This document shows positions 1-64,000 of a stretch of DNA of 64,000 bases, piece after piece. Position 1 is the first letter of the stretch; each line of letters opens with the position of its first letter. Made by a program: the position numbers and the translations under genes. The notes under the pieces were generated by a model. It saw only the letters and a list, made by a program, of their open reading frames with translations. It was not told where the DNA came from and ran no database searches. This stretch comes from Rhodobacter capsulatus (GTDB lineage: Bacteria; Pseudomonadota; Alphaproteobacteria; Rhodobacterales; Rhodobacteraceae): assembly GCF_003254295.1 (NCBI RefSeq), contig NZ_QKZO01000001.1, positions 391,698 to 455,697 on the forward strand, given 5' to 3'.

Positions 1-1096
1 TGACGGGACCGACAGCCTTGCGGGCGGCGCGGGCGATGACACGCTCGACGGCGGCGCCGGGGAAGACAGCCTGGACGGCGGCGCGGGCGACGACGCGCTC
101 GTGGCGGGGTCCGGCGACGTGATGACCGGCGGCGCGGGGCGCGATTCCTACGACATCACCTGGAGCCCGGGCGACGCGCCGCTGACACTCACCGATTACG
201 GCGACCTCACCGGCGCGGCGGCGGGAAGCTTCGAGACGGTGCTGATCCGCGACGACGCTTTCACCGCCGACATGGAATTCCGGCTCGACACCGTCGAGGG
301 CGGCGTGGTGGCGATCGTCGATGGCGAGACCGTAGCCCTGTTCCGGGGCGCCGATCTCGAGACCCTGTCCGAACACCTGACGCTGCAGGATGCCGCCGAC
401 AACAGCTACACGCCGGATGTGCCCACGCCCATGATCCACGGCACCGATGGCGCCGACAGCCTGACCGGCACCGCGGCCGACGAGGCGATCTACGCCCATC
501 TTGGCGCCGATACGGTGCTGGCGGGCGCGGGCAATGACACTGTCTCGGGCGGCTATGGCGCCGACGACCTGCGCGGTCAGGACGGCAACGACAGCCTGCT
601 GGGCGGGGCGCAGGACGACAGCCTCGACGGCGGCGCGGGCAATGATTCCCTGCTGGGCGAAAACGGCAACGACCGGCTGAGCGACCGGAGCGGCGCGGAT
701 CTGCTGGATGGCGGCGCGGGCAATGATCTGCTGATCGCCACCGACGATCCCGCCTCGACGGCCGCCGACACGCTGCTGGGCGGCGCGGGCGATGACACGC
801 TGATCGGCGACCTGCTGGACACGATGACCGGCGGCGAGGGCGCGGATGCCTTCACCACTGGCTACACTTCGGCCGGGGACAGCGCGCCCGAGGTCGTCGT
901 GGTGACCGATTTCACCGTCGGCACCGACCGGCTGGTGCTGGAGGACGTGCCCGCCGATGCGGTGATCAGCATCATCGATCGCGACCTGGGGGCGGTGGTG
1001 CGGGTCAATGGCGCGGATGCGTTCCGGCTGCACGGCGTCGCCGCCAGCGACATCACGCTCGACATGATCACCGTCACCCCCGCCACGGCGGCCTGA
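1..1096 (+). CDS. RTX-type (haemolysin-type) calcium-binding repeat protein, 5' truncated by window edge
   Basis: The reading frame is already open at base 2, so the gene starts before the window; about 364 codons are visible. The product is acidic and full of nonapeptide repeats of the form GGxGxDxLx, in a block at the very start and another at about bases 460-850. These repeats bind calcium in RTX proteins. There is no cysteine and almost no lysine, which is typical of secreted RTX proteins. The C-terminal part after the repeats (VVVVTDFTVGTDRLVLEDVP) resembles the tail carrying the type I secretion signal. Secretion through an ABC/TolC channel is therefore inferred; no transporter genes are in the window. 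The catalytic or adhesive role cannot be told from this fragment. A strong hairpin terminator follows the stop. Confidence 0.85.
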   Translation, partial: DGTDSLAGGAGDDTLDGGAGEDSLDGGAGDDALVAGSGDVMTGGAGRDSYDITWSPGDAPLTLTDYGDLTGAAAGSFETVLIRDDAFTADMEFRLDTVEGGVVAIVDGETVALFRGADLETLSEHLTLQDAADNSYTPDVPTPMIHGTDGADSLTGTAADEAIYAHLGADTVLAGAGNDTVSGGYGADDLRGQDGNDSLLGGAQDDSLDGGAGNDSLLGENGNDRLSDRSGADLLDGGAGNDLLIATDDPASTAADTLLGGAGDDTLIGDLLDTMTGGEGADAFTTGYTSAGDSAPEVVVVTDFTVGTDRLVLEDVPADAVISIIDRDLGAVVRVNGADAFRLHGVAASDITLDMITVTPATAA

Positions 1097-1117
1097 GCGG
1101 CCGCCGGACCCGACCGC

Positions 1118-1143
1118 AGGGCCCCGTTTCGGCGGGGCCTTTT
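1118..1143 (+). terminator. Rho-independent terminator of the RTX gene
   Basis: A perfect 7-bp stem GGCCCCG/CGGGGCC (1120-1126 and 1133-1139) with a 6-nt loop is followed by TTTT. It lies 23 bases after the stop codon. Confidence 0.85.
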
Positions 1144-1288
1144 GCTGTCGTGACGCAAGCCGCCGCAATCCTCCCCGATGCGCGGGATGGTTATCAAAGC
1201 GTTGACAATCGGGCCGCGACCGGGCGGCAACGCCCTTGCGGTGCGGGCGCCAAGGCCTCATTCTGCCGGAAAGACGAGGGGTTTTCCG

Positions 1289-1651
1289 ATGCTTGGCTTG
1301 TTCATCGCGGTTTCTTTCGCGCTGGCTCTGGTGGTCTGGGCCGAACGGCACCCGCCATCCGGCACCGCAAGTCCCGTCGCAGACCTTGCGGCCGCACGCC
1401 GTTCCCCGGCTGCGGCTGCGGCTGCGGCTGCGGTCGAAGACCTGCCCCGGATCCGCGGCTTCCGCCCGGGCGACGTGATCGAGCTGGAGATCATCGGCCC
1501 CCTGCCCCGTCCCGAAGACCTGCGCTTCGACCAGGTCGGGCACGATGCGCGGATGCTGCTGGACGACCTGCCCGCGCTGATCTTCGAGGGCGTTCCGGTC
1601 CGCCATCTGCGCCCCGCGCAGATCCGTTTCCGCAGTCCGCAGGCGGCCTGA
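1289..1651 (+). CDS. Small membrane-anchored protein of unknown function
   Basis: The product is 120 residues. The ATG at 1289 follows the purine-rich GACGAGGGG and opens directly into a hydrophobic segment (residues 2-18, LGLFIAVSFALALVVWA), which is a signal anchor or signal peptide. An alanine-rich linker (about residues 38-50) leads to a compact C-terminal part beginning RIRGFRPGDVIELEIIGP, with many acidic residues and a VPVRHLRPAQIRF end. The same frame extends upstream to 1178, but that part has no ribosome binding site and would bury the signal segment. I do not recognise the family. It stands alone between two terminators, so it is probably transcribed on its own. Confidence 0.6.
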   Translation: MLGLFIAVSFALALVVWAERHPPSGTASPVADLAAARRSPAAAAAAAAVEDLPRIRGFRPGDVIELEIIGPLPRPEDLRFDQVGHDARMLLDDLPALIFEGVPVRHLRPAQIRFRSPQAA

Positions 1652-1667
1652 CCGGCCGCAGCGGACG

Positions 1668-1702
1668 AAAAAGCCCCGGGCAGGGCTGGCCCGGGGCTTT
1701 TT
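1668..1702. terminator. Bidirectional terminator between convergent genes
   Basis: The palindrome AAAAAGCCCCGGGC/GCCCGGGGCTTTTT has a 7-nt loop. A-tracts and T-tracts on both sides let it work for the small plus-strand gene and for the minus-strand D-amino-acid operon. Confidence 0.9.
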
Positions 1703-1723
1703 ATTTTCCGGCGTGCAGGCGGA

Positions 1724-2584
1724 TCAGATCGCCGCCTTGCGGCCTTCTTCCAGATAGATCTCGCGCAGCCGCATCGCCACCGGACCGACCTTGCCGCCGT
1801 TCAGCGCCACGCCGTCCACTTCGACGACCGGCATCACGAAAGCCGAGGCCGAGGTGAAAAACGCCTCGTCGGCGGCCTGCGCCTCGCTGATGGTGAAGGG
1901 GCGTTCCTCGATCTCCATCTGCGCCTCGGCGGCGTATTTCAGAAGCGAGGCCCGGGTGATCCCGTGCAGGATGTCGTTCGACAGCTCGCGGGTGATGATC
2001 TTGCCGCCCTTGACGATATAGGTGTTGTTCGACGAGCCCTCGGTCACGAAACCGTCCTCGACGAACCAGGCGTCATGCTTGCCCGCGGCTTCGGCGGCCA
2101 TCTTCGCCATCGACGGGTACAGCAGCTGCACCGTCTTGATGTCGCGGCGATGCCAGCGCAGATCCGGGATCGAGATCACCTTGATGCCGGTCTTCGCCTT
2201 CGGATCGTCCGCCAGACCCGGCTTCGACTGGGTGTAAAGCACGATCGTCGGCGGCGTGCCCGCGGGCGGGAAGTGGAAATCGCGGTCGCCCGCATTGCCG
2301 CGGCTGACCTGCAGATAGATCATGCCATCAACCAGATTGTTGCGCGCGATCAGCTGGCGGTGGATCTCCAGCCAGTCCTCGCGGCTCAGGTTGCCGGTCA
2401 TCTGCAGCTCCGCCATCGAGCGGGAAAGCCGGGCCAGATGGCCTTCGAATTCCAGGATCTTGCCCTCAAGAACCGAGGTCACTTCGTAAACGGCATCGCC
2501 CATCACGAAGCCACGGTCAAAGATCGAGACCTTGGCCTCTTCCTCGGGCAGATAGTCGCCATTCAGGTAAACGGTGCGGCTCAT
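1724..2584 (-). CDS. dat: D-amino-acid transaminase (class IV aminotransferase)
   Basis: The product is 286 residues, the normal length for fold-type IV PLP aminotransferases. It has the N-terminal GDYLPEEEAKVSIFDRGF signature, the PLP-binding lysine in DIKTVQLLYPS (K150) and the cofactor-holding glutamate in VTEGSSNNTY (E182). These features match D-alanine/D-amino-acid transaminases, which move the amino group between D-amino acids and 2-oxo acids, more closely than branched-chain aminotransferases. It is the last gene of a three-gene minus-strand operon after dgcN and dgcA, only 12 bases behind dgcA. That placement suggests it feeds D-amino nitrogen into or out of D-glutamate. The exact substrate is an inference. 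The start is the first ATG and has a GGAGGAACGC Shine-Dalgarno. Confidence 0.88.
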   Translation of the reverse strand: MSRTVYLNGDYLPEEEAKVSIFDRGFVMGDAVYEVTSVLEGKILEFEGHLARLSRSMAELQMTGNLSREDWLEIHRQLIARNNLVDGMIYLQVSRGNAGDRDFHFPPAGTPPTIVLYTQSKPGLADDPKAKTGIKVISIPDLRWHRRDIKTVQLLYPSMAKMAAEAAGKHDAWFVEDGFVTEGSSNNTYIVKGGKIITRELSNDILHGITRASLLKYAAEAQMEIEERPFTISEAQAADEAFFTSASAFVMPVVEVDGVALNGGKVGPVAMRLREIYLEEGRKAAI

Positions 2585-2596
2585 GCGCGTTCCTCC

Positions 2597-3559
2597 TCAG
2601 CCCCAGAGCCCCGGCTCGGGGGGATAAACCATTCCGTCCGCATAGCGCAGCGGGCTTTCGCGGTCTTGGGCCAGAAGCAGGGGCCCGTCAAGATCGACAT
2701 AGGCCGCAGCCTGCGCCACAAGGGTCGCAGGCGCCATCGCCAGCGAAGATCCGACCATGCAGCCGACCATCACGCCATAGCCTTCGGCCAGCGCAGCTTG
2801 CCGCAAGGCCAGCGCCTCGGTCAGCCCGCCGGTCTTGTCGAGCTTGATGTTCACAAGATCGTATTTGCCCTGCAGATGCGAAAGCGACTTGCGGTCATGG
2901 CAGCTTTCATCGGCACAGACCGGCACCGGACGGGCAAGGCCGATCAGCGCCTCGTCATCGATCGCGGGCAGGGGCTGCTCGACCATCGCCACGCCCAGCC
3001 GGACCAGATGCGGCGCCAGATCGGCGTAAACCTCGGCCGACCAGCCCTCGTTCGCATCGACGACGATCACCGATTTCGGCGCCCCCGCCCGCACGGCCTC
3101 CAGCCGCGGCATGTCATCGGGCGTGCCGAGCTTGATCTTCAGGATCGGCCGATGCGCGTTCTTCGCGGCCGCGGCCCGCATCTGTTCCGGCTCGGCGAGC
3201 GACAGGGTGTAACAGGTGACTTCCGGACCGGGGGCGGAAAGCCCCGCCAGCTCCCAGACCCGCTTGCCCGCGGTTTTCGCCTCCAGATCCCACAGCGCAC
3301 AATCCACCGCATTGCGCGCCGCGCCCGGCGGCAGGGCATCGTAAAGCCCGGCCCGGGTGATGCCCGCGGGCAGCCCCTCGATCTGCGCCGTCACGCTTTC
3401 CAGGCTTTCGCCATAGCGCGCGTAAGGAACGCATTCACCCCAGCCGGTCACGCCCCCGCGCGTGATCCGCACCGTCAGCACTTTCGCCTCGGTCCGCGAG
3501 CCGCGCGAGATGGTGAACACCTCGGCCAGCCGGAACGTGTCGGCCGTTACGGAAATCAT
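2597..3559 (-). CDS. dgcA: Dipeptide epimerase of the enolase superfamily (DgcA)
   Basis: The product is 320 residues. It has the enolase-superfamily muconate-lactonizing barrel: KxK lysine motif LKIKLG (K141/K143), metal ligands in VVDANEGW (D168), VEQPLP (E194) and CADES (D217), and the second base lysine in NIKLDKTGG (K239). This is the L-Ala-D/L-Glu epimerase type. The ATG at 3559 is chosen because AAAGGGCGG stands just upstream; an in-frame ATG at 3574 has no such site. The gene follows dgcN with a 69-base gap that carries a dispersed repeat. In the described DgcN/DgcA pathway D-glutamate is N-acetylated by DgcN and DgcA inverts N-acetyl-D-glutamate to the L form. Recycling of murein dipeptides remains an alternative role. 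Confidence 0.85.
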   Translation of the reverse strand: MISVTADTFRLAEVFTISRGSRTEAKVLTVRITRGGVTGWGECVPYARYGESLESVTAQIEGLPAGITRAGLYDALPPGAARNAVDCALWDLEAKTAGKRVWELAGLSAPGPEVTCYTLSLAEPEQMRAAAAKNAHRPILKIKLGTPDDMPRLEAVRAGAPKSVIVVDANEGWSAEVYADLAPHLVRLGVAMVEQPLPAIDDEALIGLARPVPVCADESCHDRKSLSHLQGKYDLVNIKLDKTGGLTEALALRQAALAEGYGVMVGCMVGSSLAMAPATLVAQAAAYVDLDGPLLLAQDRESPLRYADGMVYPPEPGLWG

Positions 3560-3568
3560 CTTCCGCCC

Positions 3569-3600
3569 TTTCATCTTGCCCCAAATCCCTCCGCCGGAGG
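3569..3600. repeat. Dispersed intergenic repeat, CATCTTGC type
   Basis: The plus strand reads TTTCATCTTGCCCCAAAT followed by CCCTCCGCCGGAGG. This is a variant of the element seen at 49870-49892 and 60359-60383. It lies between dgcN and dgcA. Confidence 0.6.
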
Positions 3601-3628
3601 CTCCTGCCCCCGGCACAGGCGCACGGTC

Positions 3629-4636
3629 TCAGATCGCGGCGAGCGCGTCCACCAGCTTCGTCGCGCCAAAGCGGAAGGGATCGGTGGCGGGCAGACCCAT
3701 CTCGGCCTCGACCTTGGCAAGATAGGCGCGGGCTTCGGCCTCGGGCATGTTCTGCGTGTTGATCGAGATGCCGACAACCTTGCACGCCGGGTTCGCGACC
3801 TTCGCCACCTGCAGCGCCAGATCGCGCAGCGCGTCAAGGCCCGGCAGCTGATAGCCCGGCAGGCCGCGCATATGGGCACGGGTCGGTTCGTGGCACAACA
3901 CCAGCGCATCGGGCTGACCGCCATGCACCAGCGCCATCGTCACGCCGGAATAGCTGACGTGGAACAGGCTGCCCTGCCCCTCGATCAGATCCCAGTGATC
4001 GGCGTCATTGTCGGGCGTCAGCCATTCGACGGCCCCCGCCATGAAATCGGCAATCACCGCATCAAGCGGCACGCCGTCGCCGGTGATCAGGATCCCGGTC
4101 TGCCCGGTGGCGCGGAACGTGGCCTTCATGCCGCGCGCGCGCATCTCCTTTTCCATGCAGAGCGCCGTATACATCTTGCCGACCGAGCAATCGGTGCCCA
4201 CCGCCAGCATCCGCTTGCCGCTCCGCTTCACGCCGTTGGCGATCGGATAGTCCACCGTCGGCACCCGCACATCATGCAGCTGCCGCCCGCAGGCCTTCGC
4301 CACAGCGACAAGGTCTTCCTCGTCGCGAAGCAGGTTGTGCAGGCCCGAAGCCAGATCGAAGCCCTCTTCCAGCGCCATGATCAGCACCTTTTTCCAGGCC
4401 TGCGAGATCACGCCGCCGCGGTTCGCGACACCGATCACCAGCGTCTTGCAGCCCGCAGCCTTGGCGGTGGCGAGGTTCATCTCGGGCAGGCCCAGATCGG
4501 CCTTGCAGCCCTCCATCCGGTATTGGCCGACGGCATATTCCGGCCGCCAGTCCTTGATGCCCTGCGCCACTTTCGCGGCCAGCTGGTCGGGCGCATCGCC
4601 AAGGAACAACAGATAGGGGGTTTCGATCAGCGACAT
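3629..4636 (-). CDS. dgcN: DgcN-family N-acetyltransferase (former DUF1611)
   Basis: The product is 335 residues. The whole length matches the DUF1611/DgcN family: an N-terminal Rossmann-like part and a P-loop-like second part with GTDCSVGKMYTA (residues 147-158) and a DLIEGQGSLFH stretch. Family members pair with DgcA; DgcN is reported to N-acetylate D-glutamate as the first step of D-glutamate use. The start at 4636 (MSLIETPY) has GAGGTTCCC upstream; an 11-codon longer reading frame lacks a site. It is the first gene of the operon dgcN-dgcA-dat, and its promoter lies in the 269-base region shared with mcl1. Confidence 0.85.
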   Translation of the reverse strand: MSLIETPYLLFLGDAPDQLAAKVAQGIKDWRPEYAVGQYRMEGCKADLGLPEMNLATAKAAGCKTLVIGVANRGGVISQAWKKVLIMALEEGFDLASGLHNLLRDEEDLVAVAKACGRQLHDVRVPTVDYPIANGVKRSGKRMLAVGTDCSVGKMYTALCMEKEMRARGMKATFRATGQTGILITGDGVPLDAVIADFMAGAVEWLTPDNDADHWDLIEGQGSLFHVSYSGVTMALVHGGQPDALVLCHEPTRAHMRGLPGYQLPGLDALRDLALQVAKVANPACKVVGISINTQNMPEAEARAYLAKVEAEMGLPATDPFRFGATKLVDALAAI

Positions 4637-4738
4637 GGGAACCTCGGCGGGTTGGAAAGGGTTTCGCAAGGTATGACGCGACAGCGCCCGGATTTTCTTG
4701 GAAAGATGCGGCGGAACCGCGAAAACTCTACAACTTTC

Positions 4739-4753
4739 TTGCGCAATATTGCG
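4739..4753. promoter_or_regulatory. Palindromic operator-like site upstream of mcl1
   Basis: TTGCGCAATATTGCG contains the perfect 12-bp palindrome CGCAATATTGCG (4742-4753). The core CAATATTGCG recurs upstream of phaB, and a close form upstream of phaA. It lies between the divergent dgcN and mcl1 starts. A regulator of acetyl-CoA/PHB metabolism such as PhaR or an ScfR/RamB-type protein is a guess. Confidence 0.5.
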
Positions 4754-4818
4754 ATTTCACCGCAGCTTCTTCCAAGTTTTCCGCACGCCGCAAAATTCAT
4801 CACCCTTTGGCGCCGATG

Positions 4819-4830
4819 CTGCAGCCGCAG
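4819..4830. promoter_or_regulatory. CTGC-N4-GCAG inverted repeat upstream of mcl1
   Basis: CTGCAGCCGCAG has the form CTGC-N4-GCAG, the shape I recall for PhaR recognition in related bacteria. It lies 75 bases before the mcl1 start. GC-rich DNA produces such words by chance, so support is weak. Confidence 0.3.
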
Positions 4831-4905
4831 AAATTCCTTGCGCGCCGCGGCGCAACAATATATCGCAAACGCAACGCATCCCGTAACTTCATTGCCGAGA
4901 GACAG

Positions 4906-5862
4906 ATGAGCTTCCGCACCCAGCCCCCTGCCCCCGCCCGCCTCAACCGCTGCCAGCTGTTCGGGCCGGGTTCGCGTCCGGCGATCTTTGAAAAGATGGC
5001 GCAATCGGCGGCCGATGTGATCAACCTCGACCTGGAAGACTCGGTCGCGCCCGATGACAAGCCGCAGGCGCGGCGCAACATCATCGAGGCGTCGCACAAC
5101 ATCGACTGGGGCAACAAATACCTCTCGGTTCGGATCAACGGCCTCGACACGCCGTTCTGGTATCGCGACGTGGTCGAGCTGCTGGAAGAGGGGTCCGAGC
5201 GCATCGACCAGATCATGATCCCGAAAGTGGGCTGCGCCGCCGACGTTTATGCGGTCGATGCGCTGGTCACCGCGATCGAGGCCGCCAAGGGGCGGAAGAA
5301 ACGCATTTCGCTGGAAGTCATCATCGAATCGGCCGCGGGCATCGCCCATGTCGAGGAGATCGCGGCCTCCTCTCCGCGGCTGCAGGCGATGAGCCTTGGC
5401 GCGGCGGATTTCGCGGCCTCGATGGGCATGGCCACCACCGGCATCGGCGGCACGCAGGAAAACTACTACATGTTGCATGCGGGCGTGAAACACTGGTCGG
5501 ACCCCTGGCACTGGGCGCAGGCCGCCATCGTCGCCGCCTGCCGCACCCATGGCATCCTGCCGGTCGACGGCCCGTTCGGCGATTTCTCGGATGACGAGGG
5601 CTTCCGCGCGCAGGCTTTGCGGTCGGCCACTTTGGGCATGGTCGGCAAATGGGCGATCCACCCGAAACAGGTCGCCTTGGCGAACGAGGTCTTCACGCCC
5701 TCCGACGCCGCCGTGGCCGAAGCGCGCGAGATTCTGGCGGCGATGGAAAAGGCCAAGGCCGAGGGCGCCGGCGCCACCGTCTACAAGGGGCGGCTGGTCG
5801 ATATCGCCTCGATCCGGCAGGCGGAAGTGATTGTCAGACAGGCGGAAATGGCTAAGGTCTGA
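4906..5862 (+). CDS. mcl1: L-malyl-CoA/beta-methylmalyl-CoA lyase
   Basis: The product is 318 residues, the length of Rhodobacter Mcl1. It belongs to the HpcH/CitE aldolase barrel family: VINLDLEDSVAPDDK (conserved metal-region acidic residues), the arginine in SVRINGLDTPFW, EVIIESAAGI with a metal-binding glutamate, and LGAADFAASMG. It cleaves beta-methylmalyl-CoA to glyoxylate and propionyl-CoA, and malyl-CoA to acetyl-CoA and glyoxylate. It serves the ethylmalonyl-CoA pathway that replaces the glyoxylate bypass when these bacteria grow on acetate. The ATG at 4906 follows GAGAGACAG; 33 further in-frame codons upstream are unlikely to be translated. The long upstream region has a palindrome also present before phaA and phaB, suggesting shared control by acetyl-CoA supply. 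Confidence 0.92.
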   Translation: MSFRTQPPAPARLNRCQLFGPGSRPAIFEKMAQSAADVINLDLEDSVAPDDKPQARRNIIEASHNIDWGNKYLSVRINGLDTPFWYRDVVELLEEGSERIDQIMIPKVGCAADVYAVDALVTAIEAAKGRKKRISLEVIIESAAGIAHVEEIAASSPRLQAMSLGAADFAASMGMATTGIGGTQENYYMLHAGVKHWSDPWHWAQAAIVAACRTHGILPVDGPFGDFSDDEGFRAQALRSATLGMVGKWAIHPKQVALANEVFTPSDAAVAEAREILAAMEKAKAEGAGATVYKGRLVDIASIRQAEVIVRQAEMAKV

Positions 5863-5874
5863 GCACCGTGTAAA

Positions 5875-5898
5875 CGATTCGTGACCGAATCGATTCGG
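5875..5898. repeat. Overlapping inverted repeats after mcl1
   Basis: CGATTCG-TGAC-CGAATCG (5875-5892) forms a 7-bp hairpin. Its right arm is also the left half of the perfect 14-bp palindrome CCGAATCGATTCGG (5885-5898). The two structures exclude each other. Function unknown. Confidence 0.5.
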
Positions 5899-5945
5899 AT
5901 CCCGGAGTGGCAGGGAGGGGAGGCCCGGCTGCATGAGGGAACAGG

Positions 5946-5976
5946 AACGCCCCGGACCCGCGCCGGGGCGTTTCCC
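5946..5976 (+). terminator. Terminator downstream of mcl1
   Basis: A 10-bp stem AACGCCCCGG/CCGGGGCGTT with a 7-nt loop ends in TTTCCCC. It lies 84 bases after the mcl1 stop and separates mcl1 from accA. Confidence 0.7.
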
Positions 5977-6123
5977 CATTGGCCCACCCCCGACCGGCTG
6001 ACCACGACGGGTTGCCCCGACTGGCTGGCCGCGCCCGCGGCACTCTGCCCGGTTTTCCCTGCGTCAGTTGCAAATCCCGGCCCGCGCGGTCATATAGGCC
6101 ACGACTGCGTTACGGAGGCTTCG

Positions 6124-7086
6124 ATGACGACCTATCTCGAGTTCGAAAAGCCGCTCGCCGAGATCGAGGGCAAGGCCGAGGAACTGCGGGCGCTGGCCCG
6201 GGCGAATTCGGGGATGGATGTCGAAAAGGAAGCGGCCGCGCTGGACAAGAAGGCGGCGCAACTGCTGACCGACCTTTACAAGGATCTGACGCCCTGGCGG
6301 AAATGCCAGGTGGCGCGGCATCCCGACCGGCCGCATTGCCGCGACTACATCTACGAGCTTTTCACCGAATACACGCCGCTGGCGGGCGATCGCAACTTTG
6401 CCGATGATCACGCGGTGATGGGCGGTCTGGCGCGCTTCGACGATCAGCCGGTCGTCGTGATCGGCCATGAAAAGGGCCACGACACCGCATCCCGCATCGT
6501 GCACAATTTCGGCATGGCCCGCCCCGAGGGCTATCGCAAGGCGATCCGGCTGATGGACATGGCCGACCGCTTCGGGCTGCCGGTGATCACGCTCGTCGAC
6601 ACGCCCGGCGCCTATCCGGGCAAGGGCGCCGAGGAACGCGGCCAGGCCGAGGCCATCGCGCGCTCGACCGAAAAATGCCTCTGCCTTGGCGTGCCGGTGA
6701 TTTCGGTGATCATCGGCGAGGGCGGCTCGGGCGGGGCCGTGGCCTTTGCCACCGCCGACCGCATCGCGATGCTGGAACATTCGGTCTATTCGGTGATCTC
6801 GCCCGAGGGCTGCGCCTCGATCCTGTGGAAGGATGCCGAGAAGATGCGCGAAGCCGCCGAGGCCTTGCGGCTGACGGCGCAGGATCTGAAGAAGCTCGGC
6901 GTGATCGACCGGATCATCGCCGAACCGCTCGGCGGAGCGCAGCGCGACCGCAAGAAGACGATTGCCTCTGTCGGGGTCGAGATCGGCAAGATGCTGGCGG
7001 ATCTGAAGGGCAAGAAACGCGCCGAGATCCTGGCGGCGCGGCGCAAGAAATTCATCGACATGGGCTCGAAGGGTCTGGCGGCGTAA
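6124..7086 (+). CDS. accA: Acetyl-CoA carboxylase carboxyltransferase subunit alpha
   Basis: The product is 320 residues, matching AccA. With AccD it transfers the carboxyl group from carboxybiotin to acetyl-CoA, giving malonyl-CoA for fatty acid synthesis. Visible hallmarks are the crotonase-like carboxyltransferase core [18 protein letters not shown], the GEGGSGGA turn that builds the oxyanion hole, and [17 protein letters not shown]. The start ATG at 6124 follows GGAGGCTTCG; upstream in-frame sequence reads through the mcl1 terminator and is not coding. It stands alone, with a terminator before and a bidirectional one after. A weak promoter candidate (TTGCAA at 6068, CATATA at 6091) lies upstream. 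Confidence 0.97.
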
Positions 7087-7105
7087 GTCGCGGACCCTGC
7101 GACAT

Positions 7106-7135
7106 GAAAAAGGGCGGCCTCGGCCGCCCTTTTTC
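7106..7135. terminator. Bidirectional terminator between accA and plsC
   Basis: GAAAAAGGGCGGC and its reverse complement GCCGCCCTTTTTC form a long perfect stem with a 4-nt loop. A- and T-tracts flank it, so it serves accA and the convergent ftsEX-plsC operon. Confidence 0.92.
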
Positions 7136-7155
7136 ATTCACGAAATGCCCAAAGC

Positions 7156-7887
7156 TCAGCCGATCTTCAGCCCGGCCTCGGCCATCAGGCTGTCCGAGGC
7201 GGTTTCGATCTGCGCCTCGATCACCTTCATGTAATCCCCCATCGGCATGCCGGGCGCGATCGTGGGCAGGAATTCCACCACCGCCAGCCCGGGTTTGCGC
7301 AGGACGGCCTTGCGCGGCCAGAACACGCCGACATTCGTCGCCACCGGCACGCAGGGCAGGCCCAGTTCGGCATAAAGCGCCCCGGCACCGATCTTGTAGG
7401 GCTTTTTCACCCCCGCCGCGACGCGGGTGCCCTGCGCGAAGATCACCAGCTGCCCGCCCGCGAAACGCGCGTTCTTCGCCTGTTGCAGCATCCCCTTGAT
7501 CGCCGCGCCGCGCTTGCCGCGATCGACCGGGACGCAGCCGATCAGGTAGGCATACCAGCCGACGAAGGGGGTCCAGACCAGCTCCTGCTTCATGATGAAC
7601 TTGCCGCGCGGGATCGCCGCATAGATCATCAGAATGTCGAAGAAGCTCTGGTGCTTGGCGGCGATCAGCACGTCGCCTGTCGGGATCTCGCCGCGGTATT
7701 CGGTCTTGATGCCGACCATCCAGCCCGCGGTCCAGCACACCCATTTGCAATAGCCCCGGCAGACATGAATGGCGGCAGACCGCCCGCCGATCAGCGCATA
7801 GGGCAGCCCGAAGACGGCATAGACCGCCAGCATCAGATACATCTGCGCGATGAACAGAACCGAGCGGATATATTGCAAAACGATCAT
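7156..7887 (-). CDS. plsC: 1-acyl-sn-glycerol-3-phosphate acyltransferase
   Basis: The product is 243 residues. It makes phosphatidic acid from lysophosphatidic acid at the inner membrane. The catalytic HX4D motif is HQSFFD (H79-D84), and the glycerol-phosphate-binding motif appears as QGTR in place of the common EGTR. One or two hydrophobic N-terminal segments (residues 8-30 and 48-60) anchor it. Its ATG overlaps the ftsX stop by one base (TGATG), so the two are translationally coupled. The start at 7887 is the one that fits this coupling; the longer frame would run through ftsX. Confidence 0.9.
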   Translation of the reverse strand: MIVLQYIRSVLFIAQMYLMLAVYAVFGLPYALIGGRSAAIHVCRGYCKWVCWTAGWMVGIKTEYRGEIPTGDVLIAAKHQSFFDILMIYAAIPRGKFIMKQELVWTPFVGWYAYLIGCVPVDRGKRGAAIKGMLQQAKNARFAGGQLVIFAQGTRVAAGVKKPYKIGAGALYAELGLPCVPVATNVGVFWPRKAVLRKPGLAVVEFLPTIAPGMPMGDYMKVIEAQIETASDSLMAEAGLKIG

Positions 7888-8777
7888 CAGCGAATTCCCC
7901 TGAGCATGCGCAGCGCCGCGGCGCGGGTGGCGCCAAAGGCCACTAGCGCAGCCAGCACCGGCAATGCAAGCGGCCAAAGCCAGCCCCAGCCGGTGAAACC
8001 AAGCCCGGTCAGGAAGCCGCCCGCCGCATCGGCCGCGGGCAGGGCCGCCACCGCCGCCATGCCCAAAGCCGTGCCCAGCGCCGCCCCCGCGCCCGCGCGC
8101 TTCGTGAAGCGGCGCACGAAGGCCCCGGCGATGAAGGCATCCTGCGCGCCCACCAGCCGCAACGTGCGGATCACCTGCCCGTTCGCCGCAAGGGCCGCCT
8201 GCGCCGCCAGCGTGATCATCCCCGCCATCGCACCGCCGATCAGCACCAGCGACAGCCAGCCCAGAAGCCGCAACCGGCTGGCCGCGGCGATCAGCGGCTT
8301 GCGCCAGCGGGTGTGGTCATCGAGCACCGCCCCGGGCGCCTCGGCCGCCAGCCGCAGCCGCAGCCCCTCGGCGTCGATGCCCTGCCCGGTCTCGGTCAGC
8401 TCGACCAGCTTCGGCAAGGGCAAGGTGTCCACCGGCAGATCCGGCCCGAACCAGGGGTCGAGCAGCTTGCGCATCTCGCCCTCGTCCATGGCGCGGTAGC
8501 TGGCCACACCGGGCGTCGTTTCCAGCGCCTCAAGCACCGCGCGCAGCTGCGTTTCCATCTGGTCGGGCGGCGCCGAAATCCGGATCGTGGCCGAGCGCGC
8601 CAGCGCCTCGGACCAGCGATCGGCCAGCCGCCCCGAGGCCAGCGACAGCGCCAGCGCAAAGACCGCCAGAAAGGCCATCGCCGCCGAGGTGAGCACGGTC
8701 AGATTGGCGGTGAAGCCGGTGGGCGGCACCACCCGGTCGGCGGTCGACAATTCAGAGCCGAAAGGATTGAACCGCAT
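7887..8777 (-). CDS. ftsX: Cell division protein FtsX
   Basis: The product is 296 residues. It has the FtsX layout: a cytoplasmic N-terminus, a first membrane helix (about residues 28-48), a periplasmic domain to about 170, then three helices (about 173-195, 215-240, 262-282). With the ATPase FtsE it forms an ABC-type complex at the division septum that in other bacteria controls murein hydrolases. Its ATG overlaps the ftsE stop by one base and its own stop overlaps plsC in the same way. The extracellular domain shows little conservation, so the assignment rests mainly on topology and on the adjacent ftsE. Confidence 0.88.
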   Translation of the reverse strand: MRFNPFGSELSTADRVVPPTGFTANLTVLTSAAMAFLAVFALALSLASGRLADRWSEALARSATIRISAPPDQMETQLRAVLEALETTPGVASYRAMDEGEMRKLLDPWFGPDLPVDTLPLPKLVELTETGQGIDAEGLRLRLAAEAPGAVLDDHTRWRKPLIAAASRLRLLGWLSLVLIGGAMAGMITLAAQAALAANGQVIRTLRLVGAQDAFIAGAFVRRFTKRAGAGAALGTALGMAAVAALPAADAAGGFLTGLGFTGWGWLWPLALPVLAALVAFGATRAAALRMLRGIR

Positions 8778-9448
8778 CACAGATCCGCCCCCGCCAGTTG
8801 CAGCCGCCGGTTCGCGATCCGCAGCACCCGCGCCGAGACCTGCGCCTTCGCCTGCCGGATCAGGTTCAGATCATGCGTCGCGATCAGCACGGTCTTGCCC
8901 AGCTTGTTCAGCTCCATCAACAGCGACAACAGCCGCAGCGACATTTCCCAATCGAGGTTGCCGGTGGGCTCGTCGGCCAGAATCACCTCGGGCGAGGTGA
9001 TGATCGCCCGCGCTAAGGCCGCCCTTTGCCGCTCGCCGCCCGAAAGCTGCGGCGGCAGCGCGTTCATCTGCGCCTTCAGCCCGACCCAGGCCAAGAGCTC
9101 GGCCAGCTCCATGCCGTCGATCGGCCGCCCCGACACCGTCAGCGGCAGCGCCACATTTTCCGCCACCGAGAGGTGATCGAGAAACTGGCAGTCCTGATGC
9201 ACGACGCCGATGCGCTGGCGCATCCGGGCGATGTCATCGCGGCCCATCGTGCGGGCGTCCTGACCGTAAAGCCCCATGAACCCCGAAGAGGGCAGCAGTT
9301 CGGCATAGCACAGTTTCAGGAACGTCGTCTTGCCCGCACCCGAAGGCCCGGTCAGGAAGTGAAACGACCCCGGCACCAGCTTCAGCGTCATCTCCGCCAG
9401 CAGCTCGCTTCCGCCATAGCCGACGGCAACATCCTGCAATTCGATCAC
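8777..9448 (-). CDS. ftsE: Cell division ATP-binding protein FtsE
   Basis: The product is 223 residues, usual for FtsE. Walker A is GPSGAGKTT (34-42), the ABC signature LSGGERQR (135-142) and Walker B VILADEPTGNLD with E160 as catalytic glutamate; the H-loop is in ATHDLN. The start is taken as GTG at 9448 because a strong AGGGGAGGGG precedes it; the frame continues upstream without a better start. It is the first gene of ftsE-ftsX-plsC and is divergent from a zinc-ribbon protein gene, a common arrangement in alphaproteobacteria. Confidence 0.93.
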   Translation of the reverse strand: MIELQDVAVGYGGSELLAEMTLKLVPGSFHFLTGPSGAGKTTFLKLCYAELLPSSGFMGLYGQDARTMGRDDIARMRQRIGVVHQDCQFLDHLSVAENVALPLTVSGRPIDGMELAELLAWVGLKAQMNALPPQLSGGERQRAALARAIITSPEVILADEPTGNLDWEMSLRLLSLLMELNKLGKTVLIATHDLNLIRQAKAQVSARVLRIANRRLQLAGADL

Positions 9449-9500
9449 TGCGCGGCCCCTCCCCTGTTGCCCCCTTTGCGGGCGGCACCTGCGACACACT

Positions 9501-9517
9501 CAAACTATTGGAGTTTG
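9501..9517. promoter_or_regulatory. Inverted repeat in the ftsE/zinc-ribbon divergent region
   Basis: CAAACT-ATTGG-AGTTTG has 6-bp arms in an AT-richer stretch between two divergent genes, a plausible operator for one or both. No known regulator is recognised. Confidence 0.35.
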
Positions 9518-9588
9518 TTTCTTTGCTTGCTACAACAAGCTGGTAGAAAAGGCCAGAATGGCAAGCGAGGGGCGAGGCTGGGAACCGG

Positions 9589-10965
9589 ATGCGGCTGATC
9601 TGCCCGAGATGCGGTGCGCAATACGAGGTGGATGACGTGGTCATTCCCGCCGCGGGGCGCGATGTGCAATGTTCCGGCTGCGGCCAGACCTGGTTTCAGC
9701 CCAGCCGGGCGATGCTGGATGCCGCCGCCGATCCGGCGCAAGCCGCCGGTGACGCCAGCGCGCCCGGGGCGCCGCAAGACCCGTCTGCCGCGCCCCAGAT
9801 CACCGCAGACCCGGAGCCCGAGGCTTGGCCCGAACCGCGTCCCGAAGACTGGCCCGATGTCGACCCCGTGCCGGAACCGGCGCCGCCCACCGTCCCCGAG
9901 GTCACCGTCGCCGAAGTCACCGTCCCCGAGGTCGCCGGGGCAGAGATCGCCTTGTCCGAAACCGGGGCCCCGGCGCTCGAAGGGCTGGACTGGGCCGTGC
10001 CGCCGCAGGCCGACACGGAACCCGAACCGGCCGATCTTGATCCGGCCGAGGTCGAGGCCGATGTGACCCAGGCCATTGCCGAGCTGATGCGGGCCCATCC
10101 ACTGGCCGCGCCCGTCGCCCCCGAGGCCCCCCCGGCCCCGGCGTTCGCGACGCCCGCCCCCGTATCATCGCATGGCCCCGTATCGCCCGCCCCCGTATCG
10201 GTAGGGCCGCATCCCGTGCCGCCCGCCCCGCAGCCGTCTCCGCCACCGTCCGGCGATCTGGGCCCGGCGCCACGGGCGGGGGCGATTCCGCGCCGCCCGC
10301 TCGACGAAAACCTGATGGCGATCCTGCGCGAAGAGGCCGAGCGCGAAGCCGCCGCGCGCCGCGCAGAGGGCGCGGGGCTCGAGACGCAGGACGAAATGAA
10401 CCTTGATCCGGTGCTGCCGCCGGTAGCGCCGCCTGCTCCGGTGCCGCCTGCTCCGGTGCCGCCTGTCGCCGTGCCACCTGCTGCGGTGCAGCCGCAGCGC
10501 GTGGCCCCGCCGCCGCGCGCCGAGCCGCGCCGGGTGCCCGATTTCAGCGATCTGACTTCCGTCGACGCGGACGACCCTCTCGCCGATCCGACCGGGGCAC
10601 CCGATGCCTCCCCCCCGGACAGCCCCGGGCGCGCGCCGCGGCGTCAGCGTCTGCCCGACATCGACGAGATCAATTCCAGTCTGCGGGCCAGTGCCGACCG
10701 CGCGGGCGACATTGCCGCCCAGGGCACGCTGCAGGGGCGGCAAGACACGCGCGCGGGCTTCCGGCTCGGCTTTTCGACGGTGCTGCTGCTCGCGGCGCTG
10801 GCGCTTCTGGTCTATGCCTATGCGCCGCAGCTGGCCGGGCGGGTGCCCGCGCTGACGCCGCTGCTGGACAGCTATGTCGCTGCGGTGGATGCGGCGCGGA
10901 TCTGGCTCGACGGGCAATTGCGCGCGGTGATCGCCGCGATGCAGGCGGAGGCGCCGCAGGGCTGA
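9589..10965 (+). CDS. Zinc-ribbon (MJ0042-type) membrane protein
   Basis: The product is 458 residues. The N-terminal 35 residues are a zinc ribbon with paired cysteines CPRCG (C5, C8) and CSGCG (C28, C31), the MJ0042 type. A long proline- and acid-rich, probably disordered region follows (about 45-370), including short PVPPAP repeats. One membrane helix lies near the C-terminus (about 393-412, FSTVLLLAALALLVYAYAP), followed by a short amphipathic tail. Relatives beside ftsE are widespread in alphaproteobacteria; their function is not established. The start ATG at 9589 gives the zinc ribbon directly. The low-complexity middle is rich in GCC/CCG codons but keeps the frame clearly open. Confidence 0.85.
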   Translation: MRLICPRCGAQYEVDDVVIPAAGRDVQCSGCGQTWFQPSRAMLDAAADPAQAAGDASAPGAPQDPSAAPQITADPEPEAWPEPRPEDWPDVDPVPEPAPPTVPEVTVAEVTVPEVAGAEIALSETGAPALEGLDWAVPPQADTEPEPADLDPAEVEADVTQAIAELMRAHPLAAPVAPEAPPAPAFATPAPVSSHGPVSPAPVSVGPHPVPPAPQPSPPPSGDLGPAPRAGAIPRRPLDENLMAILREEAEREAAARRAEGAGLETQDEMNLDPVLPPVAPPAPVPPAPVPPVAVPPAAVQPQRVAPPPRAEPRRVPDFSDLTSVDADDPLADPTGAPDASPPDSPGRAPRRQRLPDIDEINSSLRASADRAGDIAAQGTLQGRQDTRAGFRLGFSTVLLLAALALLVYAYAPQLAGRVPALTPLLDSYVAAVDAARIWLDGQLRAVIAAMQAEAPQG

Positions 10966-10974
10966 TCGGATCGC

Positions 10975-13566
10975 TCAGGGCGTCGCGAAGCGATCCAGCA
11001 GGCGCCGCAAATAGTCGCGTTCGGGCTCGGGGCGGCTCCGCTCGGCGGTGCGGCGGCGGATTTCATCCAGAAGATCGCGGGCGCGCCGATAGATGTCGTC
11101 GCCCTTCAAAAGATCCGAGTCGGTGCCGATCCGGCTGCCCTCGCCCGTCGCCCGGCCCAAGGGATCGCGCGGCAATTCGCGTTCGCCATGCCCGCCCATC
11201 GCATCGCCGCGCCGCTCCATCCCCTGCGCGCCCTGCCCGGTCTGGCCCTGCCCGCCCTCCTCGGCCAAGGCCTCGCCCAGATGGCGCATGCCCTCGCGCA
11301 GCGCCGCGATCGCATCGGCCTGCCGGTCCAGCGCGCCGCCCAGATCGCCGTCCTTCAACGCCTGTTCGGCGCCGTCCATCGCTTCCCCGGCCCCTTCCAG
11401 AGCCTGTTCGGCCTGTCGCGCCGCCTCGCCGTCTAGCCGCGGCATCAACCCGCGCTGGCGTTCCAGATCCCGGCGCAGCGCATGCTGCCGGTCTGCCAGA
11501 TCCTGCCCCGTCAGGCCCTGCCCCGGATCATCGCCCCCCGCTTGCGGCGGCTCCCCGGGTTGCGGTTGCATCTGCGGGCCGCCCGGTCCCGGCTGTTCCA
11601 GCCCCGGATCGATGCCCTCGGGCTGCGGGCTGCGTTGCATCTGCCGGAAGGCATCGTCGGACAGCTTCTGCTGCTCGCGCAGCGTCTGGCCAAGGTCTTT
11701 CATCGCCTTGCCCCCGGGGCCGTCGCCCTCGCCGCCCTCGCCCTGGGTGACCTTCATGTTTTCCATCAGCCGCGCCAGCTGATCGAGCAGCTCCTGCGCC
11801 TCGGCCATCTTGCCTTCCTCCATCAGACGCTGGATTTCTTCCATCATCTGCTGGATCTGATCGCCGGTGATGCGCTGGCTGTCCTGCTTCTGGCCGAATT
11901 GCGGCCCCTCTTCCTGATCGGTGGCGCGCTCGGCCAGCATCTGCAGATAGCGGTCGGTGGCCTCTTTCAGCTCGGCCATCAGCTTGGCGATCTCGTCCTT
12001 CGAGGCGCCGTTGCGGATCGCCTCGCTCAGCCGTTCTTGCGCCTGCTGCATCGCCGAAAGCGCATCGGCCAGACCGCCATCTTCCAGCAATTTCGCCAGA
12101 TCCCACAACACCTTGGCCACTTCGTCCCGGGCTTCGGGGGTCAGGGGCGCGCCTTCCAGACGTTCGATCTGCGCATGCAGCGCCTCGGCCATCTGCGGCA
12201 GCGGGAACAGCTTCTCGGGCCGGTTCAGGATCGCCCGCAGAAGCGCGGCCGTGCGGGGGGCGTTTTCGCGCGACCACAGAAGATCGCGGCGCAGCTCGAT
12301 CAGCGCCGCCGCGCGCGGGTCAAAGAACCGCCGCCCGGGCAGCTCGAAGCCCTGATCGCCACTCGTGCCGGTCTGGCCCAGCCCGTCCTCGACCGAGAGC
12401 GACAGCTTCACCGGCAGGTTCGCCCAAGGGTGTTCGGACATGTCCTCGGTCAGAATTTCGGTGAAATCGGCGCGCGAGCCGGTGATGGGAAGCGGCAGAT
12501 CGAAGCTCAGATCGGGGTGCGGCTCGGGGGCAATGGCCAGCCCGTAGCGGCGGTCGATCGCGGCCAGATCAAGGCGGATCTGCGCCTGCCCCCGGATCAC
12601 GCCGTAATCATCGGTGGCGTGGAAGGGCTGCGCCAGCTTGCCATCGGCGCGCCGTTCGGCCAGCCGCGGCAGCTCGACCGCGGGGGCGGCATCGGAGAGC
12701 AGCGTGACGCGGAAGCTGCGCCCCATCCGCCCGCCGATCTCGATCCCGCCGGAGCGACGGGCCGTCAGATCAAGGCTTTGCACCTCGGCGTCGTCGGTCT
12801 TTTCGGGCGTCGCGGCGGGGCTCGAGACGGTTTCGGTGAAGGGCACCGACCCGGGCGAGCCGTAAAAACGGAAGCTGAGTTTGGTGCCCTCGGGCAGGAC
12901 CAGATCTTCGCCCTCGACGCCGTTCAGATAAAGCCCGGGCTTGCCGGTGTAGCGCGGCGGTTCGGCCCAGCCTTCCCAGGCGGGGCCCATCGCGGCCTCG
13001 GCGGCGCCGGGGGGGCGGGGATGTTCAGGCGGAGTGAAGATCGCCAAAGGCGCGCCGAAGATCAGCGCCACGGTGACACCGGTCAGCGCGGTTATCCGCA
13101 GGCCGTAAGGGTCGCGCGGCGCCAGATCGGGCACGGGCAGGGGGGCGCGGGCGCTGGCGGCGCGTTCGGCCATGCGACCGCGGTGCAAAGCCCAAAGCGC
13201 GCGCGTTGCCGGATCGGTCTCGCCCAGCGCAAGACTGTCGGTCAGCGCGGCGAGCGGTCGGCCGGGCAGCGTCGCATCCAGCCGGGCTATCGCCTCGGCC
13301 CGGGTGGGGATGCGAAACCGGCGCAGCCCGGGCGCGGCCAGCACGACGGCCAGAAAGCCCAGACAACCGGCCAAAACGGGCCATTGCCGCCCGCTCAGGT
13401 AATCGGGCAGGCGAAAGGCCAAGAGCGTGAAGGTGATCGCCGCCAGCGTCAGCAGCGGCCAGAAGGCGCGCAGCAGCCGTTCGGCCAGCATCGCCGCCCG
13501 CGTCAGCGCGATCGGTCGGGCCAGCGGGGCGAGCGGGTCGCCCGGAAGGGGCGGCGGCGGCGGCAT
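10975..13566 (-). CDS. DUF4175/TIGR02302-family membrane protein
   Basis: The product is 863 residues. Two membrane helices at the N-terminus (about 37-53 and 63-80) and one at about 155-175 are followed by a large extracytoplasmic part. From about residue 500 it turns into glutamine-, methionine- and glutamate-rich helices (for example QIQQMMEEIQRLMEEGKM) and a Gly/Gln/Pro-rich linker. The end contains a conserved DLLDEIRRRTAERSRPEPE stretch. This is the build of the alphaproteobacterial TIGR02302 family, whose role is unknown. It lies next to lysA-argH as in many Rhodobacterales. A stop-to-stop gap of 9 bases separates it from the convergent zinc-ribbon gene. Confidence 0.85.
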   Translation of the reverse strand: MPPPPPLPGDPLAPLARPIALTRAAMLAERLLRAFWPLLTLAAITFTLLAFRLPDYLSGRQWPVLAGCLGFLAVVLAAPGLRRFRIPTRAEAIARLDATLPGRPLAALTDSLALGETDPATRALWALHRGRMAERAASARAPLPVPDLAPRDPYGLRITALTGVTVALIFGAPLAIFTPPEHPRPPGAAEAAMGPAWEGWAEPPRYTGKPGLYLNGVEGEDLVLPEGTKLSFRFYGSPGSVPFTETVSSPAATPEKTDDAEVQSLDLTARRSGGIEIGGRMGRSFRVTLLSDAAPAVELPRLAERRADGKLAQPFHATDDYGVIRGQAQIRLDLAAIDRRYGLAIAPEPHPDLSFDLPLPITGSRADFTEILTEDMSEHPWANLPVKLSLSVEDGLGQTGTSGDQGFELPGRRFFDPRAAALIELRRDLLWSRENAPRTAALLRAILNRPEKLFPLPQMAEALHAQIERLEGAPLTPEARDEVAKVLWDLAKLLEDGGLADALSAMQQAQERLSEAIRNGASKDEIAKLMAELKEATDRYLQMLAERATDQEEGPQFGQKQDSQRITGDQIQQMMEEIQRLMEEGKMAEAQELLDQLARLMENMKVTQGEGGEGDGPGGKAMKDLGQTLREQQKLSDDAFRQMQRSPQPEGIDPGLEQPGPGGPQMQPQPGEPPQAGGDDPGQGLTGQDLADRQHALRRDLERQRGLMPRLDGEAARQAEQALEGAGEAMDGAEQALKDGDLGGALDRQADAIAALREGMRHLGEALAEEGGQGQTGQGAQGMERRGDAMGGHGERELPRDPLGRATGEGSRIGTDSDLLKGDDIYRRARDLLDEIRRRTAERSRPEPERDYLRRLLDRFATP

Positions 13567-13593
13567 CGGTCCTTTCCGGCCCCGACTACGGGA

Positions 13594-14862
13594 TCAGAGC
13601 CATTCCGGGATGCTATCGCGGGCCAGCATTTCCTCAAAGCTCGGTCTTTGCCGGATGACGGCGAAGTGATCCCCGCTGACCAGCACCTCGGGGATCAGCG
13701 GCCGGGAATTGTATTCGGACGCCATCACCGCGCCGTAAGCCCCCGCCGAGCGGAAGGCGACCAGATCACCCTCGGCCATCGGCGGCAGCTCGCGGCCCTT
13801 GGTGAAAGTGTCGCCGGTTTCACAGACCGGGCCGACGACGTCGAAGGGCTGCGCTTCGGTGCCCGGCGCGGGCTCGATCACCGGAACGATGTCGTGATGC
13901 GCGCCATACATCGAGGGCCGCACCAGATCGTTCATCGCCGCATCGACGATGAGGAAATTGCGCCCCTCGCCTTCCTTGAGCCAGATCACCGAGGTCACCA
14001 TCAGCCCGGCATTGCCGGAAATCAGCCGCCCCGGCTCGATCTCGATCTCGCAGCCCAGATCGCCCAGAACGCGCGCGATCATCGCGCCGTAATCGGTGGG
14101 CAGGGGCGGCGCCTCGTTCGAGCGCTGGTGATAGGGGATGCCAAGGCCGCCGCCCAGATCCAGGCGGCGGATCTTGTGGCCATCCTCGCGCAGCGCCAGC
14201 GTCAGCTCGCGGACCTTGGTGAAGGCGGCTTCAAACGGCGCCAGATCGGTCAGCTGGCTGCCGATATGCACATCGACGCCGATCACCTCGATCCCGGGCA
14301 GTTTTGCGGCCTCGGCATAAACCGCGCGGGCCTTGGCAATCGGGATGCCGAACTTGTTCTCCGACTTGCCGGTGGCGATCTTTTCATGGGTCTTCGCGTC
14401 GACATCGGGGTTCACCCGCAGCGCGATCGGCGCGGTGACGCCCAGCGCCGTGGCAATTTCCGAAATCGCCCGCAGCTCGGGTTCGCTTTCGACGTTGAAT
14501 TGCCGGATGCCGCCGGTCAGCGCCAAGGTGATTTCCGCGCGCGTCTTGCCGACGCCGGAAAAGACGATGCGGTCCCCCGGCACGCCCGCGGCTTTCGCGC
14601 GGCGGTATTCGCCGCCCGAGACGACATCCATCCCCGCGCCCAGATCGCCGAGCAATTTCAGCACGGCCAGGTTCGAATTCGACTTGATCGCGAAACAGAC
14701 CAGATGATCGGTGCCCGCCAGCGCCGCATCGAAAAGCTGGAAATGCCGGGTCAGGGTCGCGGCGGAATAGACGTAAAACGGCGTGCCGACAGCCGCGGCG
14801 ATCTCGGGCAGGGCCACGTCCTCGGCATGCAGCACGCCATTGCGGTAGAGAAAATGATCCAT
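13594..14862 (-). CDS. lysA: Diaminopimelate decarboxylase
   Basis: The product is 422 residues. It decarboxylates meso-diaminopimelate to L-lysine, the last step of lysine synthesis, in the cytoplasm with PLP. The PLP lysine is K60 in CFAIKSNSN. Other hallmarks are HIGSQL, the glycine loop LDLGGGLGIPY, EPGRLISGNAG, and the substrate-side GPVCETGDTF. The start at 14862 follows GGAGGGCGCG; the upstream extension is not supported. It is in a row argH-lptM-like-lipoprotein-lysA-DUF4175 on the minus strand, with small gaps, so a single operon is likely. Confidence 0.97.
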   Translation of the reverse strand: MDHFLYRNGVLHAEDVALPEIAAAVGTPFYVYSAATLTRHFQLFDAALAGTDHLVCFAIKSNSNLAVLKLLGDLGAGMDVVSGGEYRRAKAAGVPGDRIVFSGVGKTRAEITLALTGGIRQFNVESEPELRAISEIATALGVTAPIALRVNPDVDAKTHEKIATGKSENKFGIPIAKARAVYAEAAKLPGIEVIGVDVHIGSQLTDLAPFEAAFTKVRELTLALREDGHKIRRLDLGGGLGIPYHQRSNEAPPLPTDYGAMIARVLGDLGCEIEIEPGRLISGNAGLMVTSVIWLKEGEGRNFLIVDAAMNDLVRPSMYGAHHDIVPVIEPAPGTEAQPFDVVGPVCETGDTFTKGRELPPMAEGDLVAFRSAGAYGAVMASEYNSRPLIPEVLVSGDHFAVIRQRPSFEEMLARDSIPEWL

Positions 14863-14920
14863 CGCGCCCTCCGACTGTTCGGGCGTTCTTAGCCGGTCGG
14901 GCCGGTCAAGAAAAGCGGTC

Positions 14921-15121
14921 TCAGAGCCCCATGCCCAGATGCAGCCAGCCCAGCCGCGTGCCAACCGTGCCGCGGCCGTTGCTGTTCACCCCAAGCCGCA
15001 TCGGGCCGACGCCGGTCGACACTCCGGTCGTCACCTGACCGGCCGGATTGGCATGGACATTAGTCCGCGGCCCGGCACAGGCCGCAAGCAGAATGAGCAG
15101 CAGCGGCAGCGCGATCCTCAC
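14921..15121 (-). CDS. Small lipoprotein of unknown function
   Basis: The product is 66 residues. The N-terminus MRIALPLLLILLAAC is a lipoprotein signal with the lipobox cysteine at residue 15. The mature part is short, glycine- and threonine-rich (GVSTGVGPMRLGVNSNGRG). The start is GTG at 15121, which overlaps the stop of the upstream lipoprotein gene by four bases (GTGA), a sign of translational coupling. I do not recognise the family; repeated GV-G pattern suggests a short beta structure. Confidence 0.7.
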   Translation of the reverse strand: MRIALPLLLILLAACAGPRTNVHANPAGQVTTGVSTGVGPMRLGVNSNGRGTVGTRLGWLHLGMGL

Positions 15122-15258
15122 AGCCGGCCCGCGACGCCCATCCGCGCCTCGCCCGAGACCGAAAGTCCGGGGGCCGTCGACTGGGGCGACTTCGGCGGGC
15201 CGTCGACGCCGCAGGCCGCGGCGAAACTCAGAAGCGACAGGGCCAAAAGGATACGCAT
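15118..15258 (-). CDS. Small lipoprotein, LptM/YifL-like
   Basis: The product is 46 residues. Signal peptide MRILLALSLLSFAAAC has the lipobox cysteine at 16, followed by GVDGPPKSP. A CGxxGP start right after the lipid cysteine, in a gene between argH and lysA, is typical of LptM-like lipoproteins that help the LptDE outer-membrane LPS translocon mature. The family call rests on position and this short motif only. The gene is 13 bases downstream of argH and overlaps the next lipoprotein. Confidence 0.65.
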   Translation of the reverse strand: MRILLALSLLSFAAACGVDGPPKSPQSTAPGLSVSGEARMGVAGRL

Positions 15259-15271
15259 GAAACCTCCGATG

Positions 15272-16669
15272 TCAGGCCAGAAGCCCCTGCCAGCGCGCCA
15301 CCTGGGCGCGGACCTGATCGGGGGCGGTGCCGCCGTAAGACTGCCGCGAGGCGACCGAATTGTGAACCCCAAGCACGGAATAGACCGCCTCGGTCAGCGC
15401 CGGATGGGCGGCTTTCAGCTCTTCAAGGCTCAGATCGGGCAGATCGCAGCCCTTCTTTTCCGCCAGCGCCACCAGCGCGCCGGTGACATGATGGGCGTCG
15501 CGGAAGGGCAGACCGGCCTCGCGCACCAGCCAGTCGGCCAGGTCCGTCGCGGTGGAAAAGCCCGAGGAGGCCGCCGCTTCCAGTTTCGCGGTGTTCACCG
15601 TCAGATCCGACATCATCCCGGTCATCGCCGCAAGCGCCAGCATCAGCGTGTCGGCAGCGTCGAAAACCTGTTCCTTGTCTTCCTGCATGTCCTTGGAATA
15701 GGCGAGCGGCAGGCCCTTCATCACGGTGAAAAGCGCGACAGCCGCGCCCAGCACCCGGCCGATCTTGGCGCGGATCAGTTCCGCCGCATCGGGGTTGCGC
15801 TTTTGCGGCATGATCGAGGAGCCCGTCGACCATTTGTCCGACATCGCGACAAAGCGGAACTGCGCCGAGGACCAGATCACCAGTTCCTCTGCCAGACGGC
15901 TGAGGTGGACCGCGCAGATCGCCGCCGAAGACAGGAATTCGAGCGCGAAATCACGATCCGACACGCCATCCAGGCTGTTCGCCATCGGCCGGTCAAAGCC
16001 CAAGGCTTGCGCCGTCATGTGCCGGTCGATCGGAAAGCCCGTGCCCGCCAGCGCCGCAGAGCCGAGCGGGCATTCGTTCATCCGCGTGCGCGCGTCTTCA
16101 AAGCGGCTCCGGTCGCGGGCGAACATCTCGACATAGGCCATCATGTGATGGCCCCAGGTGACGGGCTGCGCCGTCTGCAGATGGGTGAAGCCCGGCATCA
16201 CCCAATCGGCGCCCTTCTCGGCCTGCGCCACCAGCACCTTCATCAGCGCGGTCAGCGAGGTGATCGCAGCATCGGCCTGATCGCGGACCCAGAGCCGGAA
16301 ATCGGTCGCCACCTGATCGTTGCGCGAGCGCGCCGTGTGCAGCCGCCCCGCCGGTTCGCCGATCAGCACCTTCAGCCGCGCTTCCACATTCATGTGAATG
16401 TCCTCGAGCGCGGTCGAAAACGGAAAATCCCCCGCCTCGATCTCTGACAAGACCGTGAGCAACCCTTCCCCGATCGCCTCGGCATCGCTATTCGTAAGGA
16501 TACCCGTCGCGGCCAGCATCGCCGCATGGGCCCGGCTGCCGCGGACATCCTGCGCGTAAAGCCGCTTGTCGAACGAGATCGAGGCGTTGATCGCCTCCAT
16601 GATCGCGTCCGGACCGGCGGCGAAGCGCCCGCCCCACATGGCGTTCGAGGTTTTCGTGTCGTCGGTCAT
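15272..16669 (-). CDS. argH: Argininosuccinate lyase
   Basis: The product is 465 residues, normal for ArgH. It splits argininosuccinate to arginine and fumarate. The fumarase/aspartase superfamily signature [12 protein letters not shown] carries the catalytic serine loop. HTARSRNDQ and [14 protein letters not shown] carry substrate-binding and catalytic residues. The start at 16669 (MTDDTKTSN) follows AAGGGCC. The gene is divergent from tlpA with only 25 bases between start codons, so both promoters must overlap coding DNA or leaders of the other gene. Confidence 0.96.
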
Positions 16670-16694
16670 CGTCAGGCCCTTCGTCGGAGGCATC

Positions 16695-17240
16695 ATGCTG
16701 CGGTTGTTCGTCCTTTATACGGCCCTTGCCCTTTGCGCAAATGCCGCGCCCGCCGCCGATCTCTCGGCCCTGAAACAGGGCGAGATGAAGAAACTCGCCG
16801 TTTTCACCGAGCCGCTGCCCCTGCCCGAGATCCCTTTCGTCGATGAAACCGGCACCAGCCACCGGCTTGCCGATTATCGCGGCAAGGTGGTGCTGTTGAA
16901 CCTCTGGGCGACCTGGTGTGCGCCCTGCCGCAAGGAAATGCCCGATATCGCGGCGCTTCAGGCCGAGATCGGCGGGGATGATTTCACCGTGCTGACGGTG
17001 GCCTCCAGCAATCGCGACACCCAGGCGAAGGTGGGCGCGTTCTTTGAAAAGCAGGGGATCACCCAGCTGCCGCGGATGATCGACGAGACCGAACGGCTGC
17101 CGCGGGCGTTGGGGGTTCCCGGACTGCCCGCCTCGTTTCTGATCGATCGTCGGGGACAGATCGTGGCGCAGCTCTTTGGCCCGGCCGATTGGTCAAGCCC
17201 GGAAGCGAAAGCCGTGATCGCGGCGTTGCGCGCCGAGTGA
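16695..17240 (+). CDS. tlpA: TlpA-like thiol:disulfide oxidoreductase
   Basis: The product is 181 residues. A signal peptide or anchor ([20 protein letters not shown]) leads to a thioredoxin-fold domain with the active site [13 protein letters not shown]. The cis-proline is in [12 protein letters not shown]. This periplasmic reductase type serves cytochrome c and cytochrome oxidase assembly; in related bacteria the gene lies next to argH as here. The start ATG at 16695 has CGGAGG just upstream; the frame upstream lies antisense to argH and is not coding. Confidence 0.9.
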
Positions 17241-18476
17241 TCAGCGCGATTCGGCGCGCATGAACTGGCTCATCGAGGAGCCGATCTCCTCCGACAAGCG
17301 CATGATCGACTCGAGCCGGTTCTTGATGTCGGCGTGGAAGATGTCGAGCTGATCGATCGTCGCCGAAAGCCCGCCGCTGCTGTCGCGCATCCGCCCGCAT
17401 TCGACGCGGCCCAGCACCCGGATCGTGTCAAGCCCCAGCATCAGGCGGCGAATCTCGGCGCTGGCGCGAAACAGTTCCTCGGCATGGCCGACGGCGCGCA
17501 TCATCGCATCGCGCGTGTCGGTATAGGACCGCGCCTCAAGCTCGCGCAACAGCGCGCGTTCGACGTTCCAGTCGATTCCCTCGACCTGGGCGACATCGCG
17601 GAACCCGGCGTTCATTTCCTTCAGCACCCGGTTGGAGCCGAGCAGGAACAGCGCCCGGGCCGCCTGCCGCGACACCCGGTCACACAGGTTGTCGCGTCCG
17701 GCGACGAAACTGCGCAGCCGCTCGGAGATCACCAGCGACGAGGCCTTGTAATTCTCCGAGATCGCCGAGACCGGACCGCCCGAAGGTTCCAGCCGCGAGG
17801 CGACGATGCGCATGTTGTTCGGGATCGACTGCAACGCCTCGAAGCTGCGCAGAAGCTTGGTCTGTTCCTGCGTCACCCGCTCGAGCGACTTGTTCATGTC
17901 GATCAGCCGCTGCGTGCGCGGATCGGCCGGACGGCCAAGCCGCGCATCCCGCGCCGCAAGTTCCTGCCCGAGCGCGAAGGCCATGTAGCTTGTATAGCTG
18001 GAAAATCCCTCGGCCAGGGCAAGGGCGCGCAACTCTCCGGCGCTGACCTCGGGGTCGAGCCGTTCGGCCCGTTCGCGCGCGCTGAGTTTGGTGTAGACAT
18101 CGCGGAACCGCTCGAAAAGCGGCGTCGACGGCTTCAGCCGCACCGACAGATAGCCGCCATCGACCGGCATCAACACGGCGAAGACCCAGTAGATATCGCC
18201 GTTGCGGACGCGGTTCTTGACATAGGCCCCCATCGGATGGCCGGCGCCAAGCGCACTCCACAGGATGCGGAACACGCCGCGCGGCGTGTCGGGATGCCGG
18301 ACAATCTTGTGCGGAGATCCGAGGAGTTCGGACCATTCGAAGCCCGAAACGCGGTGGAACACCTCGTTTCCGGCAATGATCACCCCGCGCTTGTCGGTGC
18401 GGGAGTAAAAGAGCTCGTCAAAGCCGAAAGGGGCTTCGTTCTCCTGCGATTTGGAAAGGTCGGTCGGCGCGGTCAT
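17241..18476 (-). CDS. Aer-like PAS-domain protein without a recognisable output domain
   Basis: The product is 411 residues. Residues about 25-125 form a PAS domain of the aerotaxis-receptor kind (TDKRGVIIAGNEVFHRVSGF, LLGSPHKIVRHPDTPRGVF, YWVFAVLMPVDGGYLSV), a type that can bind FAD. The rest is helical, with SIPNNMRIVASRLEPSGGP at about 230-248 resembling the start of a chemoreceptor-like helical module. There is no membrane helix and no clear methyl-accepting hairpin tip. The start at 18476 follows CAGGGTAATC. It is divergent from an EAL protein, so it may be the redox or oxygen sensor of a c-di-GMP circuit; this is inference. Confidence 0.75.
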   Translation of the reverse strand: MTAPTDLSKSQENEAPFGFDELFYSRTDKRGVIIAGNEVFHRVSGFEWSELLGSPHKIVRHPDTPRGVFRILWSALGAGHPMGAYVKNRVRNGDIYWVFAVLMPVDGGYLSVRLKPSTPLFERFRDVYTKLSARERAERLDPEVSAGELRALALAEGFSSYTSYMAFALGQELAARDARLGRPADPRTQRLIDMNKSLERVTQEQTKLLRSFEALQSIPNNMRIVASRLEPSGGPVSAISENYKASSLVISERLRSFVAGRDNLCDRVSRQAARALFLLGSNRVLKEMNAGFRDVAQVEGIDWNVERALLRELEARSYTDTRDAMMRAVGHAEELFRASAEIRRLMLGLDTIRVLGRVECGRMRDSSGGLSATIDQLDIFHADIKNRLESIMRLSEEIGSSMSQFMRAESR

Positions 18477-18652
18477 GATTACCCTGAAGCTGGACACTGC
18501 AGCAACCATAGCGCGTCACGGTAAGCGAAACGTATACAACCGAAGGTTTATCTGGAAAGGTTCTCATTAACCACGCAATGCGGAAAGTGTGGCGCTTTAC
18601 CAGTTGTTAGCCGAAATCGCGGAATCTGGCACGGAACCTGATGGAGGGGCCG

Positions 18653-19495
18653 ATGTCGAAAATTCCGCTGTCGCTGCGCGAGTCGCTCGATCCGGCCGAA
18701 TCCAGTCCGCTGACGTTCGCCGTCGCCCAACGTGACCGGGAAACCCTCTCGATGGTCACCCGCGCCGTGGAACGCCGCGACGTGGTGCTGGCCTTTCAAC
18801 CCGTCGTGCAGACCCTTCGCCCCGACCGCCCCGCCTTTTACGAGGGGTTGATCCGGGTGCTTGACGACACCGGCCGGGTGATTCCGGCGCAAGATTTCAT
18901 CGGCGCCGCCGAAACCACCGAGATCGGCCGCAAGCTTGACTGCCTGGCGCTGGAAATGGGACTTCTGTCGCTCGCCGAGGATCGCAGCCTGCGACTGTCG
19001 GTGAACATGTCCGCCCGCTCGATCGGCTATCCGGAGTGGATGCGCATTCTCAACCGCGGCCTGGCGATGGACGACCGCATCGGCGAAAGGTTGATTCTGG
19101 AAATCACCGAATCCTCGGCGATGATGATGCCGGAGCTGGTCTCGGTCTTCATGCAGGACATGCAGACGAAAGGCATCTGCTTCGCGCTGGATGATTTCGG
19201 CGCGGGCTATACCTCGTTCCGCTATCTGCGCGAATTCTACTTCGACATCCTGAAGATCGACGGCCAGTTCATCACCGGCATCGCCCGCAATCCCGACAAC
19301 CAGATCCTGACCCAGGCGCTGATGTCGATTTCCCGGCATTTCGAGATGTTCACCGTTGCCGAAGCCGTCGAAACCGCCGAGGATGCGGCCTGGCTGACAC
19401 GTGCGGGCATCGACTGCATGCAGGGCTATTATTTCGGCGCGCCGACGATCATGCCGCCGTGGAAAGCGGCCACGACCCACAAGGCCGGGATCTGA
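18653..19495 (+). CDS. EAL-domain cyclic-di-GMP phosphodiesterase
   Basis: The product is 280 residues and consists almost only of an EAL domain. The catalytic set is complete: E64 (in YEGLIRV, an EGL form of the EAL signature), N118, E150, D180 and D181 (DDFGAGYTS), K201 (LKIDGQF), E237 and Q257. It should hydrolyse c-di-GMP to pGpG. No sensory domain or membrane segment is present. The ATG at 18653 lies 4 bases after GGAGGGG, so it is preferred over the ATG at 18641. It is divergent from the Aer-like PAS gene with 176 bases between. Confidence 0.88.
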   Translation: MSKIPLSLRESLDPAESSPLTFAVAQRDRETLSMVTRAVERRDVVLAFQPVVQTLRPDRPAFYEGLIRVLDDTGRVIPAQDFIGAAETTEIGRKLDCLALEMGLLSLAEDRSLRLSVNMSARSIGYPEWMRILNRGLAMDDRIGERLILEITESSAMMMPELVSVFMQDMQTKGICFALDDFGAGYTSFRYLREFYFDILKIDGQFITGIARNPDNQILTQALMSISRHFEMFTVAEAVETAEDAAWLTRAGIDCMQGYYFGAPTIMPPWKAATTHKAGI

Positions 19496-19521
19496 GACCC
19501 GGTCCGATGCCTCGATTTCTC

Positions 19522-19540
19522 CGCGCAACAAAATTGCGCG
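19522..19540. promoter_or_regulatory. Inverted repeat operator-like site upstream of phaA
   Basis: CGCGCAA-CAAAA-TTGCGCG has 7-bp perfect arms with a 5-base spacer, the same arms as the phaB site. It is 108 bases upstream of phaA, with CAATATTGCC following at 19550-19559. Confidence 0.55.
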
Positions 19541-19648
19541 AACCGGCGTCAATATTGCCAAATCTGCTTGACCTCCTGCGGCCTTTCGGCATGCTGCACA
19601 GCGGCAATGGGCGCCTTTGCGCCCGAAATCCTGTGAGGAGGGAACTTC

Positions 19649-20824
19649 ATGACCAATGTCGTCATCGTCTCGGCGGCCCGGACCGCCGTGGGCAGCTTCA
19701 ACGGCGCTTTCGCCAACACGCCCGCGCATGAGCTGGGCGCCGCGGTGATCGAGGCCGTGGTGGCGCGGGCGGGCATCGACAAGGCGGAGGTCTCGGAAAC
19801 CATCCTCGGTCAGGTGCTGACCGCCGGTCAGGGCCAGAACCCGGCGCGTCAGGCGCATATCATGGCCGGTCTGCCGATCGAATCGGCTGCCTGGAGCATC
19901 AACCAGGTCTGCGGCTCGGGCCTGCGCACGGTGGCGCTGGGCGCGCAACACATCCAGCTGGGCGATGCGGCGATCGTCGTGGCCGGCGGTCAGGAAAGCA
20001 TGTCGCTGTCGCCCCATGTCGCGCATCTGCGCGCGGGCACCAAGATGGGCGACATGAAGATGATCGATTCGATGATCAAGGACGGGCTTTGGGACGCCTT
20101 CAACGGCTATCACATGGGCCAGACCGCCGAGAACGTCGCGAGCCAATGGCAGATCAGCCGCGAGATGCAGGACGACTTCGCGCTCGCCAGCCAGAACAAG
20201 GCCGAAGCGGCGCAAAAGGCGGGCAAGTTCGCCGATGAAATCGCCCCCTTCACCGTCAAGACCCGCAAGGGCGACATCATCGTCGACGCCGATGAATATA
20301 TCCGCCACGGCGCGACGCTCGAATCGATGCAGAAGCTGAAACCGGCCTTCACCAAGGACGGCACGGTGACCGCGGGCAACGCTTCGGGGATCAACGACGG
20401 CGCCGCGGTCGTGCTCTTGATGACCGAGGAAGAGGCGGCGAAACGCGGTCTGACGCCGCTGGCCCGCATCGCCTCTTATGCCACTGCGGGGCTTGACCCG
20501 TCGATCATGGGCTGCGGCCCGATCCCGGCCTCGCGCAAGGCGCTGGAAAAGGCGGGCTGGAACGCCGCCGATCTGGACCGGATCGAGGCGAACGAGGCTT
20601 TCGCGGCGCAGGCCTGCGCGGTGAACAAGGACATGGGCTGGGACGTGTCGAAGGTGAACGTGAACGGCGGCGCCATCGCCATCGGCCACCCGATCGGCGC
20701 CTCGGGCTGCCGGATCCTGAACACGCTTGTCTTCGAAATGAAACGCTCGGGGGCGAAAAAGGGTCTGGCGACGCTCTGCATCGGCGGCGGCATGGGCGTG
20801 GCCATGTGCCTCGAAGGGCTCTGA
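19649..20824 (+). CDS. phaA: Acetyl-CoA acetyltransferase (beta-ketothiolase)
   Basis: The product is 391 residues. It condenses two acetyl-CoA to acetoacetyl-CoA, the first step of polyhydroxybutyrate synthesis and the entry to the ethylmalonyl-CoA pathway. Thiolase residues are in place: nucleophile C88 (QVCGSG), H347 (GHPIGASG) and C377 (CIGGGMG). A strong GGAGGGAAC precedes the ATG. phaB follows after 105 bases with its own copy of the upstream palindrome, so both genes are probably controlled separately by the same factor. Confidence 0.96.
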
Positions 20825-20857
20825 GACCCACTTTTTTCTGCAAATGCGAAAAACGGG

Positions 20858-20876
20858 CGCGCAACAATATTGCGCG
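20858..20876. promoter_or_regulatory. Inverted repeat operator-like site upstream of phaB
   Basis: CGCGCAA-CAATA-TTGCGCG has the same 7-bp arms and spacing as the site before phaA. Its core CAATATTGCG equals that of the mcl1 site. It lies 53 bases before the phaB start. Confidence 0.6.
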
Positions 20877-20929
20877 TCCTGCTTATTTTAGGTAACAGCA
20901 TTTCAACAAGGATGATCTGAGGAGGAATC

Positions 20930-21652
20930 ATGTCCAGAGTTGCACTCGTCACCGGGGGATCGCGCGGCATTGGCGCCGCGATCTCGATGGCGCTGAAAGA
21001 AGCCGGTTACACCGTCGCCGCGAACTATGCCGGCAATGACGAAGCCGCCGCGAAATTCACCGCCGAGACCGGGATCAAGACCTACAAATGGTCGGTCGCC
21101 GATTACGACGCCTGCGCCGCGGGCATCGCCCAGGTCGAGGCCGATCTGGGCCCGGTCGACGTGCTGGTGAACAATGCGGGCATCACCCGGGACGCGCCGT
21201 TCCACAAGATGACCCGCGAGCAATGGGATCAGGTGATCGGCACCAACCTGAACGGCATCTTCAACATGACGCATCCGCTCTGGACCGGCATGCGCGAGCG
21301 CAAATTCGGCCGGATCATCAACATCTCCTCGATCAACGGCCAAAAGGGCCAGTTCGCCCAGGCGAACTATTCGGCGGCGAAAGCGGGCGACATCGGCTTC
21401 ACCAAGGCGCTGGCGCAGGAAGGGGCGCGGGCGGGGATCACCGTCAACGCGATCTGCCCGGGCTATATCGCGACCGAGATGGTGATGGCGGTGCCGGAAA
21501 AGGTGCGCGAGCAGATCATCGCGACGATCCCGGTCGGCCGTCTGGGCGAAACCGGCGACATCGCGCGCTGCGTGGTCTTCCTCGCCTCGGATGATGCGGG
21601 CTTCATCACCGGCGCGACGCTGACCGCGAACGGCGGCCAGTACATGACCTGA
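20930..21652 (+). CDS. phaB: Acetoacetyl-CoA reductase (NADPH)
   Basis: The product is 240 residues. It reduces acetoacetyl-CoA to (R)-3-hydroxybutyryl-CoA for PHB synthesis and the ethylmalonyl-CoA pathway. It is a short-chain dehydrogenase: nucleotide-binding TGGSRGIG (8-15), NNAG (81-84), catalytic S134, Y147 and K151 (YSAAK). The C-terminal ANGGQYMT ending is typical of PhaB. The start is preceded by GAGGAGGAATC. A hairpin terminator follows. Confidence 0.96.
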   Translation: MSRVALVTGGSRGIGAAISMALKEAGYTVAANYAGNDEAAAKFTAETGIKTYKWSVADYDACAAGIAQVEADLGPVDVLVNNAGITRDAPFHKMTREQWDQVIGTNLNGIFNMTHPLWTGMRERKFGRIINISSINGQKGQFAQANYSAAKAGDIGFTKALAQEGARAGITVNAICPGYIATEMVMAVPEKVREQIIATIPVGRLGETGDIARCVVFLASDDAGFITGATLTANGGQYMT

Positions 21653-21676
21653 TTTGCTCTTGGCAAAACGGTTCGG

Positions 21677-21699
21677 GGCCCGCATCTTGCGGGCCTCTT
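21677..21699 (+). terminator. Terminator after phaB
   Basis: GGCCCGC-ATCTT-GCGGGCC is a perfect 7-bp stem followed by TCTTGC. The T-tract is poor, so termination may be partial. Confidence 0.6.
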
Positions 21700-21715
21700 G
21701 CATTTCGGGGGCCGG

Positions 21716-22582
21716 ATGATGTCACGCAACCAAGCCACGTTGATCGGTTTTTCCGCCGTCGCGCTCTGGTCGCTTCTGGCGCTGTTCACCGTGGCCTCGG
21801 CGCCGGTGCCGCCCTTGCAGCTCAATGCGCTGTGCTTTGCCATCGGCGGCGGCATCGGCCTGATCTGGGTCGCCGCGACGGAAGGATTCGCCGTGCTGCG
21901 GCAGGTGTCGTGGAAGGTCTATGCCTTCGGCACCGCGGCGCTGTTCGGCTATCACCTGATCTATTTCTCGGCGCTGCGTCTGGCCCCGCCGGCCGAGGCG
22001 AGCCTGATCGCCTATCTCTGGCCGCTGCTGATCGTGGTCTTTTCCGGCCTGCTGCCGGGCGAGCGGCTGAACCGGCTGCACATTTTCGGGGCAGTGATCG
22101 CCTTTGCCGGGGCGGCGCTGATCGTCGCCCGCGGCGGCATCTCGGCCAATGCCGAATCGCTGCCGGGCTACGGGCTGGCGTTCCTTTGTGCGCTGACCTG
22201 GTCGGGCTATTCGCTGCTCTCGCGCCGGATGGGCAAGGTGCCCACGGCCGCTGTCGCGGTCTATTGTCTGGCCACGGCCGTGCTGTCGGCGCTGGCGCAT
22301 CTGGCGCTGGAAGAGACGCTCTGGCCCAGCGGCGCCATGGGCTGGGGGGCCGTCATCGCGCTGGGGCTGGGCCCGGTGGGGCTGGCCTTTTACACATGGG
22401 ATGTGGGGGTGAAGCGGGGCGACATCCAGATGTTGGGGACGGCTTCCTATGCGGCGCCGCTTCTGTCAACGCTGGCGCTGATCGGAGCGGGGATCGCGGC
22501 AGCGTCACCCGTTCTGGTGCTGGCCGCCGCGATGATTGCTGCAGGTGCCTTTCTGGCCGCTTGGGGCAGTCGGCAAGGCTAG
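21716..22582 (+). CDS. EamA/DMT-family exporter, YddG-like
   Basis: The product is 288 residues with about ten hydrophobic segments in two EamA halves (for example LIAYLWPLLIVVFSGLLPGE in the first half). The layout and the AYLWPLLIV stretch resemble YddG, an exporter of aromatic amino acids; the substrate is not proven. Two adjacent ATGs (21716 and 21719) are both possible behind GGGGGCCGG. It is close behind phaB but separated by a hairpin. Confidence 0.8.
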   Translation: MMSRNQATLIGFSAVALWSLLALFTVASAPVPPLQLNALCFAIGGGIGLIWVAATEGFAVLRQVSWKVYAFGTAALFGYHLIYFSALRLAPPAEASLIAYLWPLLIVVFSGLLPGERLNRLHIFGAVIAFAGAALIVARGGISANAESLPGYGLAFLCALTWSGYSLLSRRMGKVPTAAVAVYCLATAVLSALAHLALEETLWPSGAMGWGAVIALGLGPVGLAFYTWDVGVKRGDIQMLGTASYAAPLLSTLALIGAGIAAASPVLVLAAAMIAAGAFLAAWGSRQG

Positions 22583-22609
22583 GGATCGGCCCCGGGGCCG
22601 ATCCGGAAA

Positions 22610-22783
22610 TCAGACCGCCACGCCTTCCAGCCGGGCGATTTCTTCCTTGAGCCGCAGTTTCTGTTTCTTCATCTCCGCGATTTGCAGGTCATCGAAGCTG
22701 GGCGTGCGAAGCGCCACTTCGACTTCCGCGGACAGAGCCTGATGTTTCTTGCGAAGTTCAGCGATATGCGAACTCACGGACAT
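22610..22783 (-). CDS. YdcH/DUF465-family small protein
   Basis: The product is 57 residues and nearly all alpha-helical: an N-terminal helix with IAELRKKHQALSAEVE and a second with DLQIAEMKKQKLRLKEEIARLE, the classic DUF465 pattern. Function unknown; such proteins are abundant small coiled-coil proteins in alphaproteobacteria. The start at 22783 is set by AGAGGAGA. Upstream, at about 22889-22900, stands CAATATTGCC, similar to the pha-type element. Confidence 0.8.
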   Translation of the reverse strand: MSVSSHIAELRKKHQALSAEVEVALRTPSFDDLQIAEMKKQKLRLKEEIARLEGVAV

Positions 22784-22906
22784 GGCAGTCTCCTCTTTCC
22801 TTGTTCGGTAGGTCGATTGCAGCACGTTTTCGAACGCTTGTCACGCGCTTGTCGTATTGCCGCGCGAAAATATGAGCCGGTTTCACCGAACAATATTGCC
22901 ACGGAA

Positions 22907-23668
22907 TTAAGGCGTTAGCGGCAGCGCTTCGCCGCAGCGCAGCACTGCTTGCGCAGCATCGGTGAGGTCTTCGGCATCGCCCTGATGCGCAGGCAGCGCA
23001 TGCAGCACGAAGGGCGCCAGAAGCCGCAAGGGCGCCTTGCCCCCCTTGCGCGCGGTCACGATCACCCGCCCCGCCGCGCGTCCCTGCCGCGCCGCGATCG
23101 GCAGCACCGAGACCGAGCCCCCCTGCCCCGCCAGCGCCGTCAGAATATCACCCAGCCGGTCGGCATTCTGGATCAGCGTCAGCCAGCCACCCGGCTGCAG
23201 CCGCCGCATCCCCGCCCGCACCCAATCGGCAAGCGGCGTCACCTCGCGCTGGGCCCGTTCGCGGCCCGCATCCGCCGCCGCCGTGCCGCCCGAGGCCGCA
23301 AAGTAAGGCGGATTGGCGATCACATGATCGTAATTGCGCGCCCGCAGCGCCGCGGGCATCCGCGCCAGATCGCCCTCGAACACCTCGAGCGCGATGCCGT
23401 TCGCCGCCGCATTGCGCCGCGCCAGATCGGCGTAGTCCGGCTGCAGCTCCAGCCCCGCCTGCACCAGCCCCGGCACCCGCCAGCCCAGACACAGGCTCGC
23501 CACCCCCGCCCCGCACCCCAGTTCCAGCACCGATTGCCCCGGTTTTGCGCCGCAAGCCGCCGCCAGAAGCACCGGATCCATCGCCGCGCGATAGCCCCGG
23601 CGCGGCTGCGCCACGGTCAGACGACCGTCCAGAAACCGGTCGAAGCTGCAGTCCTCGGGCGGAAACAT
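22907..23668 (-). CDS. trmN6: tRNA1(Val) (adenine-N6)-methyltransferase-like protein
   Basis: The product is 253 residues. It is a class I SAM methyltransferase with motif I VLELGCGAGVASLCL and the N6-adenine methyltransferase motif ANPPYF. The N-terminal part with TVAQPRRGYRAAMDPVLLA is the TrmN6/YfiC pattern of enzymes that methylate A37 of tRNA-Val. Exact RNA target is inferred. The ATG at 23668 opens with MFPPEDCSFDRFLDGRL, a typical start of this family. It follows the DUF2007 gene by 17 bases. Confidence 0.8.
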   Translation of the reverse strand: MFPPEDCSFDRFLDGRLTVAQPRRGYRAAMDPVLLAAACGAKPGQSVLELGCGAGVASLCLGWRVPGLVQAGLELQPDYADLARRNAAANGIALEVFEGDLARMPAALRARNYDHVIANPPYFAASGGTAAADAGRERAQREVTPLADWVRAGMRRLQPGGWLTLIQNADRLGDILTALAGQGGSVSVLPIAARQGRAAGRVIVTARKGGKAPLRLLAPFVLHALPAHQGDAEDLTDAAQAVLRCGEALPLTP

Positions 23669-23685
23669 CACTCTTCCCACAGCCC

Positions 23686-23898
23686 TCAGTCTTCCCACAG
23701 CCCGTTGTCGCGCAGAATTGCCTGCGCCAGCAACCACTCCGCATCGGCCACGGCCAATCTGCGCGGCAAAATGCCGAGGCTGCCGTCCAGAATGCTCATG
23801 TGGACGTCCCACTCAAAGGCCGTTATACCCTCGCCCTCAAGAAGGGCCATCGCCATGGCGATCCGAACCGGGTCGGTGGTGCGCAGAAGCTCTTTCAT
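23686..23898 (-). CDS. DUF2007-family small protein
   Basis: The product is 70 residues: MKELLRTTDPVRIAMAMALL, then GIxAFEWDVHMSILDGSLGI and RRLAVADAEWLLAQAIL. This matches DUF2007 (putative signal-transducing protein), a small alpha/beta fold with an unknown role. It is first in a two-gene minus-strand unit with the tRNA methyltransferase and is divergent from the prenyl synthase gene. Confidence 0.75.
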   Translation of the reverse strand: MKELLRTTDPVRIAMAMALLEGEGITAFEWDVHMSILDGSLGILPRRLAVADAEWLLAQAILRDNGLWED

Positions 23899-23970
23899 CG
23901 CTCGACTTAAGGGCAGCTTTGTCCCCCTGTCGAGACGGAAATTGGGCCGGGAAACTGGGAAGGAAGACCG

Positions 23971-24972
23971 ATGAGCCTCGACGACAAGGCGACGAAACCG
24001 CACGACCGTCTGGCGCAGGCGCTGGCCGAGGACATGGCGGCGGTGAATGCGCTGATCCGCGAGCGGATGAGTTCGGAACATGCCCCCCGCATCCCCGAGG
24101 TCACGGCGCATCTGATCGAGGCCGGCGGCAAGCGGCTGCGGCCGATGCTGACCCTCGCCGCGGCGCGGCTGGTGGGCTATGGCGGCCCCTATCATGTGCA
24201 TCTGGCGGCGACGGTCGAATTCATCCACACCGCGACGCTTTTGCACGATGACGTCGTCGACGAAAGCCGCCAGCGTCGCGGCCGTCCGACGGCGAACCTG
24301 CTTTGGGACAACAAATCCTCGGTTCTGGTCGGCGATTATCTGTTCGCACGCTCGTTCCAGCTGATGACCGACACCGGCAACATGCGGGTGATGGAGATCC
24401 TGGCGAATGCCTCGGCGGTGATCGCCGAGGGCGAGGTGCTGCAGCTGACGGCGGCGCAGAACCTGGCAACGACCGAGGACATCTATCTGCGGGTGATCCG
24501 CGGCAAGACGGCGGCCCTCTTCTCGGCCGCGACCGAGGTCGGCGGCATCATCGGCGGCGCCCCCGAGGAGCAGGTGAAGGCGCTTTACGATTACGGCGAT
24601 GCGCTCGGCATCGCCTTCCAGATCGTCGATGACCTGCTGGATTACGGCGGCAAATCGGCCGAGATCGGCAAGAACACCGGCGACGACTTCCGCGAGCGCA
24701 AGCTGACGCTGCCGGTGATCAAGGCCGTCGCGCTGGCCGATGACGAAGAACGCGCCTTCTGGAAGCGGGTGATCGAAAAGGGCGACCAGCAAGAGGGCGA
24801 CCTTGAGCACGCGATGGCGCTGATGACGAAACACGGCACGCTGGAAGCCACCCGGCTGGCGGCGATCGGCTGGACCGACACCGCCCGCAAGGCGCTGGCG
24901 AAGCTGCCCGATCATCCGCTGCGGCAGATGCTGGACGATCTGGCCGATTACGTCGTCGAACGGGTGCGCTGA
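23971..24972 (+). CDS. ispB: Long-chain trans-polyprenyl diphosphate synthase
   Basis: The product is 333 residues. Both aspartate-rich motifs are present: LLHDDVVDESRQRRGR (first, DDxxD) and QIVDDLLDYGG (second), with GGKRLRP at the IPP-binding site. It elongates farnesyl diphosphate with isopentenyl units to make the ubiquinone side chain. The small residues before the first DDxxD fit a long-chain enzyme. In R. capsulatus a homologue has been called solanesyl diphosphate synthase (sdsA). Start ATG follows GGAAGGAAGACCG. Confidence 0.93.
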   Translation: MSLDDKATKPHDRLAQALAEDMAAVNALIRERMSSEHAPRIPEVTAHLIEAGGKRLRPMLTLAAARLVGYGGPYHVHLAATVEFIHTATLLHDDVVDESRQRRGRPTANLLWDNKSSVLVGDYLFARSFQLMTDTGNMRVMEILANASAVIAEGEVLQLTAAQNLATTEDIYLRVIRGKTAALFSAATEVGGIIGGAPEEQVKALYDYGDALGIAFQIVDDLLDYGGKSAEIGKNTGDDFRERKLTLPVIKAVALADDEERAFWKRVIEKGDQQEGDLEHAMALMTKHGTLEATRLAAIGWTDTARKALAKLPDHPLRQMLDDLADYVVERVR

Positions 24973-25004
24973 GCGCCCGGCCCGAAGCCCCCGCCCGCGC
25001 GCCC

Positions 25005-26654
25005 CTACGGGCGCTCGGGCCGCAACAGGATATGGGTCGCGGTGCGGCGTTCCTCGACCAGCCGCCAGCCCGCATCGGCAAGCGCGGTCACGATCTCGTC
25101 GCGCCGCGTTTGCCCGGTGGGGCACAGCGGCACCAGCACATGATCGGCGGCCGCGATCCCCGGCGTGCCGCCGTAATACCAGGGCGCGGCGCCCTTGACC
25201 GGCTCGAACGGCCCGTAAAGCCACAGCGCCGAGAACAGATCCGCCACCAGCACCCGCGACCGGGCATAGCCCGCCTGCGTCAGATCGGCGGCCACGGTCT
25301 CGAACCAGGCGTCATAGCCCATCAGGATCTCGCATTGCGGCAGGGTCTCGCCGTTCAGCACCGCGGCCCGCCGCGGCGAGGCGCCACTGTCGCCCCGGCG
25401 CGCATAGGCGGCAAAGGGCTGCCCCGGCGCATCCGCCGCCTGTTTCTGCTCCACCCGATAGACGCGCGCGGCGATCACCCGCAGGTCGGCCTCCTGCGGC
25501 CGGGCGGACAGCAGCGGCACGCTTTCTGACGGTTCGACAAAGGCATGGCGCAGCGGGCTGGTGAGCAGATTGACCATCGGCCCCGTCGCCAGCGCCAGCG
25601 CCGCAACCCCGGTGGCCAGCAAGGCCTCGCGCAGCGGCCAGCCAAAGCCGTTCGAGATCCTCCCCTCGGGCCGCAGGGCCAGCGCGATCAGCCCCACCAG
25701 CACCAGCCATTGCGGATCGTTGCCGTAATTCTGATAGGTCACATAGGCGAAGGCGGGCACCAGCCAGAGCAGAGCCAGCCCCTCGGCCCGCCGCCCGGAC
25801 TGGCGCAGAAAGATCACCGTGGCCAGAGCCACCAGCGTCGCCGCGATGTGCTTCGGCGCCGCCAGCACCCCGCCCAGACTGTCGCCCGGCGCGGCCCGGG
25901 TGGTCGAGCCCGCCACCGTCAGCAGATCCCGCAGATAAGCGGCCCAGAAGCCCGGACCAAGCAGCGCCGTCACCACGGCCAGCACCAAAAGCCCCGACAG
26001 CACCGCCACGCCCAGCGTGCGCAGATCCCGCCGCGCCAGCAGCGCCACCACCAGCGCCGGGGCCAGCGCCGCGACATAGGTCACCTTGACCAGCCCCAGC
26101 CCCGCCATCAAGACCCCGATCAAGGCGCCATCCAGCCGCGCGCGGCGCGGCCCGAGCGGCTCCAGCACCGCCAGCGCCACCGCCACATAAGCCATCGCCC
26201 AAGCCCAGCGGTTATAATGCATCGAGACCGAAAACATCGGCTTCGTCTCGCCATGCACCAGCGCCAGCACCATGCCCAGCACATAGGCCCCGAAGATCCA
26301 GGCCAGCCCGCCCGGCAGCCGCGATTGCGCCGCGCGCAGGATCGGCAGGAACAGCACCGCCGCCACCGCCGCCTGCGCCGCCAGAAACGCATGACCAAGC
26401 CCCAGCCCCGCCTGCACGAAAGCCACGATCGGCCAAAGCCCGGCAATGCCGAGCGGCGTCATGAAATCGCGATGCGGCATCTGCCCCATTTCGGCCATGC
26501 GCAGCACCAGATCGGCCAGATGCAGCGTGTCGCCCTCATGCTGGGTCACGAGCAGACCGCCTGCCAGAAACGGCGCCGCCGCCAGAACGGCCCCGCAAAG
26601 CGCCAGCCCCAGCGTCAGGGGCAGCACAGCCGCCGCGTTTGACCTGCCCGTCAT
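25005..26654 (-). CDS. Polytopic membrane protein, GT-C glycosyltransferase-like
   Basis: The product is 549 residues with about ten membrane helices up to residue 380 and a soluble C-terminal part of about 150 residues. Early loop contents (HEGDTLHLADLVLRMAEMGQ, then PHRDFMTPLGI) look like the first outer loop of GT-C glycosyltransferases, where acidic residues bind the lipid-linked sugar. The C-terminal part contains CEILMGYDAWFETVAADLTQ. I do not know the acceptor or sugar. The start at 26654 has GGAGAGGCCGGG. It is divergent from the AAA+ ATPase gene. Confidence 0.6.
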   Translation of the reverse strand: MTGRSNAAAVLPLTLGLALCGAVLAAAPFLAGGLLVTQHEGDTLHLADLVLRMAEMGQMPHRDFMTPLGIAGLWPIVAFVQAGLGLGHAFLAAQAAVAAVLFLPILRAAQSRLPGGLAWIFGAYVLGMVLALVHGETKPMFSVSMHYNRWAWAMAYVAVALAVLEPLGPRRARLDGALIGVLMAGLGLVKVTYVAALAPALVVALLARRDLRTLGVAVLSGLLVLAVVTALLGPGFWAAYLRDLLTVAGSTTRAAPGDSLGGVLAAPKHIAATLVALATVIFLRQSGRRAEGLALLWLVPAFAYVTYQNYGNDPQWLVLVGLIALALRPEGRISNGFGWPLREALLATGVAALALATGPMVNLLTSPLRHAFVEPSESVPLLSARPQEADLRVIAARVYRVEQKQAADAPGQPFAAYARRGDSGASPRRAAVLNGETLPQCEILMGYDAWFETVAADLTQAGYARSRVLVADLFSALWLYGPFEPVKGAAPWYYGGTPGIAAADHVLVPLCPTGQTRRDEIVTALADAGWRLVEERRTATHILLRPERP

Positions 26655-26758
26655 CCCGGCCTCTCCGCATCTTTTCCCATTTTTGGCCACAATAGCCCGG
26701 CAGGATGCGGCTGTGAATCCCGAAGCAAAGCCGAAGACGACGAGCCGGAGCAGGACAG

Positions 26759-28069
26759 ATGAACATGATCGCCCAGAACGTGATCGCGCCGATCCCGCCC
26801 CGGACCCTTGCCGATACCGGCCTGAACACGGTGCTGATGCGGGACATCCTGCTCAAGACCATGTTCCGCACCAACATGGACACGGTCAGCGGCCTGGCCC
26901 GGCTGATCTGCCTGCCGATCGCGCTGACCCAGGAGCTGGTCGACATGGGCCGCAGCCAGCGCCTGATCGAGGCGATGGGCACGCTGCACGCCAATTCCGG
27001 CGGCGAGATGGGCTATCAGCTGACCGAGGGCGGCAAGGCCCGCGCGCTGGATGCGCTGACGCAGTCGGAATATTACGGCGCGATGCCGGTGCCGCTGGCC
27101 GACTACGCGGTACAGATGCGGAAACAGTCGATTCGCAACATCCAGCTGACCCGGCCGCAGCTGATGGCGGCGATGGGGCATCTGGTGCTGCCGCCGACGC
27201 TGATCGACCAGCTTGGACCGGCAGTGTCCTCGGGGCGGTCGATCCTGATGTATGGCCCGCCCGGCAACGGCAAATCCTCGATCTCGAACGGCATCCGCGA
27301 CGCGATCGGCGACCGGATCTATGTTCCGCGCGCGGTCGAATATGCCGGTCAGGTGATCGTCGTCTATGACCCGATCGTGCACACCGCCGCCAGCGAGGAT
27401 GTCGAAGACCCGACCAGCCTGCGCAAATCCGGCAACCGCTTCGACAGCCGCTATGTCTGGTGCGACCGGCCCACGGTGATCACCGGCGGGGAGCTGTCGC
27501 TTGACATGCTCGACCTCACCTACAACCCGACGGCGCGCACCTATACCGCGCCCTTGCAGATGAAGGCCTCGGGCGGGGTCTTCATCGTCGACGACCTTGG
27601 CCGTCAGGCCGAGCCGCCGCAGAAACTGGTCAACCGCTGGATCGTGCCGCTGGAAGAAAGCCGCGACATCCTCGCGCTGCAATCGGGCGAGAAGTTCGAG
27701 GTGCCCTTTGACACGCTCGTCATCTTTTCCACCAACTTCCACCCGAACCAGATCTTCGACAAGGCGGCGCTGCGGCGGATCTTCTTCAAGATCAAGATCG
27801 ACGGGCCCAGCCAGTCGGATTACCTGAAGATCTTCTCGCTTGTGGCGAAAAAGCGCGGCATGCCGCTGGGCGAAGCCGCGCTCGTGCATCTGCTGAAGGT
27901 GAAATACCCGACGATCAACAATGTCTATGCGAATTATCAGCCGGTCTTCCTGATCGACCAGATGATCGCGATCTGCGACTTCGAGGGCATCCCCTATCAG
28001 ATGTCCCCCGAGCTGATCGACCGCGCCTGGTCGAACATGTTCGTGCGCGAGGAAGCGATCCTGCACTGA
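26759..28069 (+). CDS. AAA+ family ATPase of unknown function
   Basis: The product is 436 residues. The N-terminal 150 residues include a helical region with LARLICLPIALTQELV. The AAA+ core has Walker A GPPGNGKSS (about 166-174), Walker B GGVFIVDDLGRQ (about 275-286), sensor 1 in TLVIFSTNFHP and an arginine pair ALRRIFFKI that may be the finger. There is no signal or membrane segment. Family relatives occur as single-copy genes in alphaproteobacteria, without an assigned function as far as I know. A GGAGCAGGAC site precedes the ATG. The neighbours, a membrane protein and a LytTR regulator, do not explain it. Confidence 0.75.
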   Translation: MNMIAQNVIAPIPPRTLADTGLNTVLMRDILLKTMFRTNMDTVSGLARLICLPIALTQELVDMGRSQRLIEAMGTLHANSGGEMGYQLTEGGKARALDALTQSEYYGAMPVPLADYAVQMRKQSIRNIQLTRPQLMAAMGHLVLPPTLIDQLGPAVSSGRSILMYGPPGNGKSSISNGIRDAIGDRIYVPRAVEYAGQVIVVYDPIVHTAASEDVEDPTSLRKSGNRFDSRYVWCDRPTVITGGELSLDMLDLTYNPTARTYTAPLQMKASGGVFIVDDLGRQAEPPQKLVNRWIVPLEESRDILALQSGEKFEVPFDTLVIFSTNFHPNQIFDKAALRRIFFKIKIDGPSQSDYLKIFSLVAKKRGMPLGEAALVHLLKVKYPTINNVYANYQPVFLIDQMIAICDFEGIPYQMSPELIDRAWSNMFVREEAILH

Positions 28070-28092
28070 TCCGCGACAAGGCCGAACCGGGC

Positions 28093-29007
28093 CTAGCGCG
28101 CGACCATGGCCTGCGGCGCCTGCGCGCCGGTCTCGGCCTGCGGCGGCATCTCTTGCAGGCCAAGCGCCAGAACCGCGGGCGCATTGCCCCGCGACACCGG
28201 AACCTGCGTGCCGTCCTGCAGCGCCAGGCTGACCTTGCCCTGCGCCCGCATCACCCCCCGGATCGCCTGCCGCGCCACCCAATGCGAGCGGTGCACCTGC
28301 AGCCCCGCGACCCCTTCGGCAGCGCAGATCGCATCCGCCATCCGCAGCAGCACGGTTTCCGATCCGGCCTCGGTGAAGACCTCGACATAATGGTCGCGCA
28401 TCTGCAGCCGGATCAACGGCGCGCGCAGCTCCGGCGACAGCCGCGCCATCAGCCGCGCCGCGGCGTCACGCGCGGGCGGGGCCGCGGCGGCGAGAGCCGG
28501 GGCGGACAGCGCGGGGTCTGGCTGCGCGGGGTCTGGCGGGGGCGCCACCGCCGCGGCGGTCCCGGGCCAGGTCGCCGCCACCGCATGCCGCAGCGTCGAG
28601 GTGATGATCGACATGATGAAGATGTACCCCGTCATCGCCGGGGTCGAGGGCACATGCTGCTCGGGCCCCGCCACGGCCCGGGCCAGCGCCAGAAACAGCG
28701 GCGTCAGCCCCAGCGTGGCCAGAACGGCGATCAGCGGCGCCTCGGGCCAGAAGCTGCGCAGCCCCCAGCAGTCGCGCACGACCACCCGCAAAAGACCGCC
28801 CGCCAGCACGCCAAGGCCGATGGTGATCGGCCAAAAGGCGACGCGTCCGGTCAGCGGAAAGTGCTCGGTGCCGAAGGGGCTGGCGACGATGCCGAAGATC
28901 GAGGTCACCAGCCAGACCACCGGAATGACGGGCTGCGCCATCGCCCGACCATAGGCGCACAGGAACTTGCGCGTGCTCGCAAAAGAGGGCATGGCCCCTC
29001 GCCCCAT
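28093..29007 (-). CDS. Membrane-bound LytTR-type DNA-binding regulator
   Basis: The product is 304 residues. Four hydrophobic segments (about 25-43, 52-75, 88-112, 125-142) are followed by an Ala/Pro-rich linker and a C-terminal LytTR DNA-binding domain (about 185-285) with LIRLQMRDHYVEVFTEAGS, VHRSHWVARQAIRGV and GTQVPVSRGN. This topology is a one-component membrane regulator whose signal is unknown. Two ATG starts are possible, 29007 and 28992; the first is given. Its target genes cannot be seen. Confidence 0.8.
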   Translation of the reverse strand: MGRGAMPSFASTRKFLCAYGRAMAQPVIPVVWLVTSIFGIVASPFGTEHFPLTGRVAFWPITIGLGVLAGGLLRVVVRDCWGLRSFWPEAPLIAVLATLGLTPLFLALARAVAGPEQHVPSTPAMTGYIFIMSIITSTLRHAVAATWPGTAAAVAPPPDPAQPDPALSAPALAAAAPPARDAAARLMARLSPELRAPLIRLQMRDHYVEVFTEAGSETVLLRMADAICAAEGVAGLQVHRSHWVARQAIRGVMRAQGKVSLALQDGTQVPVSRGNAPAVLALGLQEMPPQAETGAQAPQAMVAR

Positions 29008-29123
29008 TCAAAAACCTAACCATGTCAATATGCTAGCGGCACAACCGCGCACAGGCAACCGGGATTGTGGTCACGGCTGACAGGCGCGGAAAACATGGCC
29101 CGATCTCTGATCCGCAGGCGGGG

Positions 29124-30014
29124 TCAGGCGGTCAGGCCCTCGGGCTCGGCCAGACCCTGCGCCCGGCAGCAGGCGGTCAGCGTATTGGCCAGCAGGCAGG
29201 CGATGGTCATCGGCCCGACGCCGCCCGGAACCGGGGTGATCGCGCCCGCCACCGCGGCGGCGCTTTCAAAGTGGACATCGCCCACCAGCTTGCCCTTGCC
29301 GTCGCGCTCGATGCGGTTGATGCCGACGTCGATCACCGTCGCGCCCGGTTTCACCCAATCGCCCGGGATCATCTCGGGGCGGCCCACGGCGGCGACCAGA
29401 ATATCGGCGCGCCGGCAGACCTCGGCCAGATCCCTGGTGCGCGAATGCGCGATGGTGACGGTGCAGCTGTCGCCCAGCAGCAGTTGCGCCATCGGCTTGC
29501 CGACGATGTTCGAGCGCCCGACAACGACCGCAGTCAGCCCCGCAAGCGATCCGTGATGGTCGCGCAGCATCATCAGGCAACCCAAGGGCGTGCAGGGCAC
29601 CATCGCCTTCTGCCCGGTGCCCAGAAGCCCGACGTTCGAGATGTGAAACCCGTCCACGTCCTTGGCCGGATCGATCGCATTGATCACCAGATCGCTGTCC
29701 AGATGCCCGGGCAGCGGCAGCTGCACCAGAATCCCATGCACCGCGGGATCGGCATTCAGCCGCGCGATCAGGGCCAGAAGATCGGCTTCCGAGGTCTCGG
29801 CGGGCAGCTTGTGCTCATAGGAATTCATCCCGACTTCGCGGGTCTGGATGCCCTTGTTCTTGACGTAGACCTGGCTGGCCGGGTCTTCGCCCACCAGCAC
29901 CACGGCCAGACCCGGGGTCAGACCGGTCTCCGCCCGCAGCCGCGCCACATGGGCCGCGACCTGCGCCCGCACCTTGGCCGCGAAAGCCTTGCCGTCGATG
30001 ATCTTCGCGCTCAA
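29124..30014 (-). CDS. folD: Methylenetetrahydrofolate dehydrogenase/cyclohydrolase
   Basis: The product is 296 residues. FolD interconverts methylene-, methenyl- and formyl-tetrahydrofolate. Catalytic lysine and tyrosine lie in [32 protein letters not shown] (nucleotide site) and [14 protein letters not shown] are family signatures. The N-terminal [12 protein letters not shown] is best started at TTG 30014, which overlaps the stop of the chorismate mutase gene by 4 bases (TTGA) behind GGGAGACGGG. It works with formate-tetrahydrofolate ligase encoded upstream in the same direction. Confidence 0.94.
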
Positions 30015-30316
30015 ATCCCGTCTCCCTTGCCCAGAACCCGCTCTTCGCGGGCGATCGACCATTCCACCATCATCCGCCACATCGCCTCGATCAGCTCGGG
30101 GTCCATCCCCCGCGCCTCGGCGGCGGTGCGCGCATTGCCCACCACTTCCTCGACCCGCGCCTTGATCCGCGCGGGCATGCCCTCGGCGGGCTTGAGTTCG
30201 GCGGCACGGTCAATGAACCGCGCCCGATCGGCCAGCAGCGCGACGAGGCGCAGATCCAGCGCATCGATCTCGGCCCGCAGTTCGGCCATCGAGGTGATTT
30301 CGGAGGGCTCTTTCAT
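30011..30316 (-). CDS. Chorismate mutase, AroQ type
   Basis: The product is 101 residues. It is an all-helical AroQ domain: [20 protein letters not shown] at the start, [10 protein letters not shown] in the middle and an [16 protein letters not shown] end. It would convert chorismate to prephenate for phenylalanine/tyrosine synthesis; an isochorismate-pyruvate lyase activity is possible in this family. It sits between fhs and folD, coupled to folD by overlapping codons, though no biochemical link is obvious. The ATG at 30316 is chosen as the first ATG. Confidence 0.85.
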
Positions 30317-30379
30317 CGGCAAGTTCCGCTTTTATGCCCTGCTCCTATCGCACCTTGTCGCCCGCTTCTCAACCCCGCC

Positions 30380-32053
30380 TCAGAACAACCCCTCGATCTC
30401 GCCTGCGGCATCAAGGCGGATCGTTTCCGCCGCCGGATGCCGGGGCAGGCCCGGCATCGTCATGATCTCGCCGCAGATCGCCACCACGAAGCCCGCGCCC
30501 GCCGCAAGCCGCACCTCGCGCAGCGGGATCGTATGCCCCGTGGGGGCGCCGCGCAGCTCGGGATCGGCGGAAAAGGAATATTGCGTCTTCGCCATGCAGA
30601 TCGGCAGGGAACCATGGCCCGCCGCCTCCCAGGCCGCCAGCTGCGCCCGAACCGCCTTGTCCGCCGTCACCGCCTCGGCGTGATAGATGCGCCGCGCGAT
30701 CGTCTCGATCTTGTCGAAAAGGCCCATGTCGTCGGGGTAAAGCGGCGCAAAACGGGCCCCGGTCTCGCACAACTCCACAACCTTGCGCGCCAGATCGGCG
30801 GCGCCCGGCCCGCCCTCGGCCCAGTGCCGACAGGAAATCGCCGCAACGCCAAGGGCCGCGGCGGCTTCGACAATCGCCGCGACCTCGGCCGGGGTGTCGG
30901 CGTCAAAGGCATTGATCGCCACCACGACGGGCACGCCGAAGCCGCGGGTGTTGGCGATGTGGCGGGCCAGATTGGCGCAACCGCGCCGCACCGCACCCAC
31001 ATCCTCGCGGCCCAGATCCTCGCGCAGGGCGCCGCCATGCATCTTCATCGCCCGCACGGTGGCCACGATCACCGCCGCGGCGGGCTGCAACCCGGCCTTG
31101 CGGCATTTGATGTCGAAGAACTTTTCCGCCCCCAGATCGGCGCCAAAGCCCGCTTCGGTCACCACGTAATCGGCCAGCCGCAGCGCGGTCTTCGTGGCGA
31201 TGACCGAATTGCAGCCATGCGCGATATTGGCAAAGGGCCCGCCATGCACGAAGGCGGGCGTGTGGGCGATCGTCTGCACAAGATTCGGCTGCAACGCCTC
31301 TTTCAGCAGCACCACCATCGCCCCCGCGGCGCCCAGATCGCGGCAGGTCACCGCGGTCTTGTCGCGCCGATAGGCAACGACGATCCGGCCCAGCCGGTCC
31401 TCGAGATCGGCCAGATCCTCGGCCAGACACAGACAGGCCATGACCTCGGAGGCCACGGTGATGTCGAAGCCGGTCTGGCGCGGATAGCCGTTCGCGGCCC
31501 CGCCCAGACCCACCACCACCTCGCGCAGGGCACGGTCATTCATGTCCATGACCCGCCGCCAGACGATGCGACGCTCGTCGATCTGCAGCGCATTGCCCCA
31601 ATGGATGTGGTTGTCGATCATCGCCGACAACAGGTTGTGGGCCGCGGTGATGGCGTGGAAATCGCCGGTGAAATGCAGGTTGATGTCTTCCATCGGCAGC
31701 ACCTGCGACAGCCCGCCCCCCGCCGCGCCGCCCTTCATGCCGAAATTGGGCCCAAGCGAGGCCTCGCGCAGGCAGATCGCCGTCCGGTGGCCCAGATGCG
31801 CCAGCGCATCGCCCAGACCGACCGTGGTCGTCGTCTTGCCCTCGCCCGCGGGTGTCGGGTTGACGGCGGTGACCAGGATCAGCCGCCCCATCGGCCGCTC
31901 CGCAAGCCCGGCGACGAAAGCGGCCTCGAGCTTGGCCTTGTCGCGGCCATAGGGGATCAGCGCCGCCTCGGGAATGTCCAGCTTGGCGCCGATCCGGGGA
32001 ATGGGCCATTTCTCGGCCGCCCGGGCGATCTCGATATCGGTTCTGACGGCCAT
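30380..32053 (-). CDS. fhs: Formate-tetrahydrofolate ligase
   Basis: The product is 557 residues. It makes 10-formyl-tetrahydrofolate from formate with ATP. The ATP loop is [27 protein letters not shown] and [18 protein letters not shown] are typical stretches. The ATG at 32053 is preceded by AAGGAGAGG, one of the strongest sites in the window; about 65 upstream in-frame codons are not used. Together with folD it forms a formate/C1 module. It starts an operon fhs-chorismate mutase-folD. Confidence 0.96.
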
Positions 32054-32290
32054 GCGATCCTCTCCTTCGTGGCTTCGCACGCGGCGCCCGCCCCCGATCG
32101 ACAAGCTAGCCGCTCGTTCCCCGGGGGCAGTCCGCAATTGCGACGCCGCAATGCCCGAAACCGCCCCGCCTGCGCAAGATGGCACCGTTTTCCCGTGGCA
32201 CCAAAGTGCTGCGGAAATTAAGCTTGTCCGGCAACCGCAGATTGACAAGGTTGCGTCTCATTTTCCGATGAACAACAGGCAGGGGCCGGA

Positions 32291-33634
32291 ATGACGGACA
32301 ACATTTATTACGTCGAAGATCTTGTCAGGGGCGGGACGACCGTCACCCTGAGCGATGACGGCACGGGGATCGACTGGCTGATGCTGCGCAATTCCCATGA
32401 TGGCGCTGCGATCAGCCTGTCGTGGTGGTCGGTGCGTGGCCTCAGCACCGAGGCCGAATCGATCTATGTCGACAATGACATCACCGCAGAGCTGATCGTG
32501 CTCGGGCGGATCGAGAACGCCCGCGGCGCCGCGGGCGACGACTGGATCCGCGGCAACGAGCTTGGCAACCAGCTCTTCGGCGACGAAAACGCCGCGGGCG
32601 TCGGCGGCGCGGACACGCTCGACGGGGCCGAGGGCAACGACTCCATCTACGGCGGCAGCGGCAACGACGAGATCCTTGGCGGCACCGGCAACGACCTGCT
32701 GTTCGGCAATGCGGACAATGACACGATCCTTGGCGGCAGCGGCCGGGACACGATCACCGGCGGCACCGGCGCCGACTGGCTGGACGGGGGCGCGAATGCG
32801 GGCGACCTGCTCAGCTACGCCCAATCCTCCGCCGGGGTTCGGGTGGTCCTGAGCTACGGCGCAACGACACGCGGCACCGGGGGCGATGCCGAGGGCGATC
32901 GCATCACCGGCTTCTTCGACATCGTCGGCAGCGCCCATGACGACAGGCTGTTCGACACTGTGATCACCGATCTTGCGCAGGGGTTCAATGCCAATTTCTT
33001 CGACGGCGGGCTGGGCAACGACCTGCTGTCGATGGGCGGCGGCAACGACACCGCGCTGGGGGGCCGGGGGGATGATACGCTGCAGGGCGGCAGCGGCAAC
33101 GACCTTCTTGATGGCGGCATCGGCCGCGATGTGATCCAGGCGGGCAGCGGCAATGACACCGTGACCGGCGGTCTTGGCACCGACCGGATCAACGGCAACA
33201 GCGGCAATGACCGGATCGACGGTGGCGACGGCAACGACACGTTGGCGGGGGATGCAGGCGATGACGTGCTGATCTCGGGCCGCGGCTCCGATCTGCTGAC
33301 CGGCGGCTTCGGCGCCGATCGGTTCGTCTTCGCCAATGTCTTCGACAGCGGCGCCGGCGCGGGCTTCGACACGATCACCGATTTCAAGGGCGCCGAGGGC
33401 GACCGGATCGATCTTTCCGGCATCGACGCGAACCGCAATGCGCCGGGGGATGCCGCCTTCACCTTCCTCGGCACCAAGGCCTTCACCGGCGCCGGGGCCG
33501 AATTGCGCATCGTCGGCGGGGCAAACGGGTGGCGGGCGCTGGCCGATCTCGATGGCGACCGGGTGGCCGATTTCGCCGTGACGCTGTCGGGCAGCGATCT
33601 GCCGATGCCGGTGGCGGACAACTTCCTGCTTTGA
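32291..33634 (+). CDS. RTX-type calcium-binding repeat protein
   Basis: The product is 447 residues. After a 75-residue N-terminal part there are RTX nonapeptides (GGxGNDxLx) at about residues 80-175 and 230-345. The C-terminal 100 residues (FVFANVFDSGAGAGFDTITD, then DFKGAEGDRIDLSGIDANR, ending VADNFLL) are the standard module after the repeats that carries the type I secretion signal. There is no N-terminal signal peptide and no cysteine. It is therefore probably a secreted calcium-binding surface or matrix protein without an enzyme domain. It is not in an operon. Confidence 0.85.
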   Translation: MTDNIYYVEDLVRGGTTVTLSDDGTGIDWLMLRNSHDGAAISLSWWSVRGLSTEAESIYVDNDITAELIVLGRIENARGAAGDDWIRGNELGNQLFGDENAAGVGGADTLDGAEGNDSIYGGSGNDEILGGTGNDLLFGNADNDTILGGSGRDTITGGTGADWLDGGANAGDLLSYAQSSAGVRVVLSYGATTRGTGGDAEGDRITGFFDIVGSAHDDRLFDTVITDLAQGFNANFFDGGLGNDLLSMGGGNDTALGGRGDDTLQGGSGNDLLDGGIGRDVIQAGSGNDTVTGGLGTDRINGNSGNDRIDGGDGNDTLAGDAGDDVLISGRGSDLLTGGFGADRFVFANVFDSGAGAGFDTITDFKGAEGDRIDLSGIDANRNAPGDAAFTFLGTKAFTGAGAELRIVGGANGWRALADLDGDRVADFAVTLSGSDLPMPVADNFLL

Positions 33635-33642
33635 TCGCGCAA

Positions 33643-33674
33643 GAAAAAACCTGCGCCGGTTCCCCGGCGCAGGT
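33643..33674 (-). terminator. Terminator of ftsH
   Basis: ACCTGCGCCGG/CCGGCGCAGGT is an 11-bp perfect stem with a 4-nt loop. On the minus strand it is followed by TTTTTTCTT, so it ends the ftsH transcript; on the plus strand there is no T-tract. Confidence 0.9.
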
Positions 33675-33701
33675 CTGATTGACGGAGCTGTCGCGATCGC
33701 C

Positions 33702-35597
<1,896 letters not shown>

Positions 35598-35620
35598 GAG
35601 AAACCTCCGAAGAATGAGAG

Positions 35621-35643
35621 GGCACCGCATTGGGTGCGGTGCC
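35621..35643. repeat. Hairpin in the ftsH leader
   Basis: GGCACCGCA-TTGGG-TGCGGTGCC is a 9-bp perfect stem with a 5-base loop, located 24 bases before the ftsH start. On the minus strand CTCTCATTC follows, so it is not a good terminator; a processing site or leader structure is more likely. Confidence 0.6.
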
Positions 35644-35653
35644 TTTGATGTGA

Positions 35654-35681
35654 AAATAGGGATTAAGTGCGCAGGTTCAAC
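35654..35681 (-). promoter_or_regulatory. Candidate RpoH (heat-shock) promoter of ftsH
   Basis: On the minus strand GTTGAA (35681-35676) is followed after 14 bases by CCCTATTT (35661-35654), close to the sigma-32 pattern CTTGAA-N13/14-CCCCATNT. The -35 box overlaps the tilS stop codon. The predicted start would place the leader hairpin at the 5' end of the mRNA. Confidence 0.5.
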
Positions 35682-36966
35682 GTCTGATTAGCGAGACTGT
35701 GAAGCTTGGCCGCATCAAACGCGCCTCATAGCCGTTTTTCCAGCCCGCAACCGGCGCGGCGATCAGCGTTTCCCCCTGCCAGAGCGCGGGCGAGGCCAGC
35801 AGGCTGGCGCGCGGAACCGCACGGCGGCGGCCCTCGCCCAGCTGGCGCAGCCCCTCTGGCCCCAGCGCCGCCAGCGTCAGCCCCGGCTGCTCCGGCCCCT
35901 CGATCCGCCAGCCGTCCCAGGTCTCGCCGAAGCCGACACGCAGAGCGGCCACCGCCCGCAGCTCCCGGGTGATGCGGATCGCGTCATCGGTCACCAGAAT
36001 GCGACAGCCGTGCAGGGTGCGGTCGCGCCGGGTGCGCCAGGTCGTCAGCACGTCGATCACCTTGGCGGCGCGCGGCGGATACACCGCCCCCGACACCCAG
36101 AGCAGCGCCGCATTCAGCAACCGCCGCCCGGTCTCGGGGTCGAAAGCGTCGCGAAAACCATGCGCGTCGATCACCACATCGCCCGCGTCGACATGCACAT
36201 GCGCCTTGACCAGATGCTCGAGCGAGCACAGCACCGATTGCTCGGCCATCGCCAGATGCCCCACCACCGTCGAGAGCGTGCCCGCCGTGATCCCCAAAGG
36301 CGCCAGCGCCGCCAGCGCCTTGCGCGCCTTGACCCGGTCGAAGCGCTCGTTCGCATTCGACGGATCCTCGATCCAGCCGATCCCCTGCCGCTGCAGATGG
36401 TCGCGCAATTCAGCGCGGGTCTGGCTCAGGAACGGCCGGAACCAGAGCACGCCCGCGCTTTCGAAGCTTTCGCGCATCCCCGACAGGCCTTCCAGCCCGG
36501 CCTCGCGCGCAAGACGCATCAGGAAGGTCTCGGCCTGATCGTCGCCGGTGTGACCCAATGCCACGGCCCCGATGCCGCGCGCCTGCGCCCAGGCACCGAT
36601 CAGCCGAAACCGCGCCCGCCGCGCCGCATCCATCAGATTGCCCCTGGCGCCGCGGCCATCCCAGCGCAGGGTGCTGTGGGCAATGCCGCGCCCGGCACAG
36701 AAGCGGGCGACAAAGGCCGCCTCCTCGGCGGCTTCGGGGCGCAGGCCGTGATCGACCGTCACCGCCTCAAGCGGATGCAGCGCCGACAACAGCACAAGCG
36801 TCGCCAGTGAATCCGATCCGCCCGAAACCGCCACCGCCAGCCGCGGCGCGGTCATCACGGGGCGGACGGTCTCGAAAGCGGCATCGGCAGCCCAAAGCAG
36901 CAGGCCGTCTTCGGGCGGAACATCCCCGCGCAGCAGCGCCGCGCGCAGGCCCTCGGGATCGGTCAC
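35677..36966 (-). CDS. tilS: tRNA(Ile)-lysidine synthase
   Basis: The product is 429 residues. TilS adds lysine to C34 of the CAU-anticodon tRNA so that it reads AUA as isoleucine. The N-type ATP pyrophosphatase loop is SGGSDS (48-53); GHTGDDQAETFLMRL is also typical. The start is GTG at 36966, overlapping the cpoB stop by 4 bases (GTGA). The gene lies between cpoB and ftsH, the usual order in Rhodobacterales. Confidence 0.93.
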   Translation of the reverse strand: MTDPEGLRAALLRGDVPPEDGLLLWAADAAFETVRPVMTAPRLAVAVSGGSDSLATLVLLSALHPLEAVTVDHGLRPEAAEEAAFVARFCAGRGIAHSTLRWDGRGARGNLMDAARRARFRLIGAWAQARGIGAVALGHTGDDQAETFLMRLAREAGLEGLSGMRESFESAGVLWFRPFLSQTRAELRDHLQRQGIGWIEDPSNANERFDRVKARKALAALAPLGITAGTLSTVVGHLAMAEQSVLCSLEHLVKAHVHVDAGDVVIDAHGFRDAFDPETGRRLLNAALLWVSGAVYPPRAAKVIDVLTTWRTRRDRTLHGCRILVTDDAIRITRELRAVAALRVGFGETWDGWRIEGPEQPGLTLAALGPEGLRQLGEGRRRAVPRASLLASPALWQGETLIAAPVAGWKNGYEARLMRPSFTVSLIRR

Positions 36967-37802
36967 CGGCAGCCAAGCGAGGCTTGCGCCGCAGCCACCT
37001 TGCCCGCCGCCTCGGAGGAGGGGAACCGCGCCGGCACCTCGGCCAGCGTCGCACAGGCTTCGGTCTGCTGCCCAAGCGTGCCCAGCGCCTTGCCCAATTC
37101 CAGCAGGTCGTCGGCGGCCCGCTTGCCCTCGGGCTCGGCCGAGAAGCCGTCCAGCCAGGCCCGGGCCGCGCCCGGAACATCGCCCGCCTTCATCAGCGCC
37201 TCGCCGCGCAGATAGCCCGCGTCACCGGTCAGGGGGCCGCCCGGGTAGGTTTCGGCAAAGGTCTTAAAGAGGTCGGCAGCGGCGCGAAAGTCACCTTGAT
37301 CGAGCACCCCCTTGGCCCGATCGAAGTCCGCTTGTTCGTTCATCGCCATGGTGCCGCCCGAAGGGGCCGCCCCGCCCGAAGCCGCCGGTGCCGCAGCCGC
37401 CGCAGCATCCGCCGCCGGAGCCGCGCCCCCCAGCGGTTGCGCCTGCCCGACGCTGGAGGGGTCGCAGCCCTCTTCCAGTTCGCAGACCCGGAATTCCAGA
37501 TCGCCCACCCGGTTGGTGCCGTCCTTGACGACCTTGTCCACCCGGTCCTTGAGCTGTTCGGTCATCGCGGTGAGGCGGGTCAGCTCCGCCTCCATCGTGT
37601 CCATGCGCTGCAGCGCCGAGGCACCGCCCGCCGCCTGCAGGCCGCTCGCCCCCGAGGCGACGAGTTCGCCGCGCAGCTCCTGCAGCTGCGCCGACACCTG
37701 CGCGAGTTCCGCGCGGATGTCGGCCAGCGTCTGTTTGTCGGCAGCAAAGGCGGGCGCGGCCAGCGCCAGCACCAGTGCCGTCCCCAGCATCACCCGCCGC
37801 AT
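36963..37802 (-). CDS. cpoB: Tol-Pal system protein CpoB/YbgF
   Basis: The product is 279 residues. It has a signal peptide (MRRVMLGTALVLALAAPAFA), a coiled-coil trimerisation region (about 25-95, with QTLADIRAELAQVSAQLQEL), a Gly/Ala-rich linker and C-terminal TPR repeats (about 155-279, DFDRAKGVLDQGDFRAAADL). In E. coli CpoB links PBP1B activity to Tol-driven outer-membrane constriction. A GAGGCAG site precedes the start, and only 5 bases separate it from the pal stop. Confidence 0.9.
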   Translation of the reverse strand: MRRVMLGTALVLALAAPAFAADKQTLADIRAELAQVSAQLQELRGELVASGASGLQAAGGASALQRMDTMEAELTRLTAMTEQLKDRVDKVVKDGTNRVGDLEFRVCELEEGCDPSSVGQAQPLGGAAPAADAAAAAAPAASGGAAPSGGTMAMNEQADFDRAKGVLDQGDFRAAADLFKTFAETYPGGPLTGDAGYLRGEALMKAGDVPGAARAWLDGFSAEPEGKRAADDLLELGKALGTLGQQTEACATLAEVPARFPSSEAAGKVAAAQASLGCR

Positions 37803-37807
37803 CTGCC

Positions 37808-38329
37808 TCAGCTCCCGGCGCCGACCGAGATCACGGTGACCGCGCGCCGGTTCTGCTCGAAGCAGCTTTCCGCGGCGCAGGTGGCGATCGGCCGTTCCTT
37901 GCCGTAGGACACGGTGCGCAGCCGGGTCGCGGGCACGCCCTGCGAGATCAGATATTGCTGCACCGAGCTGGCGCGACGGGCGCCGAGCGCGAGGTTGTAT
38001 TCGCGCGTGCCCTGTTCGTCGGCATGGCCTTCGATGATCGCGGCATAATTGCCGTGGCTGTTGAGCCATTGCGCCTGCCCCGAGAGCGTCGCGCGGGCCT
38101 CGTCGGTCAGGGTCGACTGGTTGATGACGAAGCGCACGGTGTCGCCCACCTTGCCCGCGAAATAAGCGGGCGAATTCGGGTCGTTGATCGAGCCCTGCGA
38201 GACGCCGCCCGCCTCGCCATAGGCGCCGCCCGGATCGACAACGCCATTCGCGCCGTTCTTCGAGGGGTTGTTGCAGGCCGCGAGCGCGATCATCGCCAGG
38301 CCGAACGCCGCTTTGGTTGCAAGATGCAT
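37808..38329 (-). CDS. pal: Peptidoglycan-associated lipoprotein Pal
   Basis: The product is 173 residues. The lipoprotein signal ends at LAAC (C19), followed by an Asn/Gly-rich linker and an OmpA-like peptidoglycan-binding domain (about 70-173) with IIEGHADEQGTREYNLALG, the diaminopimelate-binding loop. Pal holds the outer membrane to the cell wall and is moved by TolB at division sites. The start ATG at 38329 fits the signal peptide. It lies in the tol operon between tolB and cpoB. Confidence 0.95.
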   Translation of the reverse strand: MHLATKAAFGLAMIALAACNNPSKNGANGVVDPGGAYGEAGGVSQGSINDPNSPAYFAGKVGDTVRFVINQSTLTDEARATLSGQAQWLNSHGNYAAIIEGHADEQGTREYNLALGARRASSVQQYLISQGVPATRLRTVSYGKERPIATCAAESCFEQNRRAVTVISVGAGS

Positions 38330-38395
38330 GTTGTACCGCCTTTTGTTGCTTATGCCGTTTCGGCACACAGTATCAGGTTTGGCTGCGCTTGGGAA

Positions 38396-39709
38396 TCAGG
38401 GCAGAAGCGGGCCCCAGGTCGGGTCGGAGGCGCCCCCCACCCCCGCAACCGCCTTCAGGTTGCGCCCAGTGATATCGACCGTGTACATCTTCGCCGCCCC
38501 GGCCGCGCCGGGGCTTTCGCGGGTGAACATCAGCACACGGCCGTTCGGCGCCCAGGTCGGGCCCTCGTCAAGATAGGAGGCCGTCAGGTCGCGTTCCTCC
38601 GAGCCGTCGGTGCGCATCACGCCGATGAAGAAACGTCCGCCCGACTGCTTGGTGAAGGCGATGAGATCGCCGCGCGGCGACCAGACCGGCGTGCCGTAGC
38701 GGCCGTCGCCGTTCGAGATCCGCACCGGCTCGCCGCCGCTGGCCGACATCACATAGATCTGCTGCGTGCCGGACCGGTCGCTTTCAAACACGATCTGGCT
38801 GCCGTCCGGGCTGTAGGAGGGCGCGGTTTCGATCGCGGGCGAATTCGTCAGCCGCTCGACACTGCCGCCCGAGACCGACATGCGATACAGGTCGGTGTTG
38901 CCGTTCTGCTCCAGCGAATAGACGATCGAGCCGCCATCGGGCGAAAACCGCGGCGAGAAGGTCATCGTGCCCGGCACTTCGGGCAGAAGCTTGCCAGCGG
39001 CATTGCCGACCGACATCATCTTGATGCGCGGGAAGCCGGTCTCGAAGGTGGTATAAAGGATACGATCGCCCTGCGGCGAGAACCGCGGCGCCAGCACAAT
39101 GGTCGAGCTGTCGGTCAGATAGTTCACGTTCTCGCCATCGTAATCCATGATCGCAAGACGTTTCTGCCGCTGCCCCTTGGGCCCGGATTCCGAGACATAG
39201 ACGACGCGGCTGTCGAAATAGCCGCTTTCGCCGGTGATCCGCGCATAGATCACGTCGGCGACCTTGTGCGCCAGCCGCCGCCAGCTTTGGGGCGACGCCG
39301 CCAGCTGCTGGCCGTCGCCCAGCTGGGTGTTGCCGTAAACGTCATGAAGGCGGAATTTCACCACCACCTTGCCGCCCGACATGCCGACCGAGCCGTTGAT
39401 CAGCGCCTGCGCATTGATCGCCTGCCAGTCGGCATAGCTGACCGGGGTGTCGAAGCTGCCGAAGCGCTGGATATGCGCGCCCTCGGGGATTTCGCGGAAC
39501 AGGCCGGTGCCCGAGAGGTCGTCGGCGATCACCCGGGTGATCTGGCTCGCCAGACTGCCCGCGCCCTCGTCCACGAAAGAGGGCAAAGCATAGGGAAGGG
39601 GCTCGATCACGCCCTCGTCCAGTTCGATGCGCAGCGGTCCCTGTTGGGCCGCCGCCAGTCCCGTTGTCAGCATCAGCGCCGCCGCCGCGGCCAAAATCCA
39701 ACGCACCAT
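38396..39709 (-). CDS. tolB: Tol-Pal system beta-propeller protein TolB
   Basis: The product is 437 residues. A signal peptide (to about AAAQ, residue 22) is followed by an N-terminal alpha/beta domain and a six-bladed propeller whose blades show repeated FSPxGxxIxY and SPDGSQIVF motifs. TolB is the periplasmic shuttle between TolA and Pal. The ATG at 39709 follows GAGGACGGAAC. The gap to tolA is 90 bases. Confidence 0.96.
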
Positions 39710-39799
39710 GTTCCGTCCTCGTCCGGGCCTTGCGCCCTGTTCTATCCGTATTTTCCAGCCGCCCGTCATCACAAGCGCCTGACCGCCCGCGGTTGCCCG

Positions 39800-41107
39800 C
39801 TATTTCATTCGCATCTTCGTCGGGTTGAAGACGATCTCGATCTGCTGCCACCAGCCGAATTTCTCGCTCGGCAGCGGGAAGCCATCCGAGCCGCAGCGCA
39901 CGATCGCCCGCCGCGCGGCTTCAAACGCCTGCCGCGCCGCCGCATCAGACCCGCCCGTGGCATCGATCATCTTGATCGAGCTGACCACCGGCTTGCCGTT
40001 TTCCTGCATGTCGACCCGCACCGTGACCGTGGTCCGCAGCGCCTCCGACGAGAGCGCGCCAACGTTCCAGCAGGCCTTCACGTCAACGATCAGCGCCTCT
40101 TTCTCGCCCGCCGTCACCGGGGGACCGTTCTTCGCGATGCCAAGCCCGCCGGTGCCGGTGTCGGCGCCGCTGTCGCTTTCCGCGCCCATCGCCTCGGCCA
40201 AAGCATCGGCCACCGCATCCGCACCGGCAGGCTTCGACGACGCGGGCTTGGCCGGTTTCGCGAGCTTGTCGGACTTCGGCTTCGCCGGCTTGTCGGCAGC
40301 CTTCTCGGCGGGCTTGTCCGCCGGTTTCTCGGCAGGCGTGTCTTCCGCCGCGGCGGTCTCGGTCTTTTCAGGCGGTTTCACCGCGGGCTTGGCCGGTTTC
40401 TTCGGCGGCCGCGGCGAGGATTTCGGCGCCGAGGTCGTCTCCTGCTCGACCGGCTTCGCCTCCTCGGGCACGATCTCGGTCGCGGCCTCGGGCGGCGCGG
40501 CCTGTTCCTTCGGCTTTTCGGCCGGTTTCTCGGGCTCCGGCTGTTCCTCGGGCCTGGTTTCCGGCTCGGCCGTTTCCGAGACTTTCACCTCGGGCGCAGG
40601 CGCCTCGGCGGGTTTCGGGGCCACGCGCTGCGCCGGTTTCGGCTGCGGCCGCGGCGAGAAGTCGGGCGCTTCGGTGTCTTGCGGTTCCTCGACCGGCGGC
40701 ATCATCGAGGGCGGCACCTCGGTCACCTCGGCGGGCGGCGTCGGCGGCACGATTTCGGACAGATCCGGCGGCGGCTCGGGCTTGGGTTCGGGCGGCACCG
40801 GCTGATCGGGCACGGCCTCGGGGGTCGGCGCCTCTTCGGCCGGGGGCTCCTCGGGGGCGGGCTCGGCCGCCGGTTCCTCAGGCTGCGTGGGGGCGGGCTG
40901 CGCGGCGGCAGCCCCGCCCGCCTTCGGCGCGGCCGCCTGCATCGCGGCGAATTCGGCTTCGGAGATCATCCCGGCCGGTTTGATTTCCACAGGCTCGTTC
41001 GGCTCGGGCTTGAACCATGCCGTGCCGATGATCGCCCAGAGGATCACCGCGATATGCAGTGCCGCCGAGACGCCCGTGCCGATCCGTTCCGCCCGATCCA
41101 TGCGCAT
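39800..41107 (-). CDS. tolA: Cell envelope integrity protein TolA
   Basis: The product is 435 residues. One membrane helix (about 12-31) is followed by a very long Pro/Glu/Ala/Lys-rich region (about 60-320; repeats such as EKPADKPAEKAADKPAKPK), which spans the periplasm, and a small C-terminal domain (about 345-435) with VKACWNVG and VRCGSDGFPLP carrying two conserved cysteines. This is the alphaproteobacterial TolA form. The first of two close ATGs (41107, 41101) is taken, behind a GAGG. The low-complexity region keeps frame and is coding. Confidence 0.9.
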   Translation of the reverse strand: MRMDRAERIGTGVSAALHIAVILWAIIGTAWFKPEPNEPVEIKPAGMISEAEFAAMQAAAPKAGGAAAAQPAPTQPEEPAAEPAPEEPPAEEAPTPEAVPDQPVPPEPKPEPPPDLSEIVPPTPPAEVTEVPPSMMPPVEEPQDTEAPDFSPRPQPKPAQRVAPKPAEAPAPEVKVSETAEPETRPEEQPEPEKPAEKPKEQAAPPEAATEIVPEEAKPVEQETTSAPKSSPRPPKKPAKPAVKPPEKTETAAAEDTPAEKPADKPAEKAADKPAKPKSDKLAKPAKPASSKPAGADAVADALAEAMGAESDSGADTGTGGLGIAKNGPPVTAGEKEALIVDVKACWNVGALSSEALRTTVTVRVDMQENGKPVVSSIKMIDATGGSDAAARQAFEAARRAIVRCGSDGFPLPSEKFGWWQQIEIVFNPTKMRMK

Positions 41108-41115
41108 GGCGCGCC

Positions 41116-41622
41116 TCAGTTCCCTGTGTTGGCCGCCGGGCCCGGCTGTGCCGTGGCGCCGGTCAGCGTCGGCCCGCCCGGGTCGGTCACGAGGATGATG
41201 TTGGCAAAGCCCCCGGCGTTCAGCGCGCCCATGACTTCAACCACACGCGAATAGGGAATGCCGCCATCGGCGCGCAGGAAGACCTTGTCGCTTTCGCGCT
41301 CGGCCGAGACCGCGCGCAGCCGGTTCACCAGATCTTCCTCGGGGACGGGTTCGTTCATCAGCGAGATCGTGCCGTCCAGCTGCAGCGAGATCGCCAGCGG
41401 CTCTTCCTGTTCCGTCGGCACCGCCTTGGCGGCGGTTTTCGGCAACTCAAGCGGCACCCCAACGGTCATCATCGGCGCCGCGACCATGAAGATGATCAGC
41501 AGCACGAGCATCACGTCGACCATCGGCGTGACGTTGATTTCGGCCATGACGGCATGTTTGCCCTTGCCGCCGCGGCGGCGTCGGCTGCCGCCTCCGCCCT
41601 TTTTCATCACCCCCGCGCCCAT
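41116..41622 (-). CDS. tolR: Tol-Pal system proton-channel protein TolR
   Basis: The product is 168 residues. A basic N-terminus is followed by the single helix NVTPMVDVMLVLLIIFMVAA with the proton-conducting aspartate of the ExbD/TolR family, and a periplasmic domain. A second start at 41607 (MKKGGGG) has a better-placed GGGG run and cannot be excluded. It is 3 bases downstream of tolQ. Confidence 0.93.
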   Translation of the reverse strand: MGAGVMKKGGGGSRRRRGGKGKHAVMAEINVTPMVDVMLVLLIIFMVAAPMMTVGVPLELPKTAAKAVPTEQEEPLAISLQLDGTISLMNEPVPEEDLVNRLRAVSAERESDKVFLRADGGIPYSRVVEVMGALNAGGFANIILVTDPGGPTLTGATAQPGPAANTGN

Positions 41623-41625
41623 CGC

Positions 41626-42330
41626 TTACGCGTCCAGCTGGCGCGAAAGGATGGTCGAGAATTCGTCGGCGAAGGCCTCGTAGCCCGAGGTGATCTTGTC
41701 GGCGTCGGAGGAAAGCTTGTTGTAGGCGATGACCGCCGGGATCGCCGCGACAAGGCCGATCGCCGTGGCGACAAGCGCCTCGGAGATCCCGGGCGCGACG
41801 ACGGCGAGCGAAGTGTTTTGCGAAATCGCGATTTCCTCGAAGGCGACCTTGATCCCCCAGACCGTGCCGAAAAGCCCGACAAAGGGCGCGGTCGAGCCGA
41901 CGGTCGCAAGGAAAGACAGGCCCGAGTTCAGCGCCTCGCCCTCCTTGGCGATCGCCACATCCATCGAGCGCTCGATGCGCGCCTGCGCCCCGGTGATCAG
42001 CTCGCCGTCATGGCGGTGGCTGCGGCGCCATTCCAGCATGCCCGCGGCAAAGATGCGCTGGGAGGCGCCATCCGGGGCCGGTCCGATCTGGTCGAAAAGT
42101 TCGTCAAGCGGCTCGCCCGACCAGAAGGCGCGGTCGAAGGCATCGGCCTCGGCGCGGGCGGCGCGGAACGAGATATACTTGCGGATCATGATCGACCACG
42201 ACCAGAAACTGGCCAGAGTAAGCATGATCATCACGAGTTTCACGGTCAACGAGGCGCGCACGAAAAGCGCAAGCAAGGAGAAATCCATCTCCGGCGCCGC
42301 TGCCGCCATGGCAAGGGTTTGCTGGTCCAT
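41626..42330 (-). CDS. tolQ: Tol-Pal system motor protein TolQ
   Basis: The product is 234 residues with three membrane helices (about 20-45, 135-160, 170-195). The MotA/TolQ/ExbB signature is in VGSTAPFVGLFGTVWGIK. With TolR it makes the proton channel that energises TolA. The upstream 124 bases hold an AT-rich stretch with a TAGAAT box at 42384-42379 on the minus strand, which may be a second promoter behind ybgC. Confidence 0.96.
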   Translation of the reverse strand: MDQQTLAMAAAAPEMDFSLLALFVRASLTVKLVMIMLTLASFWSWSIMIRKYISFRAARAEADAFDRAFWSGEPLDELFDQIGPAPDGASQRIFAAGMLEWRRSHRHDGELITGAQARIERSMDVAIAKEGEALNSGLSFLATVGSTAPFVGLFGTVWGIKVAFEEIAISQNTSLAVVAPGISEALVATAIGLVAAIPAVIAYNKLSSDADKITSGYEAFADEFSTILSRQLDA

Positions 42331-42454
42331 TGGTCACTGCTCTCATACGGGGCCTGTTTCTCGGGCCTCTTAGCAGTGATTCTACCGGATATTGAGGGGT
42401 AAAGCCATAACAACTGCGTCATTGTTGTGGCCTGATTGCTGCCTTGCAGCGAAA

Positions 42455-42856
42455 TCAGTGCAGTTTTGGCGCGATCTTCGCCCGGATTTCGGCCGGAAGC
42501 CGCGCCGCGGCGCCGGTTTCGGTCAGACAGGCCAGGGTGACCGTCGCGGTAAAAAGCTTGTCATTGCCCCGCCAGACCGCCTGATCCAGCACGATCCGCG
42601 CCCCGGTTTCGGCAATCAGATCGGTCGTCACCCGCAATGCGTCATCGTATTTCGCCGGTTTCAGATAATCCGCCTCGACCCGGCGCACGGCAAAGACCAG
42701 CCCGTGATCGCGTTTCAGCGCCAGCTGATCGACGCCCAGCGCCCGCACCCATTCGCTGCGGCCGCGCTCGATGAATTTCAGATAATTCGCGTAATAGACG
42801 ATGCCCGCCAGATCGGTGTCTTCGTAATAGACGCGCAGGATGAAGTCGTGGCTCAT
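42455..42856 (-). CDS. ybgC: Tol-Pal-associated acyl-CoA thioesterase YbgC
   Basis: The product is 133 residues, a hotdog-fold 4-hydroxybenzoyl-CoA thioesterase family member. The active-site region is VYYEDTDLAGIVYYANYLKF with the catalytic aspartate. Its position directly before tolQRAB-pal is general in proteobacteria. The ATG overlaps the stop of the unknown upstream gene (ATGA). Confidence 0.93.
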   Translation of the reverse strand: MSHDFILRVYYEDTDLAGIVYYANYLKFIERGRSEWVRALGVDQLALKRDHGLVFAVRRVEADYLKPAKYDDALRVTTDLIAETGARIVLDQAVWRGNDKLFTATVTLACLTETGAAARLPAEIRAKIAPKLH

Positions 42857-43500
42857 GCCGCCCCCCCGAGGCCGATCCGCGCCGCCAGCCGCAGCGCATG
42901 GCTTTTGTCCGTCGCGCAGGCGGGCAGCACCGGATCATAGGCCGCCCGGATCACCGCGGCGATCTCGGGGCGGATCACCGCCACGCCCCGCGCCTCGGCC
43001 AGCGGCGGATGGGTGGCAAAGGCACGCTCGCCCCAGGTCAGGATCATCTGCACCGCCTGATTGAGCGCGATCGTCTCGGCCGGAACCTCATCGAGCGCCG
43101 CATCCATGCGGATGAAGGAAAAACAGGCGCGGATGGCACCGGCATCGTCAAAGCGGAAGGTGCGGAACTGGTTCGCCCCGGCATCATCCAGCCGCGCGAC
43201 GATATCGGAGAGCCCGTCGATCATCTGGTCAAGGTTCGGCACTTCCAGCAATTCCTGCCAGTCGCGAAAGAAGAAGATCATCAGATTGGCGCCGATCTCG
43301 GCATCGGTTTCGGCCATCTTCGCCTTGGCAAGCACCACCACCGCCTCGGTCGCGCCCTTGACGACGGCAAGGGTCGCCGCATCGACGCCAAAGACCACCG
43401 GCACGATCGGCCGCCCCCAGCGCGCAAAGCGGTAGCCCGCGGCCCCGGTGAACAGCGCCGCGATCTCCTCGGCGCCTGGCATCGTGCTTGTGTCACTCAT
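42853..43500 (-). CDS. Conserved protein of unknown function at the head of the tol-pal operon
   Basis: The product is 215 residues, soluble, with no signal or membrane helix. Visible stretches are RFARWGRPIVPVVFGVDAAT, then ETDAEIGANLMIFFFRDWQE and RFDDAGAIRACFSFIRMD. I cannot assign a family. It overlaps ybgC by 4 bases and so should be cotranscribed and coupled with the Tol-Pal genes. The start at 43500 (MSDTST) is given behind GGTGGAG; an ATG four codons upstream is possible. Confidence 0.75.
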   Translation of the reverse strand: MSDTSTMPGAEEIAALFTGAAGYRFARWGRPIVPVVFGVDAATLAVVKGATEAVVVLAKAKMAETDAEIGANLMIFFFRDWQELLEVPNLDQMIDGLSDIVARLDDAGANQFRTFRFDDAGAIRACFSFIRMDAALDEVPAETIALNQAVQMILTWGERAFATHPPLAEARGVAVIRPEIAAVIRAAYDPVLPACATDKSHALRLAARIGLGGAA

Positions 43501-43556
43501 CTCCACCCCCATTCGCTGCGCGGCAGCGTAACCGCCGCGACGGGGCTTGCCAAGGC

Positions 43557-45029
43557 TCAGACCGCGAGCGTCGCCGCCACCGCCCGCTGCCAGCGGGCCA
43601 GTTTCCGCGCCCGGTCCGTCTCGGCCATCGCTGGGGTGAAGCGGCGGTCGAGTGCCCACTGCGCCGCGAACTCCGCAGGCGGCGGGCAGATCCCGGCACC
43701 AAGCCCGGCCAGATAGGCGGCGCCCAGCGCAGTGGTTTCGGTGATGACGGGGCGGTCGACCGGGGCGCCCAGAATGTCGGCGAGATATTGCATCGTCCAG
43801 TCGCTGGCCGCCATGCCGCCATCGACGCGCAGCACGTTTTGCCCCGCCGCGCCCCAATCGGCCCGCATCGCCGCGAGCAGGTCGCGCGTCTGCAGCCCGA
43901 CACTTTCAAGCGCCGCACGGGCAAATTCGGCGGGCCCGGTGTTGCGGGTCAGCCCATAGATGGCGCCGCGACAGTCGGGGTTCCAGTAAGGCGCCCCCAG
44001 CCCGGTAAAGGCGGGCACGATCACCAGATCCTGCGCCGGATCGGCGGTCTCGGCCAGATTTTGCGTCTCGGCCGCCCGCGCGATCAGACCCAGCCCGTCG
44101 CGCAGCCATTGCACCACCGCCCCGGCGATGAAGATCGAGCTTTCCAGCGCATAGGTCGTCTCTCCGTTCAGCCGATAGGCGATGGTGGTCAGAAGCCGGT
44201 TTTGCGACACGACGCGCGTCGCCCCGGTGTTCAACAGCGCAAAGCAGCCGGTGCCATAGGTCGATTTCAGCATGCCGGGGGCGAAACAGGCCTGCCCCAC
44301 CGTCGCCGCCTGCTGATCGCCCGCCACCCCGGTGATCGGGATCGCGGCGCCAAAGAGCGCCGGATCGGTGGTGCCGAAATCATCGGCGCAATCCTTGACC
44401 TCGGGCAAAAGCGCCATCGGCACGCCCAGAAGATCGCAGATTTCCGCGTCCCATTCATTGCGGCCGATGTCGTAAAGCAGCGTCCGCGCGGCATTCGTCG
44501 CATCGGTCGCATGCACCCGGCCGCCGGTCAGCCGCCAGATCAGGAAACTGTCGATGGTGCCAAAGGCCAGCTCCCCGCGCGCGGCCCGTTCCCGCGCGCC
44601 GGGGATCGTGTCGAGCAGCCATTTCACCTTGGTTCCCGAGAAATACGGGTCGAGCAGCAGGCCGGTTTTCGCCGTCATCCTCGCCTCGTGGCCCGCCGTC
44701 CGAAGATCGGCGCAAATCTCCGCGGTGCGGCGATCCTGCCAGACGATGGCATTATGGATCGGCACGCCCGTTGCCCGGTCCCAGATCACCGTCGTTTCAC
44801 GCTGGTTGGTCAGGCCCAGCGCCGCCACCGGACCGGCCTGCGCCAAAGCCTCGCGGATCGTCGAGAGGACGGTGGCCCAGATCGCCTCGGGGTCATGTTC
44901 GACCCAGCCGGGCGCCGGGAATATCTGCGGAAATTCGCGGCTTGCCGTGGCCACGGGGCGCAGGGCCGCGTCAAAGACAATCGCCCGGGTCGAGGTCGTG
45001 CCCTGATCGAGCGCCAGAATCCGCGTCAT
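43557..45029 (-). CDS. glpK: Glycerol kinase
   Basis: The product is 490 residues. It phosphorylates glycerol to glycerol 3-phosphate. FGGY-family features: N-terminal [15 protein letters not shown], substrate-site [16 protein letters not shown] and the C-terminal signature in [18 protein letters not shown]. The ATG overlaps the glpD stop by 4 bases. glpD-glpK form a glycerol-use operon; no uptake facilitator or regulator is adjacent in the window. Confidence 0.96.
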
Positions 45030-46591
45030 CGCGCCCCCCGTTCCCGCATGAACCGGTCCAGCACCGCGATCTGATCGGCACTCAGCCGCAGCCCCAGTTT
45101 CGTGCGCCGCCAGACCACATCCTCGGCCCGGCGCGCCCATTCGCGGTCCATCAGCCAGATCACCTCGGCCTCGGAGAGGCCTGCGCCGAAGTCGCGGCCC
45201 AGATCGGCGCGGCTTTTCGCTTCGCCCAGAATCGCGAAAGCCTCGGTGCCATAGGCCCGCGCCATCCGCCCCGCCCCCGCCTGGCCCAGAAAGCCATAGC
45301 GCACCCGCAGCCGCTCGATCAGCGCCTTGATGCCGGTCTGGAAGAAATCCCCCCCGGGCAGCGGCACGCGGGCGGTCCAATCGGGCCCAAGGCCGGGGAA
45401 ATGCGGCGCAAGCTTCGCCAAAGCCGCCTCGGCCAGACGGCGATAGGTGGTGATCTTGCCGCCGAAGACATTCAGCAAAACCGGCCCCTCGGCCTGCAGA
45501 TCCAGCACATAATCGCGCGAGGCCGCGGTGGCGGAACTGGCGCCATCGTCGTAAAGCGGCCGCACCCCGGCATAGGACCAGACCACATCCCGGGCGGTGA
45601 CGGGCTTGGCCAGATATTGCGAGACGAAGGCCAGCAGGTAATCGCGCTCGGCTTCGGAACAGGTCGCGGCCTCGGGGGCGGCGTCATGCGCGGCCTCGGT
45701 GGTGCCGATCAGCGAAAAATCCTGCTCGTAAGGAATGATGAAGACGATCCGCCCGTCCGCACCCTGCAGGAACAGCGCCCGCGGATCGTCATGCAGCCTG
45801 CGGGTGACGATATGGCTGCCGCGCACCAGCCGCACCTGCGCCGTGGGTTTCGGCCCTTCGATCAGCCCCAGCACCTGCCCGACCCAGGGCCCGGCGGCAT
45901 TGACCAGCCCGCGCGCCAGATGCACGGCCTTGCCCGCGGGCCCCTCGGTCTCGATGCGCCACAGATCGCCCTGCCGCGCCGCCGCCGTAACCCGGGTGCC
46001 GACCAGCACCTTGGCCCCCCGCGCAGCGGCATCGCGGGCATTCAGCACGACAAGCCGCGCATCCTCGACCCAGGCATCGGAATATTCCCAGGCCAGCGCC
46101 ATCCCCGGCTTCAAGGCCCGGCCGATCTTGTCGCGCGTCAGATCCAGCCTGCGCGTGCCCGGCAGGATCTTGCGCCCGCCCATGTTGTCGTAAAGGAAAA
46201 GCCCCAGCCGCAGAAGCCAGGCCGGACGCCGCCCCTTCATCCAGGGAAAGACCAGGTTCAACAGCCGGCTGGTCGGCGTCGTCGTGTCGAACCTTATCCC
46301 CGCATGGACCGGCAGCACGAAGCGCAGGGGCCAGGAAATATGCGGCATGGCGACCAGCAGCGTCTCGCGTTCCTCCAGCGCCTCGCGCACCAGCCGGAAT
46401 TCGAAGAATTCGAGATAGCGCAGCCCGCCGTGAAAGAGCTTGGTCGAGGCCGAGGAGGTCCCCTGCGCCAGATCCCCCTGTTCGGCCAAGGTCACCGAGA
46501 GCCCCCGCCCCGCCGCGTCGCGGGCGATGCCGCAGCCGTTCACCCCCCCGCCGATGATGAATAGATCGACGACCCCGGGTTGATCGCTCAC
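45026..46591 (-). CDS. glpD: Aerobic glycerol-3-phosphate dehydrogenase
   Basis: The product is 521 residues. It oxidises glycerol 3-phosphate to dihydroxyacetone phosphate at the inner membrane and passes electrons to ubiquinone. The FAD loop is [20 protein letters not shown] near the N-terminus; [16 protein letters not shown] and GGKITTYR are typical. GTG at 46591 is the start because GGAGG stands 5 bases before it. It is first in the glpD-glpK operon. Confidence 0.95.
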
Positions 46592-46676
46592 GGCTGCCTC
46601 CTGCGCTTTTGATCCGATGATGGGCTTTTCCCGCGGTTTGGCAAGCTGTGACGCAGCCGCCCGGGGGCCTTCGCGC

Positions 46677-46705
46677 TTGCCCGCCCCCAACGCCGCGCCT
46701 ATAAC
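46677..46705 (+). promoter_or_regulatory. Candidate sigma-70 promoter of ileS
   Basis: TTGCCC (46677-46682) and TATAAC (46700-46705) are 17 bases apart. The predicted transcription start is near 46712, leaving a leader of about 125 bases before the ileS start. Confidence 0.6.
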
Positions 46706-46711
46706 GCCGCC

Positions 46712-46759
46712 ATGACCGGGCTTTGCTTCATACATCGAATTACCGGCCCGGCGCTCTGA
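46712..46759 (+). other. Possible 15-codon leader open reading frame before ileS
   Basis: ATG at 46712 opens a 15-codon frame MTGLCFIHRITGPAL ending at TGA 46757-46759. It has isoleucine codons ATA and ATT, ATA being rare here. Inverted repeats follow, including GGGCGC-ATT-GCGCCC at 46794-46808. The ATG lies at the predicted mRNA 5' end, so translation would be leaderless. Speculative. Confidence 0.25.
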
Positions 46760-46837
46760 CGCGTCAGGGTTGCCGGGAGACGTTGCAAAGCCCCGGGCGC
46801 ATTGCGCCCCTATGTCCGATCCAGCCTGAATGGACCC

Positions 46838-49789
46838 ATGATGAGCGCCGACACGCCCGAAACTGCCGTCGATTACCGCGACACCGTCTTTCTGCCCGAA
46901 ACTGACTTTCCGATGCGCGCCAACCTTCCGGGCCGCGAACCCGACTGGCTGGCCCGCTGGGAAAAGATCGGCATCTATGACCGCCTGCGCGAAAAGACCG
47001 GCCGGGCGCCGTTTGTCCTGCATGACGGCCCGCCCTATGCGAACGGCCATCTGCACATCGGCCATGCGCTGAACAAGATCCTGAAAGACTTCATCGTGCG
47101 GTCGCAACAGATGATGGGCCGCGACGCGCGTTACGTTCCGGGCTGGGACTGCCACGGCCTGCCCATTGAGTGGAAGATCGAGGAACAATACCGCGCGAAG
47201 GGGCTGAACAAGGATGACGTGGACACCGTCTCCTTCCGTCAGGAATGCCGCCGCTTCGCCGAGGGCTGGATCGACATCCAGCGCGAGGAATTCAAGCGTC
47301 TGGGCGTCACCGGCAAATGGGAACGCCCCTATCTGACGATGGATTACCACGCCGAGGCGGTGATCGCCGAGGAGTTCATGAAGCTTCTGATGAACGGCAG
47401 CCTCTATCAGGGCTCGAAGCCGGTGATGTGGTCGCCCGTTGAAAAGACGGCCCTCGCGGAAGCCGAGGTCGAATATCACGACCACACCAGCCACACGATC
47501 TGGGTGAAGTTCCCCATCGTTTCGGTTTCCATGAGCCCGACACTAACGTCACTCTCTGGTCTCAACCCGTTCGATGCTTTGGTGGGCGCAAAAGTCGTAA
47601 TCTGGACCACCACACCTTGGACAATTCCTCAGAACCGTGCGGTAGCCTATAATCCCACGATAAAATATGGCCTCTTTCAAGTAGATGCAGTCAGCGAGGG
47701 AGCACTGGCAGTAGCAGGCGAGCGGCTTCTTATCGCTGATAATTTGGCGGAACAGACGTTTAGGCAGTCAAAAGTTGAGTCATATACTCGGCTCGCAACC
47801 GTTTCTTTCTCCGGCATTGAAAGAATCAAACTCGCCCACCCCTACCGTGGCATCGAGGACGGCAACGGCGAATGGGATTTCGACGTGCCGATGCTGCCGG
47901 GCGACCACGTCACCGACGACGCCGGGACGGGCTTTGTCCACACCGCGCCCAGCCACGGCGATGACGACTATCAGCTGGGCCTGAAATTCGGCCTGCCGAT
48001 GACCTACAACGTCGAGCCGGACGGCAGCTACCGGGCCTCGCTGCCGGTCTTTGGCGGTCAGCCGATCATCCTGCCCGATGGCAAGGAAGGCCCGGCGAAT
48101 GTCTCCAACATCAAGGCACTGCACGCGCAGGGCGCGCTTCTGGCCAAGGGCAAGCTGAAGCACTCCTACCCGCATTCCTGGCGCTCGAAGGCGCCGCTCA
48201 TCTACCGCAACACGCCGCAATGGTTCGCCGCCATCGACGTGAAGCTGGAAGACGGCATGGGCACCTATGGCGACACGATCCGGCAACGCGCGCTGACCTC
48301 GATCGACCAGCTCGTGCAATGGACCCCGCCCACCGGCCGCAACCGGCTTTATTCGATGATCGAGGCCCGGCCCGACTGGGTGCTGTCGCGCCAACGCGCC
48401 TGGGGCGTGCCGCTGACCTGCTTCACCAAGAAGGGCGCGCAGCCGACCGACCCCGATTTCCTGCTGCGCAACCCCGAGGTGAACGCCCGCATCTCTGCGG
48501 CCTTCGAGGCCGAGGGCGCCGATGTCTGGTATACCGACGGCTTCAAGGAGCGGATGCTGGGCAATGTCGTCAACCCCGACGATTACAACCAGGTCTTCGA
48601 CGTGCTGGATGTGTGGTTTGACTCTGGCTCGACCCATGCCTTCGTGCTGCGCGACCGCGAGGATGGCACGGCGGACGGCATCGCGGACCTTTACCTCGAG
48701 GGCACCGACCAGCACCGCGGCTGGTTCCACTCCTCGATGCTGCAGGCCTGCGCCACCAAGGGCCGCGCCCCCTATCGCGGCGTGCTAACCCATGGCTTCA
48801 CGCTCGATGAAAAGGGCATGAAGATGTCGAAATCGCTGGGCAATACCGTCGCGCCCGCGGATGTGATCAAGGATTACGGCGCCGACATCCTGCGGCTTTG
48901 GGTGGCGCAATCGGATTACACCGTCGATCTGCGCATCGGCAAAGAGATCCTGAAAGGCACCGCCGACAGCTACCGCCGCCTGCGCAACACGTTGCGCTTC
49001 ATGCTCGGCGCGCTCTCGGGCTTTGCCGAGGAAGAACGCGTCGCCCCGTCCGAGATGCCGGAACTGGAACGGTGGGTGCTGCACCGTCTGGCCGAACTCG
49101 ATACGGTGGTGCGCGATGGCTATGCGGCTTACGACTTCCAGGGCGTGTTCCAGACCCTCTTCACCTTCTGCACTGTCGATCTTTCGGCCTTCTGGTTCGA
49201 CATCCGCAAGGACGCGCTTTACTGCGACGCGGCCTCCAGCCTGCGCCGCCGCGCCGCTCGCACGGTGATGGACGAGCTCTTCCAGCGGCTGACGAAATGG
49301 CTGGCGCCGATGCTGCCCTTCACCATGGAAGACGTCTGGCTGTCGCGCTTCCCGGGTGAAGCGAATTCGGTCCATCTGGAGGATTTCGCCGCCACACCCG
49401 CCGACTGGTTGAACCCGGATCTGGCGGCGAAATGGGACGGCATCCGCCGCGCCCGGCGCGTGGTGACGGCGGCGCTCGAGGTGCAACGCACCGCCAAGGT
49501 GATCGGCGCCAGCCTTGAAGCCGCCCCGGTGGTGCATGTCGAGGACCAGGCGCTGGAAGCCGCGCTGAAATCGGTCGACTTCGCCGATATCTGCATCACC
49601 TCGGACCTGAGCCTGAGCACCGACCCGGCCCCCGCCGAGGCGTTCCGCCTGCCCGAAGTGCCCGGCATCGCGGTGATCTTCGAGGCCGCCGAAGGTGCCA
49701 AATGCGAGCGCTGCTGGAAGATCCTGCCCGATGTGGGCAGCCACAAGCATCCCTGCACCTGCGCGCGCTGCAATTCGGTGCTGGGCTGA
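46838..49789 (+). CDS. ileS: Isoleucyl-tRNA synthetase
   Basis: The product is 983 residues. It charges tRNA-Ile and edits mischarged valine. Class I signatures are HIGH (73-76, in NGHLHIGHALN) and KMSKS (662-666). The editing (CP1) domain has TTTPWTIPQNRAVAYNP and GTGFVHTAPSHGDDDY. The C-terminal zinc ribbon has CERCW and CARCNSVLG cysteine pairs. ATG 46838 or 46841 is the start. The stretch of about 47512-47832 (residues about 226-332) has much lower GC and different codons than the rest, though the frame and motifs are intact; it looks like a recombinant patch. Confidence 0.96.
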   Translation: MMSADTPETAVDYRDTVFLPETDFPMRANLPGREPDWLARWEKIGIYDRLREKTGRAPFVLHDGPPYANGHLHIGHALNKILKDFIVRSQQMMGRDARYVPGWDCHGLPIEWKIEEQYRAKGLNKDDVDTVSFRQECRRFAEGWIDIQREEFKRLGVTGKWERPYLTMDYHAEAVIAEEFMKLLMNGSLYQGSKPVMWSPVEKTALAEAEVEYHDHTSHTIWVKFPIVSVSMSPTLTSLSGLNPFDALVGAKVVIWTTTPWTIPQNRAVAYNPTIKYGLFQVDAVSEGALAVAGERLLIADNLAEQTFRQSKVESYTRLATVSFSGIERIKLAHPYRGIEDGNGEWDFDVPMLPGDHVTDDAGTGFVHTAPSHGDDDYQLGLKFGLPMTYNVEPDGSYRASLPVFGGQPIILPDGKEGPANVSNIKALHAQGALLAKGKLKHSYPHSWRSKAPLIYRNTPQWFAAIDVKLEDGMGTYGDTIRQRALTSIDQLVQWTPPTGRNRLYSMIEARPDWVLSRQRAWGVPLTCFTKKGAQPTDPDFLLRNPEVNARISAAFEAEGADVWYTDGFKERMLGNVVNPDDYNQVFDVLDVWFDSGSTHAFVLRDREDGTADGIADLYLEGTDQHRGWFHSSMLQACATKGRAPYRGVLTHGFTLDEKGMKMSKSLGNTVAPADVIKDYGADILRLWVAQSDYTVDLRIGKEILKGTADSYRRLRNTLRFMLGALSGFAEEERVAPSEMPELERWVLHRLAELDTVVRDGYAAYDFQGVFQTLFTFCTVDLSAFWFDIRKDALYCDAASSLRRRAARTVMDELFQRLTKWLAPMLPFTMEDVWLSRFPGEANSVHLEDFAATPADWLNPDLAAKWDGIRRARRVVTAALEVQRTAKVIGASLEAAPVVHVEDQALEAALKSVDFADICITSDLSLSTDPAPAEAFRLPEVPGIAVIFEAAEGAKCERCWKILPDVGSHKHPCTCARCNSVLG
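47512..47832 (+). other. Low-GC mosaic segment inside ileS editing domain
   Basis: Hand count of 47581-47820 gives about 50% G+C, against about 72% in 47881-47940. Codons otherwise rare here (ATA, TCA, GTA, AGG, TTT) are frequent. The segment covers part of the CP1 editing domain. Both edges are abrupt and the gene stays open. Confidence 0.8.
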
Positions 49790-49798
49790 AAACAACCG

Positions 49799-49930
49799 GC
49801 GCCGGGGGCTTCGCGCCCCCGGACCCCCGCGAGGTATTTGTCGCAAGATGAAAGGCAGACAGGCTTTGCTTTCATCTTGCGACAAATACCTCGGGGGGAG
49901 TCCGCTTGCGGACGGGGGGCAGCGCCCCCC
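49799..49930. repeat. Composite structured intergenic repeat after ileS
   Basis: Four inverted repeats lie in a row: CCGGGGGC/GCCCCCGG-type hairpin (49802-49822); a perfect 23-bp inverted repeat (49831-49853 with 49870-49892) containing CATCTTGCGACAAATACC; GTCCG/CGGAC (49900-49913); and GGGGGGC/GCCCCCC (49914-49930). The second half matches the element at 60359-60413. It may also act as terminator for ileS. Confidence 0.85.
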
Positions 49931-49993
49931 TTGCCCCGCCTGCCATCCCTCGTTACCGATGTGACGATTGCATGACAGCCGGAGGCCGCGGCG

Positions 49994-50833
49994 ATGAGCC
50001 TTTCCATTCTTCTCGCGGTTCTGGCCGCCGCTTTCCTGCATGCGCTCTGGAATGCGCTGTTGCGCTTTGGCGGATCAAAGATCCGCGCCATGGTGATGCT
50101 GAGCTACATGGAAGCGGCAGTGGGCCTGGCGATTGCACTCACCCGCCCCTGGCCCGAGGTCGCGGCCTGGAAATGGGTCATCGCCGCAAGCTGCGTGCAT
50201 TTTTTCTACAAGTATTTCCTCGCCCATGCTTATGAACAGGGCGATCTGAGCCGGGTTTACCCGATTGCGCGCGGCACGGCGCCGATGATGGTCGCCATCG
50301 TCTCGGCGCTTTTCGCGCTCGATACGATCGAACCGCTTGGCTATGTCGGCATCGGCGTTCTGGGGCTGGGCATCCTTTTCATGGCGCGCGGCGTTTTCAC
50401 CGATGGCGAGAGCCGCAAGCTTCTGCCCTTTGCCTTCGGCTCCGCCTGCGCCACCGCCACCTATACGCTGACCGACGGGCTGGGCGCCCGCGTCGCCGGG
50501 GATGCGGCGGGCTATGTCGGCTGGCTGATGGTGGGCGGCGGGCTGCTGTTCGGGCTGGTGATGACCTTCAGTCGGCCGAAGGGCTTCCTGACCGTCGCGC
50601 CGCTGAAGGATTGGGGCATGGCGGCGGCGGGGGCGGCGGCCTCTTATGGCGCCTATGCGATCTCGATCTGGGCGATGACCAAGGCGCCGATCGCGCTGGT
50701 GGCGGCAACCCGGGAAACCGCGATCCTGTTTGCCGTGCTGATCGGCTGGTTGGTCTTTGGCGAAAAGATGACCCGGTCGAAGGCGACCGCCGCCGTGCTG
50801 ATCGTGGCGGGGGTGGTGCTGACCCGGCTTTAA
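49994..50833 (+). CDS. EamA/DMT-family transporter
   Basis: The product is 279 residues with about ten hydrophobic segments in two EamA repeats. FLHALWNALLRFGGSK at the N-terminus and ETAILFAVLIGWLVFGEKMT in the last third are family features. Substrate unknown. Its stop overlaps the stop of the convergent pcs gene by 3 bases, so no terminator lies between them. Confidence 0.8.
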   Translation: MSLSILLAVLAAAFLHALWNALLRFGGSKIRAMVMLSYMEAAVGLAIALTRPWPEVAAWKWVIAASCVHFFYKYFLAHAYEQGDLSRVYPIARGTAPMMVAIVSALFALDTIEPLGYVGIGVLGLGILFMARGVFTDGESRKLLPFAFGSACATATYTLTDGLGARVAGDAAGYVGWLMVGGGLLFGLVMTFSRPKGFLTVAPLKDWGMAAAGAAASYGAYAISIWAMTKAPIALVAATRETAILFAVLIGWLVFGEKMTRSKATAAVLIVAGVVLTRL

Positions 50834-51528
50834 TCGTGGTGGCGCGCGGGGAGGATCTGCTGCGCGATGCCCGCGAACATCAGGTAGACCGAGGTCACCA
50901 CCAGACCCCAATGCGCCCAGGAGCCTTCCTCGAAATTCACCCAGGCGGCGCGGGCGGCAAAGGCGGTCCACAACAGCGCCATCGTCAGCGACAGCGGCCG
51001 CCAGCGCAGGGTGCGGGTCGGGTGGATGAATTTCAGCGGAAAGAACATCGCCACCGCCAGCGCCAGCACCACGCCGAGCGTGATCCAGTACGACGGCCAG
51101 ATCGCGAAAAGCACCAGAACCACCATGTTCCAGCAGGCCGGAAAGCCGGAGAAAGAGCAATCCTTCGTCTTCATCCGGGTATCGGCGAAATAGATCACCG
51201 AGGCATAGGTGATCGCAATGATGGCCAGCCACCCGGTCCAGCCCGGCAGCAGCCCCGATTTGAACAGCGCATAGGCCGGGATGAAGACATAGGTCAGATA
51301 GTCGACGATCAGATCCATCAGCACGCCGTCATGCGTCGGCCAGTTGTGCTTGGTGTCGAACCGCCGCGCGAGCGGCCCGTCGACGCCATCGACGATCAGC
51401 GCCACCACCAGCCACAGGAACATCAGCGACCATTTCTCCTCGACCGCCGCCAGCATCGCCAGCATCGAGAGCACCGCGCCGGTGGCGGTCAACAAGTGAA
51501 CGGAGAGAGCCTTGAAACGAATGTCCAT
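50830..51528 (-). CDS. pcs: Phosphatidylcholine synthase
   Basis: The product is 232 residues with about eight membrane segments. The CDP-alcohol phosphotransferase motif is DGVDGPLARRF followed by HDGVLMDLIVD (DG-x2-AR ... G-x3-D-x3-D with an enlarged middle, as in Pcs). It joins choline directly to CDP-diacylglycerol, a bacterial route to phosphatidylcholine known in Rhodobacter and rhizobia. Start ATG follows AGGAAGGGGGC. Confidence 0.88.
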   Translation of the reverse strand: MDIRFKALSVHLLTATGAVLSMLAMLAAVEEKWSLMFLWLVVALIVDGVDGPLARRFDTKHNWPTHDGVLMDLIVDYLTYVFIPAYALFKSGLLPGWTGWLAIIAITYASVIYFADTRMKTKDCSFSGFPACWNMVVLVLFAIWPSYWITLGVVLALAVAMFFPLKFIHPTRTLRWRPLSLTMALLWTAFAARAAWVNFEEGSWAHWGLVVTSVYLMFAGIAQQILPARHHD

Positions 51529-51610
51529 GCCCCCTTCCTGCCCGAAACCGCTCAGGCGTGCAAGACGGGCCGAGGGCAGAGCCCGGCCCGTCCCGGGGTC
51601 ACGATGTCGC

Positions 51611-52237
51611 TTACGCAACCGCCTTGAGCAGCGACAGGAACTGGTTTGCCGTGTCACGGGCGGTCGTCACCTGTTCCGAAGACCCGCTTTCCGAGGTCAT
51701 CGCGGTGAAAAGCGACTCGTAAAGCGATTGCGCGGAGGTGGCGCTGCTCGAGGTGGTGGTGTCGTCCTCGTTCTCGGCCTCGTTTTCCGCGCCCGGCGGC
51801 GGGCCCGAGGGCGGCGGGCCGGGGGGCGGACCCGACATGCCCTGCATGCCGCCCGCCCCGCCCGATTTCATCGCGTCTTCTGCCGCGGTGAATTCGGTTT
51901 CGGTCAGAAGGCCGTCGCTGTCGGTGTCGATCGTGCCGAACTGCGAGGACAGCAGATCGGCCACCGGGCTGGCGTCGATTTCCGCTTGCGACAGCGCGCC
52001 GTCGCCATCGGCATCGTCATTGGCCGCCAGCGCCTCGAACAGCGACTGGCTGTCGGCCCCGCCCGACGCCGAAGTCGGCGGCGGAGGGGGCGGGGGCGGC
52101 GCACCGCCGGTGGCAAAGCTCGCCGCGCTGGACGAGGAGGTCTTGGACGAGGAACTGCCCGAGGTTTGCTGCAACAACGCCAGCGCGCTGCTGCTCGAGT
52201 ACCCGGACAGCGAAGTCAGGGAAGTCACGCTCATCAT
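51611..52237 (-). CDS. EF-hand calcium-binding protein with polyproline linkers
   Basis: The product is 208 residues. A serine-rich N-terminus (SGYSSSSALALLQQTSGSSSS) is followed by a run of eight prolines, two EF-hand loops (DDADGDGALSQAE and DTDSDGLLTETEF), a Gly/Pro-rich linker with GPPPGPPPSGPPPG, an acidic stretch and a C-terminal helix ending FLSLLKAVA. There is no signal peptide. Two ATGs (52237, 52234) lie behind AAAGGA. It is likely a calcium-dependent binder, either cytoplasmic or exported by a non-Sec path. Function unknown. Confidence 0.75.
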   Translation of the reverse strand: MMSVTSLTSLSGYSSSSALALLQQTSGSSSSKTSSSSAASFATGGAPPPPPPPPTSASGGADSQSLFEALAANDDADGDGALSQAEIDASPVADLLSSQFGTIDTDSDGLLTETEFTAAEDAMKSGGAGGMQGMSGPPPGPPPSGPPPGAENEAENEDDTTTSSSATSAQSLYESLFTAMTSESGSSEQVTTARDTANQFLSLLKAVA

Positions 52238-52371
52238 ACGATCCTTTCTGGATGACAACGTGCCCCGACGCTGGCCCCAGATGATGAACGAAACCTTTTT
52301 TTCGGCCTAAACCTTGGTTTGAAACCGCTTGGATTGTAGCGGGTTAGCTGGGTTTATGGCGCGATTTCGGT

Positions 52372-53295
52372 TCAGGCGCGCGGATGGGCCGCCTGATAGA
52401 CCTGCATGAGTCGCGCCTGATCGACGGCGGTATAGACCTGGGTCGTCGCCAGGCTGGCATGGCCCAGCAATTCCTGAATCGCGCGCAGATCGCCGCCTTC
52501 GGCCAGCAGATGCGTGGCGAAACTGTGCCGCAGCGCATGCGGGGTCGCCGTCGCGGGCAGACCGAGACCGAGCCGCGCCCGTTCCATCGACTTCGCCACC
52601 AGCCGCGGATTGAGCGGACCGCCGCGGGCGCCACGGAACAGCGGCTCATAGCGCGACATCGGGAAGGGGCAGAGCCGCAGGTAATCGGCCACCGCTTTGC
52701 GCGCCGCCGGAAGCACCGGCACCAGCCGTTCCTTGTCGCCCTTGCCGCGGACCCGCAGCACCTCGGGCAGCGGCGCATCCGAGCCTTTCAGCGCCAAAGC
52801 CTCGGAGACCCGCAGCCCGCAGCCATACATCAGCGTCATCACCGCCGAATCGCGCGCCGCTATCCAGGGCTCCTGCGCCTGCACCTCGACCTGTTCCAGC
52901 ACCTCGGCCGCGGCCTCGACGCTCAGCGGCCGGGGCAGCTTGCGCTGATATTTCGGCGCCTTGGCAGACAGAACATGGGTGGCGTCAAAGCCTTCGCGCG
53001 CCGCCAGCCAGCGGATGAAATTCTTCACCGCCGAAAGCGCCCGCGCCAGCGAGCGGCCCGACAGGCCGCGGTTGCGTTCATGCGCCATCCAGGCCCGCAT
53101 GTCGGATTGGCCAAGCCCGGCCAGTTGCGCCAGACCGAGGCTTTCGCCCCGGTGCCGGTGCAGGAAGGCCAGAAATCCGGCCACGTCGGAACTATAGGCC
53201 GTCAGCGTGTGACTGGCCGCCCCGTCGATCGCCCGCAAGTGACTGATCCACAGGGCCATCGCCGTCCGTGCGGCGGGCGAGACCCCCACCGACAT
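52372..53295 (-). CDS. xerC: Tyrosine recombinase XerC
   Basis: The product is 307 residues. It has an N-terminal SAM-like core-binding domain and a C-terminal catalytic domain with all six residues: R in YGCGLRVSEAL, K in VRGKGDKERLVPV, H and R in HALRHSFATHL, H in LLGHASLATTQVY and the nucleophile Y of the same stretch. It resolves chromosome dimers at dif with XerD. Its ATG overlaps the DUF484 stop by one base. Confidence 0.92.
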   Translation of the reverse strand: MSVGVSPAARTAMALWISHLRAIDGAASHTLTAYSSDVAGFLAFLHRHRGESLGLAQLAGLGQSDMRAWMAHERNRGLSGRSLARALSAVKNFIRWLAAREGFDATHVLSAKAPKYQRKLPRPLSVEAAAEVLEQVEVQAQEPWIAARDSAVMTLMYGCGLRVSEALALKGSDAPLPEVLRVRGKGDKERLVPVLPAARKAVADYLRLCPFPMSRYEPLFRGARGGPLNPRLVAKSMERARLGLGLPATATPHALRHSFATHLLAEGGDLRAIQELLGHASLATTQVYTAVDQARLMQVYQAAHPRA

Positions 53296-53999
53296 CAGTT
53301 CAGCCAGCGCCGCATGCCGCGCTCGAACACGCCTGCGAAGAAGGCCAGCAGGTCGGTGCCTTGCGAGGGCTTGAATTGATGCGGGTCTTCGGCGCCCATC
53401 ACCAGCATGCCGGGCAGACGCCCCTCGCCCAGATCCAGACGCATCAGCGCCTCGGAGCGGATCCAGCTCGCGGCCTCGCCATAGATCGCTTCGGAATGCG
53501 GCAGGGTCTGGCGCAGCACCACCGGGCGGACCTGCCCGCCACGACCGGCGCGCATGTATTCCTGGATGAAGCCGGGCTCGGCCACGCACAGAACATCGCC
53601 CAGACGACGCAGCGCCGGATCGCTGTCATCTTGCAGCGTTTCCAGCACCAGCTTGACGCTGTCCACCCGCAGGATCTCGGCGACTTCGGTGCCGAGGCTC
53701 TTCAGGAAGCTCTCGAAATCCACCGGATCGAGCATGCGCAGCACGGCACGGTGGATCTGGTTCGTCCCCGAGAGATTCTCGTAGGCCGCGGCGATCACCG
53801 AACGGTGCGTGTCCTCGAGCCGGTCCAGGCGGCGTTCCAGCCGCTCCATCGCCACACCGCGCAGGTCGACGATATTGGCGCCCATGGCGCGTTCGTTCGC
53901 GGTGATCAGCGCCCGCATCAGATCGCGATCCTCAAGGATCACGTCGGGATCGGAGATGATCTTGTCGCGCAGTTCAGGTGCAAAAGCCGTGTCGGTCAT
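53295..53999 (-). CDS. DUF484-family (GAF-like) protein
   Basis: The product is 234 residues. The N-terminal FLxDPDxILED-type stretch (DKIISDPDVILEDRDLMRAL), a coiled coil (about 35-75) and a GAF-like C-terminal domain with HQFKPSQGTDLLAFFAGVFE are DUF484 features. Role unknown; DUF484 and xerC are neighbours across proteobacteria. The start at 53999 follows GAGAGGCTGGC. A CtrA-type site lies 47-62 bases upstream. Confidence 0.88.
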   Translation of the reverse strand: MTDTAFAPELRDKIISDPDVILEDRDLMRALITANERAMGANIVDLRGVAMERLERRLDRLEDTHRSVIAAAYENLSGTNQIHRAVLRMLDPVDFESFLKSLGTEVAEILRVDSVKLVLETLQDDSDPALRRLGDVLCVAEPGFIQEYMRAGRGGQVRPVVLRQTLPHSEAIYGEAASWIRSEALMRLDLGEGRLPGMLVMGAEDPHQFKPSQGTDLLAFFAGVFERGMRRWLN

Positions 54000-54045
54000 G
54001 CCAGCCTCTCGTAAGCGGGTTACAGGTAAATTGACACAGATTCTG

Positions 54046-54061
54046 GTTAAATGCAGGTTAA
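54046..54061. promoter_or_regulatory. CtrA-box-like site upstream of DUF484-xerC
   Basis: On the minus strand the sequence reads TTAACCTGCATTTAAC, exactly TTAA-N7-TTAAC, the alphaproteobacterial CtrA consensus. It sits in the only promoter region of the DUF484-xerC unit, in an AT-rich stretch. Confidence 0.5.
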
Positions 54062-54074
54062 ATTTGTTAACAAT

Positions 54075-54104
54075 AATAAGAGGCCCGCCGAATTCGGCGG
54101 GCCC
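54075..54104 (-). terminator. Terminator of the transaldolase gene
   Basis: GGCCCGCCG-AATT-CGGCGGGCC (54082-54103) is a perfect 9-bp stem. On the minus strand it is followed by TCTTATTATT, and it lies just after the transaldolase stop. Confidence 0.85.
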
Positions 54105-54124
54105 GGGCTTTCGGATCACGGAAT

Positions 54125-54778
54125 TCAGACGATCGACTGGCCGGTTTTCGCCCAATCTTTCAGGAACTGCTCCAGCCCCTTGTCGGTCAGCGGGTGGTTC
54201 GCCATCGCCTTGATCACCGAGGGCGGCGCGGTGATGACATCGGCGCCGATCCGGGCGACGTCGGTGATATGGTTGACCGAGCGGATCGAGGCGGCGAGGA
54301 TCTCGGTCTTGAAACCGTAATTGTCATAGATGGTGCGGATGTCCTCGATCAGCTGCACGCCATCAAGGTTGATGTCATCCAGACGGCCGATGAAGGGGCT
54401 GATGAAGGTCGCGCCCGCCTTGGCGGCCAGGATCGCCTGCGCCGCCGAGAAGCACAGAGTGACGTTGACCATGTGGCCTTCGGATGCGAAAGCCTTGCAA
54501 GCCGTCAGGCCCGCCCAGGTCAGCGGCACCTTGATGGCGATGTTGGAGGCGATCTTGGCCAGTTTCAGCCCTTCGGCGATCATCTCGGGCGCCTCGGTCG
54601 CCACCACCTCGGCCGAGACCGGGCCCGAAACCATGTCGCAGATTTCCTTCGTCACCTCGAGGATGTCGCGGCCCGATTTCAGGATCAGCGACGGGTTGGT
54701 GGTGACACCATCGACCATGCCGAGATCGTTCAGCTCCTTGATGGCTGCCACATCGGCGGTATCGACGAAGAATTTCAT
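54125..54778 (-). CDS. tal: Transaldolase (short, fructose-6-phosphate aldolase-like)
   Basis: The product is 217 residues, the compact type. The start [17 protein letters not shown] and [12 protein letters not shown] carry conserved residues. The Schiff-base lysine is in [22 protein letters not shown] and ILAASIRS are further family blocks. It moves dihydroxyacetone units in the pentose phosphate pathway; strict aldolase activity on fructose 6-phosphate cannot be ruled out. GGAGG precedes the start. Confidence 0.92.
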
Positions 54779-54854
54779 GAAGGGCCTCCTGCGCTCTGTC
54801 TGGCCGCGATTTAGCGCAAACAGCCGGAAATGGCGAGAGCGGAATCGGCCGCAA

Positions 54855-54960
54855 GGGGGGGCTTGCCGCCCCCCTCGGCCTGACGGCCTCTCCCCCCGCG
54901 CGTATTTCGGCCAAGAAAAAGCCCGTCCGTTTTTTCTTGGTGCAAATACGCCCGCCGGAG
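54855..54960. repeat. Structured intergenic repeat between tal and priA
   Basis: A G-run/C-run hairpin (about 54855-54874) is followed by the inverted repeat GCGTATTT-N3-CCAAGAAAAA (54900-54920) and TTTTTCTTGG-N3-AAATACGC (54931-54951), with a 10-base loop, then CCCGCCGGAGG. The same half-element is found at 61947-61967. Confidence 0.8.
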
Positions 54961-54984
54961 GCGTTGCGGGGCGCGGGGCCGGGC

Positions 54985-57168
54985 ATGTCTGAGCCGGGCT
55001 TCTTTCCCGAAGGCGCCCGCGTCTCGGTCTTGACCGCCGAGCCGATCGGCAAGCCTCTGGATTACCTTGCCCCCGAGGGCGGTTGTTTTCCCGGCGCCTT
55101 CGTCGAGGTGCCGCTCGGGCCGCGCCGGGTCGTCGGCGTCGTCTGGGGCGCGGGCGACGGCCGGTTCGAGGCGGGCAAGCTGCGGGCGGTGTCGCGGGTG
55201 CTGGACGTGCCGCCGATGCGGGCGGAATTGCAGGACTTCCTGATCCGCATGGGGACTTACACGATGACCTCCCTGCCCGCGGTGCTGCGGCTCGCCACGC
55301 GCACGCCGGGGCTTTTCGATCCGCCCGGCGCGCGGCGGATCTATCGGCTGGGGACGGTGGCGCCGGGCAAGCTGACCGAGGCGCGCCAAAAGGTTCTGGC
55401 GGTGCTCGGCGATCACGGCGGCGCGGGGTTCTACCTGACCGAGCTGGCACAGCTTGCGGGCGTCACGCCGCAGGTGGTGAAGGGGCTCGTCAAGCTCGGC
55501 GCGCTCGAAGAGACCGAGCAGCCCCGCGACCTGCCGCTGCCGAAGCTCGATTTCACCCTGCCGGGCAAGGTTCTGTCCGAGGATCAGGCGGCGGCGGCCG
55601 CGGCGCTGAAGGGCGAGGGCTTCGGGGTGACGCTTTTGAAGGGCGTCACCGGCTCGGGCAAGACCGAGGTCTATCTGGAAGCCGTGGCCGACTGTCTGCG
55701 GCGTGGGCGGCAGGCGCTGGTGCTGCTGCCGGAAATCGCCCTGACCTCGGAGTTTCTCTCGCGCGTCGAGGCGCGGTTCGGCGCAAGGCCCGGCGAGTGG
55801 CATTCGGGCGTCACCCAATCCGAACGGCGCAGGCTGTGGCGGATGGTGGCGAGTGGCGGCGCGCAGATGGTGGTGGGGGCGCGCTCGGCGCTGTTCCTGC
55901 CGTTTCAGGACCTTGGGCTGATCGTCGTCGACGAGGAACACGACAACTCCTACAAGCAGGAGGAGGGCGCGCTTTACAACGCCCGCGACATGGCGGTGCT
56001 GCGCGCCTCGCTGGTGGGGGCGCAGGTGGTGCTGGCCTCGGCCACGCCCAGCCTTGAAAGCTGGGTCAACGCGGCTTCGGGGAAATACCGCCGCATCGAT
56101 CTGGCGGCCCGTTTCGGCGCTTCGGAGCTGCCCGAGATGCGCGCCATCGACATGCGCGAGGAACGCATTGAACCCGTGCACTGGATCTCGCCCAGCCTTG
56201 TCGGCGCGGTGCTGGCGACACTCTCGCGCGGGGAACAGGCGATGCTGTTCCTCAACCGTCGCGGCTATGCCCCGGTCACGCTCTGCCGCGCCTGCGGGCA
56301 GCAGATCGGCTGCGATCATTGCGACGCGCGGATGGTGGAACACCGCTTCCTCAAGCGCCTTGTCTGCCATCAATGCGGCGAGACGAAACCGATCCCCACC
56401 GCCTGCCCCTCCTGCGGTGTCGAGGGCAAGCTGGCCCCCGTCGGCCCCGGGGTCGAGCGGCTGGCCGAGGAGGTGGCGGAACGCTTCCCCACGGCGCGGG
56501 TGGCGGTGCTGTCCTCGGACCTGTTCGGCTCGGCCCGGGCGCTGAAGGAGGCGGTGGCAAATATCGCGCAAGGCGGCGCCGACATCCTCATCGGCACGCA
56601 GATCGTCGCCAAGGGGCACAATTTTCCACTTCTGACGCTGGTCGGCGTGATCGATGCCGATCTGGGCCTGCAGGGCTCCGACCTGCGCGCGGCGGAACGC
56701 ACCTTTCAGCTGATGCGACAGGTGGCGGGCCGGGCGGGGCGGGCGGAAAAACCCGGGCTGGCGCTGCTTCAGACCTTTCAGCCCGAACATCCGGTGATCC
56801 GCGCCATTCTGGGCGGCGACGAGGAGGCGTTCTGGAAGGCCGAGGCCGAGGGGCGCCGGGCGGCGAATGTGCCGCCCTATGGCCGGATGGCGGGGATCAT
56901 CCTTTCGGGCGCCGAGATCGAGCCGCTTTTCGCCTATGGCAATGACCTTGCGCAGCACGACGGCCCCCTGCGCCACATCGGCGCGCAGCTTTACGGCCCC
57001 GCCCCCGCCCCCATCGCCCGCATCCGCGGCCGCCACCGGGTCCGCCTCCTGATCCGCGCCGACAAGACCGCGCCGCTGCAACAGGCGATCCGGGCCTGGC
57101 TGCGCGGGGTGAAACAGCCCAATTCCGTCCGCCTGGCCATCGACATCGACCCGCAAAGCTTCCTTTAG
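54985..57168 (+). CDS. priA: Primosomal replication protein N' (PriA helicase)
   Basis: The product is 727 residues. It restarts stalled replication forks. After the N-terminal DNA-binding part it has Walker [12 protein letters not shown], the DEEH box ([12 protein letters not shown]), helicase motif [11 protein letters not shown], a zinc-binding insertion with paired cysteines (CRACG, CDHC, CHQCG, CPSCG) and [13 protein letters not shown] as motif VI. The ATG at 54985 is the first after the repeat. It stands alone upstream of prmA. Confidence 0.95.
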
Positions 57169-57233
57169 ACCCGCTTTCGATTGACCGCCCGCCGCTTTCG
57201 CGCCATTGGGGGCAAAACCAACGGAGCCCGCCC

Positions 57234-58103
57234 ATGACCACCTTCACCGCCTTTGCCGTCCTGCCCGAGCGCGAGCTTGCCGACGATCTGGCCGAGCGGC
57301 TGGAAGATCTGGACCCCGGCCCCTATGGCGTCGGCGTCTTCGAGATCGAGGATGGCTCGGGCAATTTCGAGGTCGGCGCCTATTTTCTGGACCGCCCCGA
57401 TGACATCGTGCTCGATCTGCTCGCCGCCGCCTATGGCGCTACCGGCTTCGTCATTTCGGAACTGCCGGAAACCGACTGGGTGGCGCATGTGAAGCGCGAA
57501 CTGGCCCCGGTCGTGGCCGGGCGCTTCTTCGTGCATGGCAGCCATGATGCCGACAAGGTGCCCGAGGGGTCGATCCCGCTGCTGATCGATGCCGCCATGG
57601 CCTTCGGCACCGGCCATCACGGCACGACGCTGGGCTGCCTGACCGCGCTTGACCGGCTGGCGGCCGAGGGGATCCATCCGCGCAGGACCATCGACATCGG
57701 CTGCGGCACCGCCGTTCTGGCGATGGCGGCCGCGAAGCTCTGGCCCGAGACCGTGCTGGCCTCCGACATCGACCCCGTCGCGGTCGAAACCGCCGCGGCG
57801 AATGTCACCGGCAATGATCTGGCGGGCCGGGTGATCTGCCTGCAGGCGGCCGGTTTCGCCCATCCCGAGCTGCAATCCGCTGCCCCCTTCGACCTTGTTT
57901 TTGCCAATATCCTGAAAGGCCCGCTGATCACGCTCGCCCCCGACATGGGGCGGTTTTGCGCCGAATCGGGCCGTGTCATCCTCTCCGGGATCTTGATCGA
58001 GCAGGGTGACGAGGTGATCGACGCCTATCAGGCGCAGGGCTTCCGTCTCGTTTCGCGCGACAATCACGGCGATTGGACGACATTGGTTCTGCAGCGGAGC
58101 TGA
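57234..58103 (+). CDS. prmA: Ribosomal protein L11 methyltransferase
   Basis: The product is 289 residues. The N-terminal substrate-recognition domain is followed by a SAM methyltransferase core: FGTGHHGTT, IDIGCGTAVLAMAAAK (motif I), ASDIDPVAVETA and FDLVFANILKGPL. It trimethylates L11 residues. The first ATG is used; upstream ACGGAGCCCGCCC serves as binding site. It follows priA by 65 bases. Confidence 0.94.
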   Translation: MTTFTAFAVLPERELADDLAERLEDLDPGPYGVGVFEIEDGSGNFEVGAYFLDRPDDIVLDLLAAAYGATGFVISELPETDWVAHVKRELAPVVAGRFFVHGSHDADKVPEGSIPLLIDAAMAFGTGHHGTTLGCLTALDRLAAEGIHPRRTIDIGCGTAVLAMAAAKLWPETVLASDIDPVAVETAAANVTGNDLAGRVICLQAAGFAHPELQSAAPFDLVFANILKGPLITLAPDMGRFCAESGRVILSGILIEQGDEVIDAYQAQGFRLVSRDNHGDWTTLVLQRS

Positions 58104-58202
58104 TCCGCGGAAAGCCATCTCGCCGGAGCGGCGAAATTCGGGCATGATTGTTAATCAGTCGTTAGGCATGTTGCCCGCGACCGGTTTTGAGTGGAGCCCG
58201 TC

Positions 58203-58550
58203 ATGCGTCGTTCGATCAATGCGGATTTCGAAGACCGCCTTGCGCGGATCGACCGGATTCACGCTGCTGGCGGGGCTTTCGAGGCGTCAGGGGCGCTTGG
58301 CCGCGCCTATTTCGACAGCCACCGCCCGAAGGAGCGCCGCCGCTTTCCCTGGCGGGCCGTGGCGATGCTGCTTTTGGGGATGCTGCTGTTCAAGGGCGCG
58401 ATCCTGGCGCAGGTCGGCCCGGAAACCTATGCCCGCCGGGTCGAGGTCCTGCGGCAAGGCTCTGCGCTGGAACAGGCGGGGGCCTGGGTGTTGCAAGCCG
58501 ATGCGCCGACGCGATTCATCGCCGCGCAGCTGCGCGCGCTGCTGTTCTGA
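58203..58550 (+). CDS. Small single-pass membrane protein, unknown function
   Basis: The product is 115 residues. A basic N-terminal region (RRSINADFEDRLARIDRIHA) leads to one membrane helix (about 52-70, AVAMLLLGMLLFKGAILAQ), then a periplasmic tail with YARRVEVLRQGSALEQAGAW. Not recognised; similar small proteins are common in Rhodobacterales. The ATG at 58203 follows GTGGAGCCCGTC. Confidence 0.65.
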   Translation: MRRSINADFEDRLARIDRIHAAGGAFEASGALGRAYFDSHRPKERRRFPWRAVAMLLLGMLLFKGAILAQVGPETYARRVEVLRQGSALEQAGAWVLQADAPTRFIAAQLRALLF

Positions 58551-58570
58551 CCGCGATTTCGGCGTGAAAA

Positions 58571-58592
58571 AGCCGCGCAGGGCGCTGCGCGG
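58571..58592. terminator. Bidirectional terminator
   Basis: GCCGCGCAG-GGCG-CTGCGCGGC is a 9-bp perfect stem. GAAAAA precedes and CTTTGG follows it, so the minus-strand orientation (DUF1127 gene) has the better T-tract. Confidence 0.8.
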
Positions 58593-58613
58593 CCTTTGGT
58601 AATTCCCGCGGCT

Positions 58614-58802
58614 TCAGCGGCCGATGCCGTCGATATCGAACCGCGTCAGGCCGATATCATTGAGTTCCCGGTCGCTCAGCCGCGCAAGCGCCCGCCGCGT
58701 CAGCCGGGCGTCGTTCCACAGCGTCATCGCGTCGATCAGGCGGGCAAACATCCCGGCCCGGCCATGGCGGGCGGAAAGGGCGAGGGTGTCGAGGGCGGAC
58801 AT
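58614..58802 (-). CDS. DUF1127-domain small protein
   Basis: The product is 62 residues. The C-terminal half TRRALARLSDRELNDIGLTR, followed by FDID, is the DUF1127 motif. Short DUF1127 proteins are basic and in some relatives bind RNA or act in stress or phosphate responses; for this one the role is not known. It has its own promoter region and ends at a hairpin terminator. Confidence 0.85.
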   Translation of the reverse strand: MSALDTLALSARHGRAGMFARLIDAMTLWNDARLTRRALARLSDRELNDIGLTRFDIDGIGR

Positions 58803-59139
58803 GATACGGTTCCTTTGTATTCTGCCGATTTGTTAGGCGTCTCTTTGTTGACTGAGCAGTTAATCAAGGCAACTGGCGAAAACAAGCGCCCCCCGGTCAG
58901 CCCCGCCATGCAGTTTTTGCATGGCTTTTCGGACAGTTGACGGCTTCGTGACCGGCCCCGGCATTTTGTCGTCCCGCTTCGTCATTTTGCTGGCGCATTC
59001 GGCTGCGAAGCGTCGCTTTGCGCCGTTTGATGATCGTTTCGCCGCCAGGGCGCAGAGCTGTCGCCGCCGCTTTGCGCTTTCCGATGTTCTGCTTTTGTGC
59101 TAAATGCGGAAAAAATGCCACAGGCAAAAGGGCAGTCAC
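58803..59139. other. 337-base intergenic region between DUF1127 gene and ruvC
   Basis: It must contain the divergent promoters of both genes. It also holds one terminator-like hairpin at 58905-58929. No convincing gene is seen: the frames open here have no ribosome binding site and lack the codon bias of the neighbours. Confidence 0.6.
58905..58929 (+). terminator. Orphan terminator-like hairpin
   Basis: GCCATGCA-GTTTT-TGCATGGC is a perfect 8-bp stem with T4 behind it. It does not lie behind any known gene on the plus strand; a small RNA starting after 58803 or a leader attenuator is possible. Confidence 0.5.
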
Positions 59140-59691
59140 ATGCGGGTGATCGGGATCGATCCGGGGTTACGCAACCTCGGCTGGGGGGTGATCGAGGTCG
59201 AGGGCGCCCGCTTGCGGCACATCGCGAATGGAATCATCCATTCCGAGGGCACGGATCTGGCGAAACGCCTTGTCGTGCTGCATGCGGGCCTGACCGCGGT
59301 GATCGCGGCGCATCGCCCCGAGGCCGCGGCGGTGGAACAGACCTTCGTCAACAAGGATGCGGTGGCGACGCTGAAGCTGGGTCAGGCGCGCGGCATCGCG
59401 CTTCTGGTGCCCGCGCAGGCCGGGCTCGAAATCGGGGAATATGCGCCCAATGCGGTGAAAAAGGCCGTTGTGGGGGTGGGTCACGCCGACAAGGCGCAGG
59501 TGCAACACATGGTGCGCCACCAGCTGCCGGGCGTCGTCTTTGACGGGCCCGATGCGGCGGATGCGCTGGCCATCGCGATCTGCCACGCCCATCACCTGCA
59601 ATCGGCACGCCGCGCCTCGGCGGCGATGCTCGGCCGCGGCGCGCTCGAAATCACCGCGGGGCAAGCCCGGATCCGGAGGACAGGCGCATGA
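59140..59691 (+). CDS. ruvC: Holliday junction resolvase RuvC
   Basis: The product is 183 residues. It cuts Holliday junctions made by recombination. The acidic metal site is formed by D7 ([13 protein letters not shown]), E in [10 protein letters not shown] and the aspartates of [20 protein letters not shown] 59140 follows AAAAGGGCAG. It is the first gene of ruvC-ruvA-ruvB and overlaps ruvA by 4 bases. Confidence 0.96.
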
Positions 59692-60356
59692 TCGGACGCA
59701 TCGCCGGGATCATCCTGCACCGCGCCATGGACCATGTGCTGATCGACGTGCGCGGGGTGGGCTACATCGTCCATGTCTCCTCGCGCACCGCCGCGAACCT
59801 GCCGCCGGTGGGCGAGGCCTGCGCGCTTTACACCGAGCTTCTGGTGCGCGAGGACCTGTTGCAGCTCTTCGGCTTCCCGACGCTGATCGAAAAGGAATGG
59901 CACCGGCTGCTGACCTCGGTGCAGGGGATCGGCGCCAAGGCTTCGCTGGCAATCCTTGGCACGCTGGGCCCCGAGGGCGTCTCCCGCGCGCTCGCCCTTG
60001 GCGACTGGAACGCGATCAAGGCCGCCCCCGGGGTCGGGCCGAAACTGGCGCAGCGCGTGGTGATGGAGTTGAAGGACAAGGCGCCGACGGTGATGGCGAT
60101 GGGCGGCACGCTGACCGTCGACACCGCCCCCTCGGACGAGGTGATCGAGGCCGCGCCACAGCCGGTCAAACGCCCCGCCCCCGCCGCCACAAGGCAGGTG
60201 AACTTCACCGCCGAGGCGCTCTCGGCCCTGACGAACCTCGGCTATTCCCCCTCGGATGCCGCCACCGCCGTCGCCCGGGCCAGCGAAAACCCCGAGGCCA
60301 CCGACACCGCGAAACTGATCCGCACCGCCCTGCGCCTGCTCGCCCCAAAGGACTAG
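59688..60356 (+). CDS. ruvA: Holliday junction DNA helicase subunit RuvA
   Basis: The product is 222 residues. The OB-fold N-terminus ([12 protein letters not shown]), two helix-hairpin-helix motifs ([20 protein letters not shown] and [20 protein letters not shown]) and the C-terminal domain that contacts RuvB ([20 protein letters not shown]) are all present. It binds the four-way junction and loads RuvB. Its ATG overlaps the ruvC stop. Confidence 0.96.
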
Positions 60357-60358
60357 CC

Positions 60359-60413
60359 TTTTCATCTTGCCTCAAATACCTCGGGGGTGTGGGGGCAGCG
60401 CCCCCACCCTCGT
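60359..60413. repeat. Dispersed intergenic repeat between ruvA and ruvB
   Basis: TTTTCATCTTGCCTCAAATA followed by CCTCGGGGG, then the hairpin GTGGGGGC-AGC-GCCCCCAC. This is nearly the same as 49870-49930 but here inside an operon. Confidence 0.8.
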
Positions 60414-60425
60414 TGAAAGCCCGCC

Positions 60426-61475
60426 ATGACCGAACCCGATCCAACCCTTCGCCCCGACCGCCTGCCCGAGGACGCCGACCGCGCCCTGCGGCCGCAGGTG
60501 CTCGAGGATTTCGTCGGTCAGGCCGAGGCGCGGGCGAACCTGCGCGTCTTCATCGAAAGCGCGAAGATGCGCGGTCAGGCGATGGATCACACGCTGTTTC
60601 ATGGCCCGCCCGGGCTTGGGAAAACCACGCTGGCGCAGATCATGGCGCGGGAGTTGGGGGTGAATTTCAAGATGACCTCCGGCCCGGTTCTGGCGCGGGC
60701 GGGCGATCTGGCGGCGATCCTCACCAACCTTGAAAACCGCGATGTTCTTTTCATCGACGAGATCCACCGGATGAACCCGGCGGTCGAGGAGGTGCTTTAT
60801 CCGGCGATGGAGGATTTCGAGCTGGATCTGGTGATCGGCGAGGGCCCGGCCGCGCGCACCGTGCGGATCGAACTGCAGCCCTTCACCCTGGTCGGCGCCA
60901 CGACCCGGCTCGGCCTGCTGACCACGCCGCTGCGGGACCGCTTCGGCATTCCGACGCGGCTGCAATTTTACACCGAGGACGAGCTCGACCTCATCGTCAG
61001 CCGCGGCGCCCGGCTTCTGGGCATTCCCGCCGACCCGGACGGCACGCGCGAGATCGCCAAACGCGCCCGCGGCACGCCGCGGATTGCGGGCCGCCTGCTG
61101 CGCCGGGTCGTCGATTTCGCGCTGGTCGAGGGCGACGGGCGGCTGACCCGCAAGCTGGCCGACAATGCGCTGACCCGGCTCGGCGTCGATCATCTGGGGC
61201 TCGATGGCGCCGACCGGCGCTACATGATGCTGATGGCGGAGCATTACGGCGGCGGGCCGGTGGGGGTGGAGACGCTCTCGGCCGCGCTTTCCGAAAGCCG
61301 CGATGCGCTGGAAGAGGTGATCGAGCCTTACCTGTTGCAGCAGGGTCTCATTCAGCGCACGCCGCGCGGGCGGATGCTCGGCCACCGGGCCTGGCGGCAT
61401 CTGGGGCTCGAGGCGCCGCAAGTCCCGCCGCAAACGCAAGTTCCGGTCCAGACCGACCTTTTCGACGCGGGCTGA
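60426..61475 (+). CDS. ruvB: Holliday junction branch migration ATPase RuvB
   Basis: The product is 349 residues. It is the hexameric motor of branch migration. Walker [10 protein letters not shown], Walker [11 protein letters not shown], sensor and arginine finger in [16 protein letters not shown], and a C-terminal winged helix ([15 protein letters not shown]) are visible. A 69-base gap with a dispersed repeat separates it from ruvA. ATG 60426 is the family start. Confidence 0.97.
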
Positions 61476-61510
61476 CTGGACGCGCCGCGGTGGCGGTGTA
61501 TCCTTGGCCC

Positions 61511-61921
61511 ATGTCCACGCCCCTGCCCCCCCGTTTTCCCGTCACCGAAGCCCAGATCGAGGCCGTGGTGGCCGAGTTCTATGCCCGCGTCCGCGCCCAT
61601 CCCGATCTGGCGCCGATCTTTGCCGCGCATGTGACCGACTGGGCGCATCACGAGGCGAAGATCGCCCGGTTCTGGAAGGGCTCGATCCTGCACATGCAGG
61701 GTTACGAGGGCAGCCCGATGATCTCGCATCGCCGCGCGGGCGATGTCGAGGGCGGGCATTTTCCGCTGTGGCTTGCGACCTTCGATGCGGTGCTGCACGA
61801 CACGCTTGACCCGGCGGCGGCGGCGGGCTGGTCGGCGCTTGCGCATCGGATCGGCAAGGGGCTGCGGATGGGGGTCGAGGATGTCGGCCGCCCGGCCGGG
61901 GCGGTGCCCAACCTGCGCTGA
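61511..61921 (+). CDS. Group III truncated haemoglobin
   Basis: The product is 136 residues. The pattern IEAVVAEFYARVRAHPDLAP, then WAHHEAKIARFWKGSILH and YEGSPMISHRR matches group III (P-type) truncated globins; a histidine in the RAGDVEGGHFPLWLATF stretch fits the proximal haem ligand. Members bind haem and may handle O2, NO or peroxide. It lies 35 bases after ruvB. Start ATG 61511 has no clear ribosome binding site. Confidence 0.82.
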   Translation: MSTPLPPRFPVTEAQIEAVVAEFYARVRAHPDLAPIFAAHVTDWAHHEAKIARFWKGSILHMQGYEGSPMISHRRAGDVEGGHFPLWLATFDAVLHDTLDPAAAAGWSALAHRIGKGLRMGVEDVGRPAGAVPNLR

Positions 61922-61944
61922 GCGCCCCTTCCCGGCCCGGGAAA

Positions 61945-61970
61945 GGGCGTATTTGGACCAAGAAAAAGCC
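61945..61970. repeat. Half-copy of the TATTT/CCAAGAAAAA repeat
   Basis: GCGTATTT-GGA-CCAAGAAAAA (61947-61967) equals the left half of the inverted repeat at 54900-54920. It lies between the haemoglobin gene and the convergent DUF697 gene. Confidence 0.7.
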
Positions 61971-61976
61971 GAAGGC

Positions 61977-62981
61977 TCAGTCTTCGTCTTTCGATCTGGT
62001 GAAGACGCCTTTCAGCGCGCCGCCGGTCAGTTGCGTGACTTTCGGGCGCGGCAGCGCGGCGAAGGGCATCGGGCGGCAGACCTCCATCGCGGCGATGCCG
62101 ACCCGGGCGGTCAGCGCGCCGTTGATCACGCCCTCGCCGAAGCGGCGCGAGATTTTCGCGGCCAGATGGCCCCCGGTCATCGTCTCGATCAGATCATCGC
62201 CCGCGGCGACGGCCCCCGTCGCGATCACATGCGTCATCACCGTGCGGGCCAGCCGCAGCGCCCCAAGGCTGCCCGCGCGGCCGCCGTAGATCTCGGCCAC
62301 GCCGCGGATCATCCGCAGGTTGGCAATCAGCGCGGTGGCGACATCGGCCAGCGCCAGCGGCACCAGCGCCGTCACCGTCGCCACCGTGCGCGCGGCGGCC
62401 TCGATCTCCAGACGCGCGGCAGCATCGAGCGGCGCCATCAGCTCGGTTTCGGTCAGCCGCAGCAGGGTTTGCGTGTCAAGCTGCTCGGGCGCGCGCTCGC
62501 GCAGGCGGGCGAGCGACCATTTCATCTCGGGCCGGGCGGAGTAAAGCTTCGCCATCCGGTCGACCGCCTTGCGCGCGGCGCGCAGATCGTCGCGGTTGCC
62601 CGCCTCGATCACCTCCTGATGCAGCTTGTCGAGACGGCCAAGCTTGGCGAAGGCGGTCAGCTCGCGCAGGGCCACCAGAACGCAGGCGATCAGGAACAGG
62701 ATCAGAAGCCCCGTCGCCACCCAGCCCAGCATCGGATTGGCGGCGAAAAGCCCGGTGACGAAATTCCACAGCGCGACGGTGATCAGGAAGCCCACCAGCG
62801 CCCCGGTCGCCTGCCAGAAGAACCGCGTCAGCCGCGAGCGCGGCCGGGCGGCGAGTTTCGCCGCGATCTGCATGGCGCGGCCCTGCGGGGCGGCGTCGAA
62901 AGCGGGTTGATCGATCACCGGCGGCGCCTCGGCGGGCGAGGCGGGCGGGGCGTCCAGTTCCAGAATGACAGGTCGTTTCAC
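61977..62981 (-). CDS. ycjF: TIGR01620/DUF697 (YcjF-like) inner-membrane protein
   Basis: The product is 334 residues. A soluble N-terminus is followed by two membrane helices (about 55-75 and 84-105) and a long C-terminal part with VTALVPLALADVATALIANL and GAVAAGDDLIETMTGGHLAA, typical of DUF697/TIGR01620. In E. coli ycjX-ycjF is a stress-responsive pair of unknown function. The start is GTG at 62981, overlapping the stop of the YcjX-like gene (GTGA). Confidence 0.85.
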   Translation of the reverse strand: MKRPVILELDAPPASPAEAPPVIDQPAFDAAPQGRAMQIAAKLAARPRSRLTRFFWQATGALVGFLITVALWNFVTGLFAANPMLGWVATGLLILFLIACVLVALRELTAFAKLGRLDKLHQEVIEAGNRDDLRAARKAVDRMAKLYSARPEMKWSLARLRERAPEQLDTQTLLRLTETELMAPLDAAARLEIEAAARTVATVTALVPLALADVATALIANLRMIRGVAEIYGGRAGSLGALRLARTVMTHVIATGAVAAGDDLIETMTGGHLAAKISRRFGEGVINGALTARVGIAAMEVCRPMPFAALPRPKVTQLTGGALKGVFTRSKDED

Positions 62982-64000
62982 AGCTTGTCCCCGATCAGGA
63001 ATTCGGCGGCGCGGTCGATGCGGATATGCGGCGGGCCCTCGCCCGGGCGCAAAACGCCCGGCGCGGGCGCAAAGTTCATCAGGCCGAAATCGGCATCCAG
63101 CCACTCCTCGGCGCCGTCGCGGGCGGCGGTCAGGAGTTCCGCCGGATCGGCGGGCAATTCGCCGGGATAAAGCGCGACCGAGCGGCCATCGGCCAGGCGC
63201 CCGCGCACCGCGGGCAGATCCTCGCCGCCATGGGGGATGATGTCTTCGGTCGTCGTGCGCAACGAGGCCAGCGACATCGCCGCGGTCTCGGCCCCGGCAA
63301 AACTGGCGCGGTCCTTGGCCTCGCGCAAAAGCGCCTCGGTGATCGCGGTCAGTTTCGCATGCTGGATGTGGTGCAGATGATCGGCCTTGGTCGCGGCGAA
63401 CAGGATCCGTTCGACCCGTTTCGCCCCCAACAGCGTCAGCAGGAACCCGGGCACGCCGGGGCGGAAGGCCGTCAGGATCGCCGCCATGGATTGGCGCAGA
63501 TCTTCGAGCGCCGCGGGCCCGGCATGGATGGCGCCGAGCACATCGACCAGCACCACCTGCCGGTCGATGCGGGCGAAGTGATCGCGGAAGAACGGTCGCA
63601 CCACCTCGCGCTTGTAGGCCTCGAACCGGCGTTCCATCTCGCGCCCAAGCGAGTCGCGCGGATAGGTGGCGGGCGGGATCGGCGCGAAGGTCAAGACGGG
63701 CGAGCCCGCCATTTCGCCCGGCAACAGGAACCGCCCCGGCGAGCAATCGGAAAACCCGGCCTCGCGCGAGGCGATCAGATGCGCGGTGAAGGCTTCGGAC
63801 AGCGCCTTCGCCGCGGTCTCGCTGAAGCGGGCGTAAAGGTCGATCTCGTCCAGCGTTTGCAGGAAGGCATCCGATCCGGGGCGGCCGGGCAGACGGTCAA
63901 GCACGCCCGCCGACCATTCCTCGAAGGTCTTGTCGATCAGCCCAAGATCCAGCAGCCATTCGCCGGGATAATCGACGATGTCGAGATGCACGGTGCGCGG
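62978..64000 (-). CDS. ycjX: YcjX-family (DUF463) GTPase-like protein, 5' end outside window
   Basis: About 340 C-terminal residues are visible; family proteins are about 480-490 long, so the N-terminal P-loop is outside the window. Visible stretches are HLDIVDYPGEWLLDLGLIDK (switch-like DYPGEW motif), RQVVLVDVLGAIHAG and FAATKADHLHHIQH (TKAD nucleotide specificity element). It is coupled to the ycjF-like gene by a 4-base overlap, the same pair as in gamma-proteobacteria. Confidence 0.88.
   Translation of the reverse strand, partial: PRTVHLDIVDYPGEWLLDLGLIDKTFEEWSAGVLDRLPGRPGSDAFLQTLDEIDLYARFSETAAKALSEAFTAHLIASREAGFSDCSPGRFLLPGEMAGSPVLTFAPIPPATYPRDSLGREMERRFEAYKREVVRPFFRDHFARIDRQVVLVDVLGAIHAGPAALEDLRQSMAAILTAFRPGVPGFLLTLLGAKRVERILFAATKADHLHHIQHAKLTAITEALLREAKDRASFAGAETAAMSLASLRTTTEDIIPHGGEDLPAVRGRLADGRSVALYPGELPADPAELLTAARDGAEEWLDADFGLMNFAPAPGVLRPGEGPPHIRIDRAAEFLIGDKL

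Follow-up and report, generated by a model that had tools for sequence, protein, structure and literature searches.

The window (the whole 64 kb stretch of DNA that was analysed) contains the ileS gene encoding isoleucyl-tRNA synthetase (IleRS), and the features discussed below are collected in Table 1. A further in-frame ATG is present at position 46838, upstream of the ileS start at 46841. The catalytic motifs of bacterial IleRS are HIGH and KMSKS, and the invariant columns of the ileS alignment include H72-I-G-H75 and K661-M-S-K-S665. The product passed the equivalog model of the type 1 bacterial enzyme, while the C-terminal zinc finger (PF06827) scored 20.0 bits against a cut-off of 21.3. 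The remaining ileS-like matches in this genome are valS and leuS; no second ileS was seen there.

Table 1. Features of the ileS locus, in positions of the window.
Feature	Position	Strand	Evidence
ileS, isoleucyl-tRNA synthetase, 982 aa + stop	46841..49789	+	TIGR00392, 794.0 bits vs cut-off 621.4; frame intact
Left anchor HTIWVKF; most divergent blocks across the family begin nearby	47492..47512	+	
Probably replaced block (codons 225 to about 332), spanning a loop and the first half of CP1, the editing domain	47513..47835	+	blastn edges vs G002 and G003; identity outside/inside
Hypervariable loop of 27 residues, against 10 in R. capsulatus and R. viridis	47513..47593	+	
CP1 core of the block, running from VVIWTTTPWT to the HP of HPYRG, with the motif retained but other codons used	47594..47836	+	15/20 identical motif-stretch residues have a codon unlike R. 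capsulatus
Right anchor HPYRG, native sequence resumes	47837..47851	+	

The sequence-only reading had drawn attention to a low-GC block of about 320 bases in ileS, and this was confirmed by measurement. The GC content over 47512-47831 is 50.3%, against 64.7% for ileS outside the segment, and among all 320-bp windows of the 64 kb, the one beginning at 47515 has the lowest GC (0.500). Across 456 kb of the contig, five GC islands are as low as this one, the ileS segment included. GC3 reaches 51.8% within the segment and 85.1% in the remaining gene. The codons described as rare were indeed found in the segment (114 codons) and are missing from the other 866 codons of ileS: ATA (1 vs 0), TCA (3 vs 0), AGG (1 vs 0) and GTA (4 vs 0); GCA occurs 6 times in the segment and once elsewhere. 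The reading frame is unbroken across the segment, as had been stated. The value of about 72% G+C given for the DNA just downstream was too high, since 66.7% was measured over 47840-48139.

The editing motifs are also intact. WTTTPWT, the conserved Asn and HP are present in all 17 low-GC alleles of the family set described below. In the block itself, every strictly conserved position is retained except for one Tyr to Phe change. The AlphaFold model of the enzyme has a mean pLDDT of only 59.5 with a poor catalytic core; its 10-residue mean pLDDT is 72-89 over residues 241-370 and 59 in the loop at residues 231-240. In this model, the editing domain is similar to that of IleRS in 1wk8, a structure with bound Val-AMS (TMt 0.80). 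Since the motifs are kept and the model resembles 1wk8, editing of Val-tRNA is probably intact, and the suggestion that it had been altered finds no support. The same applies to the proposed change in sensitivity to IleRS-directed compounds: according to a passage of PMC4861432, mupirocin binds the synthetic site of IleRS, so nothing in the exchange suggests a change in sensitivity to mupirocin, and the conserved positions are kept.

The block was compared with the corresponding DNA of three congeners, namely G002 (L003), R. capsulatus SP108 (G003, L120) and R. viridis JA737 (G016, L088). In blastn alignments its edges lie at 47512/47513 and 47835/47836, identically against G002 and against R. 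capsulatus. The identity of ileS outside and inside the block is 0.926 and 0.480 to G002, 0.941 and 0.529 to R. capsulatus, and 0.906 and 0.540 to R. viridis. At residues identical to those of R. capsulatus, the codon differs in 38 of 55 cases inside the block and in 111 of 869 outside (Fisher p about 7e-20); just beyond the edges, the figures fall to 6/21 upstream and 6/39 downstream. Codons that differ at unchanged residues indicate that the DNA was replaced even where the protein remained the same.

Close relatives do not share the low GC: among 17 congeners, none has a drop comparable to that of this ileS block (-13.2 points), the largest being -3.9 points (L016). An ordinary core is common to the sisters L003, L120 and L088, which places the change on the own branch of the present Rhodobacter species. 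A segment grouping with the same relatives as its flanks had been regarded as an argument against replacement; the flank tree groups this ileS with the R. capsulatus clade (SH-aLRT 91.7), and for the 94-column segment the same grouping is not rejected (p-AU 0.387). Because the segment tree does not reject the sister placement, the case is built on edges, composition and branch length, and not on topology. At 15 sites where the sisters depart from the family majority, the allele is sister-like at 4, majority-like at 5 and different from both at 6, a comparison of residues that would give only mild support to replacement.

Over 456 kb, 286 gene pairs of this genome and G002 were scanned, with scoring of those pairs whose background identity was at least 0.86; 54 blocks exceeded the threshold, 14 of them with both flanks at 0.86 or higher. 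The ileS block heads these 14 with a score of 254, followed by 138 and 89; one ORF without an aligned left flank scored higher (364). At 9751-10250 of the window lies a GC-rich stretch (76%) that is 68-71% identical to both congeners.

It is quite probable that about 323 bp of ileS was replaced by divergent, lower-GC homologous DNA on the branch leading to this species. Homologous replacement in CP1 was already part of the sequence-only reading, and this part stands on the edges, the composition and the excess of synonymous differences; a donor of lower GC is inferred, and none was found in the searches reported below.

The block in ileS exemplifies a hotspot of recurrent exchange within an essential, conserved gene. 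The ileS set comprised 145 Rhodobacteraceae rows, 18 of which were chosen for split, weak or missing matches of the segment; since most other rows were also selected by similarity to this segment, no family-wide frequency is claimed. Low GC was found in 17 of the 145 rows, a count inflated by the 18 chosen rows (8/127 without them). Windows of 60 codons lying more than 9 points under the median GC offset start at codons 220-320, with a peak of 11/145 (7/127 without the chosen rows); elsewhere, they occur in single rows at 380 and 400 and in 1 to 3 rows at 840-920. On the flank tree, the 17 low-GC rows correspond to 15 changes, at least 13 of which are forced by supported branches.

The same position was found with a measure based on identity. 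In 28 independent close pairs (flank identity >0.86), a window more than 0.20 below the flank was observed inside the segment in 13 pairs and outside it in one. The core lies below the flank by -0.02 to 0.39, by more than 0.25 in 5/28 pairs, and intermediate levels of divergence are present. The extreme pairs are this genome and G002 (flank 0.938, core 0.550), and Cereibacter johrii and G067 (flank 0.974, core 0.663). Most divergent blocks start close to WV[RK]F, at a distance of a few residues, an exception being L013/L015, where the block begins within the core; they stop at VVIW (loop only), at LPGDHV or in the vicinity of HPYRG. Several of the comparisons used to list blocks were dominated by truncated C termini and are uninformative. 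Just left of the edge, third codon positions at ACG ATC TGG GTG are 90-100% kept. As for the loop, its length spans 8 to 59 residues. Seventy loops have 22 or more residues; 29 of them fall into four families and 41 are singletons. These families cross genera (e.g., L062/L131/L177), and their members include rows with a flank identity of only 0.73-0.79, which indicates that some loops have moved or are old. No report of a hotspot in this ileS segment appeared in the search listings of open-licence papers.

A separate feature of the family set is a divergent, lower-GC C-terminal block in the ileS of L019 (G008), at the equivalent of 49397-49696, whose identity to the close sister L017 is 43% across 255 nt. 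In addition, two sequences of G085, L210 (C173) and L211 (C49), differ after WV[KQ]F, as if more than one ileS allele were present; the start of C49 also repeats this stretch on the opposite strand, and an assembly error is possible. Breaks of metagenome-assembled genomes at the segment (an N run in G049, breaks in G080, G085 and G094, and a contig start in G114) were considered as a sign of population polymorphism, and this idea was rejected; the binomial p of 0.0016 was discarded because the genomes had been picked for a segment query matching twice, weakly or not at all.

Other alphaproteobacterial families were scored with the same pair measure. Above a flank identity of 0.86, none of their 10 pairs had a 0.20 drop in the segment. 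With pairs down to 0.745 included, such drops were found inside the segment in 2/22 and outside it in 2/22, and the largest core drop was 0.119. With a looser measure, drops of more than 0.15 were seen within aa 304-363 in at most 5 of 22 pairs (at aa 334-363); the region therefore varies to some extent in other families, yet without such jumps.

These controls bear on plain relaxed constraint, according to which any change is tolerated in this half of CP1 and the hotspot arises with no selection or special process; such an explanation is compatible with recombination. Across the Rhodobacteraceae the segment is indeed less conserved than its surroundings, the range of loop lengths and the variation at aa 304-363 in other families fit it, and E. 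coli with an editing-deficient IleRS is about as viable on LB as the wild type, as a passage of PMC4861432 states. The lack of jumps in the ten equally close pairs of other families argues against it, as does the strict retention of the editing motifs, and we consider it a possible but doubtful account.

No donor was recovered by protein searches in any of the sequence collections covered. In 390 genomes of the order, a set overlapping the family one, the best-scoring matches were at most 62% identical, and in 248 family genomes identity was 44-68% among the matches listed, with a query that included some flank. Genome contigs gave at most 58% (best 80 of 526 relatives), plasmids 59% at best, and viral contigs and phages under 50%. 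The four viral-contig matches are 35-47% identical; three of them span nearly all of ileS, and the fourth ends near a contig end. The low-GC cores of the ileS set are orphans as well: their best core identity averages 0.643, that of the remaining rows 0.811, and in this set the core never exceeds its flank by more than 0.05 in any pair. Orphan cores would be odd if exchange among the sampled lineages were frequent, and a simple exchange model is weakest on this point.

Since the low-GC cores have no close kin, hyper-diversification in place, by fast mutation or selection with drift towards 50% GC and without foreign DNA, keeps some weight. It would account for alleles distant from everything else, the sister placement that topology does not reject is consistent with it, and so are the pairs of intermediate divergence. 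It nevertheless appears unlikely: both edges are sharp and synonymous differences are far fewer just outside them, and the sisters evolve slowly in the same segment (the cores of R. capsulatus and R. viridis are 90% alike). In addition, L189, one of the 18 rows chosen for split, weak or missing matches, has TIPSN where its flank relatives L048, L070, L129 and L064 have TIPQN.

A scar or co-conversion left by a site-targeting mobile element (intein, homing endonuclease or integrative element) would agree with the left edge near WV[RK]F in most pairs and with the conserved third codon positions there. However, no split ileS or extra fragment was seen, with one match in each of the 390 order genomes; roughly 155 listed matches lie in long open frames (the shortest noted, in G344, of 578 aa), and the interruptions in G049, G080, G085 and G094 are an N run or a contig end, which makes this origin very improbable. 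Chance, that is, ordinary compositional fluctuation or an assembly chimera, can practically be dismissed: four further islands as low occur in the 456 kb, but identity collapses with exact edges in two comparisons and the same place is affected in other genera.

The analysis of other synthetases revealed a second hotspot in valS, between WWGHQIPVWY and DVLDTWF, in 4/8 Rhodobacter and 4/12 Paracoccus pairs. Low-GC valS alleles were found in 7 of 17 Rhodobacter rows (54-59% vs 62-65% for the gene). One allele is common to L222 (this genome) and L225 (G013), and a related one occurs in L223 and L226, while R. viridis has a short GC-rich allele. The alleles of the valS block are unrelated in close species (Rhodobacter L222-L230 and L280-L287; Paracoccus L412-L436). 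In leuS, identity falls by 0.20 at aa 588-619 in 2/9 pairs. At this place, the loops before KMSKSKKN exceed those of the other Rhodobacter leuS by about 59 residues in G009 (L357) and 29 in G016 (L356), with a GC of 53% and 56%, respectively, against 63% for the gene; measured against the gene, these GC drops of 10 and 7 points are the largest. The leuS sequences give hints that LeuRS may be a further hotspot. No window 0.15 low was detected in metG (16/18 rows, 7 pairs), and in thrS (17/18 rows, 8 pairs) one pair was 0.20 low at aa 436-465. As for alaS (12/18 rows, 6 pairs), such a drop was seen in one pair at aa 815-844 and in one or two pairs close to the N terminus; there, the frame still holds sequence upstream of the likely start.

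A speculative, and on balance rather unlikely, extension would be a diversifying allele system in the branched-chain tRNA synthetases of Rhodobacteraceae. Segments that can be exchanged and are often low in GC, located in the editing domain of IleRS, before DVLDTWFSSG in ValRS and possibly before KMSKS in LeuRS, would be turned over by frequency-dependent selection, since an antagonist (a phage factor, a toxin or a DNA-cutting selfish element) would recognise the enzymes or their genes.

Returning to replacement by homologous DNA, the 323 bp would have been swapped by homologous recombination with the matching part of a divergent, lower-GC ileS, anchored in conserved DNA at WV[RK]F on the left and HPYRG on the right. 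The incoming DNA may come from an unsampled relative and may have entered as a fragment, for example, via the Rhodobacter gene transfer agent. Tolerance of new alleles at this site, and perhaps selection in their favour, would make it a hotspot.

As marker genes, tRNA synthetases are generally regarded as slow and safe. A jumping IleRS segment in an otherwise calm gene would point to an unsuspected recombination hotspot or to a selective agent acting on the editing domain, and ileS and valS could mislead phylogenies. A testable question follows, namely, what attacks these synthetases or gains from changing them.

Three known systems can be compared with the ileS block. The abstract of PMC9690577 describes the Rhodobacter capsulatus gene transfer agent as carrying fragments of about 4.5 kb that are integrated by allelic replacement. 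It is a plausible route for homologous fragments in the genus, including that of ileS, and is not evidence for it; it moves random fragments and leaves the repeated use of one segment unexplained. Horizontal transfer of the whole ileS gene is recorded for bacterial and eukaryote-like IleRS in a passage of PMC4861432. The enzyme family is the same and foreign ileS DNA would likewise have been gained, whereas here only about 320 bp inside a type-1 gene is concerned. Finally, several bacterial core genes are mosaics produced by homologous recombination of short internal fragments. The ileS block resembles them in that its edges are sharp and lie in conserved DNA, the exchange is in frame, and a divergent insert sits between native flanks; unlike them, it lacks a donor among the sampled relatives, lies in an essential tRNA synthetase and involves the same segment in several genera of one family.
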